This document shows positions 1 through 63,009 of a DNA stretch of 63,009 bases, one piece after another. This stretch comes from a virus: IMG/VR virus record IMGVR_UViG_3300036774_000098, positions 1 through 63,009 of that record. One strand, written 5' to 3'. Numbering within the stretch: the first letter of the stretch is position 1; each line of letters starts with the position of its first letter. The position numbers and the translations under genes are program-made. Below the pieces are notes generated by a model. That model ran no database searches and was not told the origin of the DNA. It worked only from the letters and a program-made list of their open reading frames with translations.

Positions 1-561
1 AGGCAGGCTCAAAACTCCCAAGGCAGTCTGCATTTTCTTGGACTCGCCCAAGCCCTTGCCAACGAAGGACATAGCGGCCATGCAGGTAACCGAATAAGTC
101 TCAGCGGCCTTCTCAGCCTTGGCCAACTTGTCTTTCTGAGCCTGAGTGAGCTCCTTCACTTTCTTGACTTTCTCGCCTTCCGGGGCAACCTTCTTACGTT
201 CTGCGGCGGCCTTACGGATTGCCTCAGCCTGCTGTTTGGTGGCCAGTCCGATGAGACGCAGCGCCTCAGCTAACTGTTCGTTGGTTATGCCGACAACTTC
301 AGGCTTGGCCGCTTCCGCAACCGCCTCAGGTTCAGAAGCCTCAACCGGCGCAACGACTTCGACAGCCTCAACAATCGGTTCAGGCTTCAACTTCGGCCCG
401 GTAGGCTTGGCGTTGCGTTTGGTGTTTTCGCGGTCAAGCTTGTCCTGCAAAACGCCGCTCACAGTAGACGGCCCCTTGCGCTTGGAAGGCGGCAAAGCCG
501 GACCATGGGACTTGCCGTTGAGTTTCGAAAGATCGACAGCAACTTGATTGGTGGCAGTCAT
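1..561 (-). CDS. Hypothetical protein, 3' end outside window
   Basis: The reading frame stays open for 187 codons from ATG at 561 to the left edge, so the C-terminus is missing. An AGGGAGA ribosome site sits about 7 bases before the start. The N-terminal 65 residues are Pro/Lys/Ser-rich and probably disordered. An acidic, Ala/Val/Glu-rich stretch follows, and from about residue 90 a charged helical segment (QQAEAIRKAAAERKK) that could be a coiled coil. I recognise no family. Confidence 0.75.
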   Translation of the reverse strand, partial: MTATNQVAVDLSKLNGKSHGPALPPSKRKGPSTVSGVLQDKLDRENTKRNAKPTGPKLKPEPIVEAVEVVAPVEASEPEAVAEAAKPEVVGITNEQLAEALRLIGLATKQQAEAIRKAAAERKKVAPEGEKVKKVKELTQAQKDKLAKAEKAAETYSVTCMAAMSFVGKGLGESKKMQTALGVLSLP

Positions 562-801
562 AATTCAGTCTCCCTTGAAAACGCCGTCTCCCAATGAGCC
601 AGCGTCCACAAAGGACACGAGAGATACCTCCCGCAATCGGTAGTCCCGACACCAGCCATCGCACGGCAGGATAGGGATCATTTACAATGTCAAAGAGCAC
701 TGCGTAAACTGGTGAAATCAAGCTCGGCCCTTCGCTTCAGGACGTTTGGTGATAGGGGCAGGGCCTCAGCCCAAGGCCACAACCCCCACTGCCAAGCCCC
801 C

Positions 802-984
802 TTAGCGCATCATGGCCCTCATCAATTCAACCGTAGAAGCTCTAAGCCTGTCACGCTTAGCTCGGCGAGCCTCACGTATGCGCTCAATCATCATGCGGAG
901 TTTGAAGGCTTGCACGTTATGGGCAACTGCCGTGTAGATGGCTCGTTGGCCTAGGGTTACTGTATGGTCTGGAGTATGGTTCAT
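802..984 (-). CDS. Small basic hypothetical protein
   Basis: A 60-residue protein with a strong AAGGAGA ribosome site 8 bases before the ATG, which is the main reason to accept so short a frame. The C-terminal half is arginine-rich and predicted helical (RMMIERIREARRAKRD), so nucleic-acid binding is possible but unproven. It lies upstream of, and on the same strand as, the partial gene at the left edge, separated by about 240 bases in which I see no gene. I do not recognise a family. Confidence 0.6.
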   Translation of the reverse strand: MNHTPDHTVTLGQRAIYTAVAHNVQAFKLRMMIERIREARRAKRDRLRASTVELMRAMMR

Positions 985-1490
985 TGTGCGTCTCCTTGGT
1001 TGAAGGTCTGAGCGTGGGGGTTGAGGTAAGTCTCTGGTGAGCGGTTAAGTCTCTGGTGAGCGGTGCGACTACAACCCCTGCTGTCGTCCAGCTCGTCACC
1101 GGCCGACAACCAGAACATAGCACCCCTCCCCACCTCACGATATACTCCGATAGTCTAATGACCACACATTCTTCCAGACGAATATTCCATAATAAAGCTT
1201 ATGCGAATCAAGCCCTTAGCACTTTAAAGAACGGGTACATTATAATACACGGGGAGATTTTCCATAACACTGCCATCCCCCTGCCAGTTTTCCATAACGT
1301 GGTCCCCAGGCTGGCCAGCCGTCGACCCCCTGGCAGGCGGGGAACCCTCCCGGCATGAGCCTCTACGTTAAATCAGGGTCTCCCCCCCTTTCTCAATCAT
1401 CCCAACAACTTACCCAAAAATTTCTGGAAAAAATCTGGAACCCCCCCCCACCCGTCTCCAAAAAATATTGGGAGAAAAAATCCAGATACG
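985..1490. other. Non-coding region left of the regulator operon
   Basis: No convincing gene on either strand. It holds a 19-bp tandem repeat (1027-1064), an AT-richer patch with a TATAAT at 1229-1234, and from about 1375 a stretch of C, T and A homopolymer runs. The word TTTTCCATAAC occurs twice (1258 and 1286 regions). It separates the terminator of the leftward regulator operon from the two leftmost genes and probably holds their promoter, but I cannot assign a convincing -35/-10 pair. Confidence 0.5.
1027..1064. repeat. Perfect 19-bp tandem repeat, two copies
   Basis: The unit TAAGTCTCTGGTGAGCGGT occurs at 1027-1045 and again immediately at 1046-1064 without a mismatch. It lies 43 bases upstream of the start codon at 984, so it is in the probable leader or promoter of the leftmost genes. 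It could be a regulator site or a replication slippage product. Confidence 0.9.
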
Positions 1491-1521
1491 AAAAAAGGCC
1501 CCCAGGTTGCCCCAGGAGCCT
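1491..1521 (-). terminator. Rho-independent terminator of the leftward regulator operon
   Basis: Read on the minus strand, AGGCTCC pairs with GGGGGCCT (7 bp, one G-T) across an 11-base loop and is followed by six T. It lies about 75 bases past the last stop codon of the 1595-4680 operon. Confidence 0.7.
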
Positions 1522-1594
1522 CGAAACGCATCTGACCCTCACTACCCTACCGGCCACCCCCTCTTCGGCCGTGTAGACCCCCTCTACGGGCTTC

Positions 1595-2023
1595 TCAACG
1601 CATCTGCGCCAGCAACCTTACCATGGCCAATGCGATCCCTGGCGTCTTGGTCTTGCCAGAGGACCAGCCCTTCACCGTGTCCAGAGGGGTGTTGGCCAGC
1701 ACCGAGAACTCCGCCAGCGACAACCCCAACACCTGGAGAGCCTCTTTTAGCGAGTGTCGATCCAACACCTCGCCTCTTCCGGCATTTCCGGTCTTGCTGA
1801 CCACTGGTGTCGGACTGACACTAATCTGGTGTTTACCAGACACTTTATGCCCTTTCTCCACCGGGCGGACACCAGCATCTTGGTTGAGTAAGGGGGTACC
1901 ATGGCAGAGCTCTGGTTGTACTTCTGACTCGCTCGGCATCACCGCATTCATCCGCTTCGCCTCGGGCCTGACGGCGTCCTTCACGAACATCGCCCGCTTC
2001 CTCGTCACTGGAGCCTTGCTCAT
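1595..2023 (-). CDS. Helix-turn-helix (XRE-like) DNA-binding protein
   Basis: A 142-residue protein. The first 85 residues are basic and low in structure. The last 55 look like a lambda-repressor-type helix-turn-helix: LKEALQVLGLSLAEFSVLAN gives helix 2, turn and recognition helix, followed by DTVKGWSSGKTKTPG, close to the W-x-SGK segment common in XRE and antitoxin domains. It is the last gene of the leftward operon, its ATG overlapping the upstream stop by 4 bases, and it is followed by a terminator. A transcriptional regulator is likely. An antitoxin-type domain is the alternative. No toxin partner is visible. Confidence 0.7.
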   Translation of the reverse strand: MSKAPVTRKRAMFVKDAVRPEAKRMNAVMPSESEVQPELCHGTPLLNQDAGVRPVEKGHKVSGKHQISVSPTPVVSKTGNAGRGEVLDRHSLKEALQVLGLSLAEFSVLANTPLDTVKGWSSGKTKTPGIALAMVRLLAQMR

Positions 2024-2238
2024 GGCTTCCCCCTGATCATCTCCGCCGCATCTTTCAGAACCAGAGCCGCCGCGTCCAGCCGCACCATATCTCCTATGGT
2101 CACCGCCTTCCCCTTCAGATACTCCGCCCGGTCTTCGAGCAGCTTCGCACAGCGCTCGCGCTCTTCCAGGACCTTCTTCTCCATCGCTAGGACCCTCACC
2201 GTCGGCTTCCGCTCTGCGTCTTTCTGTGTATCTTTCAT
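2020..2238 (-). CDS. Small hypothetical protein with EERERCAK motif
   Basis: 72 residues, mostly helical and charged. Residues 24-35 read VLEERERCAKLL, a motif that recurs in three other genes of this operon, followed by a helix ending in AAEMIRGKP. Stop and start codons overlap its neighbours by 4 bases on both sides, so it is translationally coupled. This type of short ERCA-motif protein is common and uncharacterised in alphaproteobacterial phages. Confidence 0.65.
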   Translation of the reverse strand: MKDTQKDAERKPTVRVLAMEKKVLEERERCAKLLEDRAEYLKGKAVTIGDMVRLDAAALVLKDAAEMIRGKP

Positions 2239-2666
2239 TTCCCTCTCCGTATGATGTCAGCCAGCTCCTTGGCCGCCGCTGCTCTGTCCTGGGGGCTCTC
2301 GCCGACGAAGAACGATCCCTCGCCCTCGATTACCCTGGCGCACCGCTCCCGTTCTTCCAGGACGATCTTATTCTCCCTTGCCCCTGGTTCGGACTCCTCA
2401 TGCTTCCTTATGGCCTCCCTTCCCTTGTCGGTTATCGCATAAAGGAACCGCCTGCTGCCGAAGAACACCCTGTGGCCAGGGGCCTCTTCCGCCTGCTCGA
2501 TCAGCCCGCTGTTGTTCATCCTGGTTATCGCCAAGTAGATCTGTTCCATGAACAGCCCTTCCGTGACCTCGAATATGCCTTTCCCGTAGGCCTTCTTTGG
2601 ATGGTCCCTGATGGCCCTCAGGACCACGATCTGGGTCTTTCCCATACGTTTCCGCTCCCTCTTCAT
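2235..2666 (-). CDS. PadR-like winged-helix protein with C-terminal ERERCA motif
   Basis: 143 residues. Residues 10-85 have the shape of a PadR winged helix: QIVVLRAIRDHPKKAYGKGI, then MEQIYLAITRMNNSGLIEQ, a short wing and a YAITDKGREAI helix. The C-terminal 45 residues hold EERERCARVIEG, shared with the neighbouring small proteins, so this looks like a fusion of a DNA-binding head to the ERCA module. PadR proteins are usually dimeric repressors that respond to small molecules. The ligand here is unknown. A paralogue lies two genes upstream (3391-3741). Confidence 0.7.
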   Translation of the reverse strand: MKRERKRMGKTQIVVLRAIRDHPKKAYGKGIFEVTEGLFMEQIYLAITRMNNSGLIEQAEEAPGHRVFFGSRRFLYAITDKGREAIRKHEESEPGARENKIVLEERERCARVIEGEGSFFVGESPQDRAAAAKELADIIRRGK

Positions 2667-3037
2667 TTACTGTTCCTCCCCCTGATCGCCTTGGCGGCTT
2701 CTTTGCTCCTGGCCCACGTGTGACCCCCCAGCCCCGCATCATCCACCGGGGCAGAGGAAGCTGCCGGCCCTGGGTTGGTCACGATCACCGTCTTGACCCT
2801 GCCCTCCTCGTCCAGCTCCACCCCATCCACCGGGATAGATGGGACGACGGACCTGTCCCCACCCTCACCCCTGGCAGCCCCTTCTCCGCACCAGCTCTTT
2901 GAGTTCGTTCCGGGCCAGTCTCCCATGGCTCCAGACCCGTCCCTCAAGATCGGAGGATGAGCTCGACAATGCCCGCAGGTCTCCTGCCTCGCCCTGCCCC
3001 AGAACCTGCATTCACCGCAGGTCACATGATTTTCCAT
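2663..3037 (-). CDS. Cysteine-rich hypothetical protein, probable zinc ribbon
   Basis: 124 residues. Cysteines at the N-terminus (VTCGECRFW, TCGHCRAHPP) and a later one (KSWCGEG) give two CxxC pairs typical of a small zinc ribbon, and the layout resembles short phage proteins with a CGxCRFW start. The C-terminal half is Pro/Ala/Gly-rich and then basic. The ATG at 3037 is followed by GAAAA. Coupled to the gene downstream by a 4-base overlap. Function unknown. Confidence 0.65.
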   Translation of the reverse strand: MENHVTCGECRFWGRARQETCGHCRAHPPILRDGSGAMGDWPGTNSKSWCGEGAARGEGGDRSVVPSIPVDGVELDEEGRVKTVIVTNPGPAASSAPVDDAGLGGHTWARSKEAAKAIRGRNSK

Positions 3038-3040
3038 AAC

Positions 3041-3394
3041 TCAACCCTCCACAGTCGAGCTCGTCTCCGAACTCCTTGCTCTGATCCCTTTGGCGATGTC
3101 CTCCAACAGAGAGACCTTTGCCTCTGCGGCCATCAGCGCCCCGATGAACGTCTTCGGTCTTATGCTGCCCCTGATAGCCTCCGCCACGTCTTCGACCAGC
3201 TTGGCGCATGCCTCCCGCTCTGCCTCGACGCGCTTCGACCGTTCGATTTCCCGCTTCTCCTCCAGCGTCTTTATCAACTGGTTGATCGCCTTCCTGCTGT
3301 ACTCGTCCGCCCGCTCGAGGTGAGCGACCTTCAACTCCAGGTCCCGTATCTTGTCAGCGGTCTGTTGCTCAATCATCGCGTTCTGTGTCGTCAT
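3041..3394 (-). CDS. Coiled-coil hypothetical protein with EREACAK motif
   Basis: 117 residues, almost entirely helical. Residues 10-60 form heptads (ADKIRDLELKVAHLERADEY) that suggest a coiled coil. Residues 62-80 carry AEREACAKLVEDVAEAI, the module shared with three other genes of the operon. Its start overlaps the stop of the upstream winged-helix gene by 4 bases. Could mediate oligomerisation of the regulators made from the same messenger, but that is inference. Confidence 0.65.
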   Translation of the reverse strand: MTTQNAMIEQQTADKIRDLELKVAHLERADEYSRKAINQLIKTLEEKREIERSKRVEAEREACAKLVEDVAEAIRGSIRPKTFIGALMAAEAKVSLLEDIAKGIRARSSETSSTVEG

Positions 3395-3741
3395 TCCTCA
3401 ACCTCCCACTTTATAACAGTCCTGCCATCAGTCGCCTGGGACGTCAGCTCATAGATCTTGTCCACCATCTCCATGGTGACCCTCCCCTTCTCGGTGAGCC
3501 TCAGGAGCTTCACAGGAGCCCCACGAGGCCCGACCTTGTATTCTCCGGTAGGCTCCACCAGATCCCGGCTCCTCAGCCTCATGATGGTCTGATAGACGTG
3601 TGCGCATGTCACCCTCTTGGGTACGATCAGCGAGTTCCACATCTTGGCTATCCCGCGACCATATGCTTCTCCCGGGTGTTCGGCGATGATCCTCATGACC
3701 ATCGCCTGACCCACGCTCACCATCGGTAAGCCTTTGGTCAT
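3391..3741 (-). CDS. PadR-like winged-helix regulator
   Basis: 116 residues. QAMVMRIIAEHPGEAYGRGI and THVYQTIMRLRSRDLVEP-type segments mirror those of the protein at 2235-2666 (shared AYGxGI and xxLxR spacing), so the two are paralogues. The wing (RGAPVKLLRLTEKGR) is clearer here and the ERCA tail is absent. Both neighbours overlap by 4 bases. Likely a small DNA-binding repressor and a candidate for the palindromic operator at the head of the operon. Confidence 0.7.
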   Translation of the reverse strand: MTKGLPMVSVGQAMVMRIIAEHPGEAYGRGIAKMWNSLIVPKRVTCAHVYQTIMRLRSRDLVEPTGEYKVGPRGAPVKLLRLTEKGRVTMEMVDKIYELTSQATDGRTVIKWEVEE

Positions 3742-4067
3742 TTCTTTTTACTCCCCACGGCTCCGTTCGAATAGAAGATGGCCCCGAAACCCTCCAGGGA
3801 GCTCCTGAGGTCCAGGATGTCCCTGACGTCCTTCGGAGGATCCCCCAGCTCGAACTTCGAGATCTTCGTTGTGTTGACGCCCGACGCCACCGCCAAATGC
3901 TGGTTACGGGTGTCGGTCATCGCCCGGCCGCCACGGCACTGCGCGCCGGTGATCGGCTTCCCGGCCGGCAGCAGCTCCATGGGAGCCATTGGAACCTTCC
4001 GCAGCTCCTCCAACGCCGCCAGGGCGTCCATCAGGCTGTCTTCCACGTCTTTCAAGTGGTCTGTCAT
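3738..4067 (-). CDS. XRE-family helix-turn-helix protein
   Basis: 109 residues from the ATG at 4067, chosen over an ATG 24 bases upstream because GGAAGAGGG sits at proper spacing and the upstream gene ends at 4069. Residues 38 to the end align with the compact XRE domain of the ITGxQxRxxRAL type: ITGAQCRGGRAMTDTRNQHL, then VASGVNTTKISKFELGD and a LxxxLEGFGAIFYSNG tail. A repressor-like DNA-binding role is likely. It is the second gene of the operon behind the palindromic operator and so a candidate autoregulator. Confidence 0.7.
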   Translation of the reverse strand: MTDHLKDVEDSLMDALAALEELRKVPMAPMELLPAGKPITGAQCRGGRAMTDTRNQHLAVASGVNTTKISKFELGDPPKDVRDILDLRSSLEGFGAIFYSNGAVGSKKK

Positions 4068-4068
4068 C

Positions 4069-4680
4069 TTACCCTCTTCCCTTAATTGCATTCACAACTT
4101 CGATGATCGCAGTCGACTGGGTCGGAGACGCGCACTGCAGAGCCGCCTGTCTGCAGACCTCGGCGCAGGCGTCCCGCTCGGCGGCCACCGCCTTCGGGAT
4201 CATCGCCGACAGCTCGTTCATCACGTTCGCCCGCGTCTCCTTCAGCTCGCGCTCCAGCCGGCGGACGCCCATATCCTTGGTCATCAGACAGGTTCTCTGG
4301 TCTTCCAAGGTCAGGCGCAGGTTCTTGATTGTCTCGGCGTCAGCCTTATGCAGGATCTCCGAATCCACTACTTCTTGCCGGAGAGCCTGGATGTCGCTCT
4401 CTGTCCTCTCCGTGTACTCAGCCCACTGGTCCTTGGCGTTCTTCAGGTCCTCTTCGAAGCTGTCAGCCCGCTCTTGCCACCAGTCACCCCGGTCGATGAG
4501 CTCCTGGAGCTCGGTCGAATTACTGAAGAACTTGTCCTTCCGCGCCGCGTCCAGCGCCTTCACCAGCCCCGTCACCCGCAGCTCGAGGATGCACTCCCTC
4601 TTTATGGATGCTCCGAGCTTGTCGCCCAGCAGCCCGGCGAGCTCAAAAAGCTCTTGCCGCTCCAGGTCGCTTACGTCCAT
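4069..4680 (-). CDS. Coiled-coil protein with AAERDACAE motif, first gene of leftward operon
   Basis: 203 residues, start supported by AAAGGAGG 7 bases upstream. Long charged helices run through residues 55-165 (for example RADSFEEDLKNAKDQWAEYT), consistent with an extended coiled coil. Near the C-terminus AAERDACAEVCRQAA is the fourth copy in this operon of the E-R-x-x-C-A module. No enzymatic motif is visible. The gene is the first transcribed from the promoter at 4710-4738. Confidence 0.7.
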   Translation of the reverse strand: MDVSDLERQELFELAGLLGDKLGASIKRECILELRVTGLVKALDAARKDKFFSNSTELQELIDRGDWWQERADSFEEDLKNAKDQWAEYTERTESDIQALRQEVVDSEILHKADAETIKNLRLTLEDQRTCLMTKDMGVRRLERELKETRANVMNELSAMIPKAVAAERDACAEVCRQAALQCASPTQSTAIIEVVNAIKGRG

Positions 4681-4696
4681 AGTGGTCCTCCTTTGT

Positions 4697-4717
4697 CCTA
4701 TATGTCCAACATATAGG
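4697..4717. promoter_or_regulatory. Perfect palindrome over the -10 box: operator candidate
   Basis: CCTATATGT (4697-4705) and ACATATAGG (4709-4717) are perfect 9-bp arms around the spacer CCA. The right arm contains the -10 hexamer of the leftward promoter, so a dimeric repressor bound here would block it. The operon encodes four candidate DNA-binding proteins, which makes autoregulation the simplest reading. Confidence 0.75.
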
Positions 4718-4738
4718 TTGGTTTAATGCTTGCGTCAA
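4710..4738 (-). promoter_or_regulatory. Sigma70-type promoter of the leftward regulator operon
   Basis: On the minus strand TTGACG (4738-4733) is followed after exactly 17 bases by TATATG (4715-4710). The start codon at 4680 lies about 30 bases from the -10, with AAAGGAGG between. Confidence 0.75.
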
Positions 4739-4786
4739 GGGCAAAAGTATGCTAAGGTGTGGATACAATTTAATAAGGAGGACGAA

Positions 4787-4831
4787 ATGAATATGCACAG
4801 CATATCGTGGAGCCTGGAGGGCGGAGCATGA
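4787..4831 (+). CDS. 14-residue leader-type peptide
   Basis: ATG at 4787 follows a strong AAGGAGG. The frame encodes only MNMHSISWSLEGGA and its stop overlaps the ATG of the next gene (GCATGA). It could be a leader that loads ribosomes for the coupled genes downstream, or simply the first of a series of tiny proteins. Confidence 0.4.
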   Translation: MNMHSISWSLEGGA

Positions 4832-4929
4832 ATTCAGCAATGGCCAGGGCGATCGCCATGGTGGTGTCCATGGTGCTCTTGTTCGCGCTTCTTCAGCTTT
4901 TCGCCAGCGTCATCGGAGGACAGAGATGA
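4828..4929 (+). CDS. 33-residue single-pass membrane peptide
   Basis: Encodes a short basic N-terminus (MARA) and one hydrophobic segment (IAMVVSMVLLFALLQLFASV). It is coupled by 4-base overlaps to the tiny gene upstream and the 52-residue gene downstream. No ribosome site of its own is obvious apart from GGAGGGCGGA. Too short to assign a family. Confidence 0.5.
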   Translation: MNSAMARAIAMVVSMVLLFALLQLFASVIGGQR

Positions 4930-5084
4930 GCAGATTTTATCAGGACTACGCCGAGGCCGAGCCCATGGACACGCTCATCCGGCGTCTCCAGTATCAGGCC
5001 ATGATGTCAGCCAAGTCAGAAGTCGAACAGTTCGGAGCTCGTATGCTCGCCAGCTACCGCGCCCGTAGGAGAGCCGCAGCATGA
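4926..5084 (+). CDS. 52-residue hypothetical protein
   Basis: Helical protein with an acidic start (YQDYAEAEPMD) and an arginine-rich end (YRARRRAAA). GGAGGA lies 5 bases before the ATG, and its stop overlaps the start of the methyltransferase gene by 4 bases, so the four genes form one coupled unit. Function unknown. Confidence 0.55.
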   Translation: MSRFYQDYAEAEPMDTLIRRLQYQAMMSAKSEVEQFGARMLASYRARRRAAA

Positions 5085-5923
5085 TCAACGAACTCACGGA
5101 AAAGATGTTGGGACGCACTCTTTATACAGAGTGCCCTCTCTGCGCCGATAAGAGGCTCAAGGAGTACGGGACCTGGGACTGCCGGTCTCACCCCCTCTGG
5201 AAGCAGCCCCTGCCATGGACGATCCGCTGGATGGCTTGTGGAGGCTGTGGCCATATCTTCACCGACGGCTTCTTCGAAGGGGAGGCGGCGACCATTCTCT
5301 TCAGCGACGGCCAGAAGAGCCAGCAGGTCCAGGTCAACGAGCAGGAGCGGTGGACAGCGTCCATGCTGATCGACAAGGTGGCGGCTCCCCAGGAGGTTTT
5401 CACCCTGCCGAGCCCCTCCTGGCTGGACGTGGGCTTCGGGTCTGGCGCGCTCGTCATGACGGCCCATGAGTTCGGCTATGAGACCGTCGGCCTCGACCTG
5501 CGCATGAAGAATGTCGACGCCCTCATGAAGCTCGGGTTCATCGCTTATGGGATGTCGCTTGAGGAGTATGTTGGCCGTGGCGTCAGCAACGTGCATGGAC
5601 AGTACAACGTCATCTCCATGCTCGACGTCCTGGAGCACATGCCGTTCCCGCGCACGGCCCTGGACGCCGCTCACAGCATTCTCACTGATGATGGGGTCCT
5701 GGTCATCTCCTGCCCGAACACGGACACCGCCGTCTGGCGGGAACTGAACATGAAGAATGCCAACCCATACTGGGTTGAGATCGAGCACTATCACAACTTC
5801 AGCCGGAAGAACCTGAGCCTCCTCCTGGAAGCCCATGGTTTCATCCCGGTCAGTTACCACGTGTCTCCACGCTATCGCACCTGCATGGAGATCATCTGCG
5901 CAAAAGGAGACGCACATGAGTGA
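5081..5923 (+). CDS. Class I SAM-dependent methyltransferase with N-terminal zinc finger
   Basis: 280 residues. Cys18-x2-Cys21 and Cys53-x2-Cys56 form a zinc-ribbon-like head. The Rossmann methyltransferase follows, with motif I WLDVGFGSGAL (residues 114-124), an acidic LDLR at the end of strand 2, and YNVISMLDVLEHM and LTDDGVLVISCPN as motifs IV-VI. The layout matches the Methyltransf_11/13-type C-methyl or sugar methyltransferases that carry a zinc-binding N-terminus, rather than DNA methylases, since no DPPY or NPPY motif is present. The target may be a sugar or small molecule, perhaps linked to the glycosyltransferase at 11101. The substrate cannot be read from sequence. Confidence 0.85.
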   Translation: MINELTEKMLGRTLYTECPLCADKRLKEYGTWDCRSHPLWKQPLPWTIRWMACGGCGHIFTDGFFEGEAATILFSDGQKSQQVQVNEQERWTASMLIDKVAAPQEVFTLPSPSWLDVGFGSGALVMTAHEFGYETVGLDLRMKNVDALMKLGFIAYGMSLEEYVGRGVSNVHGQYNVISMLDVLEHMPFPRTALDAAHSILTDDGVLVISCPNTDTAVWRELNMKNANPYWVEIEHYHNFSRKNLSLLLEAHGFIPVSYHVSPRYRTCMEIICAKGDAHE

Positions 5924-6293
5924 GCAAGAACTTATCCGCTGTCTGCCAGAGGAGCCCCTGATCCTCGTACATGTCCTCGAGAACGTCGGCCGCATGGGCG
6001 ACATCGAGTGCCTGTTTGTCACGACGCCTGATCGGCTCGCCAGGGCCAAGGGCTACGACGTCATGCTCGGCGAGGTCCTCGGTAAGCACTCTGAGATCTC
6101 CATCGAGATGGACGACAACAATACCACCATCGTCTCTGACGATCAGGAGAAGATCAAGTGGCTCCAGTCCCTGAAGTCGAGGGACCACTATGGCCGGGAT
6201 GCTCCAGTTATCCCCGTCGGCTGGGACCTCGTGAAGTGCGCCGAGGAGCAGAAGGCTGAGGAAACTGGTCAGGACGATGAGCAGGACGAATAA
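5916..6293 (+). CDS. Acidic hypothetical protein
   Basis: 125 residues starting at the ATG at 5916, which has AAAGGAGA 8 bases upstream and overlaps the methyltransferase stop by 8 bases. The body (LILVHVLENVGRMGDIECLF) looks like an alpha/beta protein and the tail is strongly acidic (EEQKAEETGQDDEQDE). The 3' end overlaps the convergent gene at 6208-6585. Family not recognised. Confidence 0.65.
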   Translation: MSEQELIRCLPEEPLILVHVLENVGRMGDIECLFVTTPDRLARAKGYDVMLGEVLGKHSEISIEMDDNNTTIVSDDQEKIKWLQSLKSRDHYGRDAPVIPVGWDLVKCAEEQKAEETGQDDEQDE

Positions 6294-6585
6294 GCAGATC
6301 AGCCATAAGGGTCTTATTCTCCTGAGTGAATGAGAAGTCCAGCCTCTTAAGCTTCTTCTGCTCCAGCAGGTAGAACCACACTTCTGCCAGGGTCTTATTC
6401 GACATCCACGACAACCGAGGCGTCGCATCCAAAAAGGTTGCGACGCCTTTTGCGTCTCCAGGCTTCCGAGCCCAGAAGCAGATGTCCCAGAACTCCCGCT
6501 CCTTCTTGTCCGACCAGACCTGCATAGCCCACATCTCTGCATCTTCATCCATAGCTGCGCTGTCAATCCCTCTGGGCTTTTCCAT
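6208..6585 (-). CDS. Hypothetical protein, convergent with the methyltransferase operon
   Basis: 125 residues, ATG at 6585 preceded by AGGAGGTG. Residues 1-95 are well-formed (EREFWDICFWARKPGDAKGV). The last 25 residues lie where it overlaps the gene at 5916 and are Arg/Pro-rich, so the natural gene may once have ended earlier. A TATATA stretch just upstream may be its promoter. Function unknown. Confidence 0.6.
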   Translation of the reverse strand: MEKPRGIDSAAMDEDAEMWAMQVWSDKKEREFWDICFWARKPGDAKGVATFLDATPRLSWMSNKTLAEVWFYLLEQKKLKRLDFSFTQENKTLMADLLIRPAHRPDQFPQPSAPRRTSRGPSRRG

Positions 6586-6705
6586 GTCTACACCTCCTGT
6601 ATATACCGATCATATCACGCTATTTATCGCATTTAAATTCAAATGTGTTGCTAACTTCATGGACACATATTACATTCGTCGCAAAGAAGTCGACGGAAGC
6701 GAAAT

Positions 6706-8250
6706 ATGTCATCTGCCTCGTTCATCAAGATAGCCGAGTACTTGCACCAGTATGAGCGCGATCCGCTCGGTTTTGTCATGGACGTTTTCCCCTGGGGGCA
6801 GGAGGGCACGACGCTCGTCGACCAGACTGGCCCTGACACATGGCAGACGGAAGTCCTTGTAACGATTGGTAAATGCCTCGACTGGGAAGAGGCTCTGCAG
6901 ATCGCCATATCATCCGGCCACGGCGTTGGCAAGAGTTGCCTCGTCTCCTGGGTGATCCTCTGGGGGATCAGCACCCGCGTCGGCACCAAGGGCGTCGTTA
7001 CAGCGAACACCGACAACCAGCTCCGCACGAAGACGTGGGTCGAGATCGGCAAGTGGTATCAGCTTGCGCCGATTCTCCACGAGCTTTTCCAGATGGAAGG
7101 CACCTCCATCCACGCCCGCGACGAGAAGTGGGCTCAGCAGTGGAGGTTCGACCGGATCACCTGGAGCGAGAAGTCCACCGAGGCGTTCGCCGGTCTGCAC
7201 AACAAAGGCCGCCGCCTGATCCTCATCATGGACGAAGCCTCCGCTATCCCGGACCTGATCTGGGAAGTGTCCGAAGGCATGAAGACGGACGGCAACACCG
7301 AGATCCTCTGGCTCGCCTGCGGCAACCCAACCCGCTCCATCGGCCGCTTCAAGGACTGCTTCACCCGTTACAGGTCGATGTGGCGCACCAAGAAGGTCGA
7401 CGCCAGGACTTCCAAGATCACCAACAAGAAGCTGTACGACGGCTGGCTGCGCGCCTACGGCGAGGACAGCGACTTCTTCCGCGTTCGCGTGCGCGGCGAG
7501 TTCCCGCGCGTCGGCTCCCTCCAGTTCATCCCCGACGAGCTGGCCCGCGCGGCGGCGATCCGTGAGCCCGTGGCGACCATCTACGATCCGCTCATCATGG
7601 GCGTCGACGTGGCCCGGTTCGGCGACAACATCTCCTGCATCGCCTTCCGGCGTGGCCGCGACGCCCGCACGATCCCCTGGGTCAAGATGTCCGGCGTTGA
7701 CACCAACACCCTGGCCCTGAAGGTCATCGAGCTCTACAAGCAGTATCAGCCAGACGGCGTGTTCGTCGACGCAGGAGGTGTCGGCGGCGGCGTGGCTGAC
7801 CGCCTGCGCTACGCCCGCCTGCCAATCAAGGACGTTATCTTCGGCGCTACCGCCGACGGCCAGAACCACAACACCGAAGAGGGCATGGTCGTCTACGCCA
7901 ACAAGCGGACCCAGATGTGGGGCGCTATGCGTGACTGGCTCGGCAACGTCCCCAATCCCCTCGGCGACATGCTGCCGGGCGGAGCCATCCCCAACGACAT
8001 CCAGCTCATCGACGAACTCACAAGTATTCAATACGGATATACTTTGCTCTACGGCAAGGACGCCATCATCCTCGAGAAGAAGGATGACATGCGCCGACGC
8101 GGCGTCCCCAGCCCCGATCTTTCGGACGCCCTGGCCTGCACCTTCGCCTTCCCGATCATGAAGTCAGACCACACCGACCGGCTGAAGCAGAAGCCGTCTC
8201 ATCAGAATGATTACAACCCGTTCGCCGAATGCTGGAACCTTCCCAATTAG
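6706..8250 (+). CDS. terL: Terminase large subunit (DNA packaging ATPase/nuclease)
   Basis: 514 residues, the usual size. Drives DNA translocation into the prohead and cuts the concatemer. The ATPase half has Walker A SSGHGVGKS (residues 69-77) and Walker B LILIMDE (171-177). The nuclease half has the acidic residues expected of the RNase H-like fold in GVDVARFGDN (D301), VDAGGVGGG (D355) and DLSDALACTF near the end. It opens the 34-kb late operon. The matching small subunit is not adjacent but lies at 61239, at the other end of the window. Confidence 0.95.
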   Translation: MSSASFIKIAEYLHQYERDPLGFVMDVFPWGQEGTTLVDQTGPDTWQTEVLVTIGKCLDWEEALQIAISSGHGVGKSCLVSWVILWGISTRVGTKGVVTANTDNQLRTKTWVEIGKWYQLAPILHELFQMEGTSIHARDEKWAQQWRFDRITWSEKSTEAFAGLHNKGRRLILIMDEASAIPDLIWEVSEGMKTDGNTEILWLACGNPTRSIGRFKDCFTRYRSMWRTKKVDARTSKITNKKLYDGWLRAYGEDSDFFRVRVRGEFPRVGSLQFIPDELARAAAIREPVATIYDPLIMGVDVARFGDNISCIAFRRGRDARTIPWVKMSGVDTNTLALKVIELYKQYQPDGVFVDAGGVGGGVADRLRYARLPIKDVIFGATADGQNHNTEEGMVVYANKRTQMWGAMRDWLGNVPNPLGDMLPGGAIPNDIQLIDELTSIQYGYTLLYGKDAIILEKKDDMRRRGVPSPDLSDALACTFAFPIMKSDHTDRLKQKPSHQNDYNPFAECWNLPN

Positions 8251-8261
8251 GAGCACCACAC

Positions 8262-8456
8262 ATGGGAGCCTTATTCAACCCTCCGAAAGCGCCTGCCCCT
8301 CCTCCGCCTCCGCCGAATCCTCAGGTTGCGGCCAAGGCCAACGAATCCATCACTGGCGCTTCAGGCCCTGGCGCTGCGGCTGGCGGCACGATCCTGACCG
8401 GCGCTGCGGGCGCGCCTGAGACGAAGACGGCCGGAAAAGCCTTAATGGGTCAGTAA
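8262..8456 (+). CDS. Small proline/alanine-rich protein between terminase and portal
   Basis: 64 residues from ATG 8262, preceded by AGGAG. Contains a run of prolines (APAPPPPPPNP) and a Gly/Ala/Thr-rich remainder, and is likely disordered. Its stop lies one base before the portal start codon. Short proline-rich proteins at this position are seen in BPP-1-like and T7-like podoviruses without a defined role. A minor head protein is possible. Confidence 0.65.
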   Translation: MGALFNPPKAPAPPPPPPNPQVAAKANESITGASGPGAAAGGTILTGAAGAPETKTAGKALMGQ

Positions 8457-8457
8457 C

Positions 8458-10368
8458 ATGGTGCACAAGGCGGTAGCCAGATACAAAGACAAGGCGGCTC
8501 CCAGGCGAGAAGCCGCCTTGGCCCACGGGCAGAAAATCACCGAGATCCCGAAGGACGACGACATCCGCTATGAGCGCTCGTCGCCTTCCCTGCTGGCTCA
8601 GGAGGACCCATCCCCACCCACAGAGCTGCTGGCTGCCGACGCGAGCTGGCAGGACCTGAGGACCCACCTGGAGAGCCGCCTGCAGATGATGACCAACTGG
8701 CGTCTCAGTTGGTGGCGTCACTGGGCTCTCCTCGCAGAGAACATCCTTCCCCGGCGCTATCACTGGTTGATCACGCCGAACACGATGACGCGCGGCTTCC
8801 CGATCAACCAGAACATCGTCGACCCCACGGGCTCCCAGGCGATGAGGGTCTGCGCCAGCGGCCTCAAGGAAGGCCTCACGAGCCCGTCCAGGCCCTGGTT
8901 CAAGATCGAGGCTGATGACCCACAGTTCGTCCCAGACAAGCCTGCACAGCTCTGGTTCGACTCTGTGGAGGGCCTCATTTATGGAACGATGGCCCGGTCG
9001 AACTTCTACGACTCTCTTACCCAGGTATTCGAGGACCTGACTGTCTTCGGAACCAGCCCGATGCTCATCTACGAGGATGAGAAGGACGTTATTCGCTGTC
9101 ACGTCCCCTGCGCTGGCGAATACTATCTGGCGTCGTCCAACACGAACCGCATCGAGTCCTTCTACCGCAAGTTCGTGATGACGGTCTCTCAGATCGTCCA
9201 GATGTTCGGCCTGGAGAATTGCCCTGGCACAGTCCAGGAGATGTGGCGCACCAAGGCGGCGAGCCTCGACGTCGAGTTCATCGTGGCCCACGCCATCGAG
9301 CCGAACTTCGCCATCCTCGACGGAGCCGGCCGCGAACTCAAGCCCATGGCCGCGTCCCACTTCCCATACCGGGAGGTCTACTGGGTGTTCGGCAATTCCA
9401 CCGAACAGGCCCTCAGCGTCCGTGGCTTCTACGAGGAGCCCTTCATCGCGCCCCGGTGGGCCATCACCTCCAACGATCCATACGGCCGCTCGCCGGGCAT
9501 GGACGCTCTTCCTGACATCATGCAGCTTCAGCTCGAGTCCAAGCGCAAGGCCGAGGCTATCGAGAAGCATGTCAGGCCACCCCTTCTCGCCAGCGTAGAG
9601 CTGAAGAACGAGCCATCCAGCGCCCTCCCTGGGCATGTCACCTACGTCGCCAACCTCGGCCCCCAGGCGGGCATGAGGCCGGTGTACGAGGTCAACCCCC
9701 AACTGCAATGGATGGTCGCCGACATCAAGGAGATCCAGGAGCGGATCAAGAACGGCTTCTTTAACAACATCTTCCTCCTGCACTCCGATACCACCAAGGA
9801 GCAGACCGCCTATGAAGTCCAGAAGCGCGATCAGGAGAAGATGGCCGTCCTCGGCCCGGTTATCGACCGGTTCCAGAATGAAGGCGCTTCGCCAGCGATC
9901 AAACGGATCTTCGGCATTCTGGCGCGGCGTAAACTGCTTCCTCCTCTCCCGGATTCCCTGAAGGGCGTCGGGTTCAAGATCCAGTACATCTCCATGCTCA
10001 GCATGGCGCAGAAGGCGGCTGCGACCGTTTCCATCGAGCGAATCCTCGCGACGGCCGGAAACATGATGGCCGCAGACCCGGAGGTCATGGACAACCTCGA
10101 CCTGGACGAGACGATTCGTGAGTACGCCGATCTCGTTGGCGCTCCTCATAAGATCCTCCGCGACCGGGCGGCCATGGAGCAGAAGCGGAACCAGCGTCGC
10201 CAGCAGCAGGCCCAGATGGCGCACGCGCAGAACACGGCCGCCATGGGCACACAGGCGGCTCAGACGGCCAAGGTGATGAGTGACACCCCAGTGGGAGGGG
10301 CCTCCAGCGCCCTTGATCTCATGCTGGGGATGAACTCAAGTGCAGCCCCGCCATCTCTGGCGGGGTGA
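8458..10368 (+). CDS. Portal (head-to-tail connector) protein
   Basis: 636 residues. Forms the dodecameric ring through which DNA enters and leaves. The sequence has the hallmarks of the podovirus head-to-tail connecting protein family: WWRHWALLAENILPRRY near residue 80, INQNIVDPTGSQAMRVCASG, and a SPSRPWFKIE turn. The C-terminal quarter is Gln/Ala-rich (QRRQQQAQMAHAQNTAA), as in many portal barrels and crowns. Start is the ATG two bases after the previous stop, with no strong ribosome site, so translation is probably by re-initiation. Confidence 0.93.
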   Translation: MVHKAVARYKDKAAPRREAALAHGQKITEIPKDDDIRYERSSPSLLAQEDPSPPTELLAADASWQDLRTHLESRLQMMTNWRLSWWRHWALLAENILPRRYHWLITPNTMTRGFPINQNIVDPTGSQAMRVCASGLKEGLTSPSRPWFKIEADDPQFVPDKPAQLWFDSVEGLIYGTMARSNFYDSLTQVFEDLTVFGTSPMLIYEDEKDVIRCHVPCAGEYYLASSNTNRIESFYRKFVMTVSQIVQMFGLENCPGTVQEMWRTKAASLDVEFIVAHAIEPNFAILDGAGRELKPMAASHFPYREVYWVFGNSTEQALSVRGFYEEPFIAPRWAITSNDPYGRSPGMDALPDIMQLQLESKRKAEAIEKHVRPPLLASVELKNEPSSALPGHVTYVANLGPQAGMRPVYEVNPQLQWMVADIKEIQERIKNGFFNNIFLLHSDTTKEQTAYEVQKRDQEKMAVLGPVIDRFQNEGASPAIKRIFGILARRKLLPPLPDSLKGVGFKIQYISMLSMAQKAAATVSIERILATAGNMMAADPEVMDNLDLDETIREYADLVGAPHKILRDRAAMEQKRNQRRQQQAQMAHAQNTAAMGTQAAQTAKVMSDTPVGGASSALDLMLGMNSSAAPPSLAG

Positions 10369-10415
10369 CCACAGGCCTAGCATAATGACAAGCCGAGTTT
10401 AGCGGGATAATGTAA

Positions 10416-10670
10416 ATGGAAAACAAATACAAATTCAGAGGTAAGACTTGCAAATCATGCGCGTTTTATCATATCACTGAGGGGCACATAACGTGGAACG
10501 TCTGCGTCGCGTGGCAACCGTCGTCCACGGCGATCAACCAGTACGCGATCTACCCGCATGTCTCAGACGAGTTCATTGCCTGCGCCATGTATGAGCCCCT
10601 TGAGGAGGAACAACCAGTTGACGACAATCCAAAAGCGATCCCGGCATCGGAAATCGGCGAGGTCGAATAA
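10416..10670 (+). CDS. Cysteine-containing hypothetical protein
   Basis: 84 residues with C-x2-C near the start (KTCKSCAFYH), a third cysteine in WNVCVAWQPS and a fourth in FIACAMYEP, a spacing that could bind zinc. The C-terminal third is acidic. The ribosome site is weak (GGGATAA). The end overlaps the next gene by 53 bases in another frame. Unknown function. Confidence 0.55.
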   Translation: MENKYKFRGKTCKSCAFYHITEGHITWNVCVAWQPSSTAINQYAIYPHVSDEFIACAMYEPLEEEQPVDDNPKAIPASEIGEVE

Positions 10671-10923
10671 GGGCAGCAGCGACGCGCGTCTCGCCAGCGA
10701 CCCGCGTCGCACCATCACTCTCCCTGTGAAGTGGACCCGGTACAGTGGAGACTTCCTGAAATACATCATCCGCCCCATGAAGGGCGTCGGCCGCCCTGCT
10801 GCTGTTCGCCGCGATCAGGTTTTCATCCAGACCGGTAAGCGCTGGGGCTGGACACATCCACGGCTCGCCGAACTGGCGCGCGCTTACGAGAAATATGAGG
10901 TTCAAAGTGGCGCAGCTCTCTGA
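10618..10923 (+). CDS. Hypothetical basic protein, probable TTG start
   Basis: 101 residues if translation starts at TTG 10618, which has AGGAGGAA 7 bases upstream. The in-frame ATGs further upstream (10558, 10591) lack ribosome sites and lie in the previous gene. The N-terminus is Arg/Lys/Ser-rich and the centre reads RRTITLPVKWTRYSGDFLKY, then QVFIQTGKRWGWTHPRLAEL. No family recognised. Overlaps the next gene by 29 bases. Confidence 0.55.
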   Translation: MTTIQKRSRHRKSARSNKGSSDARLASDPRRTITLPVKWTRYSGDFLKYIIRPMKGVGRPAAVRRDQVFIQTGKRWGWTHPRLAELARAYEKYEVQSGAAL

Positions 10924-11104
10924 GAAAGAAGCCGCCGAGCTTCTCATGGAGAAGTATCGGGAAGCCGCCAACGCCGCTCGGGTTTACGCCCACGCCAGCA
11001 AGCGCGAAGAGTTCCTGCACATGGCTCACATGCTTGAGCACCTGCAGAAGCAGTGCGCCCGCCTGATCGCTATGGGGATGATGAAGAGGATCACCACGCA
11101 ATGA
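10895..11104 (+). CDS. Small helical hypothetical protein
   Basis: 69 residues, nearly all helix (EKEAAELLMEKYREAANAAR), Met- and Ala-rich. It overlaps genes on both sides: 29 bases upstream and 4 bases (ATGA) with the glycosyltransferase downstream, which ties the three together. Function unknown. Confidence 0.6.
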   Translation: MRFKVAQLSEKEAAELLMEKYREAANAARVYAHASKREEFLHMAHMLEHLQKQCARLIAMGMMKRITTQ

Positions 11105-11880
11105 CAGAGCAGCCGGCTCAGGTCGCCATCTGCATTCCATCCGGCCGTCAGTGGGAAGCCGACATGGCGATTACGCTGAGCGCCGTCGCCTCGCGCGCGG
11201 TGTCTCACGGCATCGCCACGCTGACCGTCAACGAGAAGAATTCCATCATCGCGATGGCGCGGAACTCGATGGCGGAGGGCGCTATCGCCAAGGGAGCAAC
11301 TCACATCCTCTGGTGCGATTCGGACAACGTCCCGCCAGTCGAGCTCGTGAAGCGGCTCCTCGATCACGACAAGGACATCGTCGGCGGAATCTACTGCAAG
11401 CGCGTCCCGCCCTATGAACTCCTCGGCGTCCCCTTCGGCCCGGTCGACTTCGAGAATGGCGGCTTGGTCCCGTTCTGGCTGATGCCGGGCGGCTGCATGA
11501 TGGTCAAGGCGAAGGTCTATCAGGCCATCCCGAAGCCCTGGTACTTCGACAGCGTAAGGCGTGAGGGAGAGCCCATGGACGCTTTTATCCGCCTCCTGCA
11601 GGACCATTATCATCTCCCGCTGCCCAAAGACATCATGGCCTCCTTCCTCACGTACACGGCTCTCCACAAGTGGCTTGAGGAAGAAGAGCAGGAGAACAAG
11701 ACCAAGTATTGCGACGGCAAGCACATGGGCGAGGACTACAACTTTTGTCTAAAGGCCCAGAGGTATGGATTCCAGGTCTGGTGCGATCTCGATCTGTCCT
11801 TCGAGCTCGGTCACATTGGCGAGCAGACAATTTATTTCGGTAAGCCGCAACCAGTCGAAGAAAAAGCTGGAAATGTCTGA
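11101..11880 (+). CDS. GT-A-type glycosyltransferase
   Basis: 259 residues. QVAICIPSGRQWEADMAI, NSIIAMARNSMAEGA and then HILWCDSDNVPP, with a DSD metal/nucleotide-sugar motif, fit the phage and prophage GT-A family that transfers a sugar from a nucleotide donor. MPGGCMMVKAKVYQAI and a KHMGEDYNFC segment with an acidic catalytic pair follow, as in family 2-like enzymes. It sits between portal and scaffold genes, so the acceptor may be a virion protein, host surface glycan or modified DNA. The context does not decide. Confidence 0.8.
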   Translation: MTEQPAQVAICIPSGRQWEADMAITLSAVASRAVSHGIATLTVNEKNSIIAMARNSMAEGAIAKGATHILWCDSDNVPPVELVKRLLDHDKDIVGGIYCKRVPPYELLGVPFGPVDFENGGLVPFWLMPGGCMMVKAKVYQAIPKPWYFDSVRREGEPMDAFIRLLQDHYHLPLPKDIMASFLTYTALHKWLEEEEQENKTKYCDGKHMGEDYNFCLKAQRYGFQVWCDLDLSFELGHIGEQTIYFGKPQPVEEKAGNV

Positions 11881-11887
11881 CCAATAG

Positions 11888-12028
11888 TGCATAATGAATG
11901 CGGGCCGGTGATGTTGGGCTCGCGTCTTTTCCTCCTTTGAGGCGCTTGAGCACCGGGGCGCATCACCGGCTCGTCTCTTGCTCGGACAAACTCAAACCCG
12001 TCCAGATTAGCGTCTGGACGGGTTTTTT
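11888..12028 (+). ncRNA. Candidate small structured RNA ending in a terminator
   Basis: Between the glycosyltransferase and the Bbp19 gene lies a 200-base gap with no ORF. GCCGGTGATG (11904-11913) pairs perfectly with CATCACCGGC (11961-11970). The enclosed loop contains CCTCCTTT (11931-11938), the complement of a full Shine-Dalgarno sequence. A strong terminator closes the element at 12028. A CATAAT lies at its left edge, but I find no good -35. It could instead be a structured leader or trailer of the neighbouring messages. Confidence 0.45.
11994..12028 (+). terminator. Strong Rho-independent terminator
   Basis: AAACCCGTCCAGA pairs perfectly with TCTGGACGGGTTT (13 bp) across the loop TTAGCG, followed by three more T. 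It divides the portal part of the late operon from the scaffold and capsid part. Confidence 0.93.
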
Positions 12029-12031
12029 GCG

Positions 12032-12060
12032 TTGTCAACAAGATATTTGTTGCAATATCA
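12032..12060 (+). promoter_or_regulatory. Possible promoter for the capsid genes
   Basis: TTGTCA (12032-12037) is followed after 17 bases by ATATCA (12055-12060), directly after the terminator and 25 bases before the Bbp19 start. The -10 is poor. GATATT and AATATC (12042-12047, 12054-12059) form an inverted repeat over the spacer and -10. Confidence 0.35.
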
Positions 12061-12084
12061 CGTGTTTCGTAGCAAAAAGTAAAA

Positions 12085-12426
12085 ATGGCTGAAGATACAG
12101 AAGAGAAGACAGAGTCCGAAGGGACATTCAATGCATCCGACCCGGCGCAGGTCGCGGCCAAGCGCCGCTCTGCGGGAAGGAAGCGAAAAGCCAGTGAAGG
12201 CGTTGTATATACAATTATGTCTACACAAGCTGGCCGGGAATGGATGCGCTCTATCCTGGATTCGTGTCACTGCTTCAGCACGAGCTTTACAGGCGAGGCC
12301 CTGACTATGGCTTTCAAGGAAGGTGAGCGGAACATCGGCCTGATGTTGACGGCTCAGATCATGAAGGTCTCTCCTGACGAATTCATTCTGATGTTGAAGG
12401 AACACAACAAAAATGTCGGTAAGTGA
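12085..12426 (+). CDS. Bbp19-family phage protein
   Basis: 113 residues. The region from about residue 45 (STQAGREWMRSILDSCHCFS, TSFTGEALTMAFKEGERNIG) matches the Bbp19 family seen just before scaffold and capsid genes in BPP-1-like phages. Its exact role is not known. The first 40 residues are charged and basic (AAKRRSAGRKRKAS). The last 14 bases overlap the scaffold gene. Confidence 0.8.
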   Translation: MAEDTEEKTESEGTFNASDPAQVAAKRRSAGRKRKASEGVVYTIMSTQAGREWMRSILDSCHCFSTSFTGEALTMAFKEGERNIGLMLTAQIMKVSPDEFILMLKEHNKNVGK

Positions 12427-13174
12427 CGCTACATCCCCGGTTATTACAGCGCCTTCCGAACCTGCTCCCGCAGTAGACGTCGCACCCGCGCCCGTAGCGG
12501 CTCCCGTCCTAGCAGCGGTTGAGACCCCGGCCCCGGCTGCAGACGTCACCACCACTGCCGAGCCCACCCCAGTTATCCCGACCACGAGCCTGATCAGCGA
12601 AGAGGCCGGGAAGACTGTCGAGCCTCCCAAGCCAGAGGCTGAGACAGTAGCAGAGACGGCCCCGGCCGAAGCGCCCCCGGCAGTCACCTGGACCGACTTC
12701 AGTCTCCCAGAGGGAATGAAGCTGGACGACTCCTCCCTGAATACGTTCAAGGAGGTTCTTGGCGGAGAACTACCACCTCAGGAACGCGGACAGCGCCTGA
12801 TCGACATGCATCTCGCTGAGGTCCAGAAGCGTGATCAGTATCTGTCTGAACATCAGGTCCAAGTGTGGAACGACACTCAGGCTCAGTGGAAGGACGCTGT
12901 CAAGTCAGACCCTGAGATTGGCGGCAACCGTTTCAACACGACAATCCAGACATGCATCTCGGCGGTGAATCGCTTCGGCGGAACCGAAGCTCAGAGAGCT
13001 GAACTGCTCGAGGCTCTGAGCTTCACCGGGGCCGGGAATCATCCGGCCATTATCCGTTGGGTCAACAACATGGCTTCCCGACTCGCCGAAGGAAGTCCTG
13101 TCACCCAGACAGCAGCTCCGAAGCCGCCGCAGACGCGAGAGCAGAAACGTTACAATGCCAGTGGGGCTAACTAA
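12413..13174 (+). CDS. Capsid scaffolding/assembly protein
   Basis: 253 residues. The first 85 are Pro/Ala/Val-rich and disordered. The rest is helical, with the pattern W-x(5)-KSDPEIGG, TIQTCISAVNRFGG, ALSFTGAGNHPAIIRW and NNMASRLAEG, typical of podovirus capsid assembly proteins between Bbp19 and the major capsid protein. Scaffolds guide coat assembly and then leave or are degraded. No protease motif is visible. The stop shares its last base with the ATG of the capsid gene (TAATG), which couples their translation. Confidence 0.8.
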   Translation: MSVSDATSPVITAPSEPAPAVDVAPAPVAAPVLAAVETPAPAADVTTTAEPTPVIPTTSLISEEAGKTVEPPKPEAETVAETAPAEAPPAVTWTDFSLPEGMKLDDSSLNTFKEVLGGELPPQERGQRLIDMHLAEVQKRDQYLSEHQVQVWNDTQAQWKDAVKSDPEIGGNRFNTTIQTCISAVNRFGGTEAQRAELLEALSFTGAGNHPAIIRWVNNMASRLAEGSPVTQTAAPKPPQTREQKRYNASGAN

Positions 13175-14223
13175 TGGTTAACTATTTTATGTCTCTTGCC
13201 GACTGGGCAAGCAGGACTGATCCGGCCGGTGTCATTGATGACATTGCCGAGACCCTGTCTCAGTGCAATGAAATCTTTGACGACATGATCTGGACCGAGG
13301 GCAATCTGCCAACAGGTCACAAGACCACTGTCCGCACCGGTCTGCCGAGCGGCACCTGGAGAATGCTCTATCAGGGCATCCCCTTCACCAAGTCGACCAC
13401 CGTGCAGATCACGGATGGCGTCGGCATGCTGGAAGCCTACAGCCGCGTGGACCGGGCGCTCGCCGAGCTCTCTGGCAACGTGCAGCGCTTCCGTATGTCG
13501 GAAGACAACGCCCATCTCGAGGGCCTGTCTCAGCAGATGGCGACCACCATCTTCTACGGCAACTCGGCGATCAACCCGACCCAGTTCACTGGACTGAGCC
13601 CACGTTACAACACCGTGTCGACCGCGACCGCGCAGAACGCGATCAACGTGCTCGACGGCGGCGGCACCGGCTCCAGCAACACCTCGATCTGGCTCCTGGG
13701 CTGGGGCGAGCAGACCATGTTCGGGATCTTCCCGAAGGGCTCCAAGGCTGGCCTCCTGTTCGAGGACAAGGGCGACGTCCGTCCTGGCCGCGACGGTTCC
13801 GGCAACGAGTTCGAAGCCTACACCAGCTACTTCAAGTGGCAGGCCGGCCTGACCGTTCGTGACTGGCGCTATGGCGTTCGCATCCCGAACCTGGACACCA
13901 CGACTGCCGCTGGCGGTCTGGCGAGCTCCACTCCCCCGGACATCTTCGCGCTCCTCTCCAAGGCAGTCGTTCGTCTGCCCACGATGGGACGCCGCCAGTC
14001 CGGCATCACCAAGACCGACGCGCCGGGCCAGACGGCTCCGGGCATCAAGCCAGCCATCTACTGCAACCGTACGGTTCGGCAGTATATGGATCTCCAGGCG
14101 ATCCGTGACAAGAACGTGTTGCTGACCCCGACCGAGTACGCTGGTCAGCCCATCGTCGAGTTCCGTGGCGCCCCGATCCGCATCAACGACGTCCTGTTGA
14201 ACACTGAGACCCGCGTGGTCTAA
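13174..14223 (+). CDS. Major capsid protein
   Basis: 349 residues. Position after the scaffold, size and features such as FDDMIWTEGNLPTGHKTTVR, RFRMSEDNAHLEGLSQQMAT (start of the spine helix and E-loop region) and WKAxx-type beta segments identify the major coat protein of BPP-1-like podoviruses, a HK97 fold. No N-terminal delta domain or protease gene is seen, so maturation probably does not involve coat cleavage. An alternative ATG six codons in would change little. Confidence 0.9.
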   Translation: MVNYFMSLADWASRTDPAGVIDDIAETLSQCNEIFDDMIWTEGNLPTGHKTTVRTGLPSGTWRMLYQGIPFTKSTTVQITDGVGMLEAYSRVDRALAELSGNVQRFRMSEDNAHLEGLSQQMATTIFYGNSAINPTQFTGLSPRYNTVSTATAQNAINVLDGGGTGSSNTSIWLLGWGEQTMFGIFPKGSKAGLLFEDKGDVRPGRDGSGNEFEAYTSYFKWQAGLTVRDWRYGVRIPNLDTTTAAGGLASSTPPDIFALLSKAVVRLPTMGRRQSGITKTDAPGQTAPGIKPAIYCNRTVRQYMDLQAIRDKNVLLTPTEYAGQPIVEFRGAPIRINDVLLNTETRVV

Positions 14224-14249
14224 GAGATTGATGGGAAAGGAATAACGCC

Positions 14250-14750
14250 ATGATTATGGACTCTCAGCTCCAGTTCTCCAGCGCTCAGGCCGTTACGACC
14301 GTGAGCACTGCGAGCACGACCATCACCGCCTACGACGAGTCGGGCGGAAACACCAACATCGGCAACGCCACCCGCTTCGGCGCGGATATGGGCGTTTCCG
14401 AAGGCATGAACAAGCCGAAGATCGTGGTCGGTATCCCGACTGCGTTCACCAGCACCAACTCGGCTACCATCAACTTCCAGTTCCAGGGATCGACCGACAG
14501 CTCGACCTGGACGACCTACATCGAGTCCGGCGCCCTGGCGGCGACCGTGCTCACTGCGGGCGCGACCTGGGTGTTCGATTGGCCGCGTAAGGCTCTCGGC
14601 GCTGCGATGCCTCGCTACGTGCGCATGTACTACGCTCTCGGCACCGGCGTCATGACGACCGGAACCGTGAACGCCAACGTCGTGCTCAACGCCGACGGCT
14701 GGGTGGGCATCGCCGATCAGTATCCTGCCAACTATGTGGTTGGTCCGTAA
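14250..14750 (+). CDS. Bbp16-family capsid cement/decoration protein
   Basis: 166 residues, opening MIMDSQLQFSSAQAVTT, the signature start of Bbp16 cement proteins, followed by a beta-rich body (NFQFQGSTDSSTWTTYIE, MPRYVRMYYALGTGVM). Known members clamp neighbouring capsomers on the outside of the head. It directly follows the coat gene and precedes a UUCG hairpin terminator, so coat and cement may be expressed above the level of later genes. Confidence 0.85.
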   Translation: MIMDSQLQFSSAQAVTTVSTASTTITAYDESGGNTNIGNATRFGADMGVSEGMNKPKIVVGIPTAFTSTNSATINFQFQGSTDSSTWTTYIESGALAATVLTAGATWVFDWPRKALGAAMPRYVRMYYALGTGVMTTGTVNANVVLNADGWVGIADQYPANYVVGP

Positions 14751-14756
14751 TTGTCG

Positions 14757-14785
14757 GGGGAGGCTTCGGCCTCCCCTTCTTTCTT
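14757..14785 (+). terminator. Terminator with UUCG tetraloop after the cement gene
   Basis: GGGGAGGC pairs with GCCTCCCC around the stable loop TTCG (14757-14776), followed by TTCTTTCTTCT. Some read-through is needed to express the rest of the late operon, unless a promoter was missed. Confidence 0.85.
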
Positions 14786-14798
14786 CTAGGAGAATACC

Positions 14799-15257
14799 AT
14801 GGCTCACGCCGCCGAAGCGCCGCGTTACCGGCTCATCGCTCCGCTGTATGCTGGCGATGAGTTCATCCCTGAGGACGAAGTCATCGACGTCGATGATGCA
14901 GACTTCGTTCCGAACGAACACATGATCCCCCTGAATGACGCTGCCAAAGAGCAGTTCCAGTTGTTCATGAACAAGGTCAATGGCAAGACCCCTGATATGG
15001 GCGACCTCATGGAGGAGGCCTACCGCAATCGTCCGCGCCATGAGATCACGCCGATTGTGCCGACCGGCCATCAGCCCGTGAAGATGCGCGAAAGCGCCGA
15101 GAAGGCCCCGCTGACCGGCTACGACGGGAACACCCAGTCGATGACGTCAAAGCGGAAAATGCCTGTGAAGCCCATCGGGCAGGCTGAAGAGCACGGCGTC
15201 AAGAAGACCAAGAAAGTCATGGGCACCGTGTCCCAGGAAATCCAGAGGGGAATTTAA
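14799..15257 (+). CDS. Hypothetical structural-region protein
   Basis: 152 residues, CTAGGAGAA before the ATG. An acidic N-terminal part (DEFIPEDEVIDVDDADF) is followed by a Lys-rich C-terminus (GVKKTKKVMGTVSQEIQ). Similar acidic-basic proteins follow the capsid genes in several podoviruses and are tentatively head proteins. No motif assigns a function. Confidence 0.6.
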   Translation: MAHAAEAPRYRLIAPLYAGDEFIPEDEVIDVDDADFVPNEHMIPLNDAAKEQFQLFMNKVNGKTPDMGDLMEEAYRNRPRHEITPIVPTGHQPVKMRESAEKAPLTGYDGNTQSMTSKRKMPVKPIGQAEEHGVKKTKKVMGTVSQEIQRGI

Positions 15258-15258
15258 C

Positions 15259-15888
15259 ATGAAGCGTATTCTCGCGATCCTGGCTCTCGCCAGCTTTGTC
15301 CCGGCCGCCGCTCTGGCTGTTCCGTATACTACGACTGGCGGATACGGCACCCCAGTGCTCGACTCCTCGGGCGCCAGCTATGTCAACACCGATAGCCTGA
15401 AGAGCACCTATGCTTTCCAGGGCACCGACTTGACGCCTTACGCGACAGCGCAGGACTATATCGTCCTGACCGGCTCCGCGACCAAGACCCTCAAGCTTGC
15501 CCAGGTTTGCTTCGGTGGCGACGCTACTGCGGCTTCGATCTACGACATCTACCTGTATAAGCGGACTACCCCGGACACTGGCGGCACCGCGACGTCGCAG
15601 ACGCTCACCCAGTACGACAGCAATGACCCGGCCCCGACCGGCGTCGTGTCGCTGTACACCGTGGCCCCGACCGCTGGCACTGGCACGCTCATTCGTGGCG
15701 GCCATATGGTTCTCCTGAACGCAACTACCCCTGCGGCTCAGTCGACTCTGACCTGCTGGCAGTTCGGCGTCGGCGAAGAGAAGCCAACCCTGCGTGGCGT
15801 CAACCAGCAGATCGCCATTAATCATGGCGGCGCCGCCGTCCCTGGCGGCGCATCGAGTTACTACCTGATCGAGTGGACTGAGGAATAA
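15259..15888 (+). CDS. Probable virion protein with a Sec-type signal peptide
   Basis: 209 residues. The N-terminus MKRILAILALASFVPAAALA is a textbook signal peptide with an A-L-A cleavage site before residue 21. The mature part is beta-rich with two cysteines (AQVCFGG, LTCWQFG) and ends YYLIEWTEE. It lies among head genes, so it is expected in the virion, yet the signal would send it to the periplasm. A second protein of this type is at 38582. Host-surface or periplasmic action is the alternative. Confidence 0.6.
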   Translation: MKRILAILALASFVPAAALAVPYTTTGGYGTPVLDSSGASYVNTDSLKSTYAFQGTDLTPYATAQDYIVLTGSATKTLKLAQVCFGGDATAASIYDIYLYKRTTPDTGGTATSQTLTQYDSNDPAPTGVVSLYTVAPTAGTGTLIRGGHMVLLNATTPAAQSTLTCWQFGVGEEKPTLRGVNQQIAINHGGAAVPGGASSYYLIEWTEE

Positions 15889-15911
15889 CCTAAGGTTGTA
15901 GGAGGGGCGCT

Positions 15912-16139
15912 ATGGCAGGGCCAGCGTATTCTACCGTTCCCGGATATGGGAACGTACTCCCGCTGAGCGATGGCTCAGTCAAGAACATGTCCGAGGCTCA
16001 GCTCCTCGGGCTCATCTACAACGAGCTCCGCATCCTCAATGAGCTCGTTCGGATTGGCCTTAATATTCCTGATGAGACGGACAGCTTCCGTGGAGATCCT
16101 GGATATCAGGCTTCGTCGACCTTAACCAATCCGGTTTGA
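15912..16139 (+). CDS. Small hypothetical protein
   Basis: 75 residues, with TAGGAGGGG 6 bases before the ATG. Sequence YSTVPGYGNVLPLSDGSVKN, then one amphipathic helix (EAQLLGLIYNELRILNELVR). Such short proteins between cement and minor head genes are often structural, but no family is recognised. Confidence 0.6.
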   Translation: MAGPAYSTVPGYGNVLPLSDGSVKNMSEAQLLGLIYNELRILNELVRIGLNIPDETDSFRGDPGYQASSTLTNPV

Positions 16140-16165
16140 TCCCGGAAGTTTATTGAGGGTTTAAC

Positions 16166-16801
16166 ATGCCTATTAGCCAAATCGTTCCAGGTCAGCTTCT
16201 CGGAACAACCAACTACCCTGCGGGCACGGCGGTCAACCAGCCTGCCGGTCAGCAGGGCGACGCCTTCGTCACCCACGTCCATGGCAACTATTATCAGGCG
16301 GCCAAGGCCGGTCTGGTGTTCCATGCTCACGCCACTGCCAAGACCCTTCCTGCCATCGCCGCCAATATGGCGTCGGTGTTCTCGGTCTACAATCCAATCG
16401 GCAGCGGAAAAGTGCTCGAGCTGATCAGCGCCGATGTCGGTGTCGTTCTGGCGACCACCGTCGTCAACGTGATCGGCCTGCACTATGAGAAGTTCGCTGT
16501 CGCTCCGACCTACACGGCCGGAACCGAAGTCAGCGCCCTTCTCGGCTCTGGCCTGCGTTCGACCGCCGTGTACGCCTCCGCTCTGACCCATGTCGCCATG
16601 GGCACGACCGCAGCCGCTCGCGCTGCGATCATCACGACCTTCGGCGCTGTGACGTCCACTGCCGACAACCCGATCAGCTACTACTTCGACGGTAAGGTGC
16701 TTGTGCCTGCTGGCGTTGCGGTGTCGTTCGCGGCGTCGACAGCGGCCTGGACCGCCACTGGTCTCGACCTCGGTCTTGCCTGGGTGGAATGGCCGGCGTA
16801 A
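16166..16801 (+). CDS. Hypothetical virion protein
   Basis: 211 residues, beta-rich and Ala/Thr/Val-rich (AAKAGLVFHAHATAKTLPAI, GSGKVLELISADVGVVLATT), ending LAWVEWPA. The composition and place between head genes suggest a decoration or spike-base protein. I cannot name a family. Confidence 0.6.
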   Translation: MPISQIVPGQLLGTTNYPAGTAVNQPAGQQGDAFVTHVHGNYYQAAKAGLVFHAHATAKTLPAIAANMASVFSVYNPIGSGKVLELISADVGVVLATTVVNVIGLHYEKFAVAPTYTAGTEVSALLGSGLRSTAVYASALTHVAMGTTAAARAAIITTFGAVTSTADNPISYYFDGKVLVPAGVAVSFAASTAAWTATGLDLGLAWVEWPA

Positions 16802-16822
16802 TCTGAATTAAGGGAGAACTCC

Positions 16823-16864
16823 ATGCCCGCGACATCGAAGGCTCAGGCCCGGTTTATGGAGTAA
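16823..16864 (+). pseudogene. Truncated 5' end of the gene now starting at 17552
   Basis: AGGGAGAA and an ATG open a frame of 13 codons (MPATSKAQARFME) that ends at TAA. The same peptide, with 10 of 13 residues identical, opens the intact gene at 17552 (MPSVSKAQHRFME). This is the severed start of that gene, left upstream of the homing endonuclease insertion, with its good ribosome site still in place. Confidence 0.8.
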
Positions 16865-17551
16865 AAAAGAAGGGGCTTACCCGCCCCTTCCCCATCTTTT
16901 CTCTGCTGCTGCTTTGGATTGTGCCCTTAGCCGCCGTAGGTCTTCAGGAGACTGCTTAATGCATTCCCTTGAACAAAACCTTGAGTTCTGACTTGGTATG
17001 GTAGTGAATTCTTTCCCACATGTTTCACAGCACTTAGTGAAACGAGTTCTTTGGCTTATGCCTCGGCATTCAATGGAACAGAATTCATTTCCCCTGTTAA
17101 TAAATGCTTGGCTGGCGTAAAACTCTTTTCCGCATGTCTTGCATTTAACATAGTTTCCGTTTCTTTTTTTGTCTCTTGTTGCCTCTTTTGGTATGTAGCT
17201 AGAGATGATATTCTCAAGAGCTAGTGTTTTTCTTGGGGATTGTAACTTAACCAGCTTTGAGAAAAGCTCGAAGTTGGCCTTGCCACAGTTTAAGTGACAG
17301 CACCACTGATCTGACCATTCGTCTTTCTTGGACTCATTAAAGTAAGTTCTTACCTTAAGCCCAAGGTCACGGCAGATCTGGACAACAGAGTCGAACAACT
17401 CTTTGTCTGTATTGTTAAAGCTCACGCGCCGGTGGACGTGGCCATTTTTTGTAAGAGAGGTTCCGATATGCCCCTCTCCGTCTATGAAGGCCGACAAGTA
17501 TGCCGCCTTCTCCGCATCTGAGGTGAACTTTGTCATGATAGGCGGCATAAT
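16865..17551 (-). mobile_element. Homing-endonuclease insertion
   Basis: About 690 bases, clearly richer in A/T than both flanks, inserted after codon 13 of a small phage gene and carrying an endonuclease on the opposite strand. The right edge brings a replacement start for the interrupted gene. Within it, GGCATAATATGCC (17544-17556) is a palindrome that spans both divergent start codons. The exact right edge may lie further on, because codon use stays AT-rich to about 17,690. Confidence 0.75.
16877..17548 (-). CDS. LAGLIDADG homing endonuclease with zinc-finger tail
   Basis: About 223 residues from the ATG at 17548. Starts at 17602 or 17536 are also possible and none has a clear ribosome site. 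AYLSAFIDGEGHIG is a LAGLIDADG helix with its catalytic acid, and the next 80 residues (QICRDLGLKVRTYF, LQSPRKTLALENII) fit one endonuclease unit. The C-terminal half has three CxxC-type modules (KCKTCGKEF, CCETCGKEF, FCSRECI), probable zinc fingers for site recognition. Such enzymes cut alleles lacking the insertion and spread by repair. Its orientation opposes the late operon. Confidence 0.88.
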   Translation of the reverse strand: MPPIMTKFTSDAEKAAYLSAFIDGEGHIGTSLTKNGHVHRRVSFNNTDKELFDSVVQICRDLGLKVRTYFNESKKDEWSDQWCCHLNCGKANFELFSKLVKLQSPRKTLALENIISSYIPKEATRDKKRNGNYVKCKTCGKEFYASQAFINRGNEFCSIECRGISQRTRFTKCCETCGKEFTTIPSQNSRFCSRECIKQSPEDLRRLRAQSKAAAEKRWGRGG

Positions 17552-17830
17552 ATGCCAAGTGTAAGTAAAGCGCAACATCGTTTTATGGAAATGGTGGCAC
17601 ATGACCCGGCTGCGGCTAAACGAGTCGGCGTTTCTCAGTCTGTAGGAAAAGACTTTGCTGACGCCGACAAGAAAGGACGTTATAATAAATTGCCCGAACG
17701 TAAGGCCGACGCGCCAAAGAAAAAAGGCTGGCTTAAGGGAGGCAAGGGCGAGAAGAAGCTCAAGGCCAAGCTGAGCCAGAAGCCATCAAAGACAGAAGAC
17801 CAGCGGATGAAAAGCCGCTACGGAGAGTGA
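17552..17830 (+). CDS. Small basic protein with SKAQ-RFM N-terminus (DUF3008-like start), recoded 5' end
   Basis: 92 residues. The MPxxSKAQxRFM opening resembles the short DUF3008-like phage and bacterial proteins. The remainder is lysine-rich (KKKGWLKGGKGEKKLKAK). The gene has lost its original start to the endonuclease insertion and uses a substituted one: protein identity to the severed start is high but only 22 of 39 bases match. No good ribosome site precedes the new ATG. Possibly a DNA-associated head protein. Confidence 0.65.
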   Translation: MPSVSKAQHRFMEMVAHDPAAAKRVGVSQSVGKDFADADKKGRYNKLPERKADAPKKKGWLKGGKGEKKLKAKLSQKPSKTEDQRMKSRYGE

Positions 17831-17832
17831 TT

Positions 17833-18432
17833 ATGGAAAAAGCTACCGAAGCGGCTGGCAAGGTCGACGAGAAGAAAGAGTCCAAGGCTGAGATGCGCTA
17901 CAAGCACGCATCCAACCACAAGAAGACCGGCGATGCTGGGAAAGAGCCAGCTGGCGGCGAAGGCAGCCCGCGCCATCTCGGCGGCGAAGAGAACAAGGGC
18001 GACGGCGCTCCGCACAGTCCGCTCAAAGAATTGCATGCCCGGCACGCCGCGGCGCACGACGCCATGGACGCCAAGCATAAAGGCGAGCGCGAGGGCCTCC
18101 ATGCCGAGCATGAGAAGAACCTCGCCAAGCACGGCGCCCGGCCCGACGTCCACGCGACTCATCATGAGCAGCGCACGCGCCAGCACCGTCACCACGCCGA
18201 TGAGAAGCGCGCTCTGAACGACCAGCACTCGATGGACCACCTGCAGGCTGCGGGCATCCATGGAGGAACAGGCCTGGGAGCGTCTCCTGAGGCTGGAGCA
18301 GGCCCAGGCGCTACACCAGCCCCGGCTATGGCTTCGGCCGGCGTAGGGGCTGCTGGAGCCGGTTCTCCGCCAGCGATGGCGGGCCAGCCACAACCACCCA
18401 TGGGCGGCGCTCCTGCCGCAGCGATGGCGTAA
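17833..18432 (+). CDS. Histidine/alanine-rich hypothetical protein
   Basis: 199 residues from ATG 17833, with GGAGAG 5 bases upstream. Residues 60-140 are a long His/Glu/Lys-rich helix region (LHARHAAAHDAMDAKHKGER, HATHHEQRTRQHRHHADEK), and the end is Pro/Ala/Gly-rich (AGAGSPPAMAGQPQPPMGG). Together with the next gene it forms a pair of unusually histidine-rich proteins in the head region. Metal binding or pH-sensitive behaviour in the virion are possible roles. Confidence 0.65.
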   Translation: MEKATEAAGKVDEKKESKAEMRYKHASNHKKTGDAGKEPAGGEGSPRHLGGEENKGDGAPHSPLKELHARHAAAHDAMDAKHKGEREGLHAEHEKNLAKHGARPDVHATHHEQRTRQHRHHADEKRALNDQHSMDHLQAAGIHGGTGLGASPEAGAGPGATPAPAMASAGVGAAGAGSPPAMAGQPQPPMGGAPAAAMA

Positions 18433-18459
18433 CCCTCAAACCCTGACGAGACAAAAATT

Positions 18460-18723
18460 ATGACGCATACCGTCCACGTTCATCATCCCAAGCATGGCAA
18501 CCACGCGATCACCGTGACCGACCATGCTCACGCTCACGTAGGTCATCACCACGAGGATCATCCTCACGTGGCCCATCTGAAGACCCTCGTTGGCGCGACC
18601 ATCACCCACCTGGAAGCCATGAAGGAACACCACCCTCATGCTGTTCGTGAGCTGGCCCACGCCATCACTCATGTCCAGTCCGCTTCGCTGTTCGCCGACC
18701 ACGGCGTTCACAAAGGGAAGTAA
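18460..18723 (+). CDS. Extremely histidine-rich small protein
   Basis: 87 residues of which 23 are histidine, in clusters such as HVHHPKHGNH, DHAHAHVGHHHEDHPHVAH and KEHHPHAVRELAH. This exceeds ordinary proteins several-fold and resembles metal-storage or metal-chaperone tails, but no known fold is apparent. It lies directly upstream of the capsid staple gene and downstream of another His-rich gene, so the pair may be virion or assembly proteins. No clear ribosome site was found. Confidence 0.65.
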   Translation: MTHTVHVHHPKHGNHAITVTDHAHAHVGHHHEDHPHVAHLKTLVGATITHLEAMKEHHPHAVRELAHAITHVQSASLFADHGVHKGK

Positions 18724-18727
18724 TCCA

Positions 18728-19045
18728 ATGCGCTATAGGGATATGAAGAATGAAAGAGACGAGGATGAGGAAGACCATCTTCATCTGAAGCCCATAGAGT
18801 CCGAGTATCCCTATGGCCTTTGCATTCGTCTAACGGAGAAAGAGCTGGAGAAGCTCGAACTCTGTGATGACGTGGAGGTCGGGGACTTTCTCCATGGAGC
18901 CTTTCTCGCCAAGGTGACCAGCATCTCCAGCCACTCTCATGAGAAACAGGGAAGTGGCATGGACATTGAACTCCAGATCGTCGCTATGGCGGTCGAGGAC
19001 GAATCGACTGAAGTCGAAGACGAAGAGCAAGACGAAGAATACTAA
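18728..19045 (+). CDS. Capsid staple-type protein
   Basis: 105 residues from ATG 18728 (AAGGGAAG upstream). YPYGLCIRLTEKELEKLELC, then VEVGDFLHGAFLAKVTSISS and MDIELQIVAMAVED match the family annotated as capsid staple proteins, small beta-barrel proteins that bridge coat subunits on the head. The acidic tail (EDEEQDEEY) is typical. It is the last head gene before the tail genes. Confidence 0.75.
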   Translation: MRYRDMKNERDEDEEDHLHLKPIESEYPYGLCIRLTEKELEKLELCDDVEVGDFLHGAFLAKVTSISSHSHEKQGSGMDIELQIVAMAVEDESTEVEDEEQDEEY

Positions 19046-19060
19046 GATGAGGAGTAGGAC

Positions 19061-19846
19061 GTGGACGCCGTCACTATCGTTAATATGGCGCTCGCCGAGA
19101 TTGGCGCGCAAGCGCAGGTGAGCAGCATAAACCCTTCGGACGGGAGCGCCGAGGGGAACGTGGCGTCCTTGTTCTATGGGCCGAAGATCGATGACCTGCA
19201 CCGGGCGGCGCACTGGAATTTCGCCCGGTTCCAGAACTCTCTTACGCTCCTCAAAGCCGCACAGGGGACACCGGAGAACCCGACAGGGACCACTCTCCCC
19301 ATCCCCCTACAGCCCTGGGCCTATAGTTACGCGTGGCCCAGCGACTGTCTCAAACCCCGTTACATCCTGCCGGTCATGCCGACCACGGGCGGATCGGTTC
19401 CGTTCACCACGGCAGACAACACTGGCACGCCGGGCTACGCCTCAGACTTTGCTGTCAGGTTCGCCGTGGCCTCGGACACCGACGCCCTCGGCAACCGGGT
19501 GCGCTGCATCCTCACCAACATGTCCCAGGCCCAGCTCGTCTACACCGGCCGGGTAACGGACCCCAATCTCTGGGACGCCGCTTTCATCCAGTGCGCCACC
19601 TCTTACCTCGGCGCGTGGTTCGTGAACGCGCTCGCGCGCAACGCGGCTCTCCATAAGGACCAGATGAACATCGCCATGCAGATCATCAACAAGGCGAGGG
19701 TGACCGATGGCAACGAGGGGCCGACGACTCAGGATCACATCCCAGACTGGATCAGAGCCAGAGGAACATCTCCAGCTTACGTTGGCAATGGGGCGTTCTA
19801 TTACGGCTGGGACATCATCAACTTCCCGAATGGGTTCCAGCTCTAA
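19061..19846 (+). CDS. Tail tubular protein A / head-tail adaptor
   Basis: 261 residues, GTG start supported by GAGGAGTAGGAC. The opening TIVNMALAEIGAQAQVSSIN, then LHRAAHWNFARF and the WAYSYAWPSDCLKPRYI segment are characteristic of the T7 gp11-like adaptor that forms the ring below the portal. The helical segment WDAAFIQCATSYLGAWFV follows. It joins the portal to the nozzle protein encoded at 22440. Confidence 0.85.
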   Translation: MDAVTIVNMALAEIGAQAQVSSINPSDGSAEGNVASLFYGPKIDDLHRAAHWNFARFQNSLTLLKAAQGTPENPTGTTLPIPLQPWAYSYAWPSDCLKPRYILPVMPTTGGSVPFTTADNTGTPGYASDFAVRFAVASDTDALGNRVRCILTNMSQAQLVYTGRVTDPNLWDAAFIQCATSYLGAWFVNALARNAALHKDQMNIAMQIINKARVTDGNEGPTTQDHIPDWIRARGTSPAYVGNGAFYYGWDIINFPNGFQL

Positions 19847-19855
19847 GGATATACT

Positions 19856-20461
19856 ATGGCTCTGTTCCCTCCTGGCGATAATTACCCGATAGACATCTAC
19901 CCCGTCAAGAACCCTCTTGACGGGACCGAGATGCTCGAAATCCATAACCAGGGCACCAAGAAGCTTTACGCTCGTATGCCAGACATCGCCGCCTATATCG
20001 TCGGCGTTCAGTCGGTTATCAGCAATCTGGTCTCGACGCCTCCCGTGTCGCCGGCTGACCAGGACGCCTATATCGTCGCCACGGGCGGAACCGGCGCATG
20101 GCTCGGCAAGGACAACCAGATTGCCGTTTACAACCTGTACTACCGCACCTGGGTGTTCATCACGCCAAAGACCGGGTGGGTGGCTCTTGTTACGGTTTCC
20201 GGCATCCAATACCTCTGGAACGGGACCTCCTGGTCCACGCCATACGCCAGGGGGCAGTTCACGCTGACTGCCAACGCGACGTCAACCGTGGTGACCAACA
20301 CCCTCTGCCAAGCCACCAGTGTGATCCTCGTCATGCCGGTTACAGCCGATGCGGCGAATGATCTGGCTATTATGTGGTTCGCTCCGACGGCCGGATCGTT
20401 TACAGTGAACCACGCCAACAACGCCAGAGTCGACAGGACGTTCAACTATGTCATTCACTAA
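19856..20461 (+). CDS. DUF2793-like tail protein
   Basis: 201 residues. TPPVSPADQDAYIVATGGTG, AWLGKDNQIAVYN and WVFITPKTGWVALV follow the DUF2793 pattern found at the N-terminus of tail fibre-associated proteins in alphaproteobacterial phages and gene transfer agents. The C-terminal part is beta-rich. Its last 14 bases overlap the tail-spike gene. Confidence 0.75.
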   Translation: MALFPPGDNYPIDIYPVKNPLDGTEMLEIHNQGTKKLYARMPDIAAYIVGVQSVISNLVSTPPVSPADQDAYIVATGGTGAWLGKDNQIAVYNLYYRTWVFITPKTGWVALVTVSGIQYLWNGTSWSTPYARGQFTLTANATSTVVTNTLCQATSVILVMPVTADAANDLAIMWFAPTAGSFTVNHANNARVDRTFNYVIH

Positions 20462-22439
20462 GATCATCGCCGCGCTCGCGATCACCGTCCTCAGCGCGAC
20501 CAGCGCTCTGGCGCAGAACACCTTCTACGCCAACGACGCCACCTTCAAGGCCATTACCGGCAGTCAGCTCCCGGCGCTGCCCGCCAATACGATCACCGGC
20601 AACAACACCGGAGTATCTTCTGCGCCGTTGAACCTGACCTATCCCCAGGTCGAAGCGGTCCTGAACGCCAAGTTCAATTTCATCACCGATTTCGCAGGCG
20701 TGGCCGATGGCGTCACCAACAACTATACGGCCCTCCAGAACGCCTGCAACGGCTCTGGAGGCGCGAAGCTGTTCATCCCTGCTGGCAGTTACGCCGTGAC
20801 GGTCCCGGCCTCCACGATCCTCTGCACGGTCCCTGCGAACACCGTGATCGAAGGGGCTGGCAAAGGCGTCACCATTCTGAACCTCACGGTGTCCGACACC
20901 GCCTTCACGAACATCTTCACCCTCACAAATGCGGGCGTCGTGTTCAGGAACATGACGATCAACATCATCACGACGTCGACCGTCAACACCACCCTGTTCG
21001 GCCTGCAGACGAGCAACATCAGGTTCGAGAACTGCGCCTTCACGGGCAACGCTGTTGAGGGCGTGCGTGTCGGCGGAACCGCGACGAACCTCGACACGAT
21101 CAACATCATCTTCACGTCGACGGCTCTCACCGGGTCGCCGATCACCATCACCTACACGGTGGGCACGGGCAACACCACAGCCCAGATGGCCCAGGGGCTC
21201 GTCAACGCCGTCAACGCCAACGCCGTCCTGACGACAGCCGGCGTCACGGCGACGCTCGACGGCAGCTTCGTCAAGATCAATCAGGTCGACACCCTGATCC
21301 CGCAGGCGAGCTACACTACGTCGGTGACCGGAACCGCGACCGAGACCCTGACCATCGGCCCATCCAGCCAGCTCTCTCTCGTCGTGATCAGCGGCACGGA
21401 GGCCGACGACTTCGCCATGCTCCAGGATGACGTCTCCGGGTTCAACTACGTGATCCTGAAGGCGAACGCCACCACCACGATCAACAAGCGTTTTTCCTTC
21501 GTCGGCGGCTTCTATAACCGCAACATCACGGGCGCGCTCAACATCAACAGCCCGTCCGGGTCGTTCGATGGGTTGCTCATAAGCGGAGTCCAGATTGGCT
21601 CCGTCGGTCTCAACAACGCGAACGATCTTCCTATCGCCCTGTCTCACGTCACCGACGCCAGGATCGCGGAGAATTATCTGGTCGGGACGTACCAGCAGAA
21701 CGCCATGCATTTCGAAGAGGGAGCCAACAACCTCGTCATCGCAGACAACGTCATCGAGATGACGACGTCGTCTGGCCTCGGCGCTGGCTACAACGGCACC
21801 TGCATGTACTTCGTCGACAACACGATTGGCGGCGGCGGCGCGAAGCCCGTCAATAACGTTTCCATAACCGGAAACACGTGCGTTGGGGAGACCGCCAACG
21901 TCTCTGGCCAGGGCGTCTGGGCGGCGACCGTTTCCGCCGCTCACCTGAGGTGGTCGATATCCGGGAACGTGTTCTCTGGGTTCTTCAACGGCATCAGGGC
22001 GGACAGCGTGAACGGCATGTCCATAATCGGGAACACCCTTACGAACTACGCCGCTTCTGGCGTCGGCATCAACCTCGGCGCTGGCGTCACTTACTCCGTC
22101 GTCTCCCAGAACAGCATCAGGACGTATACGACCGGCCTGACGACGGCGGCGACGCTGTCGGTGATCCGCGACAACTACGGCTACAACCCGGTCGGCGTCA
22201 CGGCGTCCACGACTGTCGGCGCGAGCCCGGCGACGATCTGCGCCGGATCGAGCCCTGAGACCCATTATTACAAACAGTCCCTGACCAACACGGCGACAGT
22301 CGCCTTGAGCGGAACCACCGTCGCCACCCTGGTCGCCGCAACGGTTAGTGTCCCGGCCGTCATTGATCTCGGCCCGAATGAATGTCTCGTCGTCACCTGG
22401 ACGACGACTGCTCCCACCTATTTGAAGTCGGTGCACTAA
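20448..22439 (+). CDS. Tail spike with right-handed beta-helix and N-terminal signal-like sequence
   Basis: 663 residues. After residue 80, ITDFAGVADGVTNNYTALQN and LFIPAGSYAVT are the standard entry to a pectate-lyase-type beta-helix, and the middle is built of repeated N-rich turns (VSITGNT, WSISGNVFSGF, MSIIGNTLTNY). Such spikes bind and often cleave capsule or LPS. The catalytic residues cannot be picked by eye. Oddly, residues 1-22 (MSFTKIIAALAITVLSATSA) look like a cleavable secretion signal. The spike is encoded between adaptor and nozzle genes. Confidence 0.82.
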   Translation: MSFTKIIAALAITVLSATSALAQNTFYANDATFKAITGSQLPALPANTITGNNTGVSSAPLNLTYPQVEAVLNAKFNFITDFAGVADGVTNNYTALQNACNGSGGAKLFIPAGSYAVTVPASTILCTVPANTVIEGAGKGVTILNLTVSDTAFTNIFTLTNAGVVFRNMTINIITTSTVNTTLFGLQTSNIRFENCAFTGNAVEGVRVGGTATNLDTINIIFTSTALTGSPITITYTVGTGNTTAQMAQGLVNAVNANAVLTTAGVTATLDGSFVKINQVDTLIPQASYTTSVTGTATETLTIGPSSQLSLVVISGTEADDFAMLQDDVSGFNYVILKANATTTINKRFSFVGGFYNRNITGALNINSPSGSFDGLLISGVQIGSVGLNNANDLPIALSHVTDARIAENYLVGTYQQNAMHFEEGANNLVIADNVIEMTTSSGLGAGYNGTCMYFVDNTIGGGGAKPVNNVSITGNTCVGETANVSGQGVWAATVSAAHLRWSISGNVFSGFFNGIRADSVNGMSIIGNTLTNYAASGVGINLGAGVTYSVVSQNSIRTYTTGLTTAATLSVIRDNYGYNPVGVTASTTVGASPATICAGSSPETHYYKQSLTNTATVALSGTTVATLVAATVSVPAVIDLGPNECLVVTWTTTAPTYLKSVH

Positions 22440-25364
22440 ATGACGACGGCAAAGATCCTCACGAGTTTCGCCAGCGGTGAGATCAGCCCGACGCTGTTCG
22501 GACGCACTGACCTCGCGAAGTTCCAGGTTGGCGCGGCGACGATCCGCAACATGTACGTCGACTACAGAGGAGGCGTCTCCAGCAGGGGAGGCCTCGCCTT
22601 CGTTGGAGCATCCAAGACGGCCGGGACTTCGCTGCCGCCCCGGCTGATCCCGTTCACCTTCAACGTCCAGGCGGGCCAGACCTACGTCCTCGAATTCGGG
22701 GACAAGTATGTTCGCTTCATCCAGAACGGCGGTTACATCCTCGAGAACGCCCTGACCATCTCGGCGGCCACCAACGCCAGTCCAGGCGTGGTGACGTCGG
22801 TCGCTCACGGCTTCGCCACGGGCGATTGGGTGTACTTCTCCAACGTCCAGGGCATGACGCTGCTCAACGGCAAGACAGCGGTCATCAGCGTCATCAACGC
22901 CGATCAGTTCGCCCTCCTGGACATCTTCGGGTTGCCGATAAGCACGGTTTCCTACGGGACGTTCACCGCGGGGAATGTTTCGCGCATCTACACCCTGGCG
23001 AGCCCCTACGCCATCGCTGATCTCCCGTATTTGAAGTTCGATCAGTCCGCCGACGTTATGACGCTGGTTCACACCAGCTACCCGCCATACGATCTCAAGC
23101 GGTACGCCAGCAATAACTGGACGCTGACGAAGGAATCCTTCACCACGGCGATCAACCCTCCGCCGACGATCACCTGCTGGCCAAACACGACGGCGATCGG
23201 CGTCACGACCTACCAGTACTGCGTCACGGCCATCGACTCGTCCACGGGCCAGGAAAGCGTCGCCAGCCCTATCGCCACGTCGACGGCGACCGTGAATATC
23301 GCCACGACGGCTGGCTCCCTGAACGTGCAGTGGCCGGCTGTTGCAGGGGCGTCCAGCTATCGGGTCTACAAGGCCCCGACGTCCGTGGGCACGTCAGGCA
23401 TCCCGAGCGGCATCCAGTTCGGCTATATGAGCTCCACCACGGGCGTTTCCACGGTGGACAGCAACATCCTGCCCGACTACACAACGACGCCACCGCTCCA
23501 CCAGAACCCGTTTGCGACGTCATCGGTGAACTACATCACCGTGACCAACGGCGGGACCGGCTATGCCCAGAACACGACCACCGCGACCATCTCGTCTTCG
23601 ACCGGGACCGGAGCAGCTTTGACCGTGATCGTCGGCATCGCTGGCTCGACGTCGGGCATCGCCGCAGGAGCAGCAGGCGCGACCGGCTCCGTCCAGTCCA
23701 TCATCGTCGTGAACGGCGGCGAAGGCTATGCCCCCACCGACACCGTGGTGATCACCGACTCGGGCGGCGGCGTCAACGCGGTCGCCAGCCTGACGCTCAA
23801 CCCGGCTACGGGGACATGGCCTGGGGTCGTCGGATATTTCCAGCAGCGCCGGGTCTACGCGGCGACGACGAACGAACCGAACACCTACTGGATGTCGAGA
23901 CCCGGGTCCTTCCTGAATTTCGACAAGAGCTTCCCGACCGTCGGCAATGACGCGATCAAGGGCACCCCCTGGTCCAAGCAGATCAACGGCGTCTCCTGGC
24001 TGGTCCCCATGCCGGGCGGGCTTGTGGTCCTGGCAGGGTTAGGGGCTTGGCAGGTGAGCGGTGGAGCCAATGGCGCTGCGGTGACCCCAGCCACCCAGAC
24101 TGCACAGCCCCAGGCCTACAATGGCGTCTCACAGACGGTGCCGCCCATCGTCATCAACTACGACATCATCTACCTGCAGCAGAAGGGCTATCAGGTTCTC
24201 GATCTGAGCTACAACTTCTTCACGAACATCTACACGGGCGTGGACATTACCATCATGTCCAACCACCTGTTCCTGACGCCGATCCGGGAATGGTGCTGGG
24301 CGCAGAGCCCGCACAAGCTGATCTGGGCGGTGAAGACCGATGGCTCCCTGCTGAGCCTGACCTACCTGAAAGAGCAGGAGGTCCAGGGCTGGGCCAGACA
24401 CGACACCAACGGGCTCTTCAAGTCGGTGACCTCTGTCTCCGAGGGACTCAACGACGGCGTCTACTTCGTCGTCCAGCGCTTCGTCCGTGGCCAGTGGATG
24501 TACTATATCGAGCGCATCAACGACCGGAACTGGGAAGGCATTGACGACGTCTTCGCCGTGGACGCCGGGCTGACCAACGTGATCAACAAGCCGAACGCCG
24601 TCCTGACAGCGTCGGCGGCAACCGGCTCTGGCGTTACCTTCACCGCGTCCTCCGCCGTGTTCACGGCCGCCAATGTCGGCGACGTGATCCGTATCGGCGG
24701 CGGCATGGCGACGGTGACCGCTTTCAGTTCCGCCACCCAGGTCACCGGGACTTTCACATTCCCGATCCTGCTGACGACGCCGAACGACCCGAACAAAGCT
24801 CCTCTGCCAGCCGCTCCCGGAGCCTGGGCCATATCGACGCCGGTCTCCACGGTCTACGGCCTCGATCACCTGGAAGGCGCGAGCGTCGCCGTTGTGGCTG
24901 ACGGTTCGGTCTATCCCAGCCAGACGGTTACCGGAGGATCGATCAGCATCGCCCCTCAGACGGCCTCGGCAATCTCCGTGGGCCTGCCCTACACCTGCCA
25001 GCTTCAGAGCCTCTACACGGATGTCCAGGGCGGCGGCACCGTGCAGGGCAAACGTAAGAACATCCCCGGCGTCACCGTCCGGGTGGCCAAGTCGCGCGGG
25101 TTCAAGGTCGGAGCCAATCAGGTCGACAGCTCGACGCAGACGACCCTGGCCGCCACCACCTGGACGAACCTCATTGAGATTAAGGATCGGAACGCCAACG
25201 TGTTCGCTGGCAACGCCGTCCCCCTGTACACCGGAGACAAGTTCCTCAGGATCAACCCGGACTGGAAGAAACCAGGGCAGATCAGCGTGCAGCAGGACTA
25301 TCCTTTACCACTCACGGTTGTAGCAATCGTGCCGGAAATAGTTGTGGGGGACGACAACGGGTGA
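22440..25364 (+). CDS. Tail tubular protein B / nozzle protein
   Basis: 974 residues. ILTSFASGEISPTLFGRTDL and VGAATIRNMYVDYRGGVSSR at the N-terminus are diagnostic of the T7 gp12-like nozzle and stabilisation proteins that extend the short tail. Two Ig-like or fibronectin-like inserts (around residues 230-320 and 360-450) explain the larger size than T7 gp12. Starts immediately after the tail-spike stop. Confidence 0.9.
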   Translation: MTTAKILTSFASGEISPTLFGRTDLAKFQVGAATIRNMYVDYRGGVSSRGGLAFVGASKTAGTSLPPRLIPFTFNVQAGQTYVLEFGDKYVRFIQNGGYILENALTISAATNASPGVVTSVAHGFATGDWVYFSNVQGMTLLNGKTAVISVINADQFALLDIFGLPISTVSYGTFTAGNVSRIYTLASPYAIADLPYLKFDQSADVMTLVHTSYPPYDLKRYASNNWTLTKESFTTAINPPPTITCWPNTTAIGVTTYQYCVTAIDSSTGQESVASPIATSTATVNIATTAGSLNVQWPAVAGASSYRVYKAPTSVGTSGIPSGIQFGYMSSTTGVSTVDSNILPDYTTTPPLHQNPFATSSVNYITVTNGGTGYAQNTTTATISSSTGTGAALTVIVGIAGSTSGIAAGAAGATGSVQSIIVVNGGEGYAPTDTVVITDSGGGVNAVASLTLNPATGTWPGVVGYFQQRRVYAATTNEPNTYWMSRPGSFLNFDKSFPTVGNDAIKGTPWSKQINGVSWLVPMPGGLVVLAGLGAWQVSGGANGAAVTPATQTAQPQAYNGVSQTVPPIVINYDIIYLQQKGYQVLDLSYNFFTNIYTGVDITIMSNHLFLTPIREWCWAQSPHKLIWAVKTDGSLLSLTYLKEQEVQGWARHDTNGLFKSVTSVSEGLNDGVYFVVQRFVRGQWMYYIERINDRNWEGIDDVFAVDAGLTNVINKPNAVLTASAATGSGVTFTASSAVFTAANVGDVIRIGGGMATVTAFSSATQVTGTFTFPILLTTPNDPNKAPLPAAPGAWAISTPVSTVYGLDHLEGASVAVVADGSVYPSQTVTGGSISIAPQTASAISVGLPYTCQLQSLYTDVQGGGTVQGKRKNIPGVTVRVAKSRGFKVGANQVDSSTQTTLAATTWTNLIEIKDRNANVFAGNAVPLYTGDKFLRINPDWKKPGQISVQQDYPLPLTVVAIVPEIVVGDDNG

Positions 25365-25378
25365 GGAAAAGATAATGG

Positions 25379-25933
25379 ATGTCTATCGTAGGGTTGTTGC
25401 GAAAGAAAAGTCCAATGGCTAAAGATATCAATGAGTTAGTCGATCCAGCGATGCAGGTCGTCTCGACCTCGCTCCGCAATCACATCTGGATTCGCTATGT
25501 CCTGCCTGGGGACGAGAAGGCCCTCCTCGCCAACATGCGCAGGAAGGACATCGAAGAGTGCCGGGCGATGGGGATGTCGCCCGGACGAGCCCTGCGCACC
25601 TCGATCAAGAACTCTCTCTACGTGAAGTCGGTATGGCTCGACGACACGATCATCGCCATGCTCGGGCTCGGCGGGTCGATCATCTCGGACATCGGCTGCG
25701 CCTGGATGCTGACCGGAAACGGAATCGAGAAGGTCCCGGTGTCGTTCGCCCGCGTCGCCAGATTTGAGACGGATGAGATGCTGAAGTACAAGAAAACCAT
25801 TTTCAATTACGTTTCAGAAGACTATCCTGAAGCTGCAAAGTTTTTCGGCATCATCGGGTTCCACGTCTCGCAGCCAGTTGTCGCCGGAAAGCACGGAAAC
25901 ATGTTCCACCAGATAATCAAGTCGGGAGTTTGA
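25379..25933 (+). CDS. Internal virion protein A-like (gp13-type, acyltransferase fold)
   Basis: 184 residues. LRNHIWIRYVLPGDEKALLA, ECRAMGMSPGRALRTSIKNS and a short GNAT-like core (MLGLGGSIISDIGCAWMLT) fit the small T7 gp13-like proteins with an N-acetyltransferase fold. In T7 this protein is needed for virion morphogenesis. Whether the fold is enzymatic here is unknown. Start 25379 has GAGGAAAAG about 10 bases upstream. An alternative start is at MAKDIN. Confidence 0.75.
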   Translation: MSIVGLLRKKSPMAKDINELVDPAMQVVSTSLRNHIWIRYVLPGDEKALLANMRRKDIEECRAMGMSPGRALRTSIKNSLYVKSVWLDDTIIAMLGLGGSIISDIGCAWMLTGNGIEKVPVSFARVARFETDEMLKYKKTIFNYVSEDYPEAAKFFGIIGFHVSQPVVAGKHGNMFHQIIKSGV

Positions 25934-25934
25934 A

Positions 25935-26429
25935 ATGGGACCATTTATGGCGGTGATCCCCCTGGCGATCTCGGCGGCAGGCGCGGCGGCTTCAGGCATA
26001 GCCGCATCCAACGCTGCGGATTATCAGGCTCAGGTCGCCAAGCAGAACGCAGCCTTCGCCGCTCAGAAGGCGCAGATGGGAATGCAGGACGCCGCCACCA
26101 AGCTGGCGGAGAAGGGCCTGCAAGATAAAGCCACCATGGGGAAGATGGAGGCCGGTCAGGCAAGCAGTGGCCTGACCGTCAAGGCTGGCTCTACCGGCGA
26201 CGTCCTTGAGAGCGAGCGCGCTATCACCAAGACCGGATCACGAGACTTCATGAAAGCCGCCTCCCTCGACTGGTACGCCACCAAGAAGCAGCAGTACAGC
26301 GCTCAGGCAGAGTCAGCTCTCCAGGAAGCGAAGTCCGAGACTGCTCTGTACGCTGGCGCTGCCGAGGCTGGGTCTTCGTTCTTGGGCGGCATGTCGAAGA
26401 TGAATAAAGAATATGGGTGGTTCTCCTGA
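25935..26429 (+). CDS. Internal virion protein B-like (gp14-type)
   Basis: 164 residues. Hydrophobic, Ala-rich N-terminus (VIPLAISAAGAAASGIAASN) followed by a long Gln/Ala/Lys coiled-coil stretch (ADYQAQVAKQNAAFAAQKAQ) and SSGLTVKAGSTGDVLESER, the classic T7 gp14 layout. Such proteins leave the virion first and help form the channel across the envelope. The stop overlaps the next start (TGATG). Confidence 0.82.
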   Translation: MGPFMAVIPLAISAAGAAASGIAASNAADYQAQVAKQNAAFAAQKAQMGMQDAATKLAEKGLQDKATMGKMEAGQASSGLTVKAGSTGDVLESERAITKTGSRDFMKAASLDWYATKKQQYSAQAESALQEAKSETALYAGAAEAGSSFLGGMSKMNKEYGWFS

Positions 26430-29400
26430 TGGCAGACAACATCAACTACACAGGCGCTCCAGAGATCGGACCCAAGATCGATCCGGGCGGCGGCTTCAAC
26501 ATCAACGCCACCCCGGACTCCTTCGGCGCGAGCGCGTTCTCTGCCATCCATAAGCTCGGCCAGACTGGATTTGACGCGGTTGTCAAGCAGCAGGAGCTTG
26601 CCAACGACATCGAGCACAACAAGATGGCGCTCGACATGTCGCAGAAGTTCTCCGAAGAATGGGAGAAGATGGCTTCCAAGACAGGGAAGGCAGCTCACGA
26701 TTACCTCCCGACTTTCCAGGGTAACCTCAGGCAACTGTACAATGACGCTGTCAACGGCGCTCCCAACCCAGCGATAAAGGAGAAGCTCGCCAGCACCATG
26801 TTCCGTGACGTCGACCGCTGGTCGAACCACGGGTCGACTTATGCTGGGACGCAGCTCCGTCAGGCTCACAACGAGGTCCACACTCAGGCCCTGGAGGACA
26901 ACGTCAACAAAGTGGAGCTGATGCGGGAGCAGCCTATCCCCGACATCCTCGAACAGGTCCAGCACGGCACAGGCGGCCTCGGTGGCCTGGACAGCGTTCG
27001 CGAGCGCCTGCACAGCAGCGGCATTGATCCATACGACAAAGACGGCAAGGAGATCCCCGATAACATGGCGACCTACCGGGCGGAGGAGGCCAAGTACTGG
27101 GGAAAGGCTGTCGGCCCAACCATCGAGACGCTCTCCGACAACTGGGAGAATGGGCCGAAGGGACGCGCCGATCTGAAGAAGGCCGAGGAGCTGTTCAAGC
27201 AGACCAGGGACAGGATGGACGCCAAGACGGCGAACCTAATCGAGAAGAGGCTCCAGCCCAAGCTCGACAAGGCCGCTGTCGCTGAAATGGCCGACGCGAA
27301 ACACCCGATTCCTGATGAGGCCGGATACTATCCGACCACGGCCGCAGGCCAGCGCCGCGCCATGCTCGATTCCACGCCGTCGCGCGAGAACGCTCAGCGG
27401 ATGGGGATCGCTCAGCCTGCTGCTGGAGGCCCGTATCGCGGCCCGGCTTTGCCTGCGAGCACCAACCAAGCCATCGATAAGGCGTCAGCAGCGACTGGGG
27501 TAAGCGCCGATCTCCTGAAGACATTTGCTAACTTCGAGAGCAGCGGACGCCACGGAGAGCAGACCGGGAGATACAAGGGCGTCTTCCAGTTGAGCGACGA
27601 GGAGTTCAAGCTGCATGGCAAGGGCGACATCTTCAACGTCGAAGACAACACCATGGCCGCAGCGCGCAAGATCAAGGCCGACACCGCGTCGTTCCGGCTC
27701 GCTACCGGCCGGGACGCGACGCCGTTCGACCTATATCTGATCCACCAGCAAGGGCCAGCAGGCGCTCCTGCCCATGTCAACAACCCAAGTGGCGTCGCCT
27801 GGAAGAATGTGCTGCCGTTCTATACCGACGCGGAGGCTCACCGCCGTGGGTTCGAGAGCGGCGAAGCCATGGCCAAGGCGGCCATATGGGGCAACGTTCC
27901 GACCGACCAGCGCGCCAAGTTCCCTGGTGGAGTAGACAGCCTCACCAGCGGGCAGTTCATGGACATGTGGCGCGGCAAGTTCGAACGCATGACTGGAGGG
28001 GCGCAGCCAGCCGCAGGCGGCGCTCAACCTGGACAACCCCAGGACAACCTGCTCGCCCCAGGCGGCATGACGCGCAGCCAGCTCAGAGAAAACAATCTCA
28101 TCGAGGCGAAGAGGGCGTTCCCGGATAACCCGGTTCGTCAGCACCTCTACAACATCGAGCTGAACCGTCGCGCCGTCGTCGAGAAGACCAATCTCTCTGG
28201 AGAGCGGAACTTCGTCGACGCCACCATGAAGGACTTCGACCTGCGCGTCAGCAAGGGCCTCCCAGGACTTACCCTGGAGAGCACCGGCCTGACCGAGGAT
28301 CGTATCCGGGCGGCGCACAAGGACAAGCCCTGGGTGGCCGAGCACATCATCGAGAGCTTCCGCCTCCAGTCCGCGAACGCCGATAAGCTGGCGTCCATGA
28401 AATTCGCTCCCAAGGAAGACTGGGACGCCTACCTGCGCGATGCGAGCAACGGCCTCGGCATCGACACCGCCATCAAGGCGCACCGGGAGAAGTCAGGGTC
28501 AACGAGCGCCTTCGACGTGGGAGCCAACCCTGAGGCCAGGGGAGAGATCCTGGCCAATGACTTCGCCATCAAGGAGAAGGTCGCTGCTACGGCGCGTAAG
28601 GCGTATTCCGACCACATGGAGGAGATCAAGAAGGATCCGGCCGGCTACCTGATCACGTACGGGAACCCTGCCATTATGAAGGCCAAGAAGGCCGTCGACG
28701 AGGCTGGCAACGACCCGGCGAAGCGAGACAGCGCCTTCCGCGAGTACGTCAGCAAGCTGCAGTCTGCCCAGCTCCAGATGGGTGTTCCCGAGGATAAGGT
28801 CCGGGTTCTCACCAACGCCAAGGCCGAGCAGACCGTCGCCGATATCATGAAGTCTGATAATCCCAAGCGGGACCTGGATGTCATGAAGTCCACATACGGC
28901 AGCCAGTTCCAGTCGATCTTCAGGGACTTGGTGCAGCACGGGAAGCTCCCATCCAAGTTCGAAGCGCTCACGGAACTCGACAACCAGAACGCCAACCTCC
29001 TGGCCGGACGCATCAAGGCCGAGGCGACCGAGAAGGGCAACGAGCATAGACGGCAGATGGAGACCCTCCTCGGGGATAAGAGGGGGAAGATCGCCAAAAC
29101 CGTGCGTGACAATGACACGACCAAGGACTGGATGCTGTCCATGGCGTACAGGCAGGTAGGCGATCCACAGCGGGCTGAAGTCCACAATACGGTGAACATG
29201 CTCGCCGAGGCCCGCGTGCTCGAGCTCGGCGAGGACGTGTCGACGGCGTCCGATAACGCCGTCAAGGCGTTCACCAAGGGTCTCAAGTTCACCAAGGATC
29301 ACGTCGCCATCCCAACAGACAAATATGAAGGCGTCATGGCGGAAGCCAACGACCACGTCAACTTCCTCGACCCGAACAGCATCGTCGTCCCCGCCGCCAT

Positions 29401-29644
29401 GAAGCATGGAGGCTACGACAACAACAGATATGTCAGCGATCTGAAGATGACGAGGTCCTGGAGAGGCACTCCTGATGGTGATGGGATGTATCTGGTAGAT
29501 CATGTTGGCAATCCCGTGATCACCATGAAAGGTGACAAGGCTGATTTGGTCAGAGTTACATTCGACAGGCCGAGGCATAGCATATCCAACGCCAGTCCTC
29601 TCGGCAGGGCTCCTGATCTGTTCTTCGAAGCCCTGGGGGATTAA
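26429..29644 (+). CDS. Internal virion protein with lytic transglycosylase domain
   Basis: 1071 residues. Residues 355-460 form a lysozyme-like SLT domain: TGVSADLLKTFANFESSGRH puts the catalytic glutamate at E370, and GVFQLSDEEFKLHGKGDIFN and YLIHQQGPAGAPAH follow as expected. The rest is long helical material typical of ejection proteins. It should cut peptidoglycan locally during DNA entry. This corresponds to the T7 gp15/gp16 pair, with the enzyme domain in the interior rather than at the N-terminus. Confidence 0.88.
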   Translation: MADNINYTGAPEIGPKIDPGGGFNINATPDSFGASAFSAIHKLGQTGFDAVVKQQELANDIEHNKMALDMSQKFSEEWEKMASKTGKAAHDYLPTFQGNLRQLYNDAVNGAPNPAIKEKLASTMFRDVDRWSNHGSTYAGTQLRQAHNEVHTQALEDNVNKVELMREQPIPDILEQVQHGTGGLGGLDSVRERLHSSGIDPYDKDGKEIPDNMATYRAEEAKYWGKAVGPTIETLSDNWENGPKGRADLKKAEELFKQTRDRMDAKTANLIEKRLQPKLDKAAVAEMADAKHPIPDEAGYYPTTAAGQRRAMLDSTPSRENAQRMGIAQPAAGGPYRGPALPASTNQAIDKASAATGVSADLLKTFANFESSGRHGEQTGRYKGVFQLSDEEFKLHGKGDIFNVEDNTMAAARKIKADTASFRLATGRDATPFDLYLIHQQGPAGAPAHVNNPSGVAWKNVLPFYTDAEAHRRGFESGEAMAKAAIWGNVPTDQRAKFPGGVDSLTSGQFMDMWRGKFERMTGGAQPAAGGAQPGQPQDNLLAPGGMTRSQLRENNLIEAKRAFPDNPVRQHLYNIELNRRAVVEKTNLSGERNFVDATMKDFDLRVSKGLPGLTLESTGLTEDRIRAAHKDKPWVAEHIIESFRLQSANADKLASMKFAPKEDWDAYLRDASNGLGIDTAIKAHREKSGSTSAFDVGANPEARGEILANDFAIKEKVAATARKAYSDHMEEIKKDPAGYLITYGNPAIMKAKKAVDEAGNDPAKRDSAFREYVSKLQSAQLQMGVPEDKVRVLTNAKAEQTVADIMKSDNPKRDLDVMKSTYGSQFQSIFRDLVQHGKLPSKFEALTELDNQNANLLAGRIKAEATEKGNEHRRQMETLLGDKRGKIAKTVRDNDTTKDWMLSMAYRQVGDPQRAEVHNTVNMLAEARVLELGEDVSTASDNAVKAFTKGLKFTKDHVAIPTDKYEGVMAEANDHVNFLDPNSIVVPAAMKHGGYDNNRYVSDLKMTRSWRGTPDGDGMYLVDHVGNPVITMKGDKADLVRVTFDRPRHSISNASPLGRAPDLFFEALGD

Positions 29645-29646
29645 CC

Positions 29647-32600
29647 ATGTACCCGATGATCAGAGACGACTTCGGAACGAAGGACACGCCTGAAGCCGCA
29701 GAGGAACGCCTCAAGCAGGAGCCTGTAGGCGCTGGCGAAGCGCTCGCATCACAGGCCGGGCAGACGACCGGCGACGTCATGCGCTTCGTCAAGCACAAGC
29801 TCGAGCCTGAGCCCTTCTTCCAGGAGGGACACATAAAGAGCCCGGAGGAGCTGAACAAGGAGTACGGCCTCAAGGGTGAGAACCAGTTCAAAAACTACAT
29901 GAACGAGAACACCGCCTCCGAGATGGTCGACGCCCTGCACAAGCGGCAGAAGGCGGAGGAGGTCTACGCCCGGTTCTCGGAGCAGCACAGTTACCTGTCG
30001 CGTCTCGGCATCGGCTTCGTCGGCTCCATGCTCGATCCGATCGAAGCCGCCGCCATGTTCGTCCCAGGCGTCGGCGAGGAGCGGATCGCCTACAAGCTCG
30101 CCACCATGGGCTACGGCAAGCAGGCCGCCGCGTTCATGAGCAAGGTCGGAGCAGGCGCCACAGCGGGCATGGCCGGGGCCACGGCCCTGGAGCCCCTGAA
30201 GGCCATCATGTCCGAGGACGAGCTCAAGGAGTGGCATCTCCGCGACGCCCTGACGGATGTGTTCGCCGCTGCCCCTGCGGGCGCCCTGATGCACGCCGGG
30301 CTGGTCCCCGCGGCTGCTCACGCGGCGTCTTATGTGCATGGCGTCAAGCCTGAGCCCTATGTCCGCGATTACTCGTTTTGGGATAAGGACGAGACCACAT
30401 CGGAAGAGATGGCTCGGCAGGTGCAGCTCGGGGTCAAGGGCGGCGTCGAGACAGCCTTCGACAAAGAGCTGGCGAAGCAGCCTCCGTCGTTCGGCCACAT
30501 CGACGAGCTCGCCAGGATGAGCGCCATCGAGAACCATATCTTCAAGTCGTCGACGTTCGCCCAGCTCCTGACCGGCAAGGAGCCTAACGCTGGCGAGCAC
30601 CTGTTCCCCGATCACAGCGAGCAGGCCCGCCGCCTCGCGCCGGAAGCCCACGCCGAGTGGGACAAGCTGCAGGAGGAGCTGAACAGCATATCGGCCGAGC
30701 ACACCTGGGGAGCCAAGCCTACCCCCGATCAATTGAACGATCCGGCCTGGAAGCTCGAGCAGGAGCTCCGCGAGCACACGAAGGACATCCTCCCGGTCTC
30801 CTGGGACCTGCGCGTCGCCGCTGGTGAAGACCCAACAGTAGCTTCGATAGAAAGCGCTCCTCCAGAGGCTAAGGAAGCCGTTGCGAAATCTGGGGAGCCA
30901 GATTGGCTCCAGGTCCATCAGCAGACGATCAAACCAAGAGGGGCTACCAGTGAGCAGATCGCTGAAGCCCAGTCAGAAGTTGCCCGTCTTCATGCTCATG
31001 ATGAGCGTTACAAGGAGGCGCAGAAAGCTCCGTCCAGCCTTGCTGCCTCTGAGGTGTCGTATCAGAAGACTCTTAGGGAAAGCATAGCCAGACGTAAGGA
31101 AAAAATATCTGGCAATCTAGAAGACCTTTACAAAAAACATAATGAAGAAATGGAACTCCTAAGGAAAGATAAGGGGGAACTCCAGCACGACCGAAAGGTC
31201 GCAATGAATGAGTACGATAACCATCTCGCAGATGGCGAGGAGGGTATTGTGCCAATGGATGACAAATTCTACGCAAAAGAGAAGGAGCTTGGAGAAAAGC
31301 TTCGTACCGTAACAAAAGCGTTTGAGAATAAAAACACATCATACGAAGAGTCCATGTTCAAATCGGCAACGATGGACATGATCCGCACTCTTGAAAATGT
31401 TTTGCGCATGGTCGATAGAGAAATCGATCTGATTGCCGACGCCGAAGTCGCTACGCCTATTGACGTCAGCGAGGCGAGAAAAATTGAGAGCATAGGCAGG
31501 GATGAGGAGCACCAAGGCAAGGTCCTCGCCTATCATGGGACATCGTCTGACGTCTTTTTCCAGAGGTTTAAGATCAAGCCGTTCGCTCACATCGGTCTGC
31601 ATTTTGGGACAGTGGAGCAGGCAAGAGAATTCACCCCGCATAAGGGTCTCCATGAATACACGGACCCAGAGCATAGGTTGGACCTGGAGAGCCACCTTGA
31701 GCAGACTGGGAGCCTACCAAGAGTGTACCCAGTCGTTCTCGATCTAAAAAATGTTATCGAGATGCCTGATCTTGGTTCTTGGGATCCATACGACTCCATG
31801 GAAAATATTAAGGAACATCTTTCTCTAGAACAATATAAAGTCCTGGAAGACAAGATGAATAAAATATACGGCATAAAAGATGGCACGACTGGGTCTAATG
31901 CTACCTACCATTTCATTGATGATTTGGTAAAGCAGAATAAGTTAACTGCTGAAGCTGCCAGAAAGTTAAAGTTCTATTCCAATGATGTCACTTCAGTTCT
32001 TGATGATCTTACAAGAGAGATAGAATACGCAGAGACAAAAGCTGATAAAATAAAATACCAGAAAATGCAAAGAGAGATCAGTGGTGTCGCTGACTTGATC
32101 CATGAGTTTAAAGAGTCGTTTCCCAAACCGTTCAGCTCAGAAGAAAAAATACCTGCTGGACAACAACTCATCCGGGACGCCCTTAGCGAAGCTGGGTATG
32201 ACGGTATACGCTACAGGAACGCCCAAGAGGGGGAAGGGTGGTCTTATATCGTCTGGAAAGAGGGGACAGTGAAGTCTGCCCTGTCTGGACTTCAGATGTT
32301 CAACCGTGGTGAGAAGGGCTCTATAGCTGGCATGGCTGACCCTGCTAAACGCACGGCGTGGATCAGCGCTATGGCTGTCGATCCCAAGCTCGTCGCCCGC
32401 GAGGAGTCTGGCCACGCCATCAAGGCGTCTGGCCTCTTCAAGCCCGGAGAGTGGGGCATCCTGCACGACGCAGCCATCAACCAGGATTGGCTGAGTGACA
32501 TCCCGAAAGACATCCGGGACAAATACGCAGAGGATTACGCGCTCCGAGGGGAAAAAGGCGCACGCGAAGCTATGATCGAAGAGGCGATCATGCATCGCTT

Positions 32601-33210
32601 CGCCAAGGGTCCTGAAGCCTGGGGAGAACCCGGAGGCCCGGTCGCCCGGCTTATGGCGCGCATTCGCGAGCTGCTGGAGCGCGTCGGCAACTGGATGACG
32701 TCTCGCGGCTTCAAGTCGGCCAACGACGTTTTTCGCGCCATGGACGAAGGGAAGGTAGCTTCCAGGGACACCATGCCCGCCCACGCGGCCCGGCGCATGG
32801 ATGAGATCAAGGCTCGCATGGAAGAGCTCGAGCCATCGATCAAGGAGGCTTATCAGACGGCCAAGAACAACAGCCCCTACGACATACCCTCTATAGCGAA
32901 CATGCAGCGCACCAGGGCGAGATATGGCGAAGCCCCCGCTATGCCCCAGGGAGAGCTCACTAAGGCCCTGGAACAGATCTACGGCCCCAAGGGAGAGCGC
33001 AAGCTTACCCCTGCCAAGCCCGGAGAGATACCGATAGAACTTCAGCTGGACGAGCAGCGCTTCCAGGCTATGATGGCGGAAGGCTACAAGCCAGATCCTG
33101 ATGAGGTCAATAATCACTTAGAGACACAGCGGGCTCTTCAGGAAGCGATGGCTATGGAGCAGGGATATCAGCAGGCCGCAGAGTGCCTGATCATGGCGGG
33201 TATGAGATGA
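29647..33210 (+). CDS. Large internal virion protein with embedded ADP-ribosyltransferase-like domain
   Basis: 1187 residues. Residues 1-400 are an ejection-protein scaffold with a possible membrane-active patch (AGATAGMAGATALEPLKAIM). Residues about 625-880 read as an ART fold of the kind found in polyvalent proteins: VLAYHGTSSDVFFQRFKIKP (H630), IGLHFGTVEQAREF, YPVVLDLKNVIEMPD, EAGYDGIRYRNAQEGEGW and SYIVWKEGTVKSA. The DNA for this part (about 31,050-32,330) is distinctly AT-richer than the rest of the gene, pointing to acquisition. If active, it would modify a host protein on entry, much as T4 Alt does. Confidence 0.8.
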   Translation: MYPMIRDDFGTKDTPEAAEERLKQEPVGAGEALASQAGQTTGDVMRFVKHKLEPEPFFQEGHIKSPEELNKEYGLKGENQFKNYMNENTASEMVDALHKRQKAEEVYARFSEQHSYLSRLGIGFVGSMLDPIEAAAMFVPGVGEERIAYKLATMGYGKQAAAFMSKVGAGATAGMAGATALEPLKAIMSEDELKEWHLRDALTDVFAAAPAGALMHAGLVPAAAHAASYVHGVKPEPYVRDYSFWDKDETTSEEMARQVQLGVKGGVETAFDKELAKQPPSFGHIDELARMSAIENHIFKSSTFAQLLTGKEPNAGEHLFPDHSEQARRLAPEAHAEWDKLQEELNSISAEHTWGAKPTPDQLNDPAWKLEQELREHTKDILPVSWDLRVAAGEDPTVASIESAPPEAKEAVAKSGEPDWLQVHQQTIKPRGATSEQIAEAQSEVARLHAHDERYKEAQKAPSSLAASEVSYQKTLRESIARRKEKISGNLEDLYKKHNEEMELLRKDKGELQHDRKVAMNEYDNHLADGEEGIVPMDDKFYAKEKELGEKLRTVTKAFENKNTSYEESMFKSATMDMIRTLENVLRMVDREIDLIADAEVATPIDVSEARKIESIGRDEEHQGKVLAYHGTSSDVFFQRFKIKPFAHIGLHFGTVEQAREFTPHKGLHEYTDPEHRLDLESHLEQTGSLPRVYPVVLDLKNVIEMPDLGSWDPYDSMENIKEHLSLEQYKVLEDKMNKIYGIKDGTTGSNATYHFIDDLVKQNKLTAEAARKLKFYSNDVTSVLDDLTREIEYAETKADKIKYQKMQREISGVADLIHEFKESFPKPFSSEEKIPAGQQLIRDALSEAGYDGIRYRNAQEGEGWSYIVWKEGTVKSALSGLQMFNRGEKGSIAGMADPAKRTAWISAMAVDPKLVAREESGHAIKASGLFKPGEWGILHDAAINQDWLSDIPKDIRDKYAEDYALRGEKGAREAMIEEAIMHRFAKGPEAWGEPGGPVARLMARIRELLERVGNWMTSRGFKSANDVFRAMDEGKVASRDTMPAHAARRMDEIKARMEELEPSIKEAYQTAKNNSPYDIPSIANMQRTRARYGEAPAMPQGELTKALEQIYGPKGERKLTPAKPGEIPIELQLDEQRFQAMMAEGYKPDPDEVNNHLETQRALQEAMAMEQGYQQAAECLIMAGMR

Positions 33211-36200
33211 AGCTAAAGCCGGAAGCCTTTGGGCCGTGCATCCAGAAGATCGTCGACAAGGCCGGCGTCAATAACAAAGCCGCCATGGCTCTTATCAACG
33301 AGGTCGCTGGAGAGGCCCAGAAGTTCAAGCAGCGCGGCGAGGCCGATCCTTACGGCATGGCCGCTCGCCAGTTCGCTGACAGGATGAAGGACAAGGCCGT
33401 CAAGGACCGCAGCGACGCGATCCGCGATTCCATAATCCGCAAGGGCCTACTCGACGACGTCAAGGCCAACGGGTTGGATCATGCTGCTTTGACCCTGGAG
33501 TCCGCCATGGTCAACATCAACACGCGCCTCGGGCAGATGCGGGCTCCCCTGGAAGAGGTCGGCCAGGGGCTTGCCCACCGCTGGATGACGGCCATCGACG
33601 TCGAGATGCATAAGGCCGGGATGGGCAAAGCCTATGATAGCGGCGCGCTCGACAAAGAGATCGCCAGGGAGTTATGGAAACTCTCTCAGGTTGGCCCGAA
33701 GAAGCCTCCGTCTGACGCCATCGCCAAGGCCGCGTTCATCATCAACGGCCCGCTCTATGAAGCTGGCGAACGCCTGAAGAACGGCGGAGCCAAGTTCGAC
33801 CACGCTATCGACTACATCACGCGGACAAAACACGATCCCCGCCAGATGCAGGATGCCGGGTTCGACGCGTGGTGGAAAGCCACGGAGCCGCGCCTGCATG
33901 AACGCACCTGGGAGAGCCTCCGCCTGCTGACTGACGAGGAAGGCAACCCCACGGAGACGCTGGCCGAGGGCAAGCTCCGCTTTGCCAAGAGAACCTACAA
34001 CGCCCTGCTGGCCGGCATCCACGGCATCCACGGCGAGAGCTATGGCCCGGAAGGGGACGGCTACATTCCGCCAGCCTTCGAGGGCGCCCGCAACATCGCC
34101 AAGAGCCACAGCCACGACCGCGTCCTTTTCTGGAAGGACAGCGACGCGTGGCTCGATCACATGCGCGAGTTCGGCGGCATGACGACGCTGGCCCGCTCAG
34201 TCCACGAGACCCTGCTCACGGCGTCCAGGCACGTGGCGCTCATGGATCGGTTCGGGACCAATCCGATGGGGTCGCTCAATATGCTGATCCGTCAAATTCA
34301 GGAGCACTATCGGGACATAGACCCTCTCAAGGTCAACGAGTTCACGGCCAAGGCCGATCACCTGCGCAATGTCATGGCGCAGCTCGACGGCACCGCCAAC
34401 CTCCCTCATAACCGGGACTGGAACAATCTCGTCAACACCTTGAAGAACATCGAGAATGCGTCGATGCTCGGAGCTGTGGGCCTGACCCACTTCTCGGCGC
34501 TGCCGATCACCATGTCCAGTCTTGCTCCTCATTATGACATCAGCCGCTTCGAACTGTTCCTTAATAATCTGAAGTATCTGACCCAGGGAGCTATGTCTGG
34601 CGAAGAGAACATGGAGGTCATGAAGGACGCTGGGGCGTTTACTCACGGAACTCTGGCATACCATTGGAGCCAGTTCAAGTCGAGCCCTACAATTCCAGGC
34701 AAGGTTTCCGCCATCGCCGCCTTGACGCTGAAAGCCACCGGCCTGAACTACGTCCTGGAGCAGAGCCAGAACGGCTTTCGTCACCTCTTGATGCACAAGA
34801 TCGGCCGGGACCTGGACAAGACGTATGGCGACCTCGATCCCCTGCTGAGAGACAACCTCGCCAAATACCACATTAACGAGAGGGAATGGAACCTCCTCCA
34901 GGAGGTGAAGGACTCGATGATGTCCGTCGAGGACCGGCGCTACGCCACCCCGAAGGACTTCTACAGCTTGAACGACGCCAAGATCGACGAGCACAACAAG
35001 GACGCCATCTCCGCGCTCAAGCAGAACATCGAGGACCAGCGTCAGGCCCATAAGCAGGCAGACGCCAGGGAAGAGGGCTGGGCGAAGGACAGGCTGGAAA
35101 ACATCGACGAGCGGCTGGCCGAGCTCCGCGCGGGCGTAGAGAAGCGCCACGCCGCCCGTGGAGTGAAAGAGGATAAGCTCCGCGACTACTTCAACGACCG
35201 CGACCTGGAGATGCGCGAGCGCATGAGAGCGGCCCGGCTCGCTCAGGGGCGGCTCCATGACGTCATCAATATGGGGACGAAGGAGGACATCCGCCAGCAC
35301 CTCGACGAGATCAGGCAGGCCATGGAGGGCGAACGCGAGCGCATGGCGGCTGGAGAGGAGCCTGACCTGGACAGTCTCTTCCATGACATCAGCCTGGAAG
35401 AGATCAACAAGGCCGGTGAGGGGGCCGACAGGAACGTCGAAGAGCACACCCGCATCCTGAGCAAGCTTGCCCAGAACTATGGCAGGCTCAGCCTGCGCAT
35501 GGACCAGCGCATCCGGGCGATAGCCGCCCAGGCCAAAGAGAAGTTTGACCACATGGACGACATGGCCATCAAAGACGTTCTCGGCCTGAAGGTCAAGTAC
35601 GACAAGATGGTCTCCGACGTCCAGGAAGCGGCTGGCAGGATGGAGCACCGCATCTGGCAGAGAGCCGAGAAGCTCGAGGCCATGGAGAAGCTGCTCCCAG
35701 ACCAGATCGCCAAGATGCGCCAGCAGACGCGCTGGCAGCTCGCTGACAACTATGCGGCGTTCATCGCCCATGCAGGCAAGACCGCCACCGTCGCGGCCGG
35801 GGCGCGCGAACGGGCATGGGTCGCCGGGGCTATCGGCACAAGCCCTATGGCGAAGATGATGATGCAGTTCAAGATGTGGCCGCTGGCCGTGGTGAACCAA
35901 GTTCACGGCAGGGAGCTGTACTCATCTCTGAGCAGCACACAGAAGGCCGCCAACATCGGCTGGCTCCTGGCGTTCTCCGCTGCTGGCGGCATGTTCCGCA
36001 TGGCCGTCCGGGACGCCACCAACGGAATGCCCCAGCGCGATCCCATGGACCCGAAGACCCTCATGGCCGCTCTGATGCAGGGCGGAGGCATCGGGCTCTC
36101 CGGGGACTTCCTGCTCGGTGAGACCAACCGCATGGGCGGCGGGCTGATGGACACCGTCGCTGGCCCAGTTGCTGGAGACGTTGCTGCGCTGTTCAAGATC

Positions 36201-36482
36201 TTCCAGCGCACCAGAGACGACACGTTCAAGCTTGGAGAAGAGACTGTGAACGGTAAGGGCCATTACGCTGACATCTGGCCCGACCTGATTCACTTCACCA
36301 AGGGGCACATACCTGGAGCCAACATGATCGGGCTCAAGACAGCTATGGATTACCTCATCTGGTATCATCTCTACGAGGCCGCGTCTCCTGGGTATTGGAA
36401 GCGCATGAACGATCGCATGGAGAAAGAGCGCGGGAGAAGAGCGTTATTCGGTAATCGTGACAAGCCTCCGAGCTTGTTCTGA
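33207..36482 (+). CDS. Large helical internal virion (ejection) protein
   Basis: 1091 residues from ATG 33207 (4-base overlap with the previous stop). Almost entirely helical, with long charged coils around residues 560-760 (DEIRQAMEGERERMAAGEEP), an Ala/Met-rich segment (NIGWLLAFSAAGGMFRMAV) and an end of WKRMNDRMEKERGRRALFG, like the C-terminus of T7 gp16-type proteins. No enzymatic motif was found. With the two preceding genes it likely forms the trans-envelope DNA conduit. Confidence 0.8.
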   Translation: MKLKPEAFGPCIQKIVDKAGVNNKAAMALINEVAGEAQKFKQRGEADPYGMAARQFADRMKDKAVKDRSDAIRDSIIRKGLLDDVKANGLDHAALTLESAMVNINTRLGQMRAPLEEVGQGLAHRWMTAIDVEMHKAGMGKAYDSGALDKEIARELWKLSQVGPKKPPSDAIAKAAFIINGPLYEAGERLKNGGAKFDHAIDYITRTKHDPRQMQDAGFDAWWKATEPRLHERTWESLRLLTDEEGNPTETLAEGKLRFAKRTYNALLAGIHGIHGESYGPEGDGYIPPAFEGARNIAKSHSHDRVLFWKDSDAWLDHMREFGGMTTLARSVHETLLTASRHVALMDRFGTNPMGSLNMLIRQIQEHYRDIDPLKVNEFTAKADHLRNVMAQLDGTANLPHNRDWNNLVNTLKNIENASMLGAVGLTHFSALPITMSSLAPHYDISRFELFLNNLKYLTQGAMSGEENMEVMKDAGAFTHGTLAYHWSQFKSSPTIPGKVSAIAALTLKATGLNYVLEQSQNGFRHLLMHKIGRDLDKTYGDLDPLLRDNLAKYHINEREWNLLQEVKDSMMSVEDRRYATPKDFYSLNDAKIDEHNKDAISALKQNIEDQRQAHKQADAREEGWAKDRLENIDERLAELRAGVEKRHAARGVKEDKLRDYFNDRDLEMRERMRAARLAQGRLHDVINMGTKEDIRQHLDEIRQAMEGERERMAAGEEPDLDSLFHDISLEEINKAGEGADRNVEEHTRILSKLAQNYGRLSLRMDQRIRAIAAQAKEKFDHMDDMAIKDVLGLKVKYDKMVSDVQEAAGRMEHRIWQRAEKLEAMEKLLPDQIAKMRQQTRWQLADNYAAFIAHAGKTATVAAGARERAWVAGAIGTSPMAKMMMQFKMWPLAVVNQVHGRELYSSLSSTQKAANIGWLLAFSAAGGMFRMAVRDATNGMPQRDPMDPKTLMAALMQGGGIGLSGDFLLGETNRMGGGLMDTVAGPVAGDVAALFKIFQRTRDDTFKLGEETVNGKGHYADIWPDLIHFTKGHIPGANMIGLKTAMDYLIWYHLYEAASPGYWKRMNDRMEKERGRRALFGNRDKPPSLF

Positions 36483-36528
36483 TTTTGATTTCGTTGTACG
36501 TTCTGCATAATGCAAATGGAGATCGGTG

Positions 36529-38580
36529 ATGACCGTTTCAAGCCAGACCAATAAAGTCGTCATAGCAGGAAACGGCGTCACCACCGTCTTCAGCTATAAC
36601 TTCCAGATCAATAACGCCGCCGACGCTCAGGTCATTTACACTGACTCTACAGGCGTATCTACAACTCTGTCGTCCACGCTGTATTCGATCAGCGGTCTGA
36701 CCTCGCCAACTGGCGGCACGGTCACCTACCCGCTGGTCGGCTCTCCCATTGCCACCGGCACGTCGCTGACGATCACCCGCCAGCTCACGCTGACGCAGCC
36801 GACGTCCATCGCCAACCAGGGAGCATTCTACCCCACGGCGGTGGAGAGCGCCATCGACCGCGCCGTCATGGAGATCCAGCAGGTCAGCGAGCAGATCGGG
36901 CGCACCCTCACGGCTCCGATCACCGACGCCACGGCGATGACGTCTCTGCCGTCGGCGACTGCGCGCGCCAACAAGGCCCTGGTGTTCGACGCCTCGGGCA
37001 ACCCCACCGCTGGCGTCCTCCCGGCCTCTGGCGTCATCTCCTCGGCTATGGCCCCAGTTGTCAGCGCGGCGTCGCTCGGCGCTGGCAGGACTGCGTTCGG
37101 CCTCGGCGGCCTCGCCGTAGAAGGGATCGGCAAGGGCCTCCAGGACGACGGCGCCGGGAACGCCCGCGTCAACTTCATCACCGAAGCCAAGGTCGCCAAC
37201 TATCTGGTCACCTCAGCCGACCACCTCGAGCGCTACATCGTCACCGGCCCCATAACGTTCACCCTGCCAGCCACTTCCACCTTGTGGAACGGCTTCGAAC
37301 TCATGGTCGATGTCTACGGCGGGTCGCTCAACCTGACGCCGAACGCCGCCGACTCCGTCGAGACCAACGCCACGGGCGTCGGCACCTACATCCCGAACGG
37401 CGGCAAGGCCTACATCGGCACGAACGGCGCCGGGACATGGTATGTCCGCAGGGCGAGGACCACCCAGTCGGCTGTCGTCCCTGGCGGCTACATCACGCCA
37501 GCGTCCGGCTACACGACGCCATATTACGACGTCATCTCGGCGACCACGATCTATTACACCCCGGACTCGAGCGGCATCGTCCCGGTCTACGACGGAGCCG
37601 TCTGGGTGGAGTATCCGTTCTCCGAGCTGTCCTGCGCCCTCAACGCGACGCAGCAGCTCGCCAGCTCCGCTCATGACGTCTTCATCACCATCGTCAACGG
37701 GGCTCCCACCCTGGTGATCGGCCCGGCCTGGAGGCAACCTGGGTTCGGCGGCGGAACGGGCGGCGTCACATCGGCGACCAACGCCACGCCCATCGTTGTC
37801 ACCGCGACCGGCCATGGGCTCGTCAATGGCGACGTCGTTTACACAACGGGCTTCCAGGGCAACATCGCAGCGAACGGTGTCTTCGCCGTGTCAGGCGTCG
37901 CCGGGGCGGCGTTCACCCTGACCGGCTCCGTCGGCAACGGCGTCTACACGGCGGGCACCGGGACATTCGCGTCACGCGGTAACGGAACCGGCACGACCCA
38001 GTTGACGCGCGTCGGCGGCATCTACACCAACACCGTCCAGATCACGGCGTACAACGGCGTCACCCCTTATACGATCAACCCTGGCCTCGCCACCTATGTC
38101 GGCTCCATCGTCATGGACGGCGTCGCCGGGCAGATCTCCTGCTACCGTTCGTTTGGTCAGAACCGCAAGTGGGCGATCTGGAACGCCTTCAACAGGAAGC
38201 AGATCAACCTCAAGATCGGCGATGGCACAGCGTCCTGGGCCTACAGCACCGCCGCCTGGAGAGCCTCGAACAACACCGCCAACAACTCTGGCTTCGCCTT
38301 CGTCGGTCTGCCAGACGAGGTGATGGACATAAAGTTCACCCAGAAGCTGGCCACCGCTGGACTCACCGGCATTGGCTACGCCAGCGTGGCCGCCCCGTGG
38401 GGGACAGAGGGAGTTCTGTCATCAACGGCTGGTAACGTGGCTGCGTCGCCAACAGCGGCCTTCCAGTCATTCCCGACCATCGGGCTCGTCTCCATCACGT
38501 CCCTGGAGAACGGATCGGTGGCCGGAACCTACTCGGGCTCAGAAGCCCTCATGCTAATGTCAATCGGTTACAGAGGTTGA
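36529..38580 (+). CDS. Tail fibre protein
   Basis: 683 residues. MTVSSQTNKVVIAGNGVTTV, FSYNFQINNAADAQVIYT and ITRQLTLTQPTSI match the N-terminal attachment domain shared by T7-like tail fibres. The remainder is Gly/Thr/Ser-rich beta-structured shaft and tip. Start ATG 36529 has GGAGATCGG upstream. A CATAAT at 36506 may be a -10, but the spacing to TTGATT is only 15, so I do not call a promoter. Confidence 0.85.
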   Translation: MTVSSQTNKVVIAGNGVTTVFSYNFQINNAADAQVIYTDSTGVSTTLSSTLYSISGLTSPTGGTVTYPLVGSPIATGTSLTITRQLTLTQPTSIANQGAFYPTAVESAIDRAVMEIQQVSEQIGRTLTAPITDATAMTSLPSATARANKALVFDASGNPTAGVLPASGVISSAMAPVVSAASLGAGRTAFGLGGLAVEGIGKGLQDDGAGNARVNFITEAKVANYLVTSADHLERYIVTGPITFTLPATSTLWNGFELMVDVYGGSLNLTPNAADSVETNATGVGTYIPNGGKAYIGTNGAGTWYVRRARTTQSAVVPGGYITPASGYTTPYYDVISATTIYYTPDSSGIVPVYDGAVWVEYPFSELSCALNATQQLASSAHDVFITIVNGAPTLVIGPAWRQPGFGGGTGGVTSATNATPIVVTATGHGLVNGDVVYTTGFQGNIAANGVFAVSGVAGAAFTLTGSVGNGVYTAGTGTFASRGNGTGTTQLTRVGGIYTNTVQITAYNGVTPYTINPGLATYVGSIVMDGVAGQISCYRSFGQNRKWAIWNAFNRKQINLKIGDGTASWAYSTAAWRASNNTANNSGFAFVGLPDEVMDIKFTQKLATAGLTGIGYASVAAPWGTEGVLSSTAGNVAASPTAAFQSFPTIGLVSITSLENGSVAGTYSGSEALMLMSIGYRG

Positions 38581-38581
38581 A

Positions 38582-39010
38582 ATGAAAAGACTTATCGCAG
38601 CCCTGGCTCTGGTCGCCCTGTCGACTCCTGCCCTGGCCCAGAGCGGAGCCCTCTGGCAGCAGGCCGCTGGAGCAAGCCACTACTTCAGCGCGGCGTCGAC
38701 GAACTCCACCCTGGTACAGGCCGGGCCGCGCATTCTGGCAGGCTTCGTGGCGACCAACACCACCACGACCGCCTACTACCTGAAATTCTATGATAAGGCG
38801 ACAGCTCCGACCTGCAACACCGACGTCCCGGTGTTCACCATCGCCGTGCCGAGCCAGCCTGCGGGAACGACCGTTGGCCAGATCAGCGTGTGGCCTTACG
38901 CCGGATTCGCCTTCCTGAACGGCGTCGGTTTCTGCATCACCGGCGCTGCGGCTGACGCCGACAACACCAACGCCGCCACTGGTATTACCCTCTCCCTTGG
39001 AGTGAAGTAA
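38582..39010 (+). CDS. Small exported-type protein downstream of the tail fibre
   Basis: 142 residues. MKRLIAALALVALSTPALAQ is a clear signal peptide with ALA cleavage. The mature part is beta-rich, with two cysteines (APTCNTDV, GFCITGAA), and resembles small phage decoration or receptor-binding proteins that often follow fibre genes. Similar in build to the protein at 15259. Tail-fibre tip, decoration or periplasmic effector are all possible. Confidence 0.6.
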   Translation: MKRLIAALALVALSTPALAQSGALWQQAAGASHYFSAASTNSTLVQAGPRILAGFVATNTTTTAYYLKFYDKATAPTCNTDVPVFTIAVPSQPAGTTVGQISVWPYAGFAFLNGVGFCITGAAADADNTNAATGITLSLGVK

Positions 39011-39012
39011 GT

Positions 39013-39675
39013 ATGGATAAGAATTTCGACATCTGCCTGAAGTGGCTCTATGAGCACGAGGGCGGGTTGACGAACCTGAAGTACGACCGAGGAGGTCTTA
39101 CCAACAAGGGCGTCACCCACGAAGAGTATGACCGCTACCGACGGCTCAAGGGACAGCCCTTGAGGTCCGTCGAGTTCATCACCGACGAAGAGTCGAAGGA
39201 CATCTACTATACCTTCTACTGGAAGACCCTTCAGTGCCAGCTCATGCCGTCTGGCATGGACAACGTCATCTTCGACATGGGCGTCAACAACGGCGTGGTA
39301 GGCGCGGCCAAGGCTGCTCAGCGCGTCGCCAATGCGCTCCTGAAGAAGAACATCGCCGTCGACGGTCACATCGGCCCGATTTCCTGCGACGTCATCGACG
39401 ACTGCCCGGAGGTCGCCTTCATCGACGCCTTCTGTGACGAGCGCCTCCGCGTCGACCGTGGCTTCTTCAACTGGTTCAAGTTCGGCCGGGCCTGGACCAA
39501 CCGGGTCAATGGGAACAAGTCCCTGAGGATCGGGGCTGTCAGGGATCAGAGCAAGTCGCTGATCGACCCGATTGCAAAAGTCCAGAAGCCGCAGATGCCT
39601 GCGCCGACGATTATTCGCGTCTCTTTTTACGAGAGGCTCGTGTCCTTCCTTGCCAATTACTTTCGTCGAAGCTAA
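39013..39675 (+). CDS. Endolysin, glycoside hydrolase family 108 type
   Basis: 220 residues. LYEHEGGLTNLKYDRGGLTN with E16 as the predicted cat­alytic acid, then KGVTHEEYDRYR, matches the EGGxxNxxxDxGGxTNxGIT signature of GH108 N-acetylmuramidases. MPSGMDNVIFDMGVNNGVV and VDGHIGPIS (peptidoglycan-binding-type turn) follow. The C-terminus adds a basic amphipathic segment (RVSFYERLVSFLANYFRRS) not typical of the family, which could help reach the outer membrane or act as an anchor. First gene of the lysis cassette. Confidence 0.9.
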   Translation: MDKNFDICLKWLYEHEGGLTNLKYDRGGLTNKGVTHEEYDRYRRLKGQPLRSVEFITDEESKDIYYTFYWKTLQCQLMPSGMDNVIFDMGVNNGVVGAAKAAQRVANALLKKNIAVDGHIGPISCDVIDDCPEVAFIDAFCDERLRVDRGFFNWFKFGRAWTNRVNGNKSLRIGAVRDQSKSLIDPIAKVQKPQMPAPTIIRVSFYERLVSFLANYFRRS

Positions 39676-39705
39676 ACTGAATTCATTATCCCTTCGGAGG
39701 CCACC

Positions 39706-40263
39706 ATGTACACCGACCTGATTTCCATCATCGAAGGCGCCGCGCCGACTATCGCGTCCGCGCTTGTCCCTGGCCCCTTCAGCGCTCCCGCAGGCGCCCT
39801 GGCGACCGTGGCCATCTCTCACCTTGCGGAAGGGCTGGGCCTTCCTCATCCAGCCAGCCCGAAGGAAATCATGGATAAGCTGGGCGATATCAGCCCTGTC
39901 ATCCGTGACGCCGTTCTGTCGCGCGCTGACGCCAACTTCCAGACGACCCTGTCTCCGGTGCTTCCTGCGGCTCCCGCCGTTCCTGCGCCAACGTCGAGCC
40001 CTGTGGAGGCCATCCAGCCTGCCGAACATACCGGCATCACATCTGACCTGCCGAGCCACATCGTCTACCTCGTCCTGTCCATCATCGGCGGCGCCCTGGC
40101 GAGCAAGGGGATTGATCTCGGAAACGTGTCTCAGTCGATTCTCGGATCGTCCGACCTCCACGTCGGCGCGTCGATCATCGCTGGAGCGCTCACTCTCCTC
40201 TGGCGTGATGTGCGCGGCACCAACGCCAACACGAAGATCATGGCGTCCGCCACGCAGCCGTGA
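39706..40263 (+). CDS. Holin-like membrane protein
   Basis: 185 residues. A helical N-terminal half (GAAPTIASALVPGPFSAPAG) is followed by an Ala/Pro linker (PVLPAAPAVPAPTSSP) and two C-terminal hydrophobic segments (IVYLVLSIIGGALASKGI, VGASIIAGALTLLWRDV). Position right after the endolysin and membrane topology fit a holin that releases the lysin. TCGGAGG precedes the ATG. Confidence 0.75.
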   Translation: MYTDLISIIEGAAPTIASALVPGPFSAPAGALATVAISHLAEGLGLPHPASPKEIMDKLGDISPVIRDAVLSRADANFQTTLSPVLPAAPAVPAPTSSPVEAIQPAEHTGITSDLPSHIVYLVLSIIGGALASKGIDLGNVSQSILGSSDLHVGASIIAGALTLLWRDVRGTNANTKIMASATQP

Positions 40264-40295
40264 TACAAGAGGGGAGTGGCAAAAGGGGCGTCGCC

Positions 40296-40712
40296 ATGTC
40301 AAAGAGCGACGGAGACAAGGATATGGACAATCGCGTCGGCCGACTTGAACAGTCGGTCGCCGTCTTGCAGACAACCCAAGACGGCATGAAGCATACCCTG
40401 GACAAGGTGGCTTCCGGCCTGGATGTGTTGCTTCAGCAGCAATCTGAGATGAGGGCTCAGAAGCCCTTCTCTGTCAGGGACAGCTTGTCCACGATCCTGA
40501 CGACGCTGGGGATTTTCACGATCATCATCACGGCGTTGACGTGGAAAATAGATACGCAGGCTACAGCCAAAGCCGAGCCTGCGATCAAGGTTACGGAGAT
40601 GATTATGAAGGACGGGGACTACTTCATTCTCAAAGCCAGGGTGGCTCAGCTCGAGCAGGCCTTAGCCTGGAAGCCCGTCCTGGTTTCTGCTGAAGTCGCA
40701 TCTCGCCACTGA
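40296..40712 (+). CDS. Membrane-anchored coiled-coil protein of the lysis cassette
   Basis: 138 residues from ATG 40296 (AAAGGGG upstream). A GTG at 40260 would add 12 residues. Residues 10-55 are a coiled coil (RVGRLEQSVAVLQTTQDGMK), residues 70-92 one membrane span (LSTILTTLGIFTIIITALTW), then a second helical part (LKARVAQLEQALAW). The layout resembles XhlA-like haemolysin-enhancing or spanin-related proteins. No lipoprotein partner is seen. The 3' end overlaps the convergent gene by 51 bases. Confidence 0.6.
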   Translation: MSKSDGDKDMDNRVGRLEQSVAVLQTTQDGMKHTLDKVASGLDVLLQQQSEMRAQKPFSVRDSLSTILTTLGIFTIIITALTWKIDTQATAKAEPAIKVTEMIMKDGDYFILKARVAQLEQALAWKPVLVSAEVASRH

Positions 40713-41018
40713 TTGGACGGCCGGCTCGATGAACCGGCTGTCCACTAACACCGGGTTGACGGTTCCCCGGCCATTATGCGCCATCACCAGACAATCCCCG
40801 ATGATGACGTTATGCATCCCAAGTGGGTTGTCGTCCGTCCCCACGATGCTGTTCACCCACTGGATGAAGGCGAAGTTCCCTGTGTACGGCTTGTCTGTGT
40901 CTCCAAGAGTGAACAGATGTAGGTTCTTCTTGAGTCTCACCAATTGGCCCACAGAAAAATCAGCTCTGTTCAGGAAGTCACGCGCTGCATCGGAGAGCAT
41001 CTTATCTTCTTCAGTCAT
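40662..41018 (-). CDS. Hypothetical protein ending the leftward replication/recombination block
   Basis: 118 residues from ATG 41018, whose ATGA overlaps the upstream stop. The middle (FSVGQLVRLKKNLHLFTLGD, PLGMHNVIIGDCLVMAHNGR) suggests a small beta-barrel. It converges on the lysis cassette with a 51-base overlap and no terminator between. Unknown function. Confidence 0.6.
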   Translation of the reverse strand: MTEEDKMLSDAARDFLNRADFSVGQLVRLKKNLHLFTLGDTDKPYTGNFAFIQWVNSIVGTDDNPLGMHNVIIGDCLVMAHNGRGTVNPVLVDSRFIEPAVQSVARCDFSRNQDGLPG

Positions 41019-41395
41019 ATCCATGACTCTAACTTTTCCTTCGCGATCATTCGCAGGTTGTCACTTATTTTCATGAGTACGTTATTCATTTCGAGAACGT
41101 ACTCTTTCCCTCTGGGAGTTATATCCCATCCGTAAGCCCGATTGTCAATCGGATCTCGTGTGACCAGCTTGTCAATGCGGAGGCAGTGAAGCAGGTCCGC
41201 CGTCGATGATCTGTCCAGGCCGGTCTCCCAGGCGATGTCAGGAGCCTGCCTCGTTCCCCCGTTGACAGCCCTCAGGACCTTGAACCGCTGGTAGCTGATC
41301 GGAAGCCGGTTGGGGAACTCTTCGCGGAGCGTCTCGTCCCACAGGCGCTTCATGTCTTTGAACGCCTGCTCCGTGTCATGAATGATGTCATTCAT
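41015..41395 (-). CDS. MarR-like winged-helix protein
   Basis: 126 residues from ATG 41395, preceded by AGGAG and preferred over an ATG 27 bases upstream. ISYQRFKVLRAVNGGTRQAP, DIAWETGLDRSSTADLLHCL and RIDKLVTRDPIDNRAYGWDI give helix, recognition helix and wing, and TPRGKEYV is the usual exit helix of MarR-type regulators. Probable transcription regulator of phage or host genes. Confidence 0.7.
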   Translation of the reverse strand: MNDIIHDTEQAFKDMKRLWDETLREEFPNRLPISYQRFKVLRAVNGGTRQAPDIAWETGLDRSSTADLLHCLRIDKLVTRDPIDNRAYGWDITPRGKEYVLEMNNVLMKISDNLRMIAKEKLESWI

Positions 41396-41846
41396 CTTCA
41401 AATCTCCTGGTGACTCTCCCATCTACTCCCTTCTTCCACTTACTGTTTTTCCCCGTGGCCCACGTGCTGGGCTTCTTGTCTTTCCGCGGCTCCAGCCCGG
41501 CGACGGCCCGCGCCAGCCGCTCGGTCTTCGCCTTGATCTTAACCTCGAGCTTGCTCTTCGGCTTGTGGCAACAGTCCAGGCCAAGCCTCATGACGTCCTT
41601 GGCGGTGATCGGAGGCCGCTCGTTGGGGTGCATGGCGTTGAACACCTCCGGGTGGATGTGATCGTACTGGGCCTTCTTCGTGCCCAGTACCTCGCCACAC
41701 CCCTCACAGCGCATGAACAGGAGGTCTCCATCCGGGCGACGCTTGGTCCGCGTCTGATCGTAGACACGTTTGAAGACCTCCTTCTGGACCTTATCCGGGA
41801 TCTCAACGCGAGGCCTTTCCGGTGTAAAGAATCCAGCCTTGACCAT
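41388..41846 (-). CDS. HNH endonuclease-like protein
   Basis: 152 residues. FMRCEGCGEVLGTKKAQYDH, IHPEVF, then RLGLDCCHKPKSKLEVKIKA give the CxxC...DH...N...CxxCHxxK layout of phage HNH nucleases. The gene belongs to a tightly overlapped operon, so it may serve recombination, packaging or homing. Distance from terL argues against the usual HNH-terminase pairing. Confidence 0.78.
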   Translation of the reverse strand: MVKAGFFTPERPRVEIPDKVQKEVFKRVYDQTRTKRRPDGDLLFMRCEGCGEVLGTKKAQYDHIHPEVFNAMHPNERPPITAKDVMRLGLDCCHKPKSKLEVKIKAKTERLARAVAGLEPRKDKKPSTWATGKNSKWKKGVDGRVTRRFEDE

Positions 41847-42097
41847 TAGTTCGCCCTTGAGACTTCATTGACTCTAAGCTGCACTTCGTCTCCCAGGATG
41901 TGGGCTGCCAGGAAGCTGGCGACGAATGCAGCCCTGTCGTCAGGGTTGACATTGCCTCCGACGATGAAGTGGTTGCCTCCGTCGCTGGCGTCCCCCGCCA
42001 TGATCAAGCAAATCGAATACTTACCGCTGTCGATGCTCTGGAGGACGCTGGCGACGCGATCGAAGTCGCGGTTCATCTCTTCAAGTTTCTCGTCCAT
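41846..42097 (-). CDS. Small hypothetical protein
   Basis: 83 residues from ATG 42097, which shares bases with the upstream stop (TAATG) and has GGAAGGGAC upstream. Sequence includes SICLIMAGDASDGGNHFIVG and FVASFLAAHILGDEVQL, an alpha/beta pattern. Related small proteins of unknown role are frequent in phage early regions. Confidence 0.6.
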   Translation of the reverse strand: MDEKLEEMNRDFDRVASVLQSIDSGKYSICLIMAGDASDGGNHFIVGGNVNPDDRAAFVASFLAAHILGDEVQLRVNEVSRAN

Positions 42098-42465
42098 TAA
42101 AAGTGTCCCTTCCGGTTGTTGGCGTTCTGGGTGCGCCAGATTTCGATGACGTTCTCGGCGGCCTTGAGTCTCAATCGGGCGGCTCCGAGTTCCCCCGCCG
42201 CCCTGGCCGCCTTCTTCAGGGCGTCGCCGTATTCCTTGGACGCCCTGGCCTTCCATTTGATCTTGTCGATGGGCATCTTCTGATACCCCTCGGAGATGGC
42301 GTCGGCGAGCTGAGCCTCAACGGCCGGCACCATGGCTTCGAACAGGTTGGCGTTATGGATCAGCCGGGCGATCTCGCTCATGCCTCCATCTGGATGCTCA
42401 AGGGTGAGATCATTGTACGTATTTATAGCGAGTTCCATATCCCGTTCGGAGATCAGGTCCGCCAT
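42097..42465 (-). CDS. Helical hypothetical protein
   Basis: 122 residues, mostly helix, acidic at the N-terminus and basic at the C-terminus (GAARLRLKAAENVIEIWRTQ). The stop and start are fused to both neighbours by 1-base to 4-base overlaps, so it is translated as part of the chain from 42894 to 40662. No family recognised. Confidence 0.6.
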   Translation of the reverse strand: MADLISERDMELAINTYNDLTLEHPDGGMSEIARLIHNANLFEAMVPAVEAQLADAISEGYQKMPIDKIKWKARASKEYGDALKKAARAAGELGAARLRLKAAENVIEIWRTQNANNRKGHF

Positions 42466-42713
42466 CAGCAGTCCTCCAGGACGCCGATCCCGTTGTCAGG
42501 CCGGTCGTGCAACTCGTGGAAGTCTTTGACGACCTTCCACTCCTCGGCGGTCACCGTCTCCGGGGAGAGCATGGCCTGCAGGGAGAGGATGGTAAGGCAC
42601 TCGCTCTCGCCAACGCCGTTATCATTCAGAGCCCAGCGCTTGGTCGCCGGTATCTTCTTGTAGCGGAGGACGGCGATGATCGCCGAGTCGAACCCGTTGA
42701 TCTTATTCGCCAT
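42465..42713 (-). CDS. Small hypothetical protein
   Basis: 82 residues from ATG 42713, with GGGGAGG upstream. It starts inside the end of the previous gene. Sequence FDSAIIAVLRYKKIPATKRW, then EECLTILS-like and EWKVVKDFHELHDRPDNGI. Unknown function. Confidence 0.6.
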   Translation of the reverse strand: MANKINGFDSAIIAVLRYKKIPATKRWALNDNGVGESECLTILSLQAMLSPETVTAEEWKVVKDFHELHDRPDNGIGVLEDC

Positions 42714-42894
42714 CTTCATCCTCCCCAAGCTCTTCGCGGTAGAACTCTTTCGTGGCCTCGTGGTACTGCTCCCAGTTGTCGACGCCACCGGCAACCAGGG
42801 CCTTGAGCAGTTTCTGGTCAGTCTCGAGCTGCTTCAGGTATCCCTCGGTCACCAGCACCAGGGCGACCTGGGTTTCACATTTGGTTTCAGTCAT
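42703..42894 (-). CDS. Small hypothetical protein
   Basis: 63 residues with AAAGGAGGATG upstream of the ATG. Contains a helical middle (LKQLETDQKLLKALVAGG) and an acidic end (REELGEDEDGE). First gene after the intercistronic hairpin at 42914. Unknown function. Confidence 0.6.
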   Translation of the reverse strand: MTETKCETQVALVLVTEGYLKQLETDQKLLKALVAGGVDNWEQYHEATKEFYREELGEDEDGE

Positions 42895-42913
42895 GTCATC
42901 CTCCTTTAAAGGA

Positions 42914-42933
42914 GATGGAGCCGAAGCTCCATC
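42914..42933 (-). other. UUCG intercistronic hairpin
   Basis: GATGGAGC and GCTCCATC form a perfect 8-bp stem around TTCG on the minus strand, between the SSB-like gene and the gene at 42894. There is no T-run, so it may set messenger stability or partial termination rather than end transcription. Confidence 0.7.
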
Positions 42934-42945
42934 TAAGTCATTGTT

Positions 42946-43662
42946 TCAAAACGGGATTTCGTCGTCTAGGTCTTTGTCGAAATGCCCTTGGCCTTCCGGG
43001 ATTGCATCATGAGGGGGAGGGTTGCGCTCGTCATAACCACCGCGCGGGGGCTCCCCATTGCTGCGGCGCCCATCATCACCATCGCGGCCCTGTGCGCGGC
43101 CATCTCTTCCGCCGCGCTCATCCTCGAAAGGGCGCTGTCCTTCGTTGGACCGCCTCCTGTCGTCTTCGTCGCGCGCCCGGCGATCGTCTTCGTCCCTTTC
43201 GCGCCGGTTGTCGTAGCGCTCCGCATCCCTTCCCGAACCACGCCGATCATCATCGCGACCATCGCGATAACCGCCGCCGCGATTGCCGCTGCGGTCCCCA
43301 TCATCGCGAGGTCTGTTCCTGTCATGGTCATCACGCCTTCCTCCACTGTCATTGCAAGGGTCTCCCAGGGCAAAGCGGATCACGGGGCTCTTGTCTCCGC
43401 CGCCGCGCTGATACCAACCGGAGATCCAGAAGTCCTCGCCATTGATGTTGATCTTGCCGTTCAGGTCCGGGGACTTCTCGTTTCGCTTATCGCGCTCGTC
43501 GACTTCCCAGAAGGCTCCCTTGTTGGTGTTGTCGTACTCCTGATTGCCTCGGCCGCGCCCGCCGCCAGACCCGCCGCGACCGCCCCCAGAGCGGCCGTAA
43601 CCACCACCGCCACCACCCCGATTGCCACCATAATTTCCTCCGCCTCTGTTACCGTATGCCAT
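42946..43662 (-). CDS. SSB-like single-strand DNA-binding protein with RGG head and DDEIPF tip
   Basis: 238 residues from ATG 43662 (AAGGAGG upstream). Residues 1-42 are Gly/Arg-rich (GGNYGGNRGGGGGGYGRSGG). Residues 43-110 hold a short beta domain (NTNKGAFWEVDERDKRNEKS, INGEDFWISGWYQRGGG) like small phage OB-type proteins. An Arg/Asp-rich linker of about 100 residues follows, and the protein ends DLDDEIPF, the SSB tip through which bacterial SSB recruits partner proteins. So a phage SSB analogue that docks host SSB partners is likely. Precedes nothing resembling a polymerase. Confidence 0.72.
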   Translation of the reverse strand: MAYGNRGGGNYGGNRGGGGGGYGRSGGGRGGSGGGRGRGNQEYDNTNKGAFWEVDERDKRNEKSPDLNGKININGEDFWISGWYQRGGGDKSPVIRFALGDPCNDSGGRRDDHDRNRPRDDGDRSGNRGGGYRDGRDDDRRGSGRDAERYDNRRERDEDDRRARDEDDRRRSNEGQRPFEDERGGRDGRAQGRDGDDGRRSNGEPPRGGYDERNPPPHDAIPEGQGHFDKDLDDEIPF

Positions 43663-43672
43663 GTAGGCCTCC

Positions 43673-44482
43673 TTACCACGCCTTCTCAATGCGTTTCATG
43701 ATTTCGTCAGCTTCACGCAGAGCGAGGAAACAATCCTCATCCTGCTTATTCCTCGGGAACATTCTCATGCTGTAGCTCCCGGTTACCTTGTCGAGATGGA
43801 TCAGCCCTCCCCAGGGATAAGCTTCACCATCTTCTTCCTCCAGGGCGATCCGATAGGCCGCGATCTGGATGGCCATGTCCGGGTACAGCCCGGAACTCGT
43901 CTTGATGTCGTAGACGCCCTTCCTGCCATTGATCCTGGCCGTCAGGTCCGTCGTCCCGCAGTACAACCACCGCTCGGAGAACAGGACGCGCTCCGAAGAG
44001 ATGACCTCGACGTCGTTGTCCTTCCACCATTTGTGGAAAGCGGCGACGCCATTATCGTACTGAGCCCGCTCCTGCGACGTCAGGATCTTCTTCGGCGGGG
44101 CAGGGCTCTTATCGCCCTTGAAGAAAGCCTCTGCGTAGGAGTGGACCAGCTTGCCGACGTCCGCCGCTCCCTTGGCCTTCTTGGCGTAGGCCTTCCGGGC
44201 GTCGTTGGCGATCTCATTGACCTCGGCGACCGAGAATGTGATCTGCTCTTCAGGGTTGGTCTCGTCATATCCAGCCAGCAGACTGGCCTTGAAATACTCG
44301 GCGGCCATGTTCGCCGCCCAAGGGATCAGCCCTTCCTTGGAGAGCCGCTTCAGTATTGAAGTCACCCCGGCGATCATCAGCGCCGAGCCATCAGCACATC
44401 GCATCTCCTCGCATGTGTAGACGTGGCGTCTCCCATCGAACTTGATCGTCAGCCTACCGCCATACAGCTTATGTTCCGACAT
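43673..44482 (-). CDS. PD-(D/E)XK exonuclease (RecB/Cas4-like)
   Basis: 269 residues from ATG 44482 (AAAGGAGAAAGG upstream). The nuclease signature is complete: VGKLVHSYAEAFF (H114), CGTTDLTARING (D179), GVYDIKTSSG (D192 and K194) and MAIQIAAYRIAL (Q206...Y210). Family members degrade DNA ends for phage recombination or repair. The adjacent SSB-like gene supports a recombination pair, though no RecT/Bet annealase is seen. First gene behind the promoter at 44511. Confidence 0.88.
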   Translation of the reverse strand: MSEHKLYGGRLTIKFDGRRHVYTCEEMRCADGSALMIAGVTSILKRLSKEGLIPWAANMAAEYFKASLLAGYDETNPEEQITFSVAEVNEIANDARKAYAKKAKGAADVGKLVHSYAEAFFKGDKSPAPPKKILTSQERAQYDNGVAAFHKWWKDNDVEVISSERVLFSERWLYCGTTDLTARINGRKGVYDIKTSSGLYPDMAIQIAAYRIALEEEDGEAYPWGGLIHLDKVTGSYSMRMFPRNKQDEDCFLALREADEIMKRIEKAW

Positions 44483-44510
44483 TCGTTGACCTTTCTCCTT
44501 TGGAAGACCT

Positions 44511-44539
44511 CTTATAACAGGATACGGAACATGTGTCAA
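44511..44539 (-). promoter_or_regulatory. Sigma70-type promoter of the exonuclease/SSB operon
   Basis: On the minus strand TTGACA (44539-44534) is followed after 17 bases by TATAAG (44516-44511). The start codon at 44482 and its ribosome site follow closely. Confidence 0.82.
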
Positions 44540-44550
44540 TCATTAAAATG

Positions 44551-44579
44551 TTGACACGGTTTGGCCATCTTGATAAAGA
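44551..44579 (+). promoter_or_regulatory. Divergent promoter for the outer-membrane protein gene
   Basis: TTGACA (44551-44556), 17 bases, TAAAGA (44574-44579). Its -35 and that of the leftward promoter form the inverted repeat GTGTCAA...TTGACAC with a 10-base centre, so one regulator could act on both. Confidence 0.65.
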
Positions 44580-44631
44580 TGTGGGGCAAATACACAACTG
44601 TGTAACTGAAATGCAACATAGGGAACACCAA

Positions 44632-45243
44632 ATGAAGAAGCTTCTCGCCCTCGCAGTTCTGGGCGCTCTGTCTACCTCTGCGGCGGCTGCTGATCTTGGC
44701 GGCTCCATGAAAGATACTTACGAATCTGCGGTGGCTCCGTGCGGCTCTAAGACCTGGACTGGCTTCACTTTGTCGGTCGGCATCCGCGCCGACATGATGG
44801 ACATCGGGCAGACGTCCATAGCCAATGGAGCCGACTTGTCTGCCAGCGTTCGCGACCTCGGCGTCGAAGGCCATCTGGCTGCAGACTACCAGTTCGCTAA
44901 CTCTCCTCTCGTACTTGGCGGATTCGGATCAATCGGCTATAATGGCGCCTCGACGGTGATCGACGAGAGCCTGGGCGTCATCGGCGGCGTGGCTATCGGA
45001 AACGTTCTGCCTTACGCATTGATCAGCGCCGAATTCATGGACACCAAGTGGTCTGATTTTGCTGGTGGAACCAGCTCGTTTGGCATCACGAGCTCTGGCT
45101 ACGGTGTCGGTGGCGGCGTCAAATTCCGCATCACCAACCATCTGGTCGCCGGTGTCGAGTACAAGCGCATCTACTGGGGCAGCGTTGAAGGCATCGACAT
45201 TAAGGAAGATCGCATCGCGGCAAGGGTTGGCTATCAGTTCTGA
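44632..45243 (+). CDS. Outer-membrane beta-barrel protein (Omp25/porin-like)
   Basis: 203 residues. MKKLLALAVLGALSTSAAAA is a signal peptide. The mature part has alternating beta strands (LSVGIRADMMDIGQTS, PLVLGGFGSIGYNG, HLVAGVEYKRIYWGS) and ends in ARVGYQF, the aromatic C-terminus read by the BAM machinery. This is the 8-strand barrel class of alphaproteobacterial Omp25/Omp31. As a phage gene it probably alters the host surface, for example blocking re-infection, as proposed for lambda Lom. Own promoter and terminator make it a one-gene unit. Confidence 0.8.
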   Translation: MKKLLALAVLGALSTSAAAADLGGSMKDTYESAVAPCGSKTWTGFTLSVGIRADMMDIGQTSIANGADLSASVRDLGVEGHLAADYQFANSPLVLGGFGSIGYNGASTVIDESLGVIGGVAIGNVLPYALISAEFMDTKWSDFAGGTSSFGITSSGYGVGGGVKFRITNHLVAGVEYKRIYWGSVEGIDIKEDRIAARVGYQF

Positions 45244-45283
45244 ATGTGCTAGACTCTAAAAGCTAAAGCAAAAGACAGACTGT

Positions 45284-45312
45284 GCCGGGCGTCAAAAGCG
45301 TCCGGCTTTTTT
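45284..45312 (+). terminator. Terminator after the outer-membrane protein gene
   Basis: GCCGGGCG pairs with CGTCCGGC (8 bp with one G-T) around TCAAAAG, followed by TTTTTT. Confidence 0.9.
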
Positions 45313-45330
45313 ATGCCACAAGGAGAAGAC

Positions 45331-45993
45331 ATGTTCGTCTGGGACAGACACACCGTTCAGATCGCCGTCGTGCTGGCTAAGGCCGGCTACTCCTCTCAAG
45401 AGACGGCGACCATCCTCGGGATCAGCCGGAGCGCCGTGCTCGGGCGCTCGAACAGGAAGCGGGAGTTCCAGTTCAAGACGCCGTGCCGCGGCGTGCAGCT
45501 CGCCGAGGAAGCCAGGGCCATTCGACTTGAGGCCGCCAGGGAGCTGATCAAGGACGTCATCCCACCTGCCGAGCCCCACCAGCCTATCGAGTTCGTCTCG
45601 AAGAAGACCAGGGAGCGCATCGCCGCCTTCAAGGCCAGGAAGAATCCGAAGGTCATTATCCGCCGTGATCCGCTGACCGAAAAGCCTCTCACCGAGGAGG
45701 AGAAGCGGCTCCTCTTCACTGTCGAAGGAGGGAACCCAAACTCCGTCAAGTTCCTTGACCTGAAGGAAAAGCATTGCAGATGGATCGTGTCGGAGGTAGA
45801 CGGCATCGACACAGTTTTCTGTGGGAACAAGCACATAGAGGGATCACAATATTGCGAGCACCATCGGGTAAGAAGCATAAGACAGCACCAGCCAAAGCGC
45901 CTCAACTACAAAAAGGTCCTGCTGCTGGATCAAAATATCGTGCACGTGGCTCCTACGATGGAGAAGAATACTTCAGCTCTCAAAAAGAGCTGA
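45331..45993 (+). CDS. GcrA-like cell-cycle transcription regulator
   Basis: 220 residues from ATG 45331, since AAGGAG lies between it and an ATG 18 bases upstream. FVWDRHTVQIAVVLAKAGYS, SQETATILGISRSAVLGRSN is the N-terminal helix-turn-helix of GcrA. The C-terminus has the conserved cysteine cluster: KHCRWIVSE (C149), FCGNKH (C164) and SQYCEHH (C175). In Caulobacter-type bacteria GcrA binds sigma70 and GANTC-methylated promoters. A phage copy could redirect host RNA polymerase to phage or cell-cycle genes. The central linker is longer than in host GcrA. Confidence 0.82.
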   Translation: MFVWDRHTVQIAVVLAKAGYSSQETATILGISRSAVLGRSNRKREFQFKTPCRGVQLAEEARAIRLEAARELIKDVIPPAEPHQPIEFVSKKTRERIAAFKARKNPKVIIRRDPLTEKPLTEEEKRLLFTVEGGNPNSVKFLDLKEKHCRWIVSEVDGIDTVFCGNKHIEGSQYCEHHRVRSIRQHQPKRLNYKKVLLLDQNIVHVAPTMEKNTSALKKS

Positions 45994-46247
45994 AGCGTTT
46001 CAAGCAGCTCCAGCTCCTGGAGAAGCTAGGCGAGATCAAGGACCTCAAGCGGCAGGTCCGGCACAAGCTGGTGGTCAACGGAGTCCTGATCGCCACCTAC
46101 GTCTCTGACGCCGAGTATGTCGAGGTCGCCACCGGCCGGAAGATCGTCGAGGACACTAAGTCCCCAATGACAAAAAAGCTGGCGCCATACAGGATGAAGC
46201 GCCAGCTCATGCTTGCCTTGTTCGGAATCAAGATCCTGGAGACTTAG
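45852..46247 (+). CDS. DUF1064 family protein (restriction-endonuclease-like fold)
   Basis: YDGEEYFSSQKELKRFKQLQ, LLEKLGEIKDLKRQVRHKLV, YVSDAEYVEVATGRKIVEDT and YRMKRQLMLALFG follow the DUF1064 pattern, a phage family predicted to have a PD-(D/E)XK-type nuclease fold. The start is uncertain: the frame runs back into the GcrA gene, and a TTG at 45852 with AGAGGGAT upstream is my choice (131 residues). An ATG at 45774 is the alternative. The overlap with GcrA is thus at least 142 bases. Confidence 0.75.
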   Translation: MRAPSGKKHKTAPAKAPQLQKGPAAGSKYRARGSYDGEEYFSSQKELKRFKQLQLLEKLGEIKDLKRQVRHKLVVNGVLIATYVSDAEYVEVATGRKIVEDTKSPMTKKLAPYRMKRQLMLALFGIKILET

Positions 46248-46339
46248 TCCTGGACACCGTCGTCGTTCGGATCGGTCGGGACGTGGATCTCTCCAGGGTC
46301 TCGCCGCTCCGGTTCGTCAGGCTGATCGTCATCGCACAT
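46244..46339 (-). CDS. 31-residue acidic peptide
   Basis: Encodes MCDDDQPDEPERRDPGEIHV plus 11 more residues, highly acidic. ATG shares bases with the upstream stop (TGATG). Fourth and last of a chain of tiny genes. The stop overlaps the end of the convergent DUF1064 gene. Confidence 0.45.
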   Translation of the reverse strand: MCDDDQPDEPERRDPGEIHVPTDPNDDGVQD

Positions 46340-46461
46340 CAGATGACGTCTCCCTGCTCTCCAGGCTGGTCCCAGGGGTCTCCCGCTGGCTCCTGCGGCT
46401 GGCCCGTGGTATCGATCGGGCCGTCGTCCACTTCCGTGGGCATCTCGTCAGGTCCACACAT
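46339..46461 (-). CDS. 40-residue acidic proline-rich peptide
   Basis: MCGPDEMPTEVDDGPIDTTG and 20 further residues. Coupled on both sides by TGATG overlaps, preceded by GAGGAGACG inside the previous gene, which is a good ribosome site. No family. Confidence 0.5.
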   Translation of the reverse strand: MCGPDEMPTEVDDGPIDTTGQPQEPAGDPWDQPGEQGDVI

Positions 46462-46595
46462 CACTTCGTCTCCTCGTTGTGGTCCTCGCAGGGGCAGGGC
46501 TCGTAACCAGACCCGACTTCAGGATCAGGCTCATAGACGCCGGTCCCTTCACATGTCGGGCACACCGGCTCTTCAGTCGGGGTTCCGTCACTCAT
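46461..46595 (-). CDS. 44-residue acidic protein with four cysteines
   Basis: EPVCPTCEGTGVYEPDPEVG and YEPCPCEDHNEETK give C-x2-C and C-x-C pairs, the first with the CPxCxGTG look of DnaJ-type zinc motifs. Overlaps the previous gene by 8 bases. Could bind zinc. Function unknown. Confidence 0.5.
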   Translation of the reverse strand: MSDGTPTEEPVCPTCEGTGVYEPDPEVGSGYEPCPCEDHNEETK

Positions 46596-46749
46596 GGGTC
46601 ACGTGTCCTTCCGGCGTCACCGGCACATGCACGTTCGGCTGAGGGCCTGGGCCGTACTCGATGGGGATGATCCCGGTGGAGTCAGGAGCCGTCTCGGCGC
46701 GCTCTGAGAGCTCCCGGTACTCTTCCTGCATCTGTTCATTGTCACTCAT
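46588..46749 (-). CDS. 53-residue hypothetical protein
   Basis: ATG 46749 with GGAGGACGAAT upstream. Helical acidic start (SDNEQMQEEYRELSERAET), then Pro/Val-rich end. Leads the chain of four tiny coupled genes below the nitrilase gene. Confidence 0.5.
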   Translation of the reverse strand: MSDNEQMQEEYRELSERAETAPDSTGIIPIEYGPGPQPNVHVPVTPEGHVTHE

Positions 46750-46761
46750 ATTCGTCCTCCT

Positions 46762-47559
46762 TCAGACGTCCACATCAACCTTCAGGATGAAGGCTGAAGC
46801 TCCTCGGCCCTTCTTCAAGGGTCCGATCTCCGAGAGGCATACGCCGTCCTTGTACAGGGCGGCTCCTCCCACATTCTCCTCGACGCGGTAGCCGACCGTC
46901 TGCATGCCGACGGAGCCGACGCATGCGAAGTAGCAACCCATCTCCTTCGACCGTAGCTTGGCGTGGTTGAATATCCACTTATGCCCGTCGACGGTCTTCT
47001 CGTTTCCCTCGAACGTGCACATCGAAGGCATGAACACAAGCTCCACGCCGTCGGCCTTCAGCTCCTTGAACTCCTCCGCCTTGGCCGTGTCATGGCAGAT
47101 CGCGATGGCGCAGGTGACGCCCATGAACTTGAAGACGTCGAGCTTCTCTCCAGGCTTGAGATACCAGCCCATCCGATCCGTCTCCTCGTCGGTGAGCGAC
47201 ATCTTGTCCTGGACCGCTAGGACGCCGTCCTCGTCGATGAAGTGCGCCCGGTTGACGTAGCCGTCTTTCGTCAGCACCGGCCAGCTCCCTGGCAGGATCG
47301 CTATCTCGTAGCGCCTGACGAGCCCACAGACCTTCTCGGCAAAGTTCATCTCTTTGATCTCATGGGCCATCCAGCCGATCTCATCGGTCGGCTTCAGATC
47401 GTTAGGAGCGTAGTCGAGCACCTGCATGGCCCAGTACTCTGGCAGCACCAGGACGCTACAGTCCCGACTGTCGAAGGCGAGCCGTTCCAGCCGGGCAAGA
47501 AGTCCGGCGCAGTTCGTTATGGGTTTTCCCATATTCGCCGCAGCAAGTGCTATTCTCAT
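46762..47559 (-). CDS. Carbon-nitrogen hydrolase (nitrilase superfamily)
   Basis: 265 residues, normal length. The catalytic triad is in place: E41 in LVLPEYWAMQ, K119 in VQDKMSLTDEE and C155 in AIAICHDTAK. The first strand IALAAANMGKP is the usual entry. These enzymes cleave amides or nitriles, for example glutamine amide for NAD synthesis or N-carbamoyl compounds. The substrate cannot be told from sequence. It is translated with the RNA ligase through a 58-residue gene by overlapping start and stop codons, which hints at a link to nucleotide or NAD metabolism. Confidence 0.88.
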   Translation of the reverse strand: MRIALAAANMGKPITNCAGLLARLERLAFDSRDCSVLVLPEYWAMQVLDYAPNDLKPTDEIGWMAHEIKEMNFAEKVCGLVRRYEIAILPGSWPVLTKDGYVNRAHFIDEDGVLAVQDKMSLTDEETDRMGWYLKPGEKLDVFKFMGVTCAIAICHDTAKAEEFKELKADGVELVFMPSMCTFEGNEKTVDGHKWIFNHAKLRSKEMGCYFACVGSVGMQTVGYRVEENVGGAALYKDGVCLSEIGPLKKGRGASAFILKVDVDV

Positions 47560-47732
47560 TGTTCCTTGTCTTTCATTTTCAGAATGAAGTCTTCAGGAGG
47601 AACGCGCACTATGTTGAATTTACCCATCGCAGCATCCACAGTTATGACCTGAACAGTCATCCCATATATCAGCAGGTCCTCGATCATCTTGGCCTTTGGG
47701 TATATCAGGTCCCCTTCGTCTTCCTCCTCCAT
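47556..47732 (-). CDS. 58-residue hypothetical protein
   Basis: MEEEDEGDLIYPKAKMIEDL, then VQVITVDAAMGKFNIVRVPP and a Lys-rich end. Coupled to the RNA ligase gene upstream (TGATG) and to the nitrilase gene downstream (ATGA). No family recognised. Confidence 0.6.
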   Translation of the reverse strand: MEEEDEGDLIYPKAKMIEDLLIYGMTVQVITVDAAMGKFNIVRVPPEDFILKMKDKEQ

Positions 47733-48784
47733 CAGTCTTTCTCCTTCAACAGGTGCTGGTTGTTCAAAGCCTTGAACGAGTGCAGCAGGCCGTCAATGTC
47801 GTAGTGACGCCAGACGCAGCCCTCGGCGTCGACGTTGTGGTTGAGAAGCGACTTCCGCTCGGACATCAGCAGAATGTCGCTGGTGGACGACGGGAACTCA
47901 TCGACGATCGCATAGAGCGGAGCGATGCACAGGCCGAAGTCCGAAGTGATCAGTTGTAACGAAGCTTCGGACACGTAATGCTGCTGCTCGATGTCCCATA
48001 TCCCGAACACGTAGAACTGAGGGGCGATCAGCTTGTAGGGGTTACCCTGGATGCCCGGCCCTACCAGCTCACCCTGGACGGCGATCCCACGCGTCGGGCT
48101 GATCTCGCGGAGTTTGGCTTCCAGGTCGAGCTGACGCGCCATCTTCCAGAACGCGTTGTCCTCGGTCTCCTTCAGGTCGAGGTTGCGCGAGCAGACGCCG
48201 AACTCTCCCTCCTGGAGGTATGCCGTCATCGAGCTGCCGTCCAGCTTCTCGCGGACGAACCACTGCCGAGCCGCCCTGAACTTGTCCCAGCTCCGTGACA
48301 GGTTCTGGATGCGAGGCTCATCCGTCTTCGGGATGAAGGTCGGGAAATTCCCCCGGGCGACACCGGCCAACTGCGGGCTGATCGGCTTCTCCCACTTGGT
48401 GACGCCGAGAAGCTCAGTAAGATCGTTTCGTGACGCCGATGAGAACACCCCTAGAGGGACGATATAAATCGGCAGAAGCAGGCCCTGGCTGAGCTGACCG
48501 CGCAGCTTGATGGTCTTCAGGCGGAAGCCTTCCGTCCCGTCCCAGTTCTTCCTGAACGAACTCTTGCGAAGGAACTCGTACTCGGGGGCCACTGGCAAGA
48601 AGCTGTCCACCTCGAAGTACACGGCGAGGTCTTTTTCTTTGAACTCACCTTTCTTTACCACAACTTGCCAGCCATCTACCATGGCCAGCTCGATCTGGTC
48701 TGCTCCCTCTATCGGCTTGATCTCCGCGATCTCGCGGATCGTCACGAGCTCACGCTCGCTCTTGTGTTCCTGTGCTTCTGTCAT
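47732..48784 (-). CDS. RNA ligase (DRB0094-like nucleotidyltransferase)
   Basis: 350 residues. The nucleotidyl-transfer core is present: motif I FVREKLDGSSMTAY with K180 as the AMP-accepting lysine, then GVCSRNLDL, IAVQGELVGPGIQGN and AEGCVWRHYD (motif IV/V). The N-terminal 110 residues (ELVTIREIAEIKPIEGADQI) are the OB-like extension found in DRB0094-type ligases. It seals RNA nicks, probably host or phage tRNA cut by anticodon nucleases. The tRNA array 3 kb away fits that role. Confidence 0.88.
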   Translation of the reverse strand: MTEAQEHKSERELVTIREIAEIKPIEGADQIELAMVDGWQVVVKKGEFKEKDLAVYFEVDSFLPVAPEYEFLRKSSFRKNWDGTEGFRLKTIKLRGQLSQGLLLPIYIVPLGVFSSASRNDLTELLGVTKWEKPISPQLAGVARGNFPTFIPKTDEPRIQNLSRSWDKFRAARQWFVREKLDGSSMTAYLQEGEFGVCSRNLDLKETEDNAFWKMARQLDLEAKLREISPTRGIAVQGELVGPGIQGNPYKLIAPQFYVFGIWDIEQQHYVSEASLQLITSDFGLCIAPLYAIVDEFPSSTSDILLMSERKSLLNHNVDAEGCVWRHYDIDGLLHSFKALNNQHLLKEKD

Positions 48785-48842
48785 ATTCCCTCCTTATGTG
48801 TAGACCTACAGTATACACGTTATCACCTATCCCGTCAACCCC

Positions 48843-50003
48843 CTAACTTCTGGGCATCAGATAGTGCTCCACGAATATGTCGCCCGGCTCCTTCCAGATG
48901 TTGGACAGGCTCATGGGCTTTTGGTCGTGGGCCGGGATGAACATGCTCACCTCGTCCCCCTTGATGTTGCTCAGCGCCTGCTGGAACAGGTCGCCGCCGA
49001 CGCGCCGGCTGAACATGCCCTCGCCACAGCGGTGTCCTGTCTGTCCCTCGATCATGTCCTCGGCGTCCTTGCCGCTGGCCCTGGCCATGAGCCAGACCTT
49101 GCCGTCGGCGCGCGCCTCGATGTCGAGGGCTATGGCGCCCTTCAGCTTGGCCCCGATGGCGCAGACCCGCTTGGCCGACTTGGCCAGCGTCTTCCGGTCC
49201 AGCCGGATGATTCGCACGTCGTCTCCCGCCCTCGGGAACAGGGGCGTGTTCCTGAAGTCCGGGAACCTCTGGTCAGGCAGGAGACCGGCGATCATGGCGT
49301 CTTTCCCGACCATGAACCCCCAGCCATCCTGGAAGCCAAAACTGACCGAATTATCGATAGGCCGTAGATCGGCCAGGGAAGCCCACTGACGGGCCAAACG
49401 CTGGCCCGCTGTACCCGTAGCACCCACCATGGCTTCGGCCGTCAGCGATGGCACGGTGAGCTTAGAAATGGCTACTCTGTGGCCGTCCAACCCTACCACC
49501 TGGAGATCACCCTCGTGGGAGGAGAAATGCACCCCGTTCAGGTATGGCCGGTCGATCCTGGTGTCGGCGCTGTCGATGGTGGCCCTGATCATCTCGATCA
49601 GCTTGTTGGCTTTGACGCTGACGAGCTGGCAGTCGTTCATGAGCCTGGGCATGGCCGGGAACTCCATGGCGTTGGCCGCGCCGAACTTCGCCGAGTACCG
49701 GCCGCTGGTGAGCGTCGCCTGAGATCGATCGAACTTGATCTCCAGTTCGCCGTCGTCCAGGCCGGTGACGATGTCCGTCAGCTGGGCGGACTTGATCATG
49801 ACCGGATCCCAGCCCTTGACCGTGGCCCCGACCAGGACGCGGCTCCAGATCGTGCCGTCGGTGGCGTTCACCCAGACGCCGTCCTGGCAAGCCTCGAACA
49901 TTACCGACTCGTACATCACGTTCGTCGGGTTGTCGGTGGCGGTCGCCCCGCGCGTCAGCGTCAGGGCCTCCTGCAAGTCCGCCTTATCGATTCTGAGCTG
50001 CAT
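48843..50003 (-). CDS. dnaN: DnaN-like sliding clamp
   Basis: 386 residues from ATG 50003 (GAGGAGG upstream). The opening MQLRIDKADLQEALTLTRGA, YESVMFEACQDGVWVNATDG, ELEIKFDRSQATLTSGRYSA and FPAMP are those of bacterial DNA polymerase III beta, and the C-terminus FVEHYLMPRS resembles the YVLMPxRL end. The clamp tethers polymerase to DNA. Because no phage polymerase is found, this clamp would have to work with the host polymerase III, competing with or replacing the host clamp. Confidence 0.85.
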   Translation of the reverse strand: MQLRIDKADLQEALTLTRGATATDNPTNVMYESVMFEACQDGVWVNATDGTIWSRVLVGATVKGWDPVMIKSAQLTDIVTGLDDGELEIKFDRSQATLTSGRYSAKFGAANAMEFPAMPRLMNDCQLVSVKANKLIEMIRATIDSADTRIDRPYLNGVHFSSHEGDLQVVGLDGHRVAISKLTVPSLTAEAMVGATGTAGQRLARQWASLADLRPIDNSVSFGFQDGWGFMVGKDAMIAGLLPDQRFPDFRNTPLFPRAGDDVRIIRLDRKTLAKSAKRVCAIGAKLKGAIALDIEARADGKVWLMARASGKDAEDMIEGQTGHRCGEGMFSRRVGGDLFQQALSNIKGDEVSMFIPAHDQKPMSLSNIWKEPGDIFVEHYLMPRS

Positions 50004-50583
50004 GTCTGTCCTCCTCTGCGGCCACAGCCACCATCTTTGACAAGGCTTCCTTGCGGTCCAGCATCGCTTTCCGCATCGGTCCCCAATTGCCAATGCCATT
50101 CTCCTCGAACCAGCGCTCGCGGTTCCGGTGTTTGCGTCTGATCTCGTCGGCTTCCCGGTCGTTGGGGAGCCGCTCTTTCTCGCGGACGAAATCCCAGAGG
50201 GCTACGATCCAGCCGTCCCGCGCCGCCGAGATCGAATACCTACGACCCTGCCCGCCACAGAGCACCTGCGCCGCCCAGGTTTGCCGTTCCTTCGTCCACT
50301 CGGGGTAGGGCTCTTTCGGAGGGGCATTGGCGATGGTCTTGCCGTAGAGCTCGTCACGAGCGGCTTTGCAGTAGCCCATGCACTCGGCTATCGAAGGGAA
50401 GGTATGGTATTCGCGGCCAGCACGAAGGTTCTTCGATGCCAATTCTAAGACGGTATCAGAAAAGATGCTGAGATCTTCGATAAGTCCAGCGTAAAACGCC
50501 TCAACCGGAGTACCAGCAGGCATCTTCGGGTCAGCAAAGAATGGCCTCATCGGAGTTATGAACTTATCAAGTACGTTTCCCAT
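49984..50583 (-). CDS. Replication-region hypothetical protein, possible helicase-loader analogue
   Basis: 199 residues. MRPFFADPKMPAGTPVEAFY, IFSDTVLELASKNLRAGREY and FPSIAECMGYCKAARDELYG repeat a pattern of small proteins encoded after replication-initiation genes in alphaproteobacterial phages (mixed helices, FPTIAEC box). It overlaps the initiator gene by 17 bases and the clamp gene by 20. By position it could load the host helicase, like P proteins of lambdoid phages, but no AAA motif is present. Confidence 0.55.
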   Translation of the reverse strand: MGNVLDKFITPMRPFFADPKMPAGTPVEAFYAGLIEDLSIFSDTVLELASKNLRAGREYHTFPSIAECMGYCKAARDELYGKTIANAPPKEPYPEWTKERQTWAAQVLCGGQGRRYSISAARDGWIVALWDFVREKERLPNDREADEIRRKHRNRERWFEENGIGNWGPMRKAMLDRKEALSKMVAVAAEEDRHAAQNR

Positions 50584-51694
50584 TTTGGATATCCTCCTGT
50601 ATTTTCGCTAGCTTGGCATAGAGGTCCTCGCCGTTGCTAGCCTGGGTTGGTGTATATGCTTTTAGCGTCCCCCTGTCAACTATGGGAGCCGTCCTCCTAC
50701 GCATGGCTTCCATCACACGGCCCTCGAAGAACCTCCAGCCCCTGATCGATCCCGGTCCCATGCGCTCCTCGGCCTGCTTGGACGCCACCTGCAGGACCGG
50801 CAGGATGTCCTGGTAGAGGTCGCACCCGGCGTCGATCCACTTCTTGGGTTCGGTCACCAGCTCCAGGGCCATGTTGCCTCGGGCCAGCGCGCCGTTGCAG
50901 GCGGAGGTCAGTTTGTCGTGCAGCTCGTGCACGGTCAGCTTGTTCGCGTCTGCGCCAATAAATTCGCGCGCGTTAATATCAAGAGATGATTTATCCGGAT
51001 AGGGGCTCTCCAGGGGTGTGGTTGGGGCCAGCTCCCTGCCACCACCATTACCCTCATTGGGTGTAGCGTCTTCCCCAAAAACAACAACACCCCCCTCTGA
51101 ATTTAGCTGAATATCCCCCCGATCCTTAAGGGATGTGGCCCGCTGGGCAGGCCGCTTTTGGGGCAACTGGCCTGTGGGGCAGGCCACCTCGTTTCCAGAA
51201 AAGTGGCCACTAGAACAGGCCACTTTTTTCAAACTGGCCTGTGGGGCAGGCCGCTTTTTTTCATGGGAATCGAGGACATTTTGCAGAATGCTATAGCGAC
51301 TTTTTTTTCCTCGCCCTTCTCTCTCAACCTTTGCGTGCTCCCATTCTCCGAACTTTTCGGCAGCGCTGGCGAAGCCGTCCTTGGACTTGCTGAGCAGCAC
51401 CCGCGCCTCACTGCGAGGCATGGAGATAGGGTCGCCATCGACCCCGCCGAGCTCGATCACGGCCACGGCGAACAGCTTCGCGTCGGCCGGCATATCGCTG
51501 GTCAGCACTTGAATTCTGGCGATGTCTCGGGGAGTAGGATTTGGGTTGGCTTTGAGAAGGCGGGAACGGGCGCTCTCTCTCTTGGTCTCGATGTAGGCCA
51601 GCTCCATTCCGCTGAGGTCCAGTGGCGTCTGCTGGCGGCCGTTGAATGGGGTATTGACGCGCGGTTGCGCATGCTCTATGGTTTTATCCACCAT
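50567..51694 (-). CDS. Replication initiator-like protein with winged-helix domain
   Basis: 375 residues from ATG 51694, with GAGGAAAG upstream. An ATG at 51739 and others lack a ribosome site. Residues 35-130 contain a DNA-binding domain (ISMPRSEARVLLSKSKDGFA, SAAEKFGEWEHAKVEREGRG, KKSRYSILQNV) like initiator or O-type winged helices. A Cys/Gly/Gln-rich repeat segment (residues 150-190) is encoded by iteron-like DNA. The C-terminus (KKWIDAGCDLYQDILPVLQV) is helical, as in phage replication proteins that contact the helicase loader. Lambda O is the functional model. Confidence 0.6.
   Translation of the reverse strand: MVDKTIEHAQPRVNTPFNGRQQTPLDLSGMELAYIETKRESARSRLLKANPNPTPRDIARIQVLTSDMPADAKLFAVAVIELGGVDGDPISMPRSEARVLLSKSKDGFASAAEKFGEWEHAKVEREGRGKKSRYSILQNVLDSHEKKRPAPQASLKKVACSSGHFSGNEVACPTGQLPQKRPAQRATSLKDRGDIQLNSEGGVVVFGEDATPNEGNGGGRELAPTTPLESPYPDKSSLDINAREFIGADANKLTVHELHDKLTSACNGALARGNMALELVTEPKKWIDAGCDLYQDILPVLQVASKQAEERMGPGSIRGWRFFEGRVMEAMRRRTAPIVDRGTLKAYTPTQASNGEDLYAKLAKIQEDIQNGKRT
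51136..51252. repeat. Four iteron-like repeats inside the initiator gene: candidate origin
   Basis: Units of the form TGGCC-N7-CAGGCC start at 51136, 51168, 51204 and 51235 (spacing 32, 36 and 31). Two are identical (TGGCCTGTGGGGCAGGCC) and each is itself an inverted repeat, GGCCTG...CAGGCC. Three are followed by a T-run. Clustered repeats within an initiator gene are how lambdoid origins are built. Confidence 0.65.
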
Positions 51695-51980
51695 GAGGCT
51701 TTCCTCGATTAGCTTTGAGACGCATACCCAATGCGCCATGGTCGTGCCGCTGGGCTTTGACGAGTCGCAGCAGGCCTCCGCAGGATACGGAGCCAAAGCA
51801 ACTTTGGCAACCTCTTAAACGGCCAGCTCTCCCCCAATCCAGAGCTGGCCGTTGCCGTTTTGGGAGGTGGCTGGACCCGCAGCCTCAGCGACAGGCGACC
51901 ACCTTACACCTGCCGAGCCCATAACTCCAGCGTGTCATATTCAAAATATTGCATACACAAAGTGGTATACATTTTCCATG
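51695..51980. other. Non-coding leader of the replication operon, with hairpins
   Basis: No gene. It contains CCAAAG-CAA-CTTTGG (about 51793-51807), the long hairpin at 51818-51853, one copy of the 11-mer CTGCCGAGCCC (51910-51920) and an AT-rich patch (51930-51980) between the divergent replication and RNA transcription units. CTTTGT, 17 bases and TATGAC on the minus strand (about 51959-51934) is a plausible promoter for the replication operon. Confidence 0.5.
51818..51853. other. 13-bp perfect hairpin
   Basis: AACGGCCAGCTCT (51818-51830) and AGAGCTGGCCGTT (51841-51853) enclose CCCCCAATCC. It lies in the 5' leader of the leftward replication messenger, followed on that strand by TTTAAG, so it could attenuate it. 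Confidence 0.7.
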
Positions 51981-52009
51981 TTGACAGTCGTCAGCTCCTG
52001 GGCTATTGT
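51981..52009 (+). promoter_or_regulatory. Strong sigma70-type promoter for the non-coding RNA
   Basis: Consensus TTGACA (51981-51986), 17 bases, TATTGT (52004-52009). No ORF with a ribosome site follows for 900 bases, so it should drive the structured RNA and tRNAs. Confidence 0.78.
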
Positions 52010-52015
52010 TTGGTC

Positions 52016-52683
52016 TGACGCAACGTGGTTCGTTTGGTTTCGGGTGACTTTGCTTTCTTCAGCAGATCAGTGAGCTCCTACCGTTTCGGAACTCCGATCT
52101 CCCATCAGACACGCCTCTCGATAGATGCTGATCTGGTCTGCTGGGGAAAACAAAGTGTTTCATTGGAGGGGATCTCCGTGTGGGCGTTTCGACTGATAGG
52201 TTTGGCCCCCAAGTTCTGATGCCGAAAGGATAGTGTCCCCTCCGCCAGCGGTGGCAGGAAAGCGCTAATCAGGACAAAACCTTAGTGGCAGGCCAAGAGT
52301 GCGTTTCTCATTCTTGTCATTGGGGAGGCCTCCTTTCACGTGGTTTTGGATGCGCCACGTAACTGGTCAAGATATGCGAAAGCAGACGTCGGGCCTCTCG
52401 ACTTCTGGGGATACAGAGGGATTGCAAACGGCGTTAATCTGATCAGCGTTCCCGCCGCACTGGAGGCGCAAAACTCCCAGTGGCTAATTTTCGGCCTCTA
52501 TGCAAATACCTCAGGACACCTAATGATGGCGTATCGCCATCGCGTCCACACCGAGCAGCATAGGGGGTTCAAGTCCGCGGATAAGCTCGAAGGTCTCTGC
52601 GAGTCCTTTCGAGCAAATCCGCGGACTTCCGGGGTTCCTCCCTCCATTTTGGCGACAAGGTGGAGGGACACCCCCCAGATTTT
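52016..52683 (+). ncRNA. Candidate large structured non-coding RNA
   Basis: About 670 bases without a credible gene but full of nested complementarity. Examples: TTGGCC (52202 region) with GGCCAA (52292 region) enclosing TTCTGAT with ATCAGGA, CCGAAAGG and TGCGAAAGCA GNRA hairpins, ACGTGG with CCACGT (52338-52365 region), CACTGG with CCAGTG (52459-52482 region), GATGGCG-TAT-CGCCATC, and a 12+7 bp stem (52571-52628) made of AAGTCCGCGGAT/ATCCGCGGACTT and GCTCGAA/TTCGAGC, then TCCCTCCA/TGGAGGGA. Promoter upstream and tRNAs downstream resemble the setting of the GOLLD and ROOL phage RNAs. Family membership was not tested. Confidence 0.6.
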
Positions 52684-52760
52684 TGCGGAGTGGAGCAGTA
52701 GTCAGCTCGCCAGCCTCATAAGCTGGAGGTCGGTGGTGCAAATCCACCCTCTCGCAACCA
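52684..52760 (+). tRNA. tRNA-Met-like (CAT), unusual acceptor stem
   Basis: Cloverleaf: acceptor TGCGGAG, D-stem GAGC/GCTC, anticodon stem CCAGC/GCTGG with loop CTCATAA (anticodon CAT), T-stem GGTGG/CCACC with loop TGCAAAT, then CTCTCGCA and ACCA. Overall it resembles initiator tRNA-fMet, but the 3' acceptor strand has one extra T (bulge), the initiator GGG/CCC pairs are absent, and the T-loop starts TG instead of TT. Met or lysidine-type Ile cannot be decided. Confidence 0.7.
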
Positions 52761-52817
52761 GAATGCAGCACGGCGACGAAAAAGGGAACCCTATGTCCCT
52801 GGGTCCATCAGCATTAT

Positions 52818-52904
52818 GGACCGGAAGTGTAAAGGGGCACACTGTCGGCGGAGGCTAGACACTCACCGACGGAGGAGGCGGTTCGATACCGTCCCGGACC
52901 AACA
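52818..52904 (+). tRNA. tRNA-like element with a 17-base anticodon loop
   Basis: Acceptor GGACCGG with CCGGACC (one A-A mismatch), D-arm GTGT/ACAC with GG in its loop, anticodon stem GTCGG/CCGAC and T-arm GGCGG-TTCGATA-CCGTC all fall in place, but the anticodon loop (52849-52865) has 17 bases including CTA instead of 7. The 3' end reads ACA, not CCA. A degenerate tRNA or a tRNA mimic. Confidence 0.5.
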
Positions 52905-52924
52905 CATAAAGCAGGAGGGAACAC

Positions 52925-53578
52925 ATGAGCAGCACACTTGACATGCTTCACGCCGATCTTCGAGAGATCGAAGCTCATCTCGCCGTGTGGCCTGACGACA
53001 AATACGCCATCCACAGGCATGGCCTGATCCTGGAAGACATTGAGGCGGCGACCCCGCCGATGACGTCCGACCAGCACCAGAGCACTCTGCGCGGCGCTAA
53101 GCCCGTCCCAGGATCGTATGACTGGATGGGCAAGGCCGCTCGCGATGCCCTGCCAGCAGGATACGAGAATCCATGCTTGAGCTGCAAATCAGTCGTCTCA
53201 TGTTCCGGCTGCGTCCACCGCGTCCAGCGCCAGGATATCAAGCGCTACGGAGACGCCCCAAGCAATGACCTGGAGCGCTATGCCCAGCGTCAGCTGGAGC
53301 TCTACGGCAACAAGCCGAAGCGGGTCATCCTCGACGACGTCACCGAACAGTGGGATTTCGGACGCACCAATGCCCTGCGCTTCACCTTCGGCGCAGACTA
53401 TGAGATGGACCAGCAGTGGCTCGCCAGGGAACGCGCCAAGGTCGCAGGACGACGGGAAGAACAACGGACGGTTGCCTCACCCACCCCCACTGCCGAGCCC
53501 GACCGGATGATGTTTCCCGTCATGGCTTATGACTTGACAAGCCTACACAACTTGAACTATGGTACATCTCGTTACTGA
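52925..53578 (+). CDS. Hypothetical protein between the two structured RNAs
   Basis: 217 residues with CAGGAGGG before the ATG. A helical acidic N-terminus (LHADLREIEAHLAVWPDDKY) precedes a cysteine cluster (NPCLSCKSVVSCSGCVHRVQ: CxxC and CxxC), likely zinc-binding, then an Arg/Gln-rich helical part. The end is Pro/Thr-rich (ASPTPTAEPD) and contains the recurrent 11-mer. No family recognised. The only protein gene inside the RNA region, so RNA binding is worth considering. The promoter of the second RNA lies within its 3' end. Confidence 0.65.
   Translation: MSSTLDMLHADLREIEAHLAVWPDDKYAIHRHGLILEDIEAATPPMTSDQHQSTLRGAKPVPGSYDWMGKAARDALPAGYENPCLSCKSVVSCSGCVHRVQRQDIKRYGDAPSNDLERYAQRQLELYGNKPKRVILDDVTEQWDFGRTNALRFTFGADYEMDQQWLARERAKVAGRREEQRTVASPTPTAEPDRMMFPVMAYDLTSLHNLNYGTSRY
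53534..53563 (+). promoter_or_regulatory. Sigma70-type promoter for the second RNA/tRNA block
   Basis: TTGACA (53534-53539), 18 bases, TATGGT (53558-53563), inside the last codons of the upstream gene. Transcription would start near 53570, just before that gene's stop codon. Confidence 0.65.
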
Positions 53579-53975
53579 CGTAGCAAACTCCAGGTGTGGC
53601 TGCCGATTTCACAGTTACACTCCTGGATAAAGAGACAGCTCCAGCCAGCGGCGTCTTGTGTTGCAGGCAAGAACGCCATTTAAACTAGCTCGGGCTGTCT
53701 CTAAACTTCAGCATTTGTGGTAGACGATGTTGAGTGTGCGACCTATCTTCCGTTCCCTCGGATCAGCGGCGCTTCCCAATCCCAACATCGTCTTCCAGAA
53801 CTGCTGACGGCATTCGTGAAGATGATCTCTTCCCTTTGACCCCCACACGGTCTCTGCTACATCGGAGAAACGGGGAGGGATCATCCTCAGGACTGCTGTG
53901 CCTCGAAAGAGGTTGGCGAGAAATGTAAACCCATCGTACGCCGGCTGATACGAGATGGGCTCTTCCAGAGTATCG
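53570..53975 (+). ncRNA. Second candidate structured RNA, upstream of the tRNA array
   Basis: About 400 bases with no credible gene. Stems seen: AGAGACAGC (53631-53639) with GCTGTCTCT (53694-53702) enclosing GGCGT..ACGCC; GACGATGTTG (53723-53732) with CAACATCGTC (53783-53792); GATGATCTCTTCCC (53821-53834) with GGGGAGGGATCATC (53872-53885), 14 bp with two G-T pairs; the GNRA hairpin CCTCGAAAGAGG; and CCCATCGTA/TACGAGATGGG. These follow one another without overlap, as in a folded RNA. It runs into the first tRNA at 53976. Confidence 0.55.
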
Positions 53976-54048
53976 CTAGTCGTAGCTCAGTTGGTAGAGC
54001 GGGGGACAAATAATCTCTAGCGCGCTGGTTCGAGTCCAGCCGACATGG
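53976..54048 (+). tRNA. tRNA-like gene, anticodon loop CAAATAA (AAT?)
   Basis: Good D-arm (GCTCAGTTGGTAGAGC), anticodon stem GGGGA/TCTCT, variable AGCGC and T-arm GCTGG-TTCGAGT-CCAGC. The acceptor CTAGTCG/CGACATG has two mismatches, CCA is not encoded, and position 33 is A rather than the near-universal T. If read normally the anticodon is AAT (Ile). Confidence 0.6.
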
Positions 54049-54063
54049 CAGTCCGCATAATTA

Positions 54064-54151
54064 GGGTGAGACCCAGACTGGTGTCTGGAACGGACTGTAA
54101 ATCCGTCGGCATTGCGACCATGGACGGGTTCGATCCCCTCCTCGCCCACCA
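54064..54151 (+). tRNA. tRNA-Tyr (GTA)
   Basis: Acceptor GGGTGAG/CTCGCCC, D-stem CCAG/CTGG, anticodon stem ACGGA/TCCGT with loop CTGTAAA (anticodon GTA), a long class II variable arm as expected for bacterial tRNA-Tyr, T-loop TTCGATC and encoded ACCA. The outer two pairs of the T-stem are mismatched. Confidence 0.88.
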
Positions 54152-54156
54152 TATTT

Positions 54157-54345
54157 GACGACGCCGCCTAGAGGTGAGGGCACTGTTGAACGGAAGCAGG
54201 TGGGGAAACCCAGACGCGGTGAAAGCGGCCTCCCCAACTTTGACCGGGTAAGCGCGGTTCATAAGGAGGCCCGCCATCGAATTGTCAGACAAAGGCTTGG
54301 CGGTGGTCTGCGTTGTTGCCGGTTCGAGTCCGGCCGTCGTTACCA
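54157..54345 (+). tRNA. tRNA-like gene (ACG?) split by about 113 bases
   Basis: The 5' part has acceptor GACGACG, D-stem GCC/GGC and anticodon stem CTGTT/AGCAG with loop GAACGGA (54157-54199). The 3' part has T-arm GCCGG-TTCGAGT-CCGGC, acceptor CGTCGTT and encoded ACCA (54318-54345). The two acceptor strands pair over 7 bp (one G-T). Between them, where 4-5 variable bases belong, lie 118 bases with their own hairpins. Position 33 is A. Anticodon would be ACG (Arg). Confidence 0.55.
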
Positions 54346-54583
54346 AAGCTCCTGTAAGGGAGTGTAGCGTTATGGCAATGGCGCTATTCCTTGAAGGCGC
54401 CAGGAGTTTCCCACTCCTGGCGTTTAGCTCCTCGCCGGAGGGGGTAAGTCGAGAAGTCCTCTGCAGGGGAATCTCGCAGGAAACCGGGGACTGCCGACGG
54501 CCTTAATGTTGGGGAGAGCTGGGGCCTTAGGCCAGCCGGCCTTCCTTGGCGGGCACTTGTGTGGCCGGTCAAGGGGCCGTTAC
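54346..54583 (+). other. Non-coding spacer with hairpins in the tRNA array
   Basis: No gene. CGCCAGGAGT (54398-54407) and ACTCCTGGCG (54413-54422) form a perfect 10-bp hairpin with loop TTCCC. Further GC-rich inverted repeats follow (for example GGCCTTAGGCC near 54530). May be part of a larger RNA that embeds the tRNAs. Confidence 0.5.
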
Positions 54584-54657
54584 CGGGATGGGGCCAAATG
54601 CGAAATGGCAACGGGTCGCGCCCGTCGTTGCAGGTTCGAATCCTGCCATCCCGGCCA
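54584..54657 (+). tRNA. tRNA-like gene, possible anticodon CGC
   Basis: Acceptor CGGGATG/CATCCCG is perfect, followed by G and encoded CCA. T-arm GCAGG-TTCGAAT-CCTGC perfect. D-stem GCCA/TGGC, but its loop lacks GG. The anticodon stem is 4 bp (ACGG/CCGT) around GTCGCGC, giving anticodon CGC (Ala) with T33. Good ends, irregular middle. Confidence 0.65.
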
Positions 54658-54676
54658 TTCATCAAAGGAGGACAGC

Positions 54677-54862
54677 ATGACAGAGCCAAGACACCCGGCC
54701 TCGGACGGGGAATACCACGACATCCCCGACGTCGCCGATCAGACGGCCCAGGAAGCCGAGGACAGGGGCGTAGAGCCCCAGCCCAGCGCTCCCCTGGACT
54801 ATGCCGACGCCGACGTCCCGGACGTCGCAGGCGAGGCCCAGAGCGGGTACAGGTGGCCATGA
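54677..54862 (+). CDS. Small acidic hypothetical protein
   Basis: 61 residues, AAAGGAGG 8 bases before the ATG. Acidic and Pro/Ala-rich (EYHDIPDVADQTAQEAEDRG). It contains DIPDVAD, close to EIPDLAGD in the protein two genes downstream, so the two are probably diverged copies. Overlaps the next start by 4 bases. Function unknown. Confidence 0.6.
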   Translation: MTEPRHPASDGEYHDIPDVADQTAQEAEDRGVEPQPSAPLDYADADVPDVAGEAQSGYRWP

Positions 54863-54984
54863 GCGACGAGCCCCATCACACGCCCCCGCCCGGCGAAGAG
54901 CCCCAAGAGGCCGAGCCGGTAACCGTAGCCCCCGAGGTCCACGTGGAGATCCACAACCTCGACGACGAGAGGACCGAGATATGA
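54859..54984 (+). CDS. 41-residue acidic peptide
   Basis: MSDEPHHTPPPGEEPQEAEP followed by a Val/Glu-rich strand. Coupled on both sides by ATGA overlaps. Same MSDE start as the next gene. No family. Confidence 0.5.
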   Translation: MSDEPHHTPPPGEEPQEAEPVTVAPEVHVEIHNLDDERTEI

Positions 54985-55142
54985 GCGACGAAGACACGCA
55001 GGACCACAACCCGACTAACACCCACCCGGCGTCGAGCGGCGGCCCCTACGAGATCCCGGACCTCGCCGGCGACACGGCAGACATTGCCGACGAGTTTGAG
55101 TTCAACTACGCCCAGGCGGCGTTTGATATGGAGAAGCACTGA
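54981..55142 (+). CDS. 53-residue acidic hypothetical protein
   Basis: MSDEDTQDHNPTNTHPASSG then PYEIPDLAGDTADIADEFEF. The EIPDLAGDTAD segment resembles DIPDVADQTAQ of the gene at 54677. Its stop shares a base with the ATG of the Tad2-like gene (TGATGG), so these acidic genes are expressed with it. Confidence 0.55.
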   Translation: MSDEDTQDHNPTNTHPASSGGPYEIPDLAGDTADIADEFEFNYAQAAFDMEKH

Positions 55143-55435
55143 TGGTGTCAGGACTCACATTCGAAGAGGCTCTTCAGTCCGTAAAGCAAGGCTCCAGAAT
55201 CTATCGAGCTGGCTGGAACGGCAAGAACCAGTTCCTGTCACTTGCCCCTGGCAACAGCCACCTGCCAGCAGGATCAATCTGGAGCCGTCATGGCCGCGAG
55301 TTTGCCGAGCTGCTCGGCGGAAGCATTGCTGTCGCCCCGTCCTTGACCCTCAAGAACTCCCAGGACCAGCTCGTCATGGGATGGGTTCCGAGCACTGGCG
55401 ATCTGTTCGCCGAGGATTGGGTGGCTGAGGAATGA
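55142..55435 (+). CDS. tad2: Tad2-like anti-Thoeris protein (DUF2829)
   Basis: 97 residues. LTFEEALQSVKQGSRIYRAG, WNGKNQFLSLAPG and the final DLFAEDWVAEE match the DUF2829 pattern (EAL-KxG, GWNGK, DxxAxDW). Characterised members, Tad2, bind the cyclic signal made by Thoeris TIR proteins and so block that host defence. Small, cytoplasmic and early-type position, as expected for an anti-defence sponge. Ligand-pocket residues cannot be confirmed by eye. Confidence 0.78.
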   Translation: MVSGLTFEEALQSVKQGSRIYRAGWNGKNQFLSLAPGNSHLPAGSIWSRHGREFAELLGGSIAVAPSLTLKNSQDQLVMGWVPSTGDLFAEDWVAEE

Positions 55436-55587
55436 GTTGCCCCGTCTGCGGCCAAGACAGCTGCTCATGCCAAGCAGATCTCTTCGACGCATTTATTGGC
55501 GGTGGACCGGCTGACGTCCCCCCGGAGCACCAGCCCCACCACATACCCCCTGCCGAGCCCGATCCTGATAACGACAACGACCCTTGA
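55432..55587 (+). CDS. 51-residue cysteine-containing protein
   Basis: MSCPVCGQDSCSCQADLFDA has a CPxCG knuckle and a CxC pair, a probable zinc site. The rest is Pro/Asp/His-rich, ending in PAEPDPDNDNDP, which contains the recurrent 11-mer. Overlaps the Tad2-like stop by 4 bases and is followed by a terminator. Confidence 0.55.
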   Translation: MSCPVCGQDSCSCQADLFDAFIGGGPADVPPEHQPHHIPPAEPDPDNDNDP

Positions 55588-55635
55588 CAGGAGTCAGCAT
55601 CTATACTATATCCCTCTCTGCATGATTAGTTCTAC

Positions 55636-55678
55636 AAAAAGAGCCCGCCCCTGAGCACGATGCAGGGACGGGCTTTTC
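55636..55678. terminator. Bidirectional terminator between convergent operons
   Basis: AGCCCG-C-CCCTG pairs with CAGGG-A-CGGGCT, flanked by AAAAA on the left and TTTT on the right, so it works on both strands: for the acidic/Tad2 operon (plus) and the Rha operon (minus). Confidence 0.85.
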
Positions 55679-55683
55679 TCATT

Positions 55684-56070
55684 TCAGCTGTGCCTCGCCG
55701 TCATCTTCCACCCAGGCTCTTCCCAGGGGATGCCGTTGACTGTGCAGAACTCCTGCAGGGCCTGACGCCATTTCGGCAGGTCATAGGTCATCATATCGGC
55801 TGGAGACAGGTCGGCATGTTCCCACCTGCCAGCCTCCTTCTTCGTCCCGATGATGTAGACGTAGCTGACGGTGTTCCCATTGTAGAAGTCTCCGCTCTTG
55901 CCGAGGTTGACTTTGCCGTCCTTCTTCCCGCACACGGGATAGGGAACAGAGTCATCATCCTCGTCGACCATGGCGGACAGCCGCTCATGGAGCTTCTCGT
56001 CCATCTCGTAGTCTTCGTCCCAGAGGAACGGGAACCCGAAATACAGCACCGCATTGATATCGACGCCCAT
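55684..56070 (-). CDS. Hypothetical protein
   Basis: 128 residues. MGVDINAVLYFGFPFLWDED, YPVCGKKDGKVNLGKSGDFY and SPADMMTYDLPKWRQALQEF suggest a compact alpha/beta protein with a single cysteine. Stop codon 6 bases from the terminator stem. Its start shares a base with the Rha gene's stop. Family not recognised. Confidence 0.6.
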   Translation of the reverse strand: MGVDINAVLYFGFPFLWDEDYEMDEKLHERLSAMVDEDDDSVPYPVCGKKDGKVNLGKSGDFYNGNTVSYVYIIGTKKEAGRWEHADLSPADMMTYDLPKWRQALQEFCTVNGIPWEEPGWKMTARHS

Positions 56071-56903
56071 CAGTCATCTCCACTTCCATAGACGGTGTCA
56101 TCATGACGGAGCCGGTTCACCATGGCCCGCTCTTCCTCATGCTCGGCCCTGGCGTCTTCAAGCTGCACGTTGAGGATCTTGGCCAGCTTGACCATCCCGT
56201 CGTTCGTCACATGGACGGCCGACACCCGCTCCCGCTCGCCAGTGCTCCTATCGACGTAGGCGGCAGGACCATGGCACAGCCAGCCCTTGTCGAGGATCGG
56301 CTGGTAGGCGACGCTGCGGCGTCCCTTGGAGTGAGCCCGCCAGTGAAGCCACCCGATGTTGTGGAGCCAATTGATGAACGGCAGAGGATTCATCTTCAGG
56401 TCCTTGGCAGCGATCTGCAGGGACACGCTGCCAGGGGTGACGCGCAGCCGTTCGATGGCGTCCACGTCGGGCTGCATGACCTCGACCCTGCTCTCCAGGG
56501 CCAGGACCTTCTTCTCGGCCTCGATCGCCATGGTGAGGATTTCCAGGCGCGTCATGCTTGACGGGTTCTGACGACGCGTCAGCTCCTTCTCCATCGCCTC
56601 GAAGGCGTCGAGGAAGGCTGACTTCCATTTCATCGCCGCCGCTCCGGTGAACCCCATCGCCAGCAGACTGAACCCACGCCGGTTCATCTCGTAGCACCGG
56701 GCTTTTGCCTTGTTCTTTGCAACGTAGGATAGAACCCCAAAATTGGGGACCTCTCTAGTTGCATCTTTGAGAAGGTTGTCTATGTCGCGGAGGACATGAT
56801 CGTGCCGTTTGCCGAATTTGTCGGCGACCTCCAGGGAGGAAACGACCGGGACGCCTTCGCCGTTCTTGACGACGACGACGAGTTCGTGTAGTTTTTCGTT
56901 CAT
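56070..56903 (-). CDS. Rha-family regulatory protein with antirepressor (ANT) domain
   Basis: 277 residues. Residues 16-105 are the pRha domain: VSSLEVADKFGKRHDHVLRD, IDNLL, YEMNRRGFSLLAMGFTGAAA, MKWKSAFLDAFEAME. The C-terminal part (LRVTPGSVSLQIAAKDLKMN, FINWLHNIGWLHWRAHSKGR, HVTNDGMVKLAKIL) is the KilAC/ANT antirepressor domain. Such proteins control phage gene expression or relieve repression and are common in both temperate and virulent phages. AAGGGAAGAC precedes the ATG. Confidence 0.88.
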   Translation of the reverse strand: MNEKLHELVVVVKNGEGVPVVSSLEVADKFGKRHDHVLRDIDNLLKDATREVPNFGVLSYVAKNKAKARCYEMNRRGFSLLAMGFTGAAAMKWKSAFLDAFEAMEKELTRRQNPSSMTRLEILTMAIEAEKKVLALESRVEVMQPDVDAIERLRVTPGSVSLQIAAKDLKMNPLPFINWLHNIGWLHWRAHSKGRRSVAYQPILDKGWLCHGPAAYVDRSTGERERVSAVHVTNDGMVKLAKILNVQLEDARAEHEEERAMVNRLRHDDTVYGSGDD

Positions 56904-56924
56904 AGTAACTGTCTTCCCTTGATG

Positions 56925-56963
56925 GGCCGCTCTGGGTATTTCGCCAGAGCGGCCTTTCTGTTT
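56925..56963 (+). terminator. 11-bp hairpin with T-rich tail
   Basis: GGCCGCTCTGG (56925-56935) and CCAGAGCGGCC (56944-56954), then TTTCTGTTT on the plus strand. As the genes here are on the minus strand, it may instead act as a 5' leader hairpin of the Rha message, 22 bases before its start codon. Confidence 0.6.
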
Positions 56964-57208
56964 CAGCTATCTTCGAACGTGAGTTTCACGGTGACAGGCT
57001 TACCGCTCAGAACACTGTGGGTGATGTTCACCTCAATCTCCGTCTCCTCGATCGAAGGGGATGGCAAGTCGTTCAGCTTCAGAGCGTACAACTTGACGGC
57101 TTGGCCGCCATGGTTGTCCTTCAGGAGCTCGATGGCGGTATCCGCGTCCGTGGCCGCCTCGTAATCATCGTCTTCGTTTACCGCGATGTAAACCGTAGCG
57201 TCTGCCAT
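56963..57208 (-). CDS. Small acidic hypothetical protein
   Basis: 81 residues from ATG 57208 with AAAGGAGA upstream. Alternating strands (TVYIAVNEDDDYEAATDADT, AVKLYALKLNDLPSPS, VTVKLTFEDS) suggest a small beta-grasp or sandwich. Unknown function. Just upstream lies a TATAGACAATTTGGGCTATAAG stretch split over two halves that may hold its promoter, not resolvable. Confidence 0.6.
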   Translation of the reverse strand: MADATVYIAVNEDDDYEAATDADTAIELLKDNHGGQAVKLYALKLNDLPSPSIEETEIEVNITHSVLSGKPVTVKLTFEDS

Positions 57209-57290
57209 GCATATCTCCTTTGTATAGACAATTTGGGCTATAAGCAACCCTCGCGACGCCCAGACCGCACCTGGACGCCGACAGCGTGGC

Positions 57291-57521
57291 TTACCGCATC
57301 TTCGCTTCGTGGATGATGGCCTTGATCCTGAGCTCGGCCAGTTTCATGGCGAAGTCGAGCTCCTCGTATACCTGCATGGCCTTGTTCATCAGGTCGCCGT
57401 CAGCGTCGAGCCGCTCAAGGTCGTCTGGGGCCTCGCCCATAACGAGCTGGATGGTGTCGCAGCGATCGCTGATGTCCTGAGCTTTATCGACCAGTTCCCC
57501 TGGCGTTATCACGTTATCCAT
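57291..57521 (-). CDS. Small helical hypothetical protein
   Basis: 76 residues, all helix (LVDKAQDISDRCDTIQLVMG, KAMQVYEELDFAMKLAELRI), AAAGGAG upstream of the ATG. The gene lies directly after the terminator of the DUF7227 gene. No family. Confidence 0.6.
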   Translation of the reverse strand: MDNVITPGELVDKAQDISDRCDTIQLVMGEAPDDLERLDADGDLMNKAMQVYEELDFAMKLAELRIKAIIHEAKMR

Positions 57522-57538
57522 GGTATTCTCCTTTGACG

Positions 57539-57568
57539 AAAAAGGAGCTGGCGGAAACCACCAGCCCC
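57539..57568 (-). terminator. Terminator after the DUF7227 gene
   Basis: On the minus strand GGGGCTGG-T-GG pairs with CC-G-CCAGCTCC around TTT and is followed by TTTTT. Confidence 0.75.
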
Positions 57569-57581
57569 TGAGGCTTAGAAC

Positions 57582-58391
57582 TCAGACCTCGCCCCGAGCG
57601 ACGGCCTCAGCCTGCCGAGCCCGGCATCCATGGGCCTTAAACCCAACGATAGTCCTCCTGATCGACGAGGCGCATAGGCGGCAAGTGTCGCACGTCAGGT
57701 TCCTGGCAGTTGTTGCAGGACAAACAACAACTCGATGTCCTTCAGGCGTATGCCCTCCGCTATCAGGATAGTCCATCGGTAGGACGACAACCACGGGAGC
57801 AGTGGTCAGCTTCTTCAGCTCGTCGGCATGCTCAACCGTATTGGCTGAGACGTTCACCGTGAAGCCTCGATAGTTGGCCTCATCGATGATGGCTGCGTTC
57901 CACTCAAACCCCACGGTGTAATGGGTGTAGGTGAATCCCTTCTTCCCTTTGTTGGCCTCGGCCAGCATCAGCACCGCGTCGCGGTCGAGGATCACGCCGT
58001 CTCCAGGCAGGTCGCCCGCCTGATTGTGCCGCCAGAAGGTTCCTTTCGGGAGGGCCTTCACATCGGCGCAGAAGGCATCCCAGGGCTTGCCTTTCTCTTT
58101 CCGGGTCACTGCGTCCCAGAAGATCCTCATCGGCCCTCCACGGGCGTAGCAGGACGCCTCACGGAATGGACAGTCTTCGACGCAGGTGTCGGCCGTCGTG
58201 GTGCTCACCGGGATAGGCCCGGTCTTTGTGTTGGTTGACCGCAGCGTCAACGCCGCCTGATAGTCGCCCATCTTTTCCGGGGCGGCCCACGTCTCGACAG
58301 CTCTTCTGGCTGCGCTCCGGGCGCCGCTCTTGCGCAGCATGTCCTGTTCCTCTGGAGTTAAGCCCTCCAGGGTTGAATAGAAATCACGCAT
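57582..58391 (-). CDS. DUF7227-like cysteine-motif phage protein
   Basis: 269 residues from ATG 58391 (ACGGAGA upstream). NTKTGPIPVSTTTADTCVED, CPFREASCYARGGPMRIFW carries the C-x3-C-x6-C cluster typical of DUF7227 and reminiscent of the Gp37/Gp68-type proteins. A second cluster, CPATTARNLTCDTCRLCASS, lies near the C-terminus. The alpha/beta core (TVGFEWNAAIIDEANYRGFT) fits a TIM-barrel-like protein with metal or Fe-S binding, but activity is unknown. Its leader (58401-58415) is complementary to the start of the RNA at 52031. Confidence 0.7.
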   Translation of the reverse strand: MRDFYSTLEGLTPEEQDMLRKSGARSAARRAVETWAAPEKMGDYQAALTLRSTNTKTGPIPVSTTTADTCVEDCPFREASCYARGGPMRIFWDAVTRKEKGKPWDAFCADVKALPKGTFWRHNQAGDLPGDGVILDRDAVLMLAEANKGKKGFTYTHYTVGFEWNAAIIDEANYRGFTVNVSANTVEHADELKKLTTAPVVVVLPMDYPDSGGHTPEGHRVVVCPATTARNLTCDTCRLCASSIRRTIVGFKAHGCRARQAEAVARGEV

Positions 58392-58472
58392 AGAAATCTC
58401 CGTTTGGTTTCGGGTCTGGACATTGGAGTCCATCCCACGCCTCCCCGAGAGAAGGCGTGAAATTGACTTCAA

Positions 58473-59072
58473 TTATTCGTAGCTCACCGTGGGCTCAGCG
58501 AGCCTATACAGGTGATCCTTCAGCATGAACGCGGCGTCGATGACCTCGATCTCTCCGCCCATGGAGTGGAACGACTTCGAGAATTCGCCCGTGCCGCCGA
58601 CGCCGCCTTCGTTGCCATCCCAGAACGCCAGGAGCTTGGTCTTGTCGGCGTGATCCATGGCCAACTGCGCCATGAGGTTGTTGGCGTCGGTGTAGTCCGA
58701 GCTGACGCCATTGCCTGCCAGGGCGGTGAACAGTTGAGCCCCGTCGATCACCTTCTTCATCCGTCGTTCCCAGCAGAACTGGTCAGGCTCACCGATCGAG
58801 CCCTTGATGAACTCCTCGATGGAGCGGGGCAGGACGATCATGGTGTCGAGCCCCAAATGCTGGGCAACCTCCAGGAAGATGATGTCAGCTCCCTTCGCCG
58901 CGCTGGCGATGCAGATGATTTCGCCATCAGTGTCGTGCCAAGCATTACGCAGGCTCTTTCTTATGGACTCTTTCACGTCCTCATACATGGTCGCCGGGAA
59001 CCGAGGCTCCTTGCGGCCAGACGCGTCGATCATGTGTCCGGTGAACACCAGACCCAGTTCGTAGCTCTTCAT
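58473..59072 (-). CDS. SLOG-like nucleotide-binding protein
   Basis: 199 residues from ATG 59072 (AAAAGGAGGAAGG upstream). The chain LGLVFTGHMIDASGRKEPRF, ICIASAAKGADIIFLEVAQH, DTMIVLPRSIEEFIKGSI, KTKLLAFWDGNEGGVGGTGE has the Rossmann-like signature GAD...VLP...WDG-GGTG of SLOG domains, which bind nucleotide-derived ligands in defence and signalling proteins. Here it stands alone with no effector domain, so a ligand sponge or a small-molecule hydrolase is conceivable. Same genome region as the Tad2-like gene. Confidence 0.65.
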   Translation of the reverse strand: MKSYELGLVFTGHMIDASGRKEPRFPATMYEDVKESIRKSLRNAWHDTDGEIICIASAAKGADIIFLEVAQHLGLDTMIVLPRSIEEFIKGSIGEPDQFCWERRMKKVIDGAQLFTALAGNGVSSDYTDANNLMAQLAMDHADKTKLLAFWDGNEGGVGGTGEFSKSFHSMGGEIEVIDAAFMLKDHLYRLAEPTVSYE

Positions 59073-59101
59073 GCCTTCCTCCTTTTGGTTGTGGCACGGC
59101 C

Positions 59102-59125
59102 TATCCCCCCGTCTCCGAGGGGATA
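59102..59125. other. Intercistronic hairpin
   Basis: TATCCCC (59102-59108) and GGGGATA (59119-59125) pair perfectly over a 10-base loop, in the 62-base gap between the DUF932 and SLOG genes. There is no T-run. Confidence 0.6.
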
Positions 59126-59134
59126 AACGCTGCC

Positions 59135-60052
59135 TCAAGCCGCCTTCTTCATCCAATCATCAGCCAGATTGCTGATGTCCCGTTCGAACTTCAGCCCGCT
59201 GTCGAGGGCCTTGATCCCGGTCACTGACCGAGGGCGGGGCAGGAGCTTACGCTCTTCATCTGACGCTTTGTTGTAGCGATCGATGGCCGCCCAGGGCTTC
59301 TGGCCGCCCAGCCTCAGGTTCTCCTCCAGGAGCTGGTAGACGCCCCAAAGGTTGCTGTCTGTGTCGCCGACGCGGAGCGTCTCGAAGAGCTGCATCGGGT
59401 AGATCGGAGCTTTGTCTTTCTCCCAACGGAGCAGCAGGGCCTCCTCCGCCATGGCGATGGCCGCTCCTTTCCTCATAGGCGTGTCGATCATCGCCTGACG
59501 CCACTCGCTGATGACGCCAATCGAGCCCATCATCTTCAGGGCCGCCTCGATCACGTCCATGACGTTCAAACGCACATGGCTCAGGCGGATAGCCTCAGCG
59601 ACGCGGCCGGCGATCAGCCCATTGCCGCACAGAAGCTCCAGGAGCCCGGCGAACATCTGGATGGAGCAGCGGCCGGCATGGTCGCCGACGTAGCCCACCT
59701 GCCCGTAGAAGCCCCGCCCGGCCGGATCATAGATGTCCGGGTGCCGGTACATGACGAGGTGCTTCATGAAGGCTTCCTTGACCAGCGCCTCCTCCTTAGC
59801 CTCTGGCGTGTGATCGACAGGACGAGCCCGCTGCTTGACCACTTTCACCGGGTAGAACCCAGCGTCCACCATCTTCTCGTGAACCAGAGACGTCGGCACG
59901 TGGACGTAGCTGGCTCCACGCTTCTCGTGCTTCTCAGTCTTGAAGATCGACGGCGCAAAGGCCATCAGCTCTTCGTCACTGATCTGCGTCGCCGACGTCA
60001 GAGTGTTCATCGATCCATGCGCGAACCGGGTGAATGGCCTCATCATTGTCAT
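59135..60052 (-). CDS. DUF932 family protein
   Basis: 305 residues with AAAGGAGA before the ATG. YVHVPTSLVHEKMVDAGFYP, MKHLVMYRHPDI, RCSIQMFAGLLELLCGNGLI and RLSHVRLNVMDVIEA are the conserved landmarks of DUF932, a family frequent in phages and plasmids whose role is unknown. Length is normal. The first 77 bases overlap the upstream gene. Confidence 0.82.
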   Translation of the reverse strand: MTMMRPFTRFAHGSMNTLTSATQISDEELMAFAPSIFKTEKHEKRGASYVHVPTSLVHEKMVDAGFYPVKVVKQRARPVDHTPEAKEEALVKEAFMKHLVMYRHPDIYDPAGRGFYGQVGYVGDHAGRCSIQMFAGLLELLCGNGLIAGRVAEAIRLSHVRLNVMDVIEAALKMMGSIGVISEWRQAMIDTPMRKGAAIAMAEEALLLRWEKDKAPIYPMQLFETLRVGDTDSNLWGVYQLLEENLRLGGQKPWAAIDRYNKASDEERKLLPRPRSVTGIKALDSGLKFERDISNLADDWMKKAA

Positions 60053-60248
60053 TGAAGGTCTCCTTTAGTGCTCGATGATAAAAATGGACTGCAAGCCTGA
60101 TGGCTTGGTTCTTGGTTATTTTGCCGTGGCCCCTAAAGATGTTAAAGGCCACGATTTCGTCGAGTTTGTGGGTGATCTTAAACTCGGGTATGTCTTTGAG
60201 AGAAAAGAGCTCCTGGCCGTTCTCCTTCACTTTGATGTATTTTGACAT
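59976..60248 (-). CDS. Hypothetical protein, possible ribbon-helix-helix
   Basis: 90 residues, GAGGAGA upstream. An N-terminal strand (SKYIKVKENGQELFSLKD) and a helix pair (ITKNQAIRLAVHFYHRALKE) could form an Arc-type fold, but the match is weak. Its tail overlaps the DUF932 gene by 77 bases, a large overlap for this phage, so the true stop region may be a compromise between two frames. Confidence 0.55.
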   Translation of the reverse strand: MSKYIKVKENGQELFSLKDIPEFKITHKLDEIVAFNIFRGHGKITKNQAIRLAVHFYHRALKETFNDNDEAIHPVRAWIDEHSDVGDADQ

Positions 60249-60315
60249 ATCGTCTCCTCACTACAACAGCACTGTACCACCCCCAGGGCTCCCTGTCCCT
60301 ACGCCTTTAGTCTAA

Positions 60316-60771
60316 CTATACTTCGATAAACTCTCCTCCTTCCTCGACGAACAGCTCCAGAACTGCTATCATTCTCGTCTGATACCCCTTGCCGCCCGTT
60401 TTATAGTGATGGAGCAGCTTGGTCGGTATGCGGAGATTGATGGCCGTCCGGTTCGCTTCCTCCTTCGACGGCAGCACAACGAAGCGCTTGGCGTCAGGAG
60501 GCAGCACGGGGCGCACACGCGGCGCTTTCCGTTTCTTGGGTGATGGCGAGGGCTTAGGCTTCTTCGCCCGTGTGCGGGCTTCCTTGGGCTCTACAGCCAC
60601 CATCTCGGATTCAGTGATGATCGGGCCAGGAGCTTCGCGCATCGACTGGCCACCGTAAGCAGGCGCGCCAGACATCACGTCGCCCGGCAGAATATGATTG
60701 GGAGCAGCGACGCTCCAGACATTCGACTCATTGCCCGGCAGGCGGACATTGCCAACTCTTTTTATGGCCAT
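60316..60771 (-). CDS. Ribbon-helix-helix (BrnA-like) protein
   Basis: 151 residues from ATG 60771 (AGGAGG upstream). The first 60 are mixed, 80-105 are Lys/Pro-rich (KKPKPSPSPKKRKAPRVRPV), and the last 45 (TAINLRIPTKLLHHYKTGGK, GYQTRMIAVLELFVEEGG) match the RHH of BrnA-type antitoxins with their GKGYQTRxNAxL box. No BrnT-like toxin is adjacent, so a stand-alone DNA-binding regulator is likely. Confidence 0.72.
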   Translation of the reverse strand: MAIKRVGNVRLPGNESNVWSVAAPNHILPGDVMSGAPAYGGQSMREAPGPIITESEMVAVEPKEARTRAKKPKPSPSPKKRKAPRVRPVLPPDAKRFVVLPSKEEANRTAINLRIPTKLLHHYKTGGKGYQTRMIAVLELFVEEGGEFIEV

Positions 60772-60940
60772 ATCGGCCTCCTGTTCATCGTTTGCGATGG
60801 ATGGAGTTTGCCATTTGCGGCCATAAAAGTATATACCGGAGGAGTTTCCCCTTGAGGGATAGCCCGTCATCGAGTAAGCTGAGGTCGATATGCACCTTCC
60901 AAAGTTCCTGGCCTTATTCACCCATCACGCTGGAGCAGAC

Positions 60941-61234
60941 ATGAGTCTCGAATTCGACAAGCTGAAGAACAGAGTCGCCGTGGCCGTCGCGACCATTACC
61001 CATCAGAATACGCTGATCGGGGAGAAGGACGCCAAAATCACTGAGCTCCATGCTCAGATCGGCAGCCTCCTGGCCGCTTCACCTGCGGCGCCGGAAATCA
61101 AGGAAGAGGACTACGCCGCCCTCACGGCTCAGATCGAGACTGCGGTGCTTCCTCTCGAAGTCACGGGCGCAGCCCTTGCCGAGCCCACCATTCTGCCCCA
61201 GGCAGATCCGGCTCATCCCGCTCTCCAGGGTTAA
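60941..61234 (+). CDS. Small coiled-coil protein upstream of the small terminase
   Basis: 97 residues from ATG 60941 with GGAGCAGAC upstream. Residues 1-45 are heptad-like (LEFDKLKNRVAVAVATITHQ), resembling short phage proteins with alternating coil used as structural or regulatory subunits. The end is Pro/Ala-rich. TTGAGG, 17 bases, TAAGCT near 60852-60880 could be its promoter. Stops 4 bases before the terminase gene. Confidence 0.6.
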   Translation: MSLEFDKLKNRVAVAVATITHQNTLIGEKDAKITELHAQIGSLLAASPAAPEIKEEDYAALTAQIETAVLPLEVTGAALAEPTILPQADPAHPALQG

Positions 61235-61238
61235 CGCC

Positions 61239-62039
61239 ATGCGCCGACGCTTTCCAGCACCAACAGCCAGCTCTCGGATGCGCCTGAGAGTCAAATTCGA
61301 TAAGGCGAATCCCTTCCCTATCCTTGGCGATCTCGTCAGGGAGAAGAGAGGCAGCGCCACGCGTCGAGAGGCTGGCTTAGAGGCAGGCGTCGGCGGCCAC
61401 GTGATTCTCGACATCGAAAACCACTACAGCGCCTTGGCTGACGAGATCGAGCTCTTGTGCCGTTGGGTTGGCGTCAGTCCTGAGAACGTCCAGACGCCGC
61501 CTCCTATCGTCATGCGCTCATTCGGCCGCCCGACGAGGGACGGTACGAGCGTACAGCCCATCCTGGATGACATCCTCGACTGGATCAGCAATGGCCAGCC
61601 TCTCGCCAAGTACGAGAGCACGCGCTTCCAGGTGGATAGCGCCCGCGCCAAGCGTCTGGTGACGCAATACCTGAGAACGTCGAAAGAGTTCGCCGCGGCG
61701 CACGCCGTAGCCAAAGCGATCGGCGCCCATCATCTGGTGGACGAAACCATCAGCATCGCCGATAATTCGAAGATCGCCACCGGGCAGGCGGCAAACATGA
61801 TCAAGGCCCGCCAATGGGCTGCAGCCAAGCTGAATCCGACAGTTTACGGGAACAACTCCGAATCCAACGTCAACGTGAATGTTGGATTTGGGGACGCCCT
61901 CGAACAGTTGGAGAAGAGACGCGGCCAGAACGCCCTGGCAGCGCCGTCTCGGCGACTTGATGTGATCGACATCGACCCCCTTCCCCTTCAGCGAGCTGAC
62001 GAGAAAGAGGGTTCTGTCGCATCTCTGGCAAGCGACTAA
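61239..62039 (+). CDS. terS: Terminase small subunit-like protein
   Basis: 266 residues. The C-terminal 130 (EFAAAHAVAKAIGAHHLVDE, TISIADNSKIATGQAANMIK, ARQWAAAKLNPTVYGNNSES) match phage small terminases, in which an INDEED-like helix pair is followed by RxWxxxKLxPxxYG. The N-terminal 110 residues are extra and basic and might hold the DNA-recognition part. It would select pac or cos DNA for the large subunit at 6706. Both lie at opposite ends of the window, so the natural genome order may be circularly permuted relative to it. Confidence 0.72.
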   Translation: MRRRFPAPTASSRMRLRVKFDKANPFPILGDLVREKRGSATRREAGLEAGVGGHVILDIENHYSALADEIELLCRWVGVSPENVQTPPPIVMRSFGRPTRDGTSVQPILDDILDWISNGQPLAKYESTRFQVDSARAKRLVTQYLRTSKEFAAAHAVAKAIGAHHLVDETISIADNSKIATGQAANMIKARQWAAAKLNPTVYGNNSESNVNVNVGFGDALEQLEKRRGQNALAAPSRRLDVIDIDPLPLQRADEKEGSVASLASD

Positions 62040-62260
62040 CGCCAGAGGTCGCGTTCTTCCTGCAAAGCCTCAAGGCGCTTACGCTCCCATTCGGCCCGGC
62101 CTTCCTGCTCAGCGGCGTTGCCCAAGGCCAGGGCCATACCCACGCCGACTATGGCGATAGCCCATCCAAGGGCCACTTGTCCCGAGCTGGCGACGGCGCT
62201 TCCAAAGGCGAAAATCGCCAGTCCGCCGAAGAGAGACAAAGCTTCCTTGCTCATGATCAT
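62036..62260 (-). CDS. Small two-span membrane protein
   Basis: 74 residues from ATG 62260, with AAAGGA 5 bases upstream. Two hydrophobic segments (LFGGLAIFAFGSAVASSG, VALGWAIAIVGVGMALALG) and a charged tail (EWERKRLEALQEERDLWR), a holin-like topology. Whether it acts in lysis or early membrane functions is unknown, as it is far from the lysis cassette. Confidence 0.6.
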   Translation of the reverse strand: MIMSKEALSLFGGLAIFAFGSAVASSGQVALGWAIAIVGVGMALALGNAAEQEGRAEWERKRLEALQEERDLWR

Positions 62261-62279
62261 TTTTTCCTTTGACATGTTC

Positions 62280-62471
62280 TCAGTTTGTGCTATCAAGGAG
62301 CTCAGACAGCTCTTTGACATTCTTCTGCACTGCCCGCTCAGGTTCCGCGTGTTCGTTCACGCAGGAACCTGTTTTTGTTACTGGTTTCAACATTATGTGC
62401 GTGAACGGGCTCACGCTGGCAGGCTCAGTAATGCCGAACACCGGGCGGGTGGGGCCATAAATCTTTTCCAT
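62280..62471 (-). CDS. Small hypothetical protein
   Basis: 63 residues, AAAGGAGGAATT just before the ATG. One cysteine, and sequence such as FGITEPASVSPFTHIMLKPV. Unknown function. Confidence 0.55.
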   Translation of the reverse strand: MEKIYGPTRPVFGITEPASVSPFTHIMLKPVTKTGSCVNEHAEPERAVQKNVKELSELLDSTN

Positions 62472-62481
62472 AATTCCTCCT

Positions 62482-62565
62482 TTAGAGTGGCAGCGCTAAA
62501 CTCAAGACGCCCATTACAAAGAGCACAAAGGCCAGGATCGCCGCAAGGGCCAAAACGTCCTTCAT
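62482..62565 (-). CDS. 27-residue single-span membrane peptide
   Basis: MKDVLALAAILAFVLFVMGV and seven more residues: one hydrophobic span with almost no soluble part. The ATG overlaps the upstream stop by 4 bases and GAGGA lies upstream. Could modify a membrane complex. Confidence 0.5.
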   Translation of the reverse strand: MKDVLALAAILAFVLFVMGVLSLALPL

Positions 62566-62897
62566 TCCTCATTCTCCTTGGGCAGATACATTAGCCCGTT
62601 CAGTTTAAGCCAGAGAACCTGAACGCGGCCCACGTTCTCAGCTAAAGCCTGAGAACAGGTGGACTCGATCAGCATTAGCGGCCGTCGGCTATCAATAGGC
62701 GGCAAAGCGCCATCCTCGTTGATATCCGAGAAAAACCGCTCGGCCCTCACACCCCACATATCGGCCTTCTCGGGGCTCGGCAGCACCGCCAACGTCCAGC
62801 CCGGCATGACAGCCTGAAGCTGATCGGCGGTGTCCTGAGCGCGATCACGGTTCAAATACGCCTTGGTCTTTCCAGTTCCGTTTGGTGACAAACCCAT
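62562..62897 (-). CDS. Hypothetical protein
   Basis: 111 residues from ATG 62897, which shares a base with the stop of the gene upstream (TAATGG). An ATG 12 bases further up is possible. Sequence RAQDTADQLQAVMPGWTLAV, GVRAERFFSDINEDGALPPI. It carries the only minus-strand copy of the 11-mer. Unknown function. Confidence 0.6.
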   Translation of the reverse strand: MGLSPNGTGKTKAYLNRDRAQDTADQLQAVMPGWTLAVLPSPEKADMWGVRAERFFSDINEDGALPPIDSRRPLMLIESTCSQALAENVGRVQVLWLKLNGLMYLPKENEE

Positions 62898-63009
62898 TAT
62901 GGTTCCCATTTCCTCAGGTTATGAACTCCGATTACGCAGGTGACGATCAGGCAGGCGACAGCGCCCGCCTTGGCATGGCCCAGGATGATCCCCAGGCACA
63001 AGAGGTTGA
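62897..63009 (-). CDS. Partial membrane protein, start outside window
   Basis: Open frame from the right edge to TAA at 62897, encoding a hydrophobic C-terminal piece (LLCLGIILGHAKAGAVACLI, VTCVIGVHNL). Its stop overlaps the next start, so it belongs to the same chain of small genes. Confidence 0.55.
   Translation of the reverse strand, partial: NLLCLGIILGHAKAGAVACLIVTCVIGVHNLRKWEP

Follow-up and report, generated by a model that had tools for sequence, protein, structure and literature searches.

An orphan candidate for a large structured phage RNA in a locus of two promoter, RNA and tRNA cassettes

Introduction

Few families of large tRNA-associated phage RNAs are known and their function is an open question. 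GOLLD assembles into a 14-mer RNA nanocage, and ROOL, which reaches very high abundance, into an octameric one. Both are RNAs of phages and prophages that often lie near tRNA islands; the abundance of ROOL is at the level of 16S rRNA, GOLLD increases during lysis, and env-38, the GOLLD whose structure was solved, has a Met-tRNA on its upstream side (PMC12286853). A non-coding transcript of ~800 nt in phage ICP1 was likened to GOLLD and ROOL by its authors on account of its length (PMC7567579). An unrelated RNA in a like setting would suggest that the order of promoter, large RNA and tRNA has been selected repeatedly, and a duplicated cassette within one genome would give a testable model of processing.

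Here we describe a locus in the IMG/VR virus record IMGVR_UViG_3300036774_000098, all 63,009 bases of which were analysed (the window). The record derives from an uncultured bacteriophage whose proteins are those of a tailed-phage set, with a portal of the kind known from podoviruses such as Bordetella BPP-1 and Salmonella SPN1S. The locus shares with GOLLD and ROOL the trait of being phage-borne and near tRNA genes, and it is at present a single-genome candidate.

Results

Organization of the locus

A plus-strand unit extends from 51981 to ~55.6 kb and is flanked by minus-strand genes. By a simple gene caller, the two longest gene-free stretches inside the window were 51797-52924 and 53579-55141. 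We read the locus as a candidate phage RNA operon built of two cassettes, each with a promoter, a predicted structured RNA and a tRNA (Table 1). The first cassette, with RNA1, was already known from a preliminary description of this DNA, which overlooked the second one ~1.5 kb further on, where TTGACA-18-TATGGT is followed by RNA2 and then by tRNA-Ile. The second cassette strengthens the case for an RNA locus. Both RNAs end directly at a tRNA of the same strand, RNA1 at tRNA-Met, which begins at 52684 as the preliminary description had placed it, and RNA2 at tRNA-Ile. The boundaries of RNA1 were drawn from the promoter at its 5' end and from the start of the tRNA at its 3' end.

Table 1. Features of the RNA locus, with coordinates in the window
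Feature	Position	Strand	Basis
Promoter 1, TTGACA-17-TATTGT, upstream of RNA1	51981..52009	+	10/12 consensus; -10 element 4/6
RNA1, large structured non-coding RNA (predicted)	52016..52683	+	folding z, codon usage, pair probabilities
RNA1 hairpin, ~30 bp, small internal loops	52047..52156	+	mean pair probability 0.97
RNA1 helix 52165-52173/52235-52243 around inner helix 52183-52194/52212-52223	52165..52243	+	predicted fold
RNA1 multibranch domain, closing helix GCGCTAATCAG/CTGATCAGCGT	52262..52449	+	P 0.93
RNA1 hairpin, perfect 7-bp apical stem GATGGCG-TAT-CGCCATC	52496..52565	+	predicted fold
RNA1 hairpin, 12+7 bp stem	52571..52628	+	inverted-repeat search and predicted fold
RNA1 3' hairpin, 13+5 bp, GCGA loop, then CCAGATTTTT	52631..52674	+	predicted fold; sequence
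tRNA-Met(CAT), CCA encoded	52684..52760	+	52.9 bits
tRNA-like element, T arm GGCGG-TTCGATA-CCGTC, without CCA	52801..52907	+	ARAGORN at low threshold only; fold
Gene of 217-aa protein, between both RNA cassettes	52925..53578	+	codon score +0.16
Promoter 2, TTGACA-18-TATGGT, upstream of RNA2	53534..53563	+	sequence match
RNA2, second structured non-coding RNA (predicted)	53570..53975	+	z -6.06, 0/100 shuffles as good
tRNA-Ile (AAT by ARAGORN), without CCA	53976..54049	+	tRNA model and ARAGORN
tRNA-Tyr(GTA)-like, long variable arm, CCA encoded	54064..54150	+	tRNA-Sec model 45.5 bits, cut-off 47
tRNA-like RNA of ~190 nt, encoded CCA, large insert	54157..54345	+	ARAGORN; fold
tRNA-Ala(CGC)	54584..54657	+	tRNA search

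The consensus-like promoter ahead of RNA1 was found as described. The pattern TTGACA-N16..18-TAnnnT occurs twice in 63 kb (51981 and 53534), with 0.27 sites expected and at least two in 5 of 100 shuffles, and these two sites mark the 5' ends of RNA1 and RNA2 and nothing else.

Several other features of the window were recorded. The unit ends in a Tad2-like protein of the Thoeris anti-defence family (55142-55435, plus strand; PF11195, E 1.6e-19). An RNA ligase (PF09414; 47732-48784, minus strand), with relatives in many phages at 41-46% identity, lies 3 kb from RNA1 and could act in the repair of cleaved tRNAs or in the circularisation of RNA. The 409-aa gene on the minus strand contains repeated GGCAGGCC hairpin-forming motifs at 51120-51260, both strands of which fold strongly, and a perfect 13-bp inverted repeat lies upstream of it at 51818-51853. 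A BrnA-antitoxin-like protein is encoded at 60316-60921 on the minus strand (PF14384; 26.5 bits, barely above the cut-off).

Coding potential and folding of RNA1

In the region 52014-52684 no frame has phage-like codon usage, the best frame of 52016-52684 scoring at most -0.20 bits per codon, where 15 genes used as reference score +0.10 to +0.48 and off-frames -0.54. The longest open reading frame (52340-52858; 172 aa, GTG start) scores -0.16 bits per codon and reads through the tRNA-Met gene. The earlier view that these ~670 bases hold no credible open reading frame is borne out by codon usage, by which none of the frames looks coding.

Folding significance was judged against dinucleotide shuffles. 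RNA1, folded as 671 nt, reached -275.7 kcal/mol against -235.7 +/- 6.8 for the shuffled sequences (z -5.87), a value equalled in none of 20 shuffles. In a folding scan of 157 genome-wide tiles of 400 nt, the tile 52401-52800 ranked first and 53601-54000 second. The 5' 400 nt of RNA1 alone have a z of -1.8, which is typical for windows of this genome, so most of the folding signal comes from the 3' half, even though the 30-bp helix 52047-52156 near the 5' end has a high predicted probability. Measured against its own shuffles, the opposite strand is equally well folded (z -7.84); since both strands fold well, the transcribed strand was assigned from the promoter and the strand of the tRNAs and not from folding.

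The predicted fold of RNA1 is a string of long hairpins and one multibranch domain, with 151 base pairs at P>=0.8. The 12+7 bp stem of the preliminary description was verified (21 nt, 90% complementary). Of the nested pairs, the outer TTGGCC/GGCCAA (52202/52291) and the inner TTCTGAT/ATCAGGA (52214/52268) are both present in the sequence but absent from the minimum-energy fold, where their bases pair elsewhere (52212-52223 with 52183-52194, and 52262-52272 with 52439-52449). The GAAA-capped hairpins did not hold up as a notable trait, as GNRA-capped hairpins occur at chance level (3 in RNA1 against 1.4 expected, a count reached in 79 of 500 shuffles), and GNRA loops were dropped as a diagnostic of RNA1. 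The 3' hairpin with its CCAGAUUUU tail is a possible weak terminator; a terminator scan did not call it.

RNA2 and the tRNA-like elements

RNA2 is predicted to fold into three long consecutive hairpins (53631-53702, 53709-53806 and 53808-53898). Several of the tRNA-like elements around it depart from the canonical form. The element before the 217-aa gene has an irregular anticodon loop, and tRNA-Ile has A-A and U-U mismatches in the acceptor stem and is missing U33. This tRNA-Ile has ~78-82% identity to tRNA-Ile genes of Caulobacter phages. In the tRNA-like RNA of ~190 nt the acceptor, D and T arms and an anticodon-like arm are present; its insert is a 108-nt intron according to ARAGORN and an enlarged variable region according to the minimum-energy fold; its fold as a whole (z -1.0) is not above that of shuffles.

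Search for known families and relatives

The preliminary description had offered membership of the GOLLD/ROOL class as one reading of RNA1, which the Rfam scan did not support; its other reading, an independent counterpart of that class, may hold. The models of GOLLD (RF02032, gathering score 150 bits) and ROOL (RF03087, 99.1 bits), both used without a positive control, were run at E<=10 on the whole window and 13 related records. Neither matched anywhere in the window, and ROOL had no match in 45 further records. At curated thresholds Rfam returned tRNA only, and at permissive thresholds the matches in the RNA locus outside the tRNAs were implausible, with none credible for RNA1. The Rfam models of group I/II introns, tmRNA, RNase P and 6S RNA gave no match, ARAGORN at its default threshold called no tmRNA, and even at E<=10 the tRNA model matched nothing inside either of the two RNAs.

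BLAST of RNA1 against phage and plasmid collections returned nothing, and no match to it was found in ~1,190 sampled proteobacterial genomes (three partly overlapping sets of 399, 397 and 398, each an even sample of a larger group). Related phages were sought through portal alignments, DUF7227, DUF932, the RNA ligase, a processivity factor and the 217-aa protein, for the last of which no homologue was found; the portal-based searches yielded ~150 related viral records. In ~90 related IMG/VR records (40+50, 88 of them viral) the DNA of the RNA locus gave only tRNA-sized or chance-level matches, and as many of these records are fragments and near relatives may be missing from the material searched, this does not establish an absence of RNA1 relatives. 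The closest relative in the early region, G041 (20.6 kb; portal 89%, DUF932 66%), ends ~4 kb before the locus. Two portal-related phages have long tRNA arrays, of 21 genes in G071 and 26 in G082 (L225 9048-10846; L252/L253), but no RNA1 counterpart was found in them, and apparent structured stretches upstream of these arrays proved on reading to be short intergenic or terminator-like sequences and were rejected as counterparts. The exact RNA1 hairpin pattern was not found in viral contigs, and a covariance model built on the one sequence of the 3' domain of RNA1, searched over 1.5 Mb of mostly related records, matched itself alone. No RNA1 homologue from which covariation could be read came out of these searches.

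Discussion

Codon usage, folding statistics, the uniqueness of the promoters and the position of the tRNAs support the earlier picture of a large, structured and non-coding RNA that adjoins tRNAs and has a promoter to itself, and we take the RNA1 locus to be largely a real, unusually structured and gene-free phage RNA locus. With no match to a known family and no relative in the collections searched, RNA1 appears to be a large phage RNA not described before, and on our best reading it is an orphan, large and structured like the phage RNAs GOLLD and ROOL and of their kind, but outside both families by the tests run.

RNA1 (~670 nt) would be transcribed from the promoter at 51981 and would work as an RNA rather than as a message. 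Most likely RNA1 and tRNA-Met would form one precursor, from which a cut by RNase P at the 5' end of tRNA-Met (52684) would free RNA1, leaving it a stable hairpin as its 3' end; RNA2 would be freed likewise upstream of tRNA-Ile. This model of processing is based on position and on established knowledge of RNase P, and its alternative for the 3' end of RNA1 is a weak terminator at that hairpin. During infection the freed RNA may then be abundant and have a structural role in trans, a mode of action proposed for GOLLD and ROOL (PMC12286853) and one that for RNA1 we hold tentatively, at somewhat less than even odds. Transcription, processing, action in trans and any oligomer are all steps that we infer. 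We regard as unlikely the wider proposal that RNA1 and RNA2 are the founders of a new class of large phage RNA, or of two such classes, independent of both GOLLD and ROOL. The downstream tRNA would there be a signal for 3'-end maturation, and RNA-only assemblies would act in trans during infection.

RNA1 and RNA2 could instead be long cis-acting 5' leaders with hairpins that control only the tRNA operon, by antitermination, by RNase III or RNase P processing or through stability, and that lose any function once cut. We consider this somewhat unlikely. In both units the structured stretch does fill just the interval from the promoter to the first tRNA, and the long near-perfect hairpins of 20-30 bp are RNase III-type sites, of the kind that this enzyme cuts. 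However, ~670 nt far exceeds the phage antitermination and processing leaders known to us, such as put sites, which are much shorter, and a multibranch domain would be superfluous for processing. The irregular tRNA-like elements at 52801-52907, 53976-54049 and 54157-54345, together with the long tRNA arrays of the related G071 and G082, would also suit the decayed remains of a tRNA array that was once larger, or a pseudogene region whose hairpins are fortuitous. We find this distinctly improbable, as the tRNA model at E<=10 recognizes nothing inside RNA1 or RNA2 and decay is expected to lower the significance of folding, not to raise it.

That RNA1 is a GOLLD or ROOL diverged so highly that covariance models fail to recognize it would agree with its comparable size, tRNA neighbourhood and phage setting (PMC12286853), but is highly doubtful given that RF02032 and RF03087 remained without a match in the whole window at so permissive an E-value. 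Strong folding on both strands and perfect inverted repeats might point to an element that acts as DNA, such as a replication origin or a set of protein-binding sites; promoter and tRNAs are, however, arranged on one strand and the GC skew has no clear shift at the locus, which makes such an element very improbable. That unusual codon usage hides a coding gene here is hardly conceivable: the 172-aa open frame is present, but it scores below all reference genes and crosses tRNA-Met, and no other frame scores as coding.

Comparison with known systems

The reading of RNA1 as an orphan of the GOLLD/ROOL kind can be set against four described systems. The ICP1 transcript of ~800 nt is likewise large, without an open reading frame and phage-encoded (PMC7567579), whereas ICP1 is without tRNAs and RNA1 adjoins tRNA-Met. 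Phage tRNAs with altered anticodon loops (PMC10264068) resemble the tRNA-like elements of this locus, several of which have an atypical anticodon loop, a comparison that concerns its tRNAs and not RNA1 or RNA2. ROOL (RF03087) shares with the predicted RNA1 its large size, its structure and its phage or prophage origin, frequently in the neighbourhood of tRNA islands (PMC12286853); RNA1 has no match to its model at E<=10, and no homologue of RNA1 was found. The conserved 3' region of GOLLD (RF02032) was not detected in the window. Like RNA1, GOLLD is a very large RNA encoded by phages, and tRNA islands are frequently close to it (PMC12286853); the two differ in the order of their parts, as env-38 lies downstream of a Met-tRNA and RNA1 upstream of tRNA-Met.
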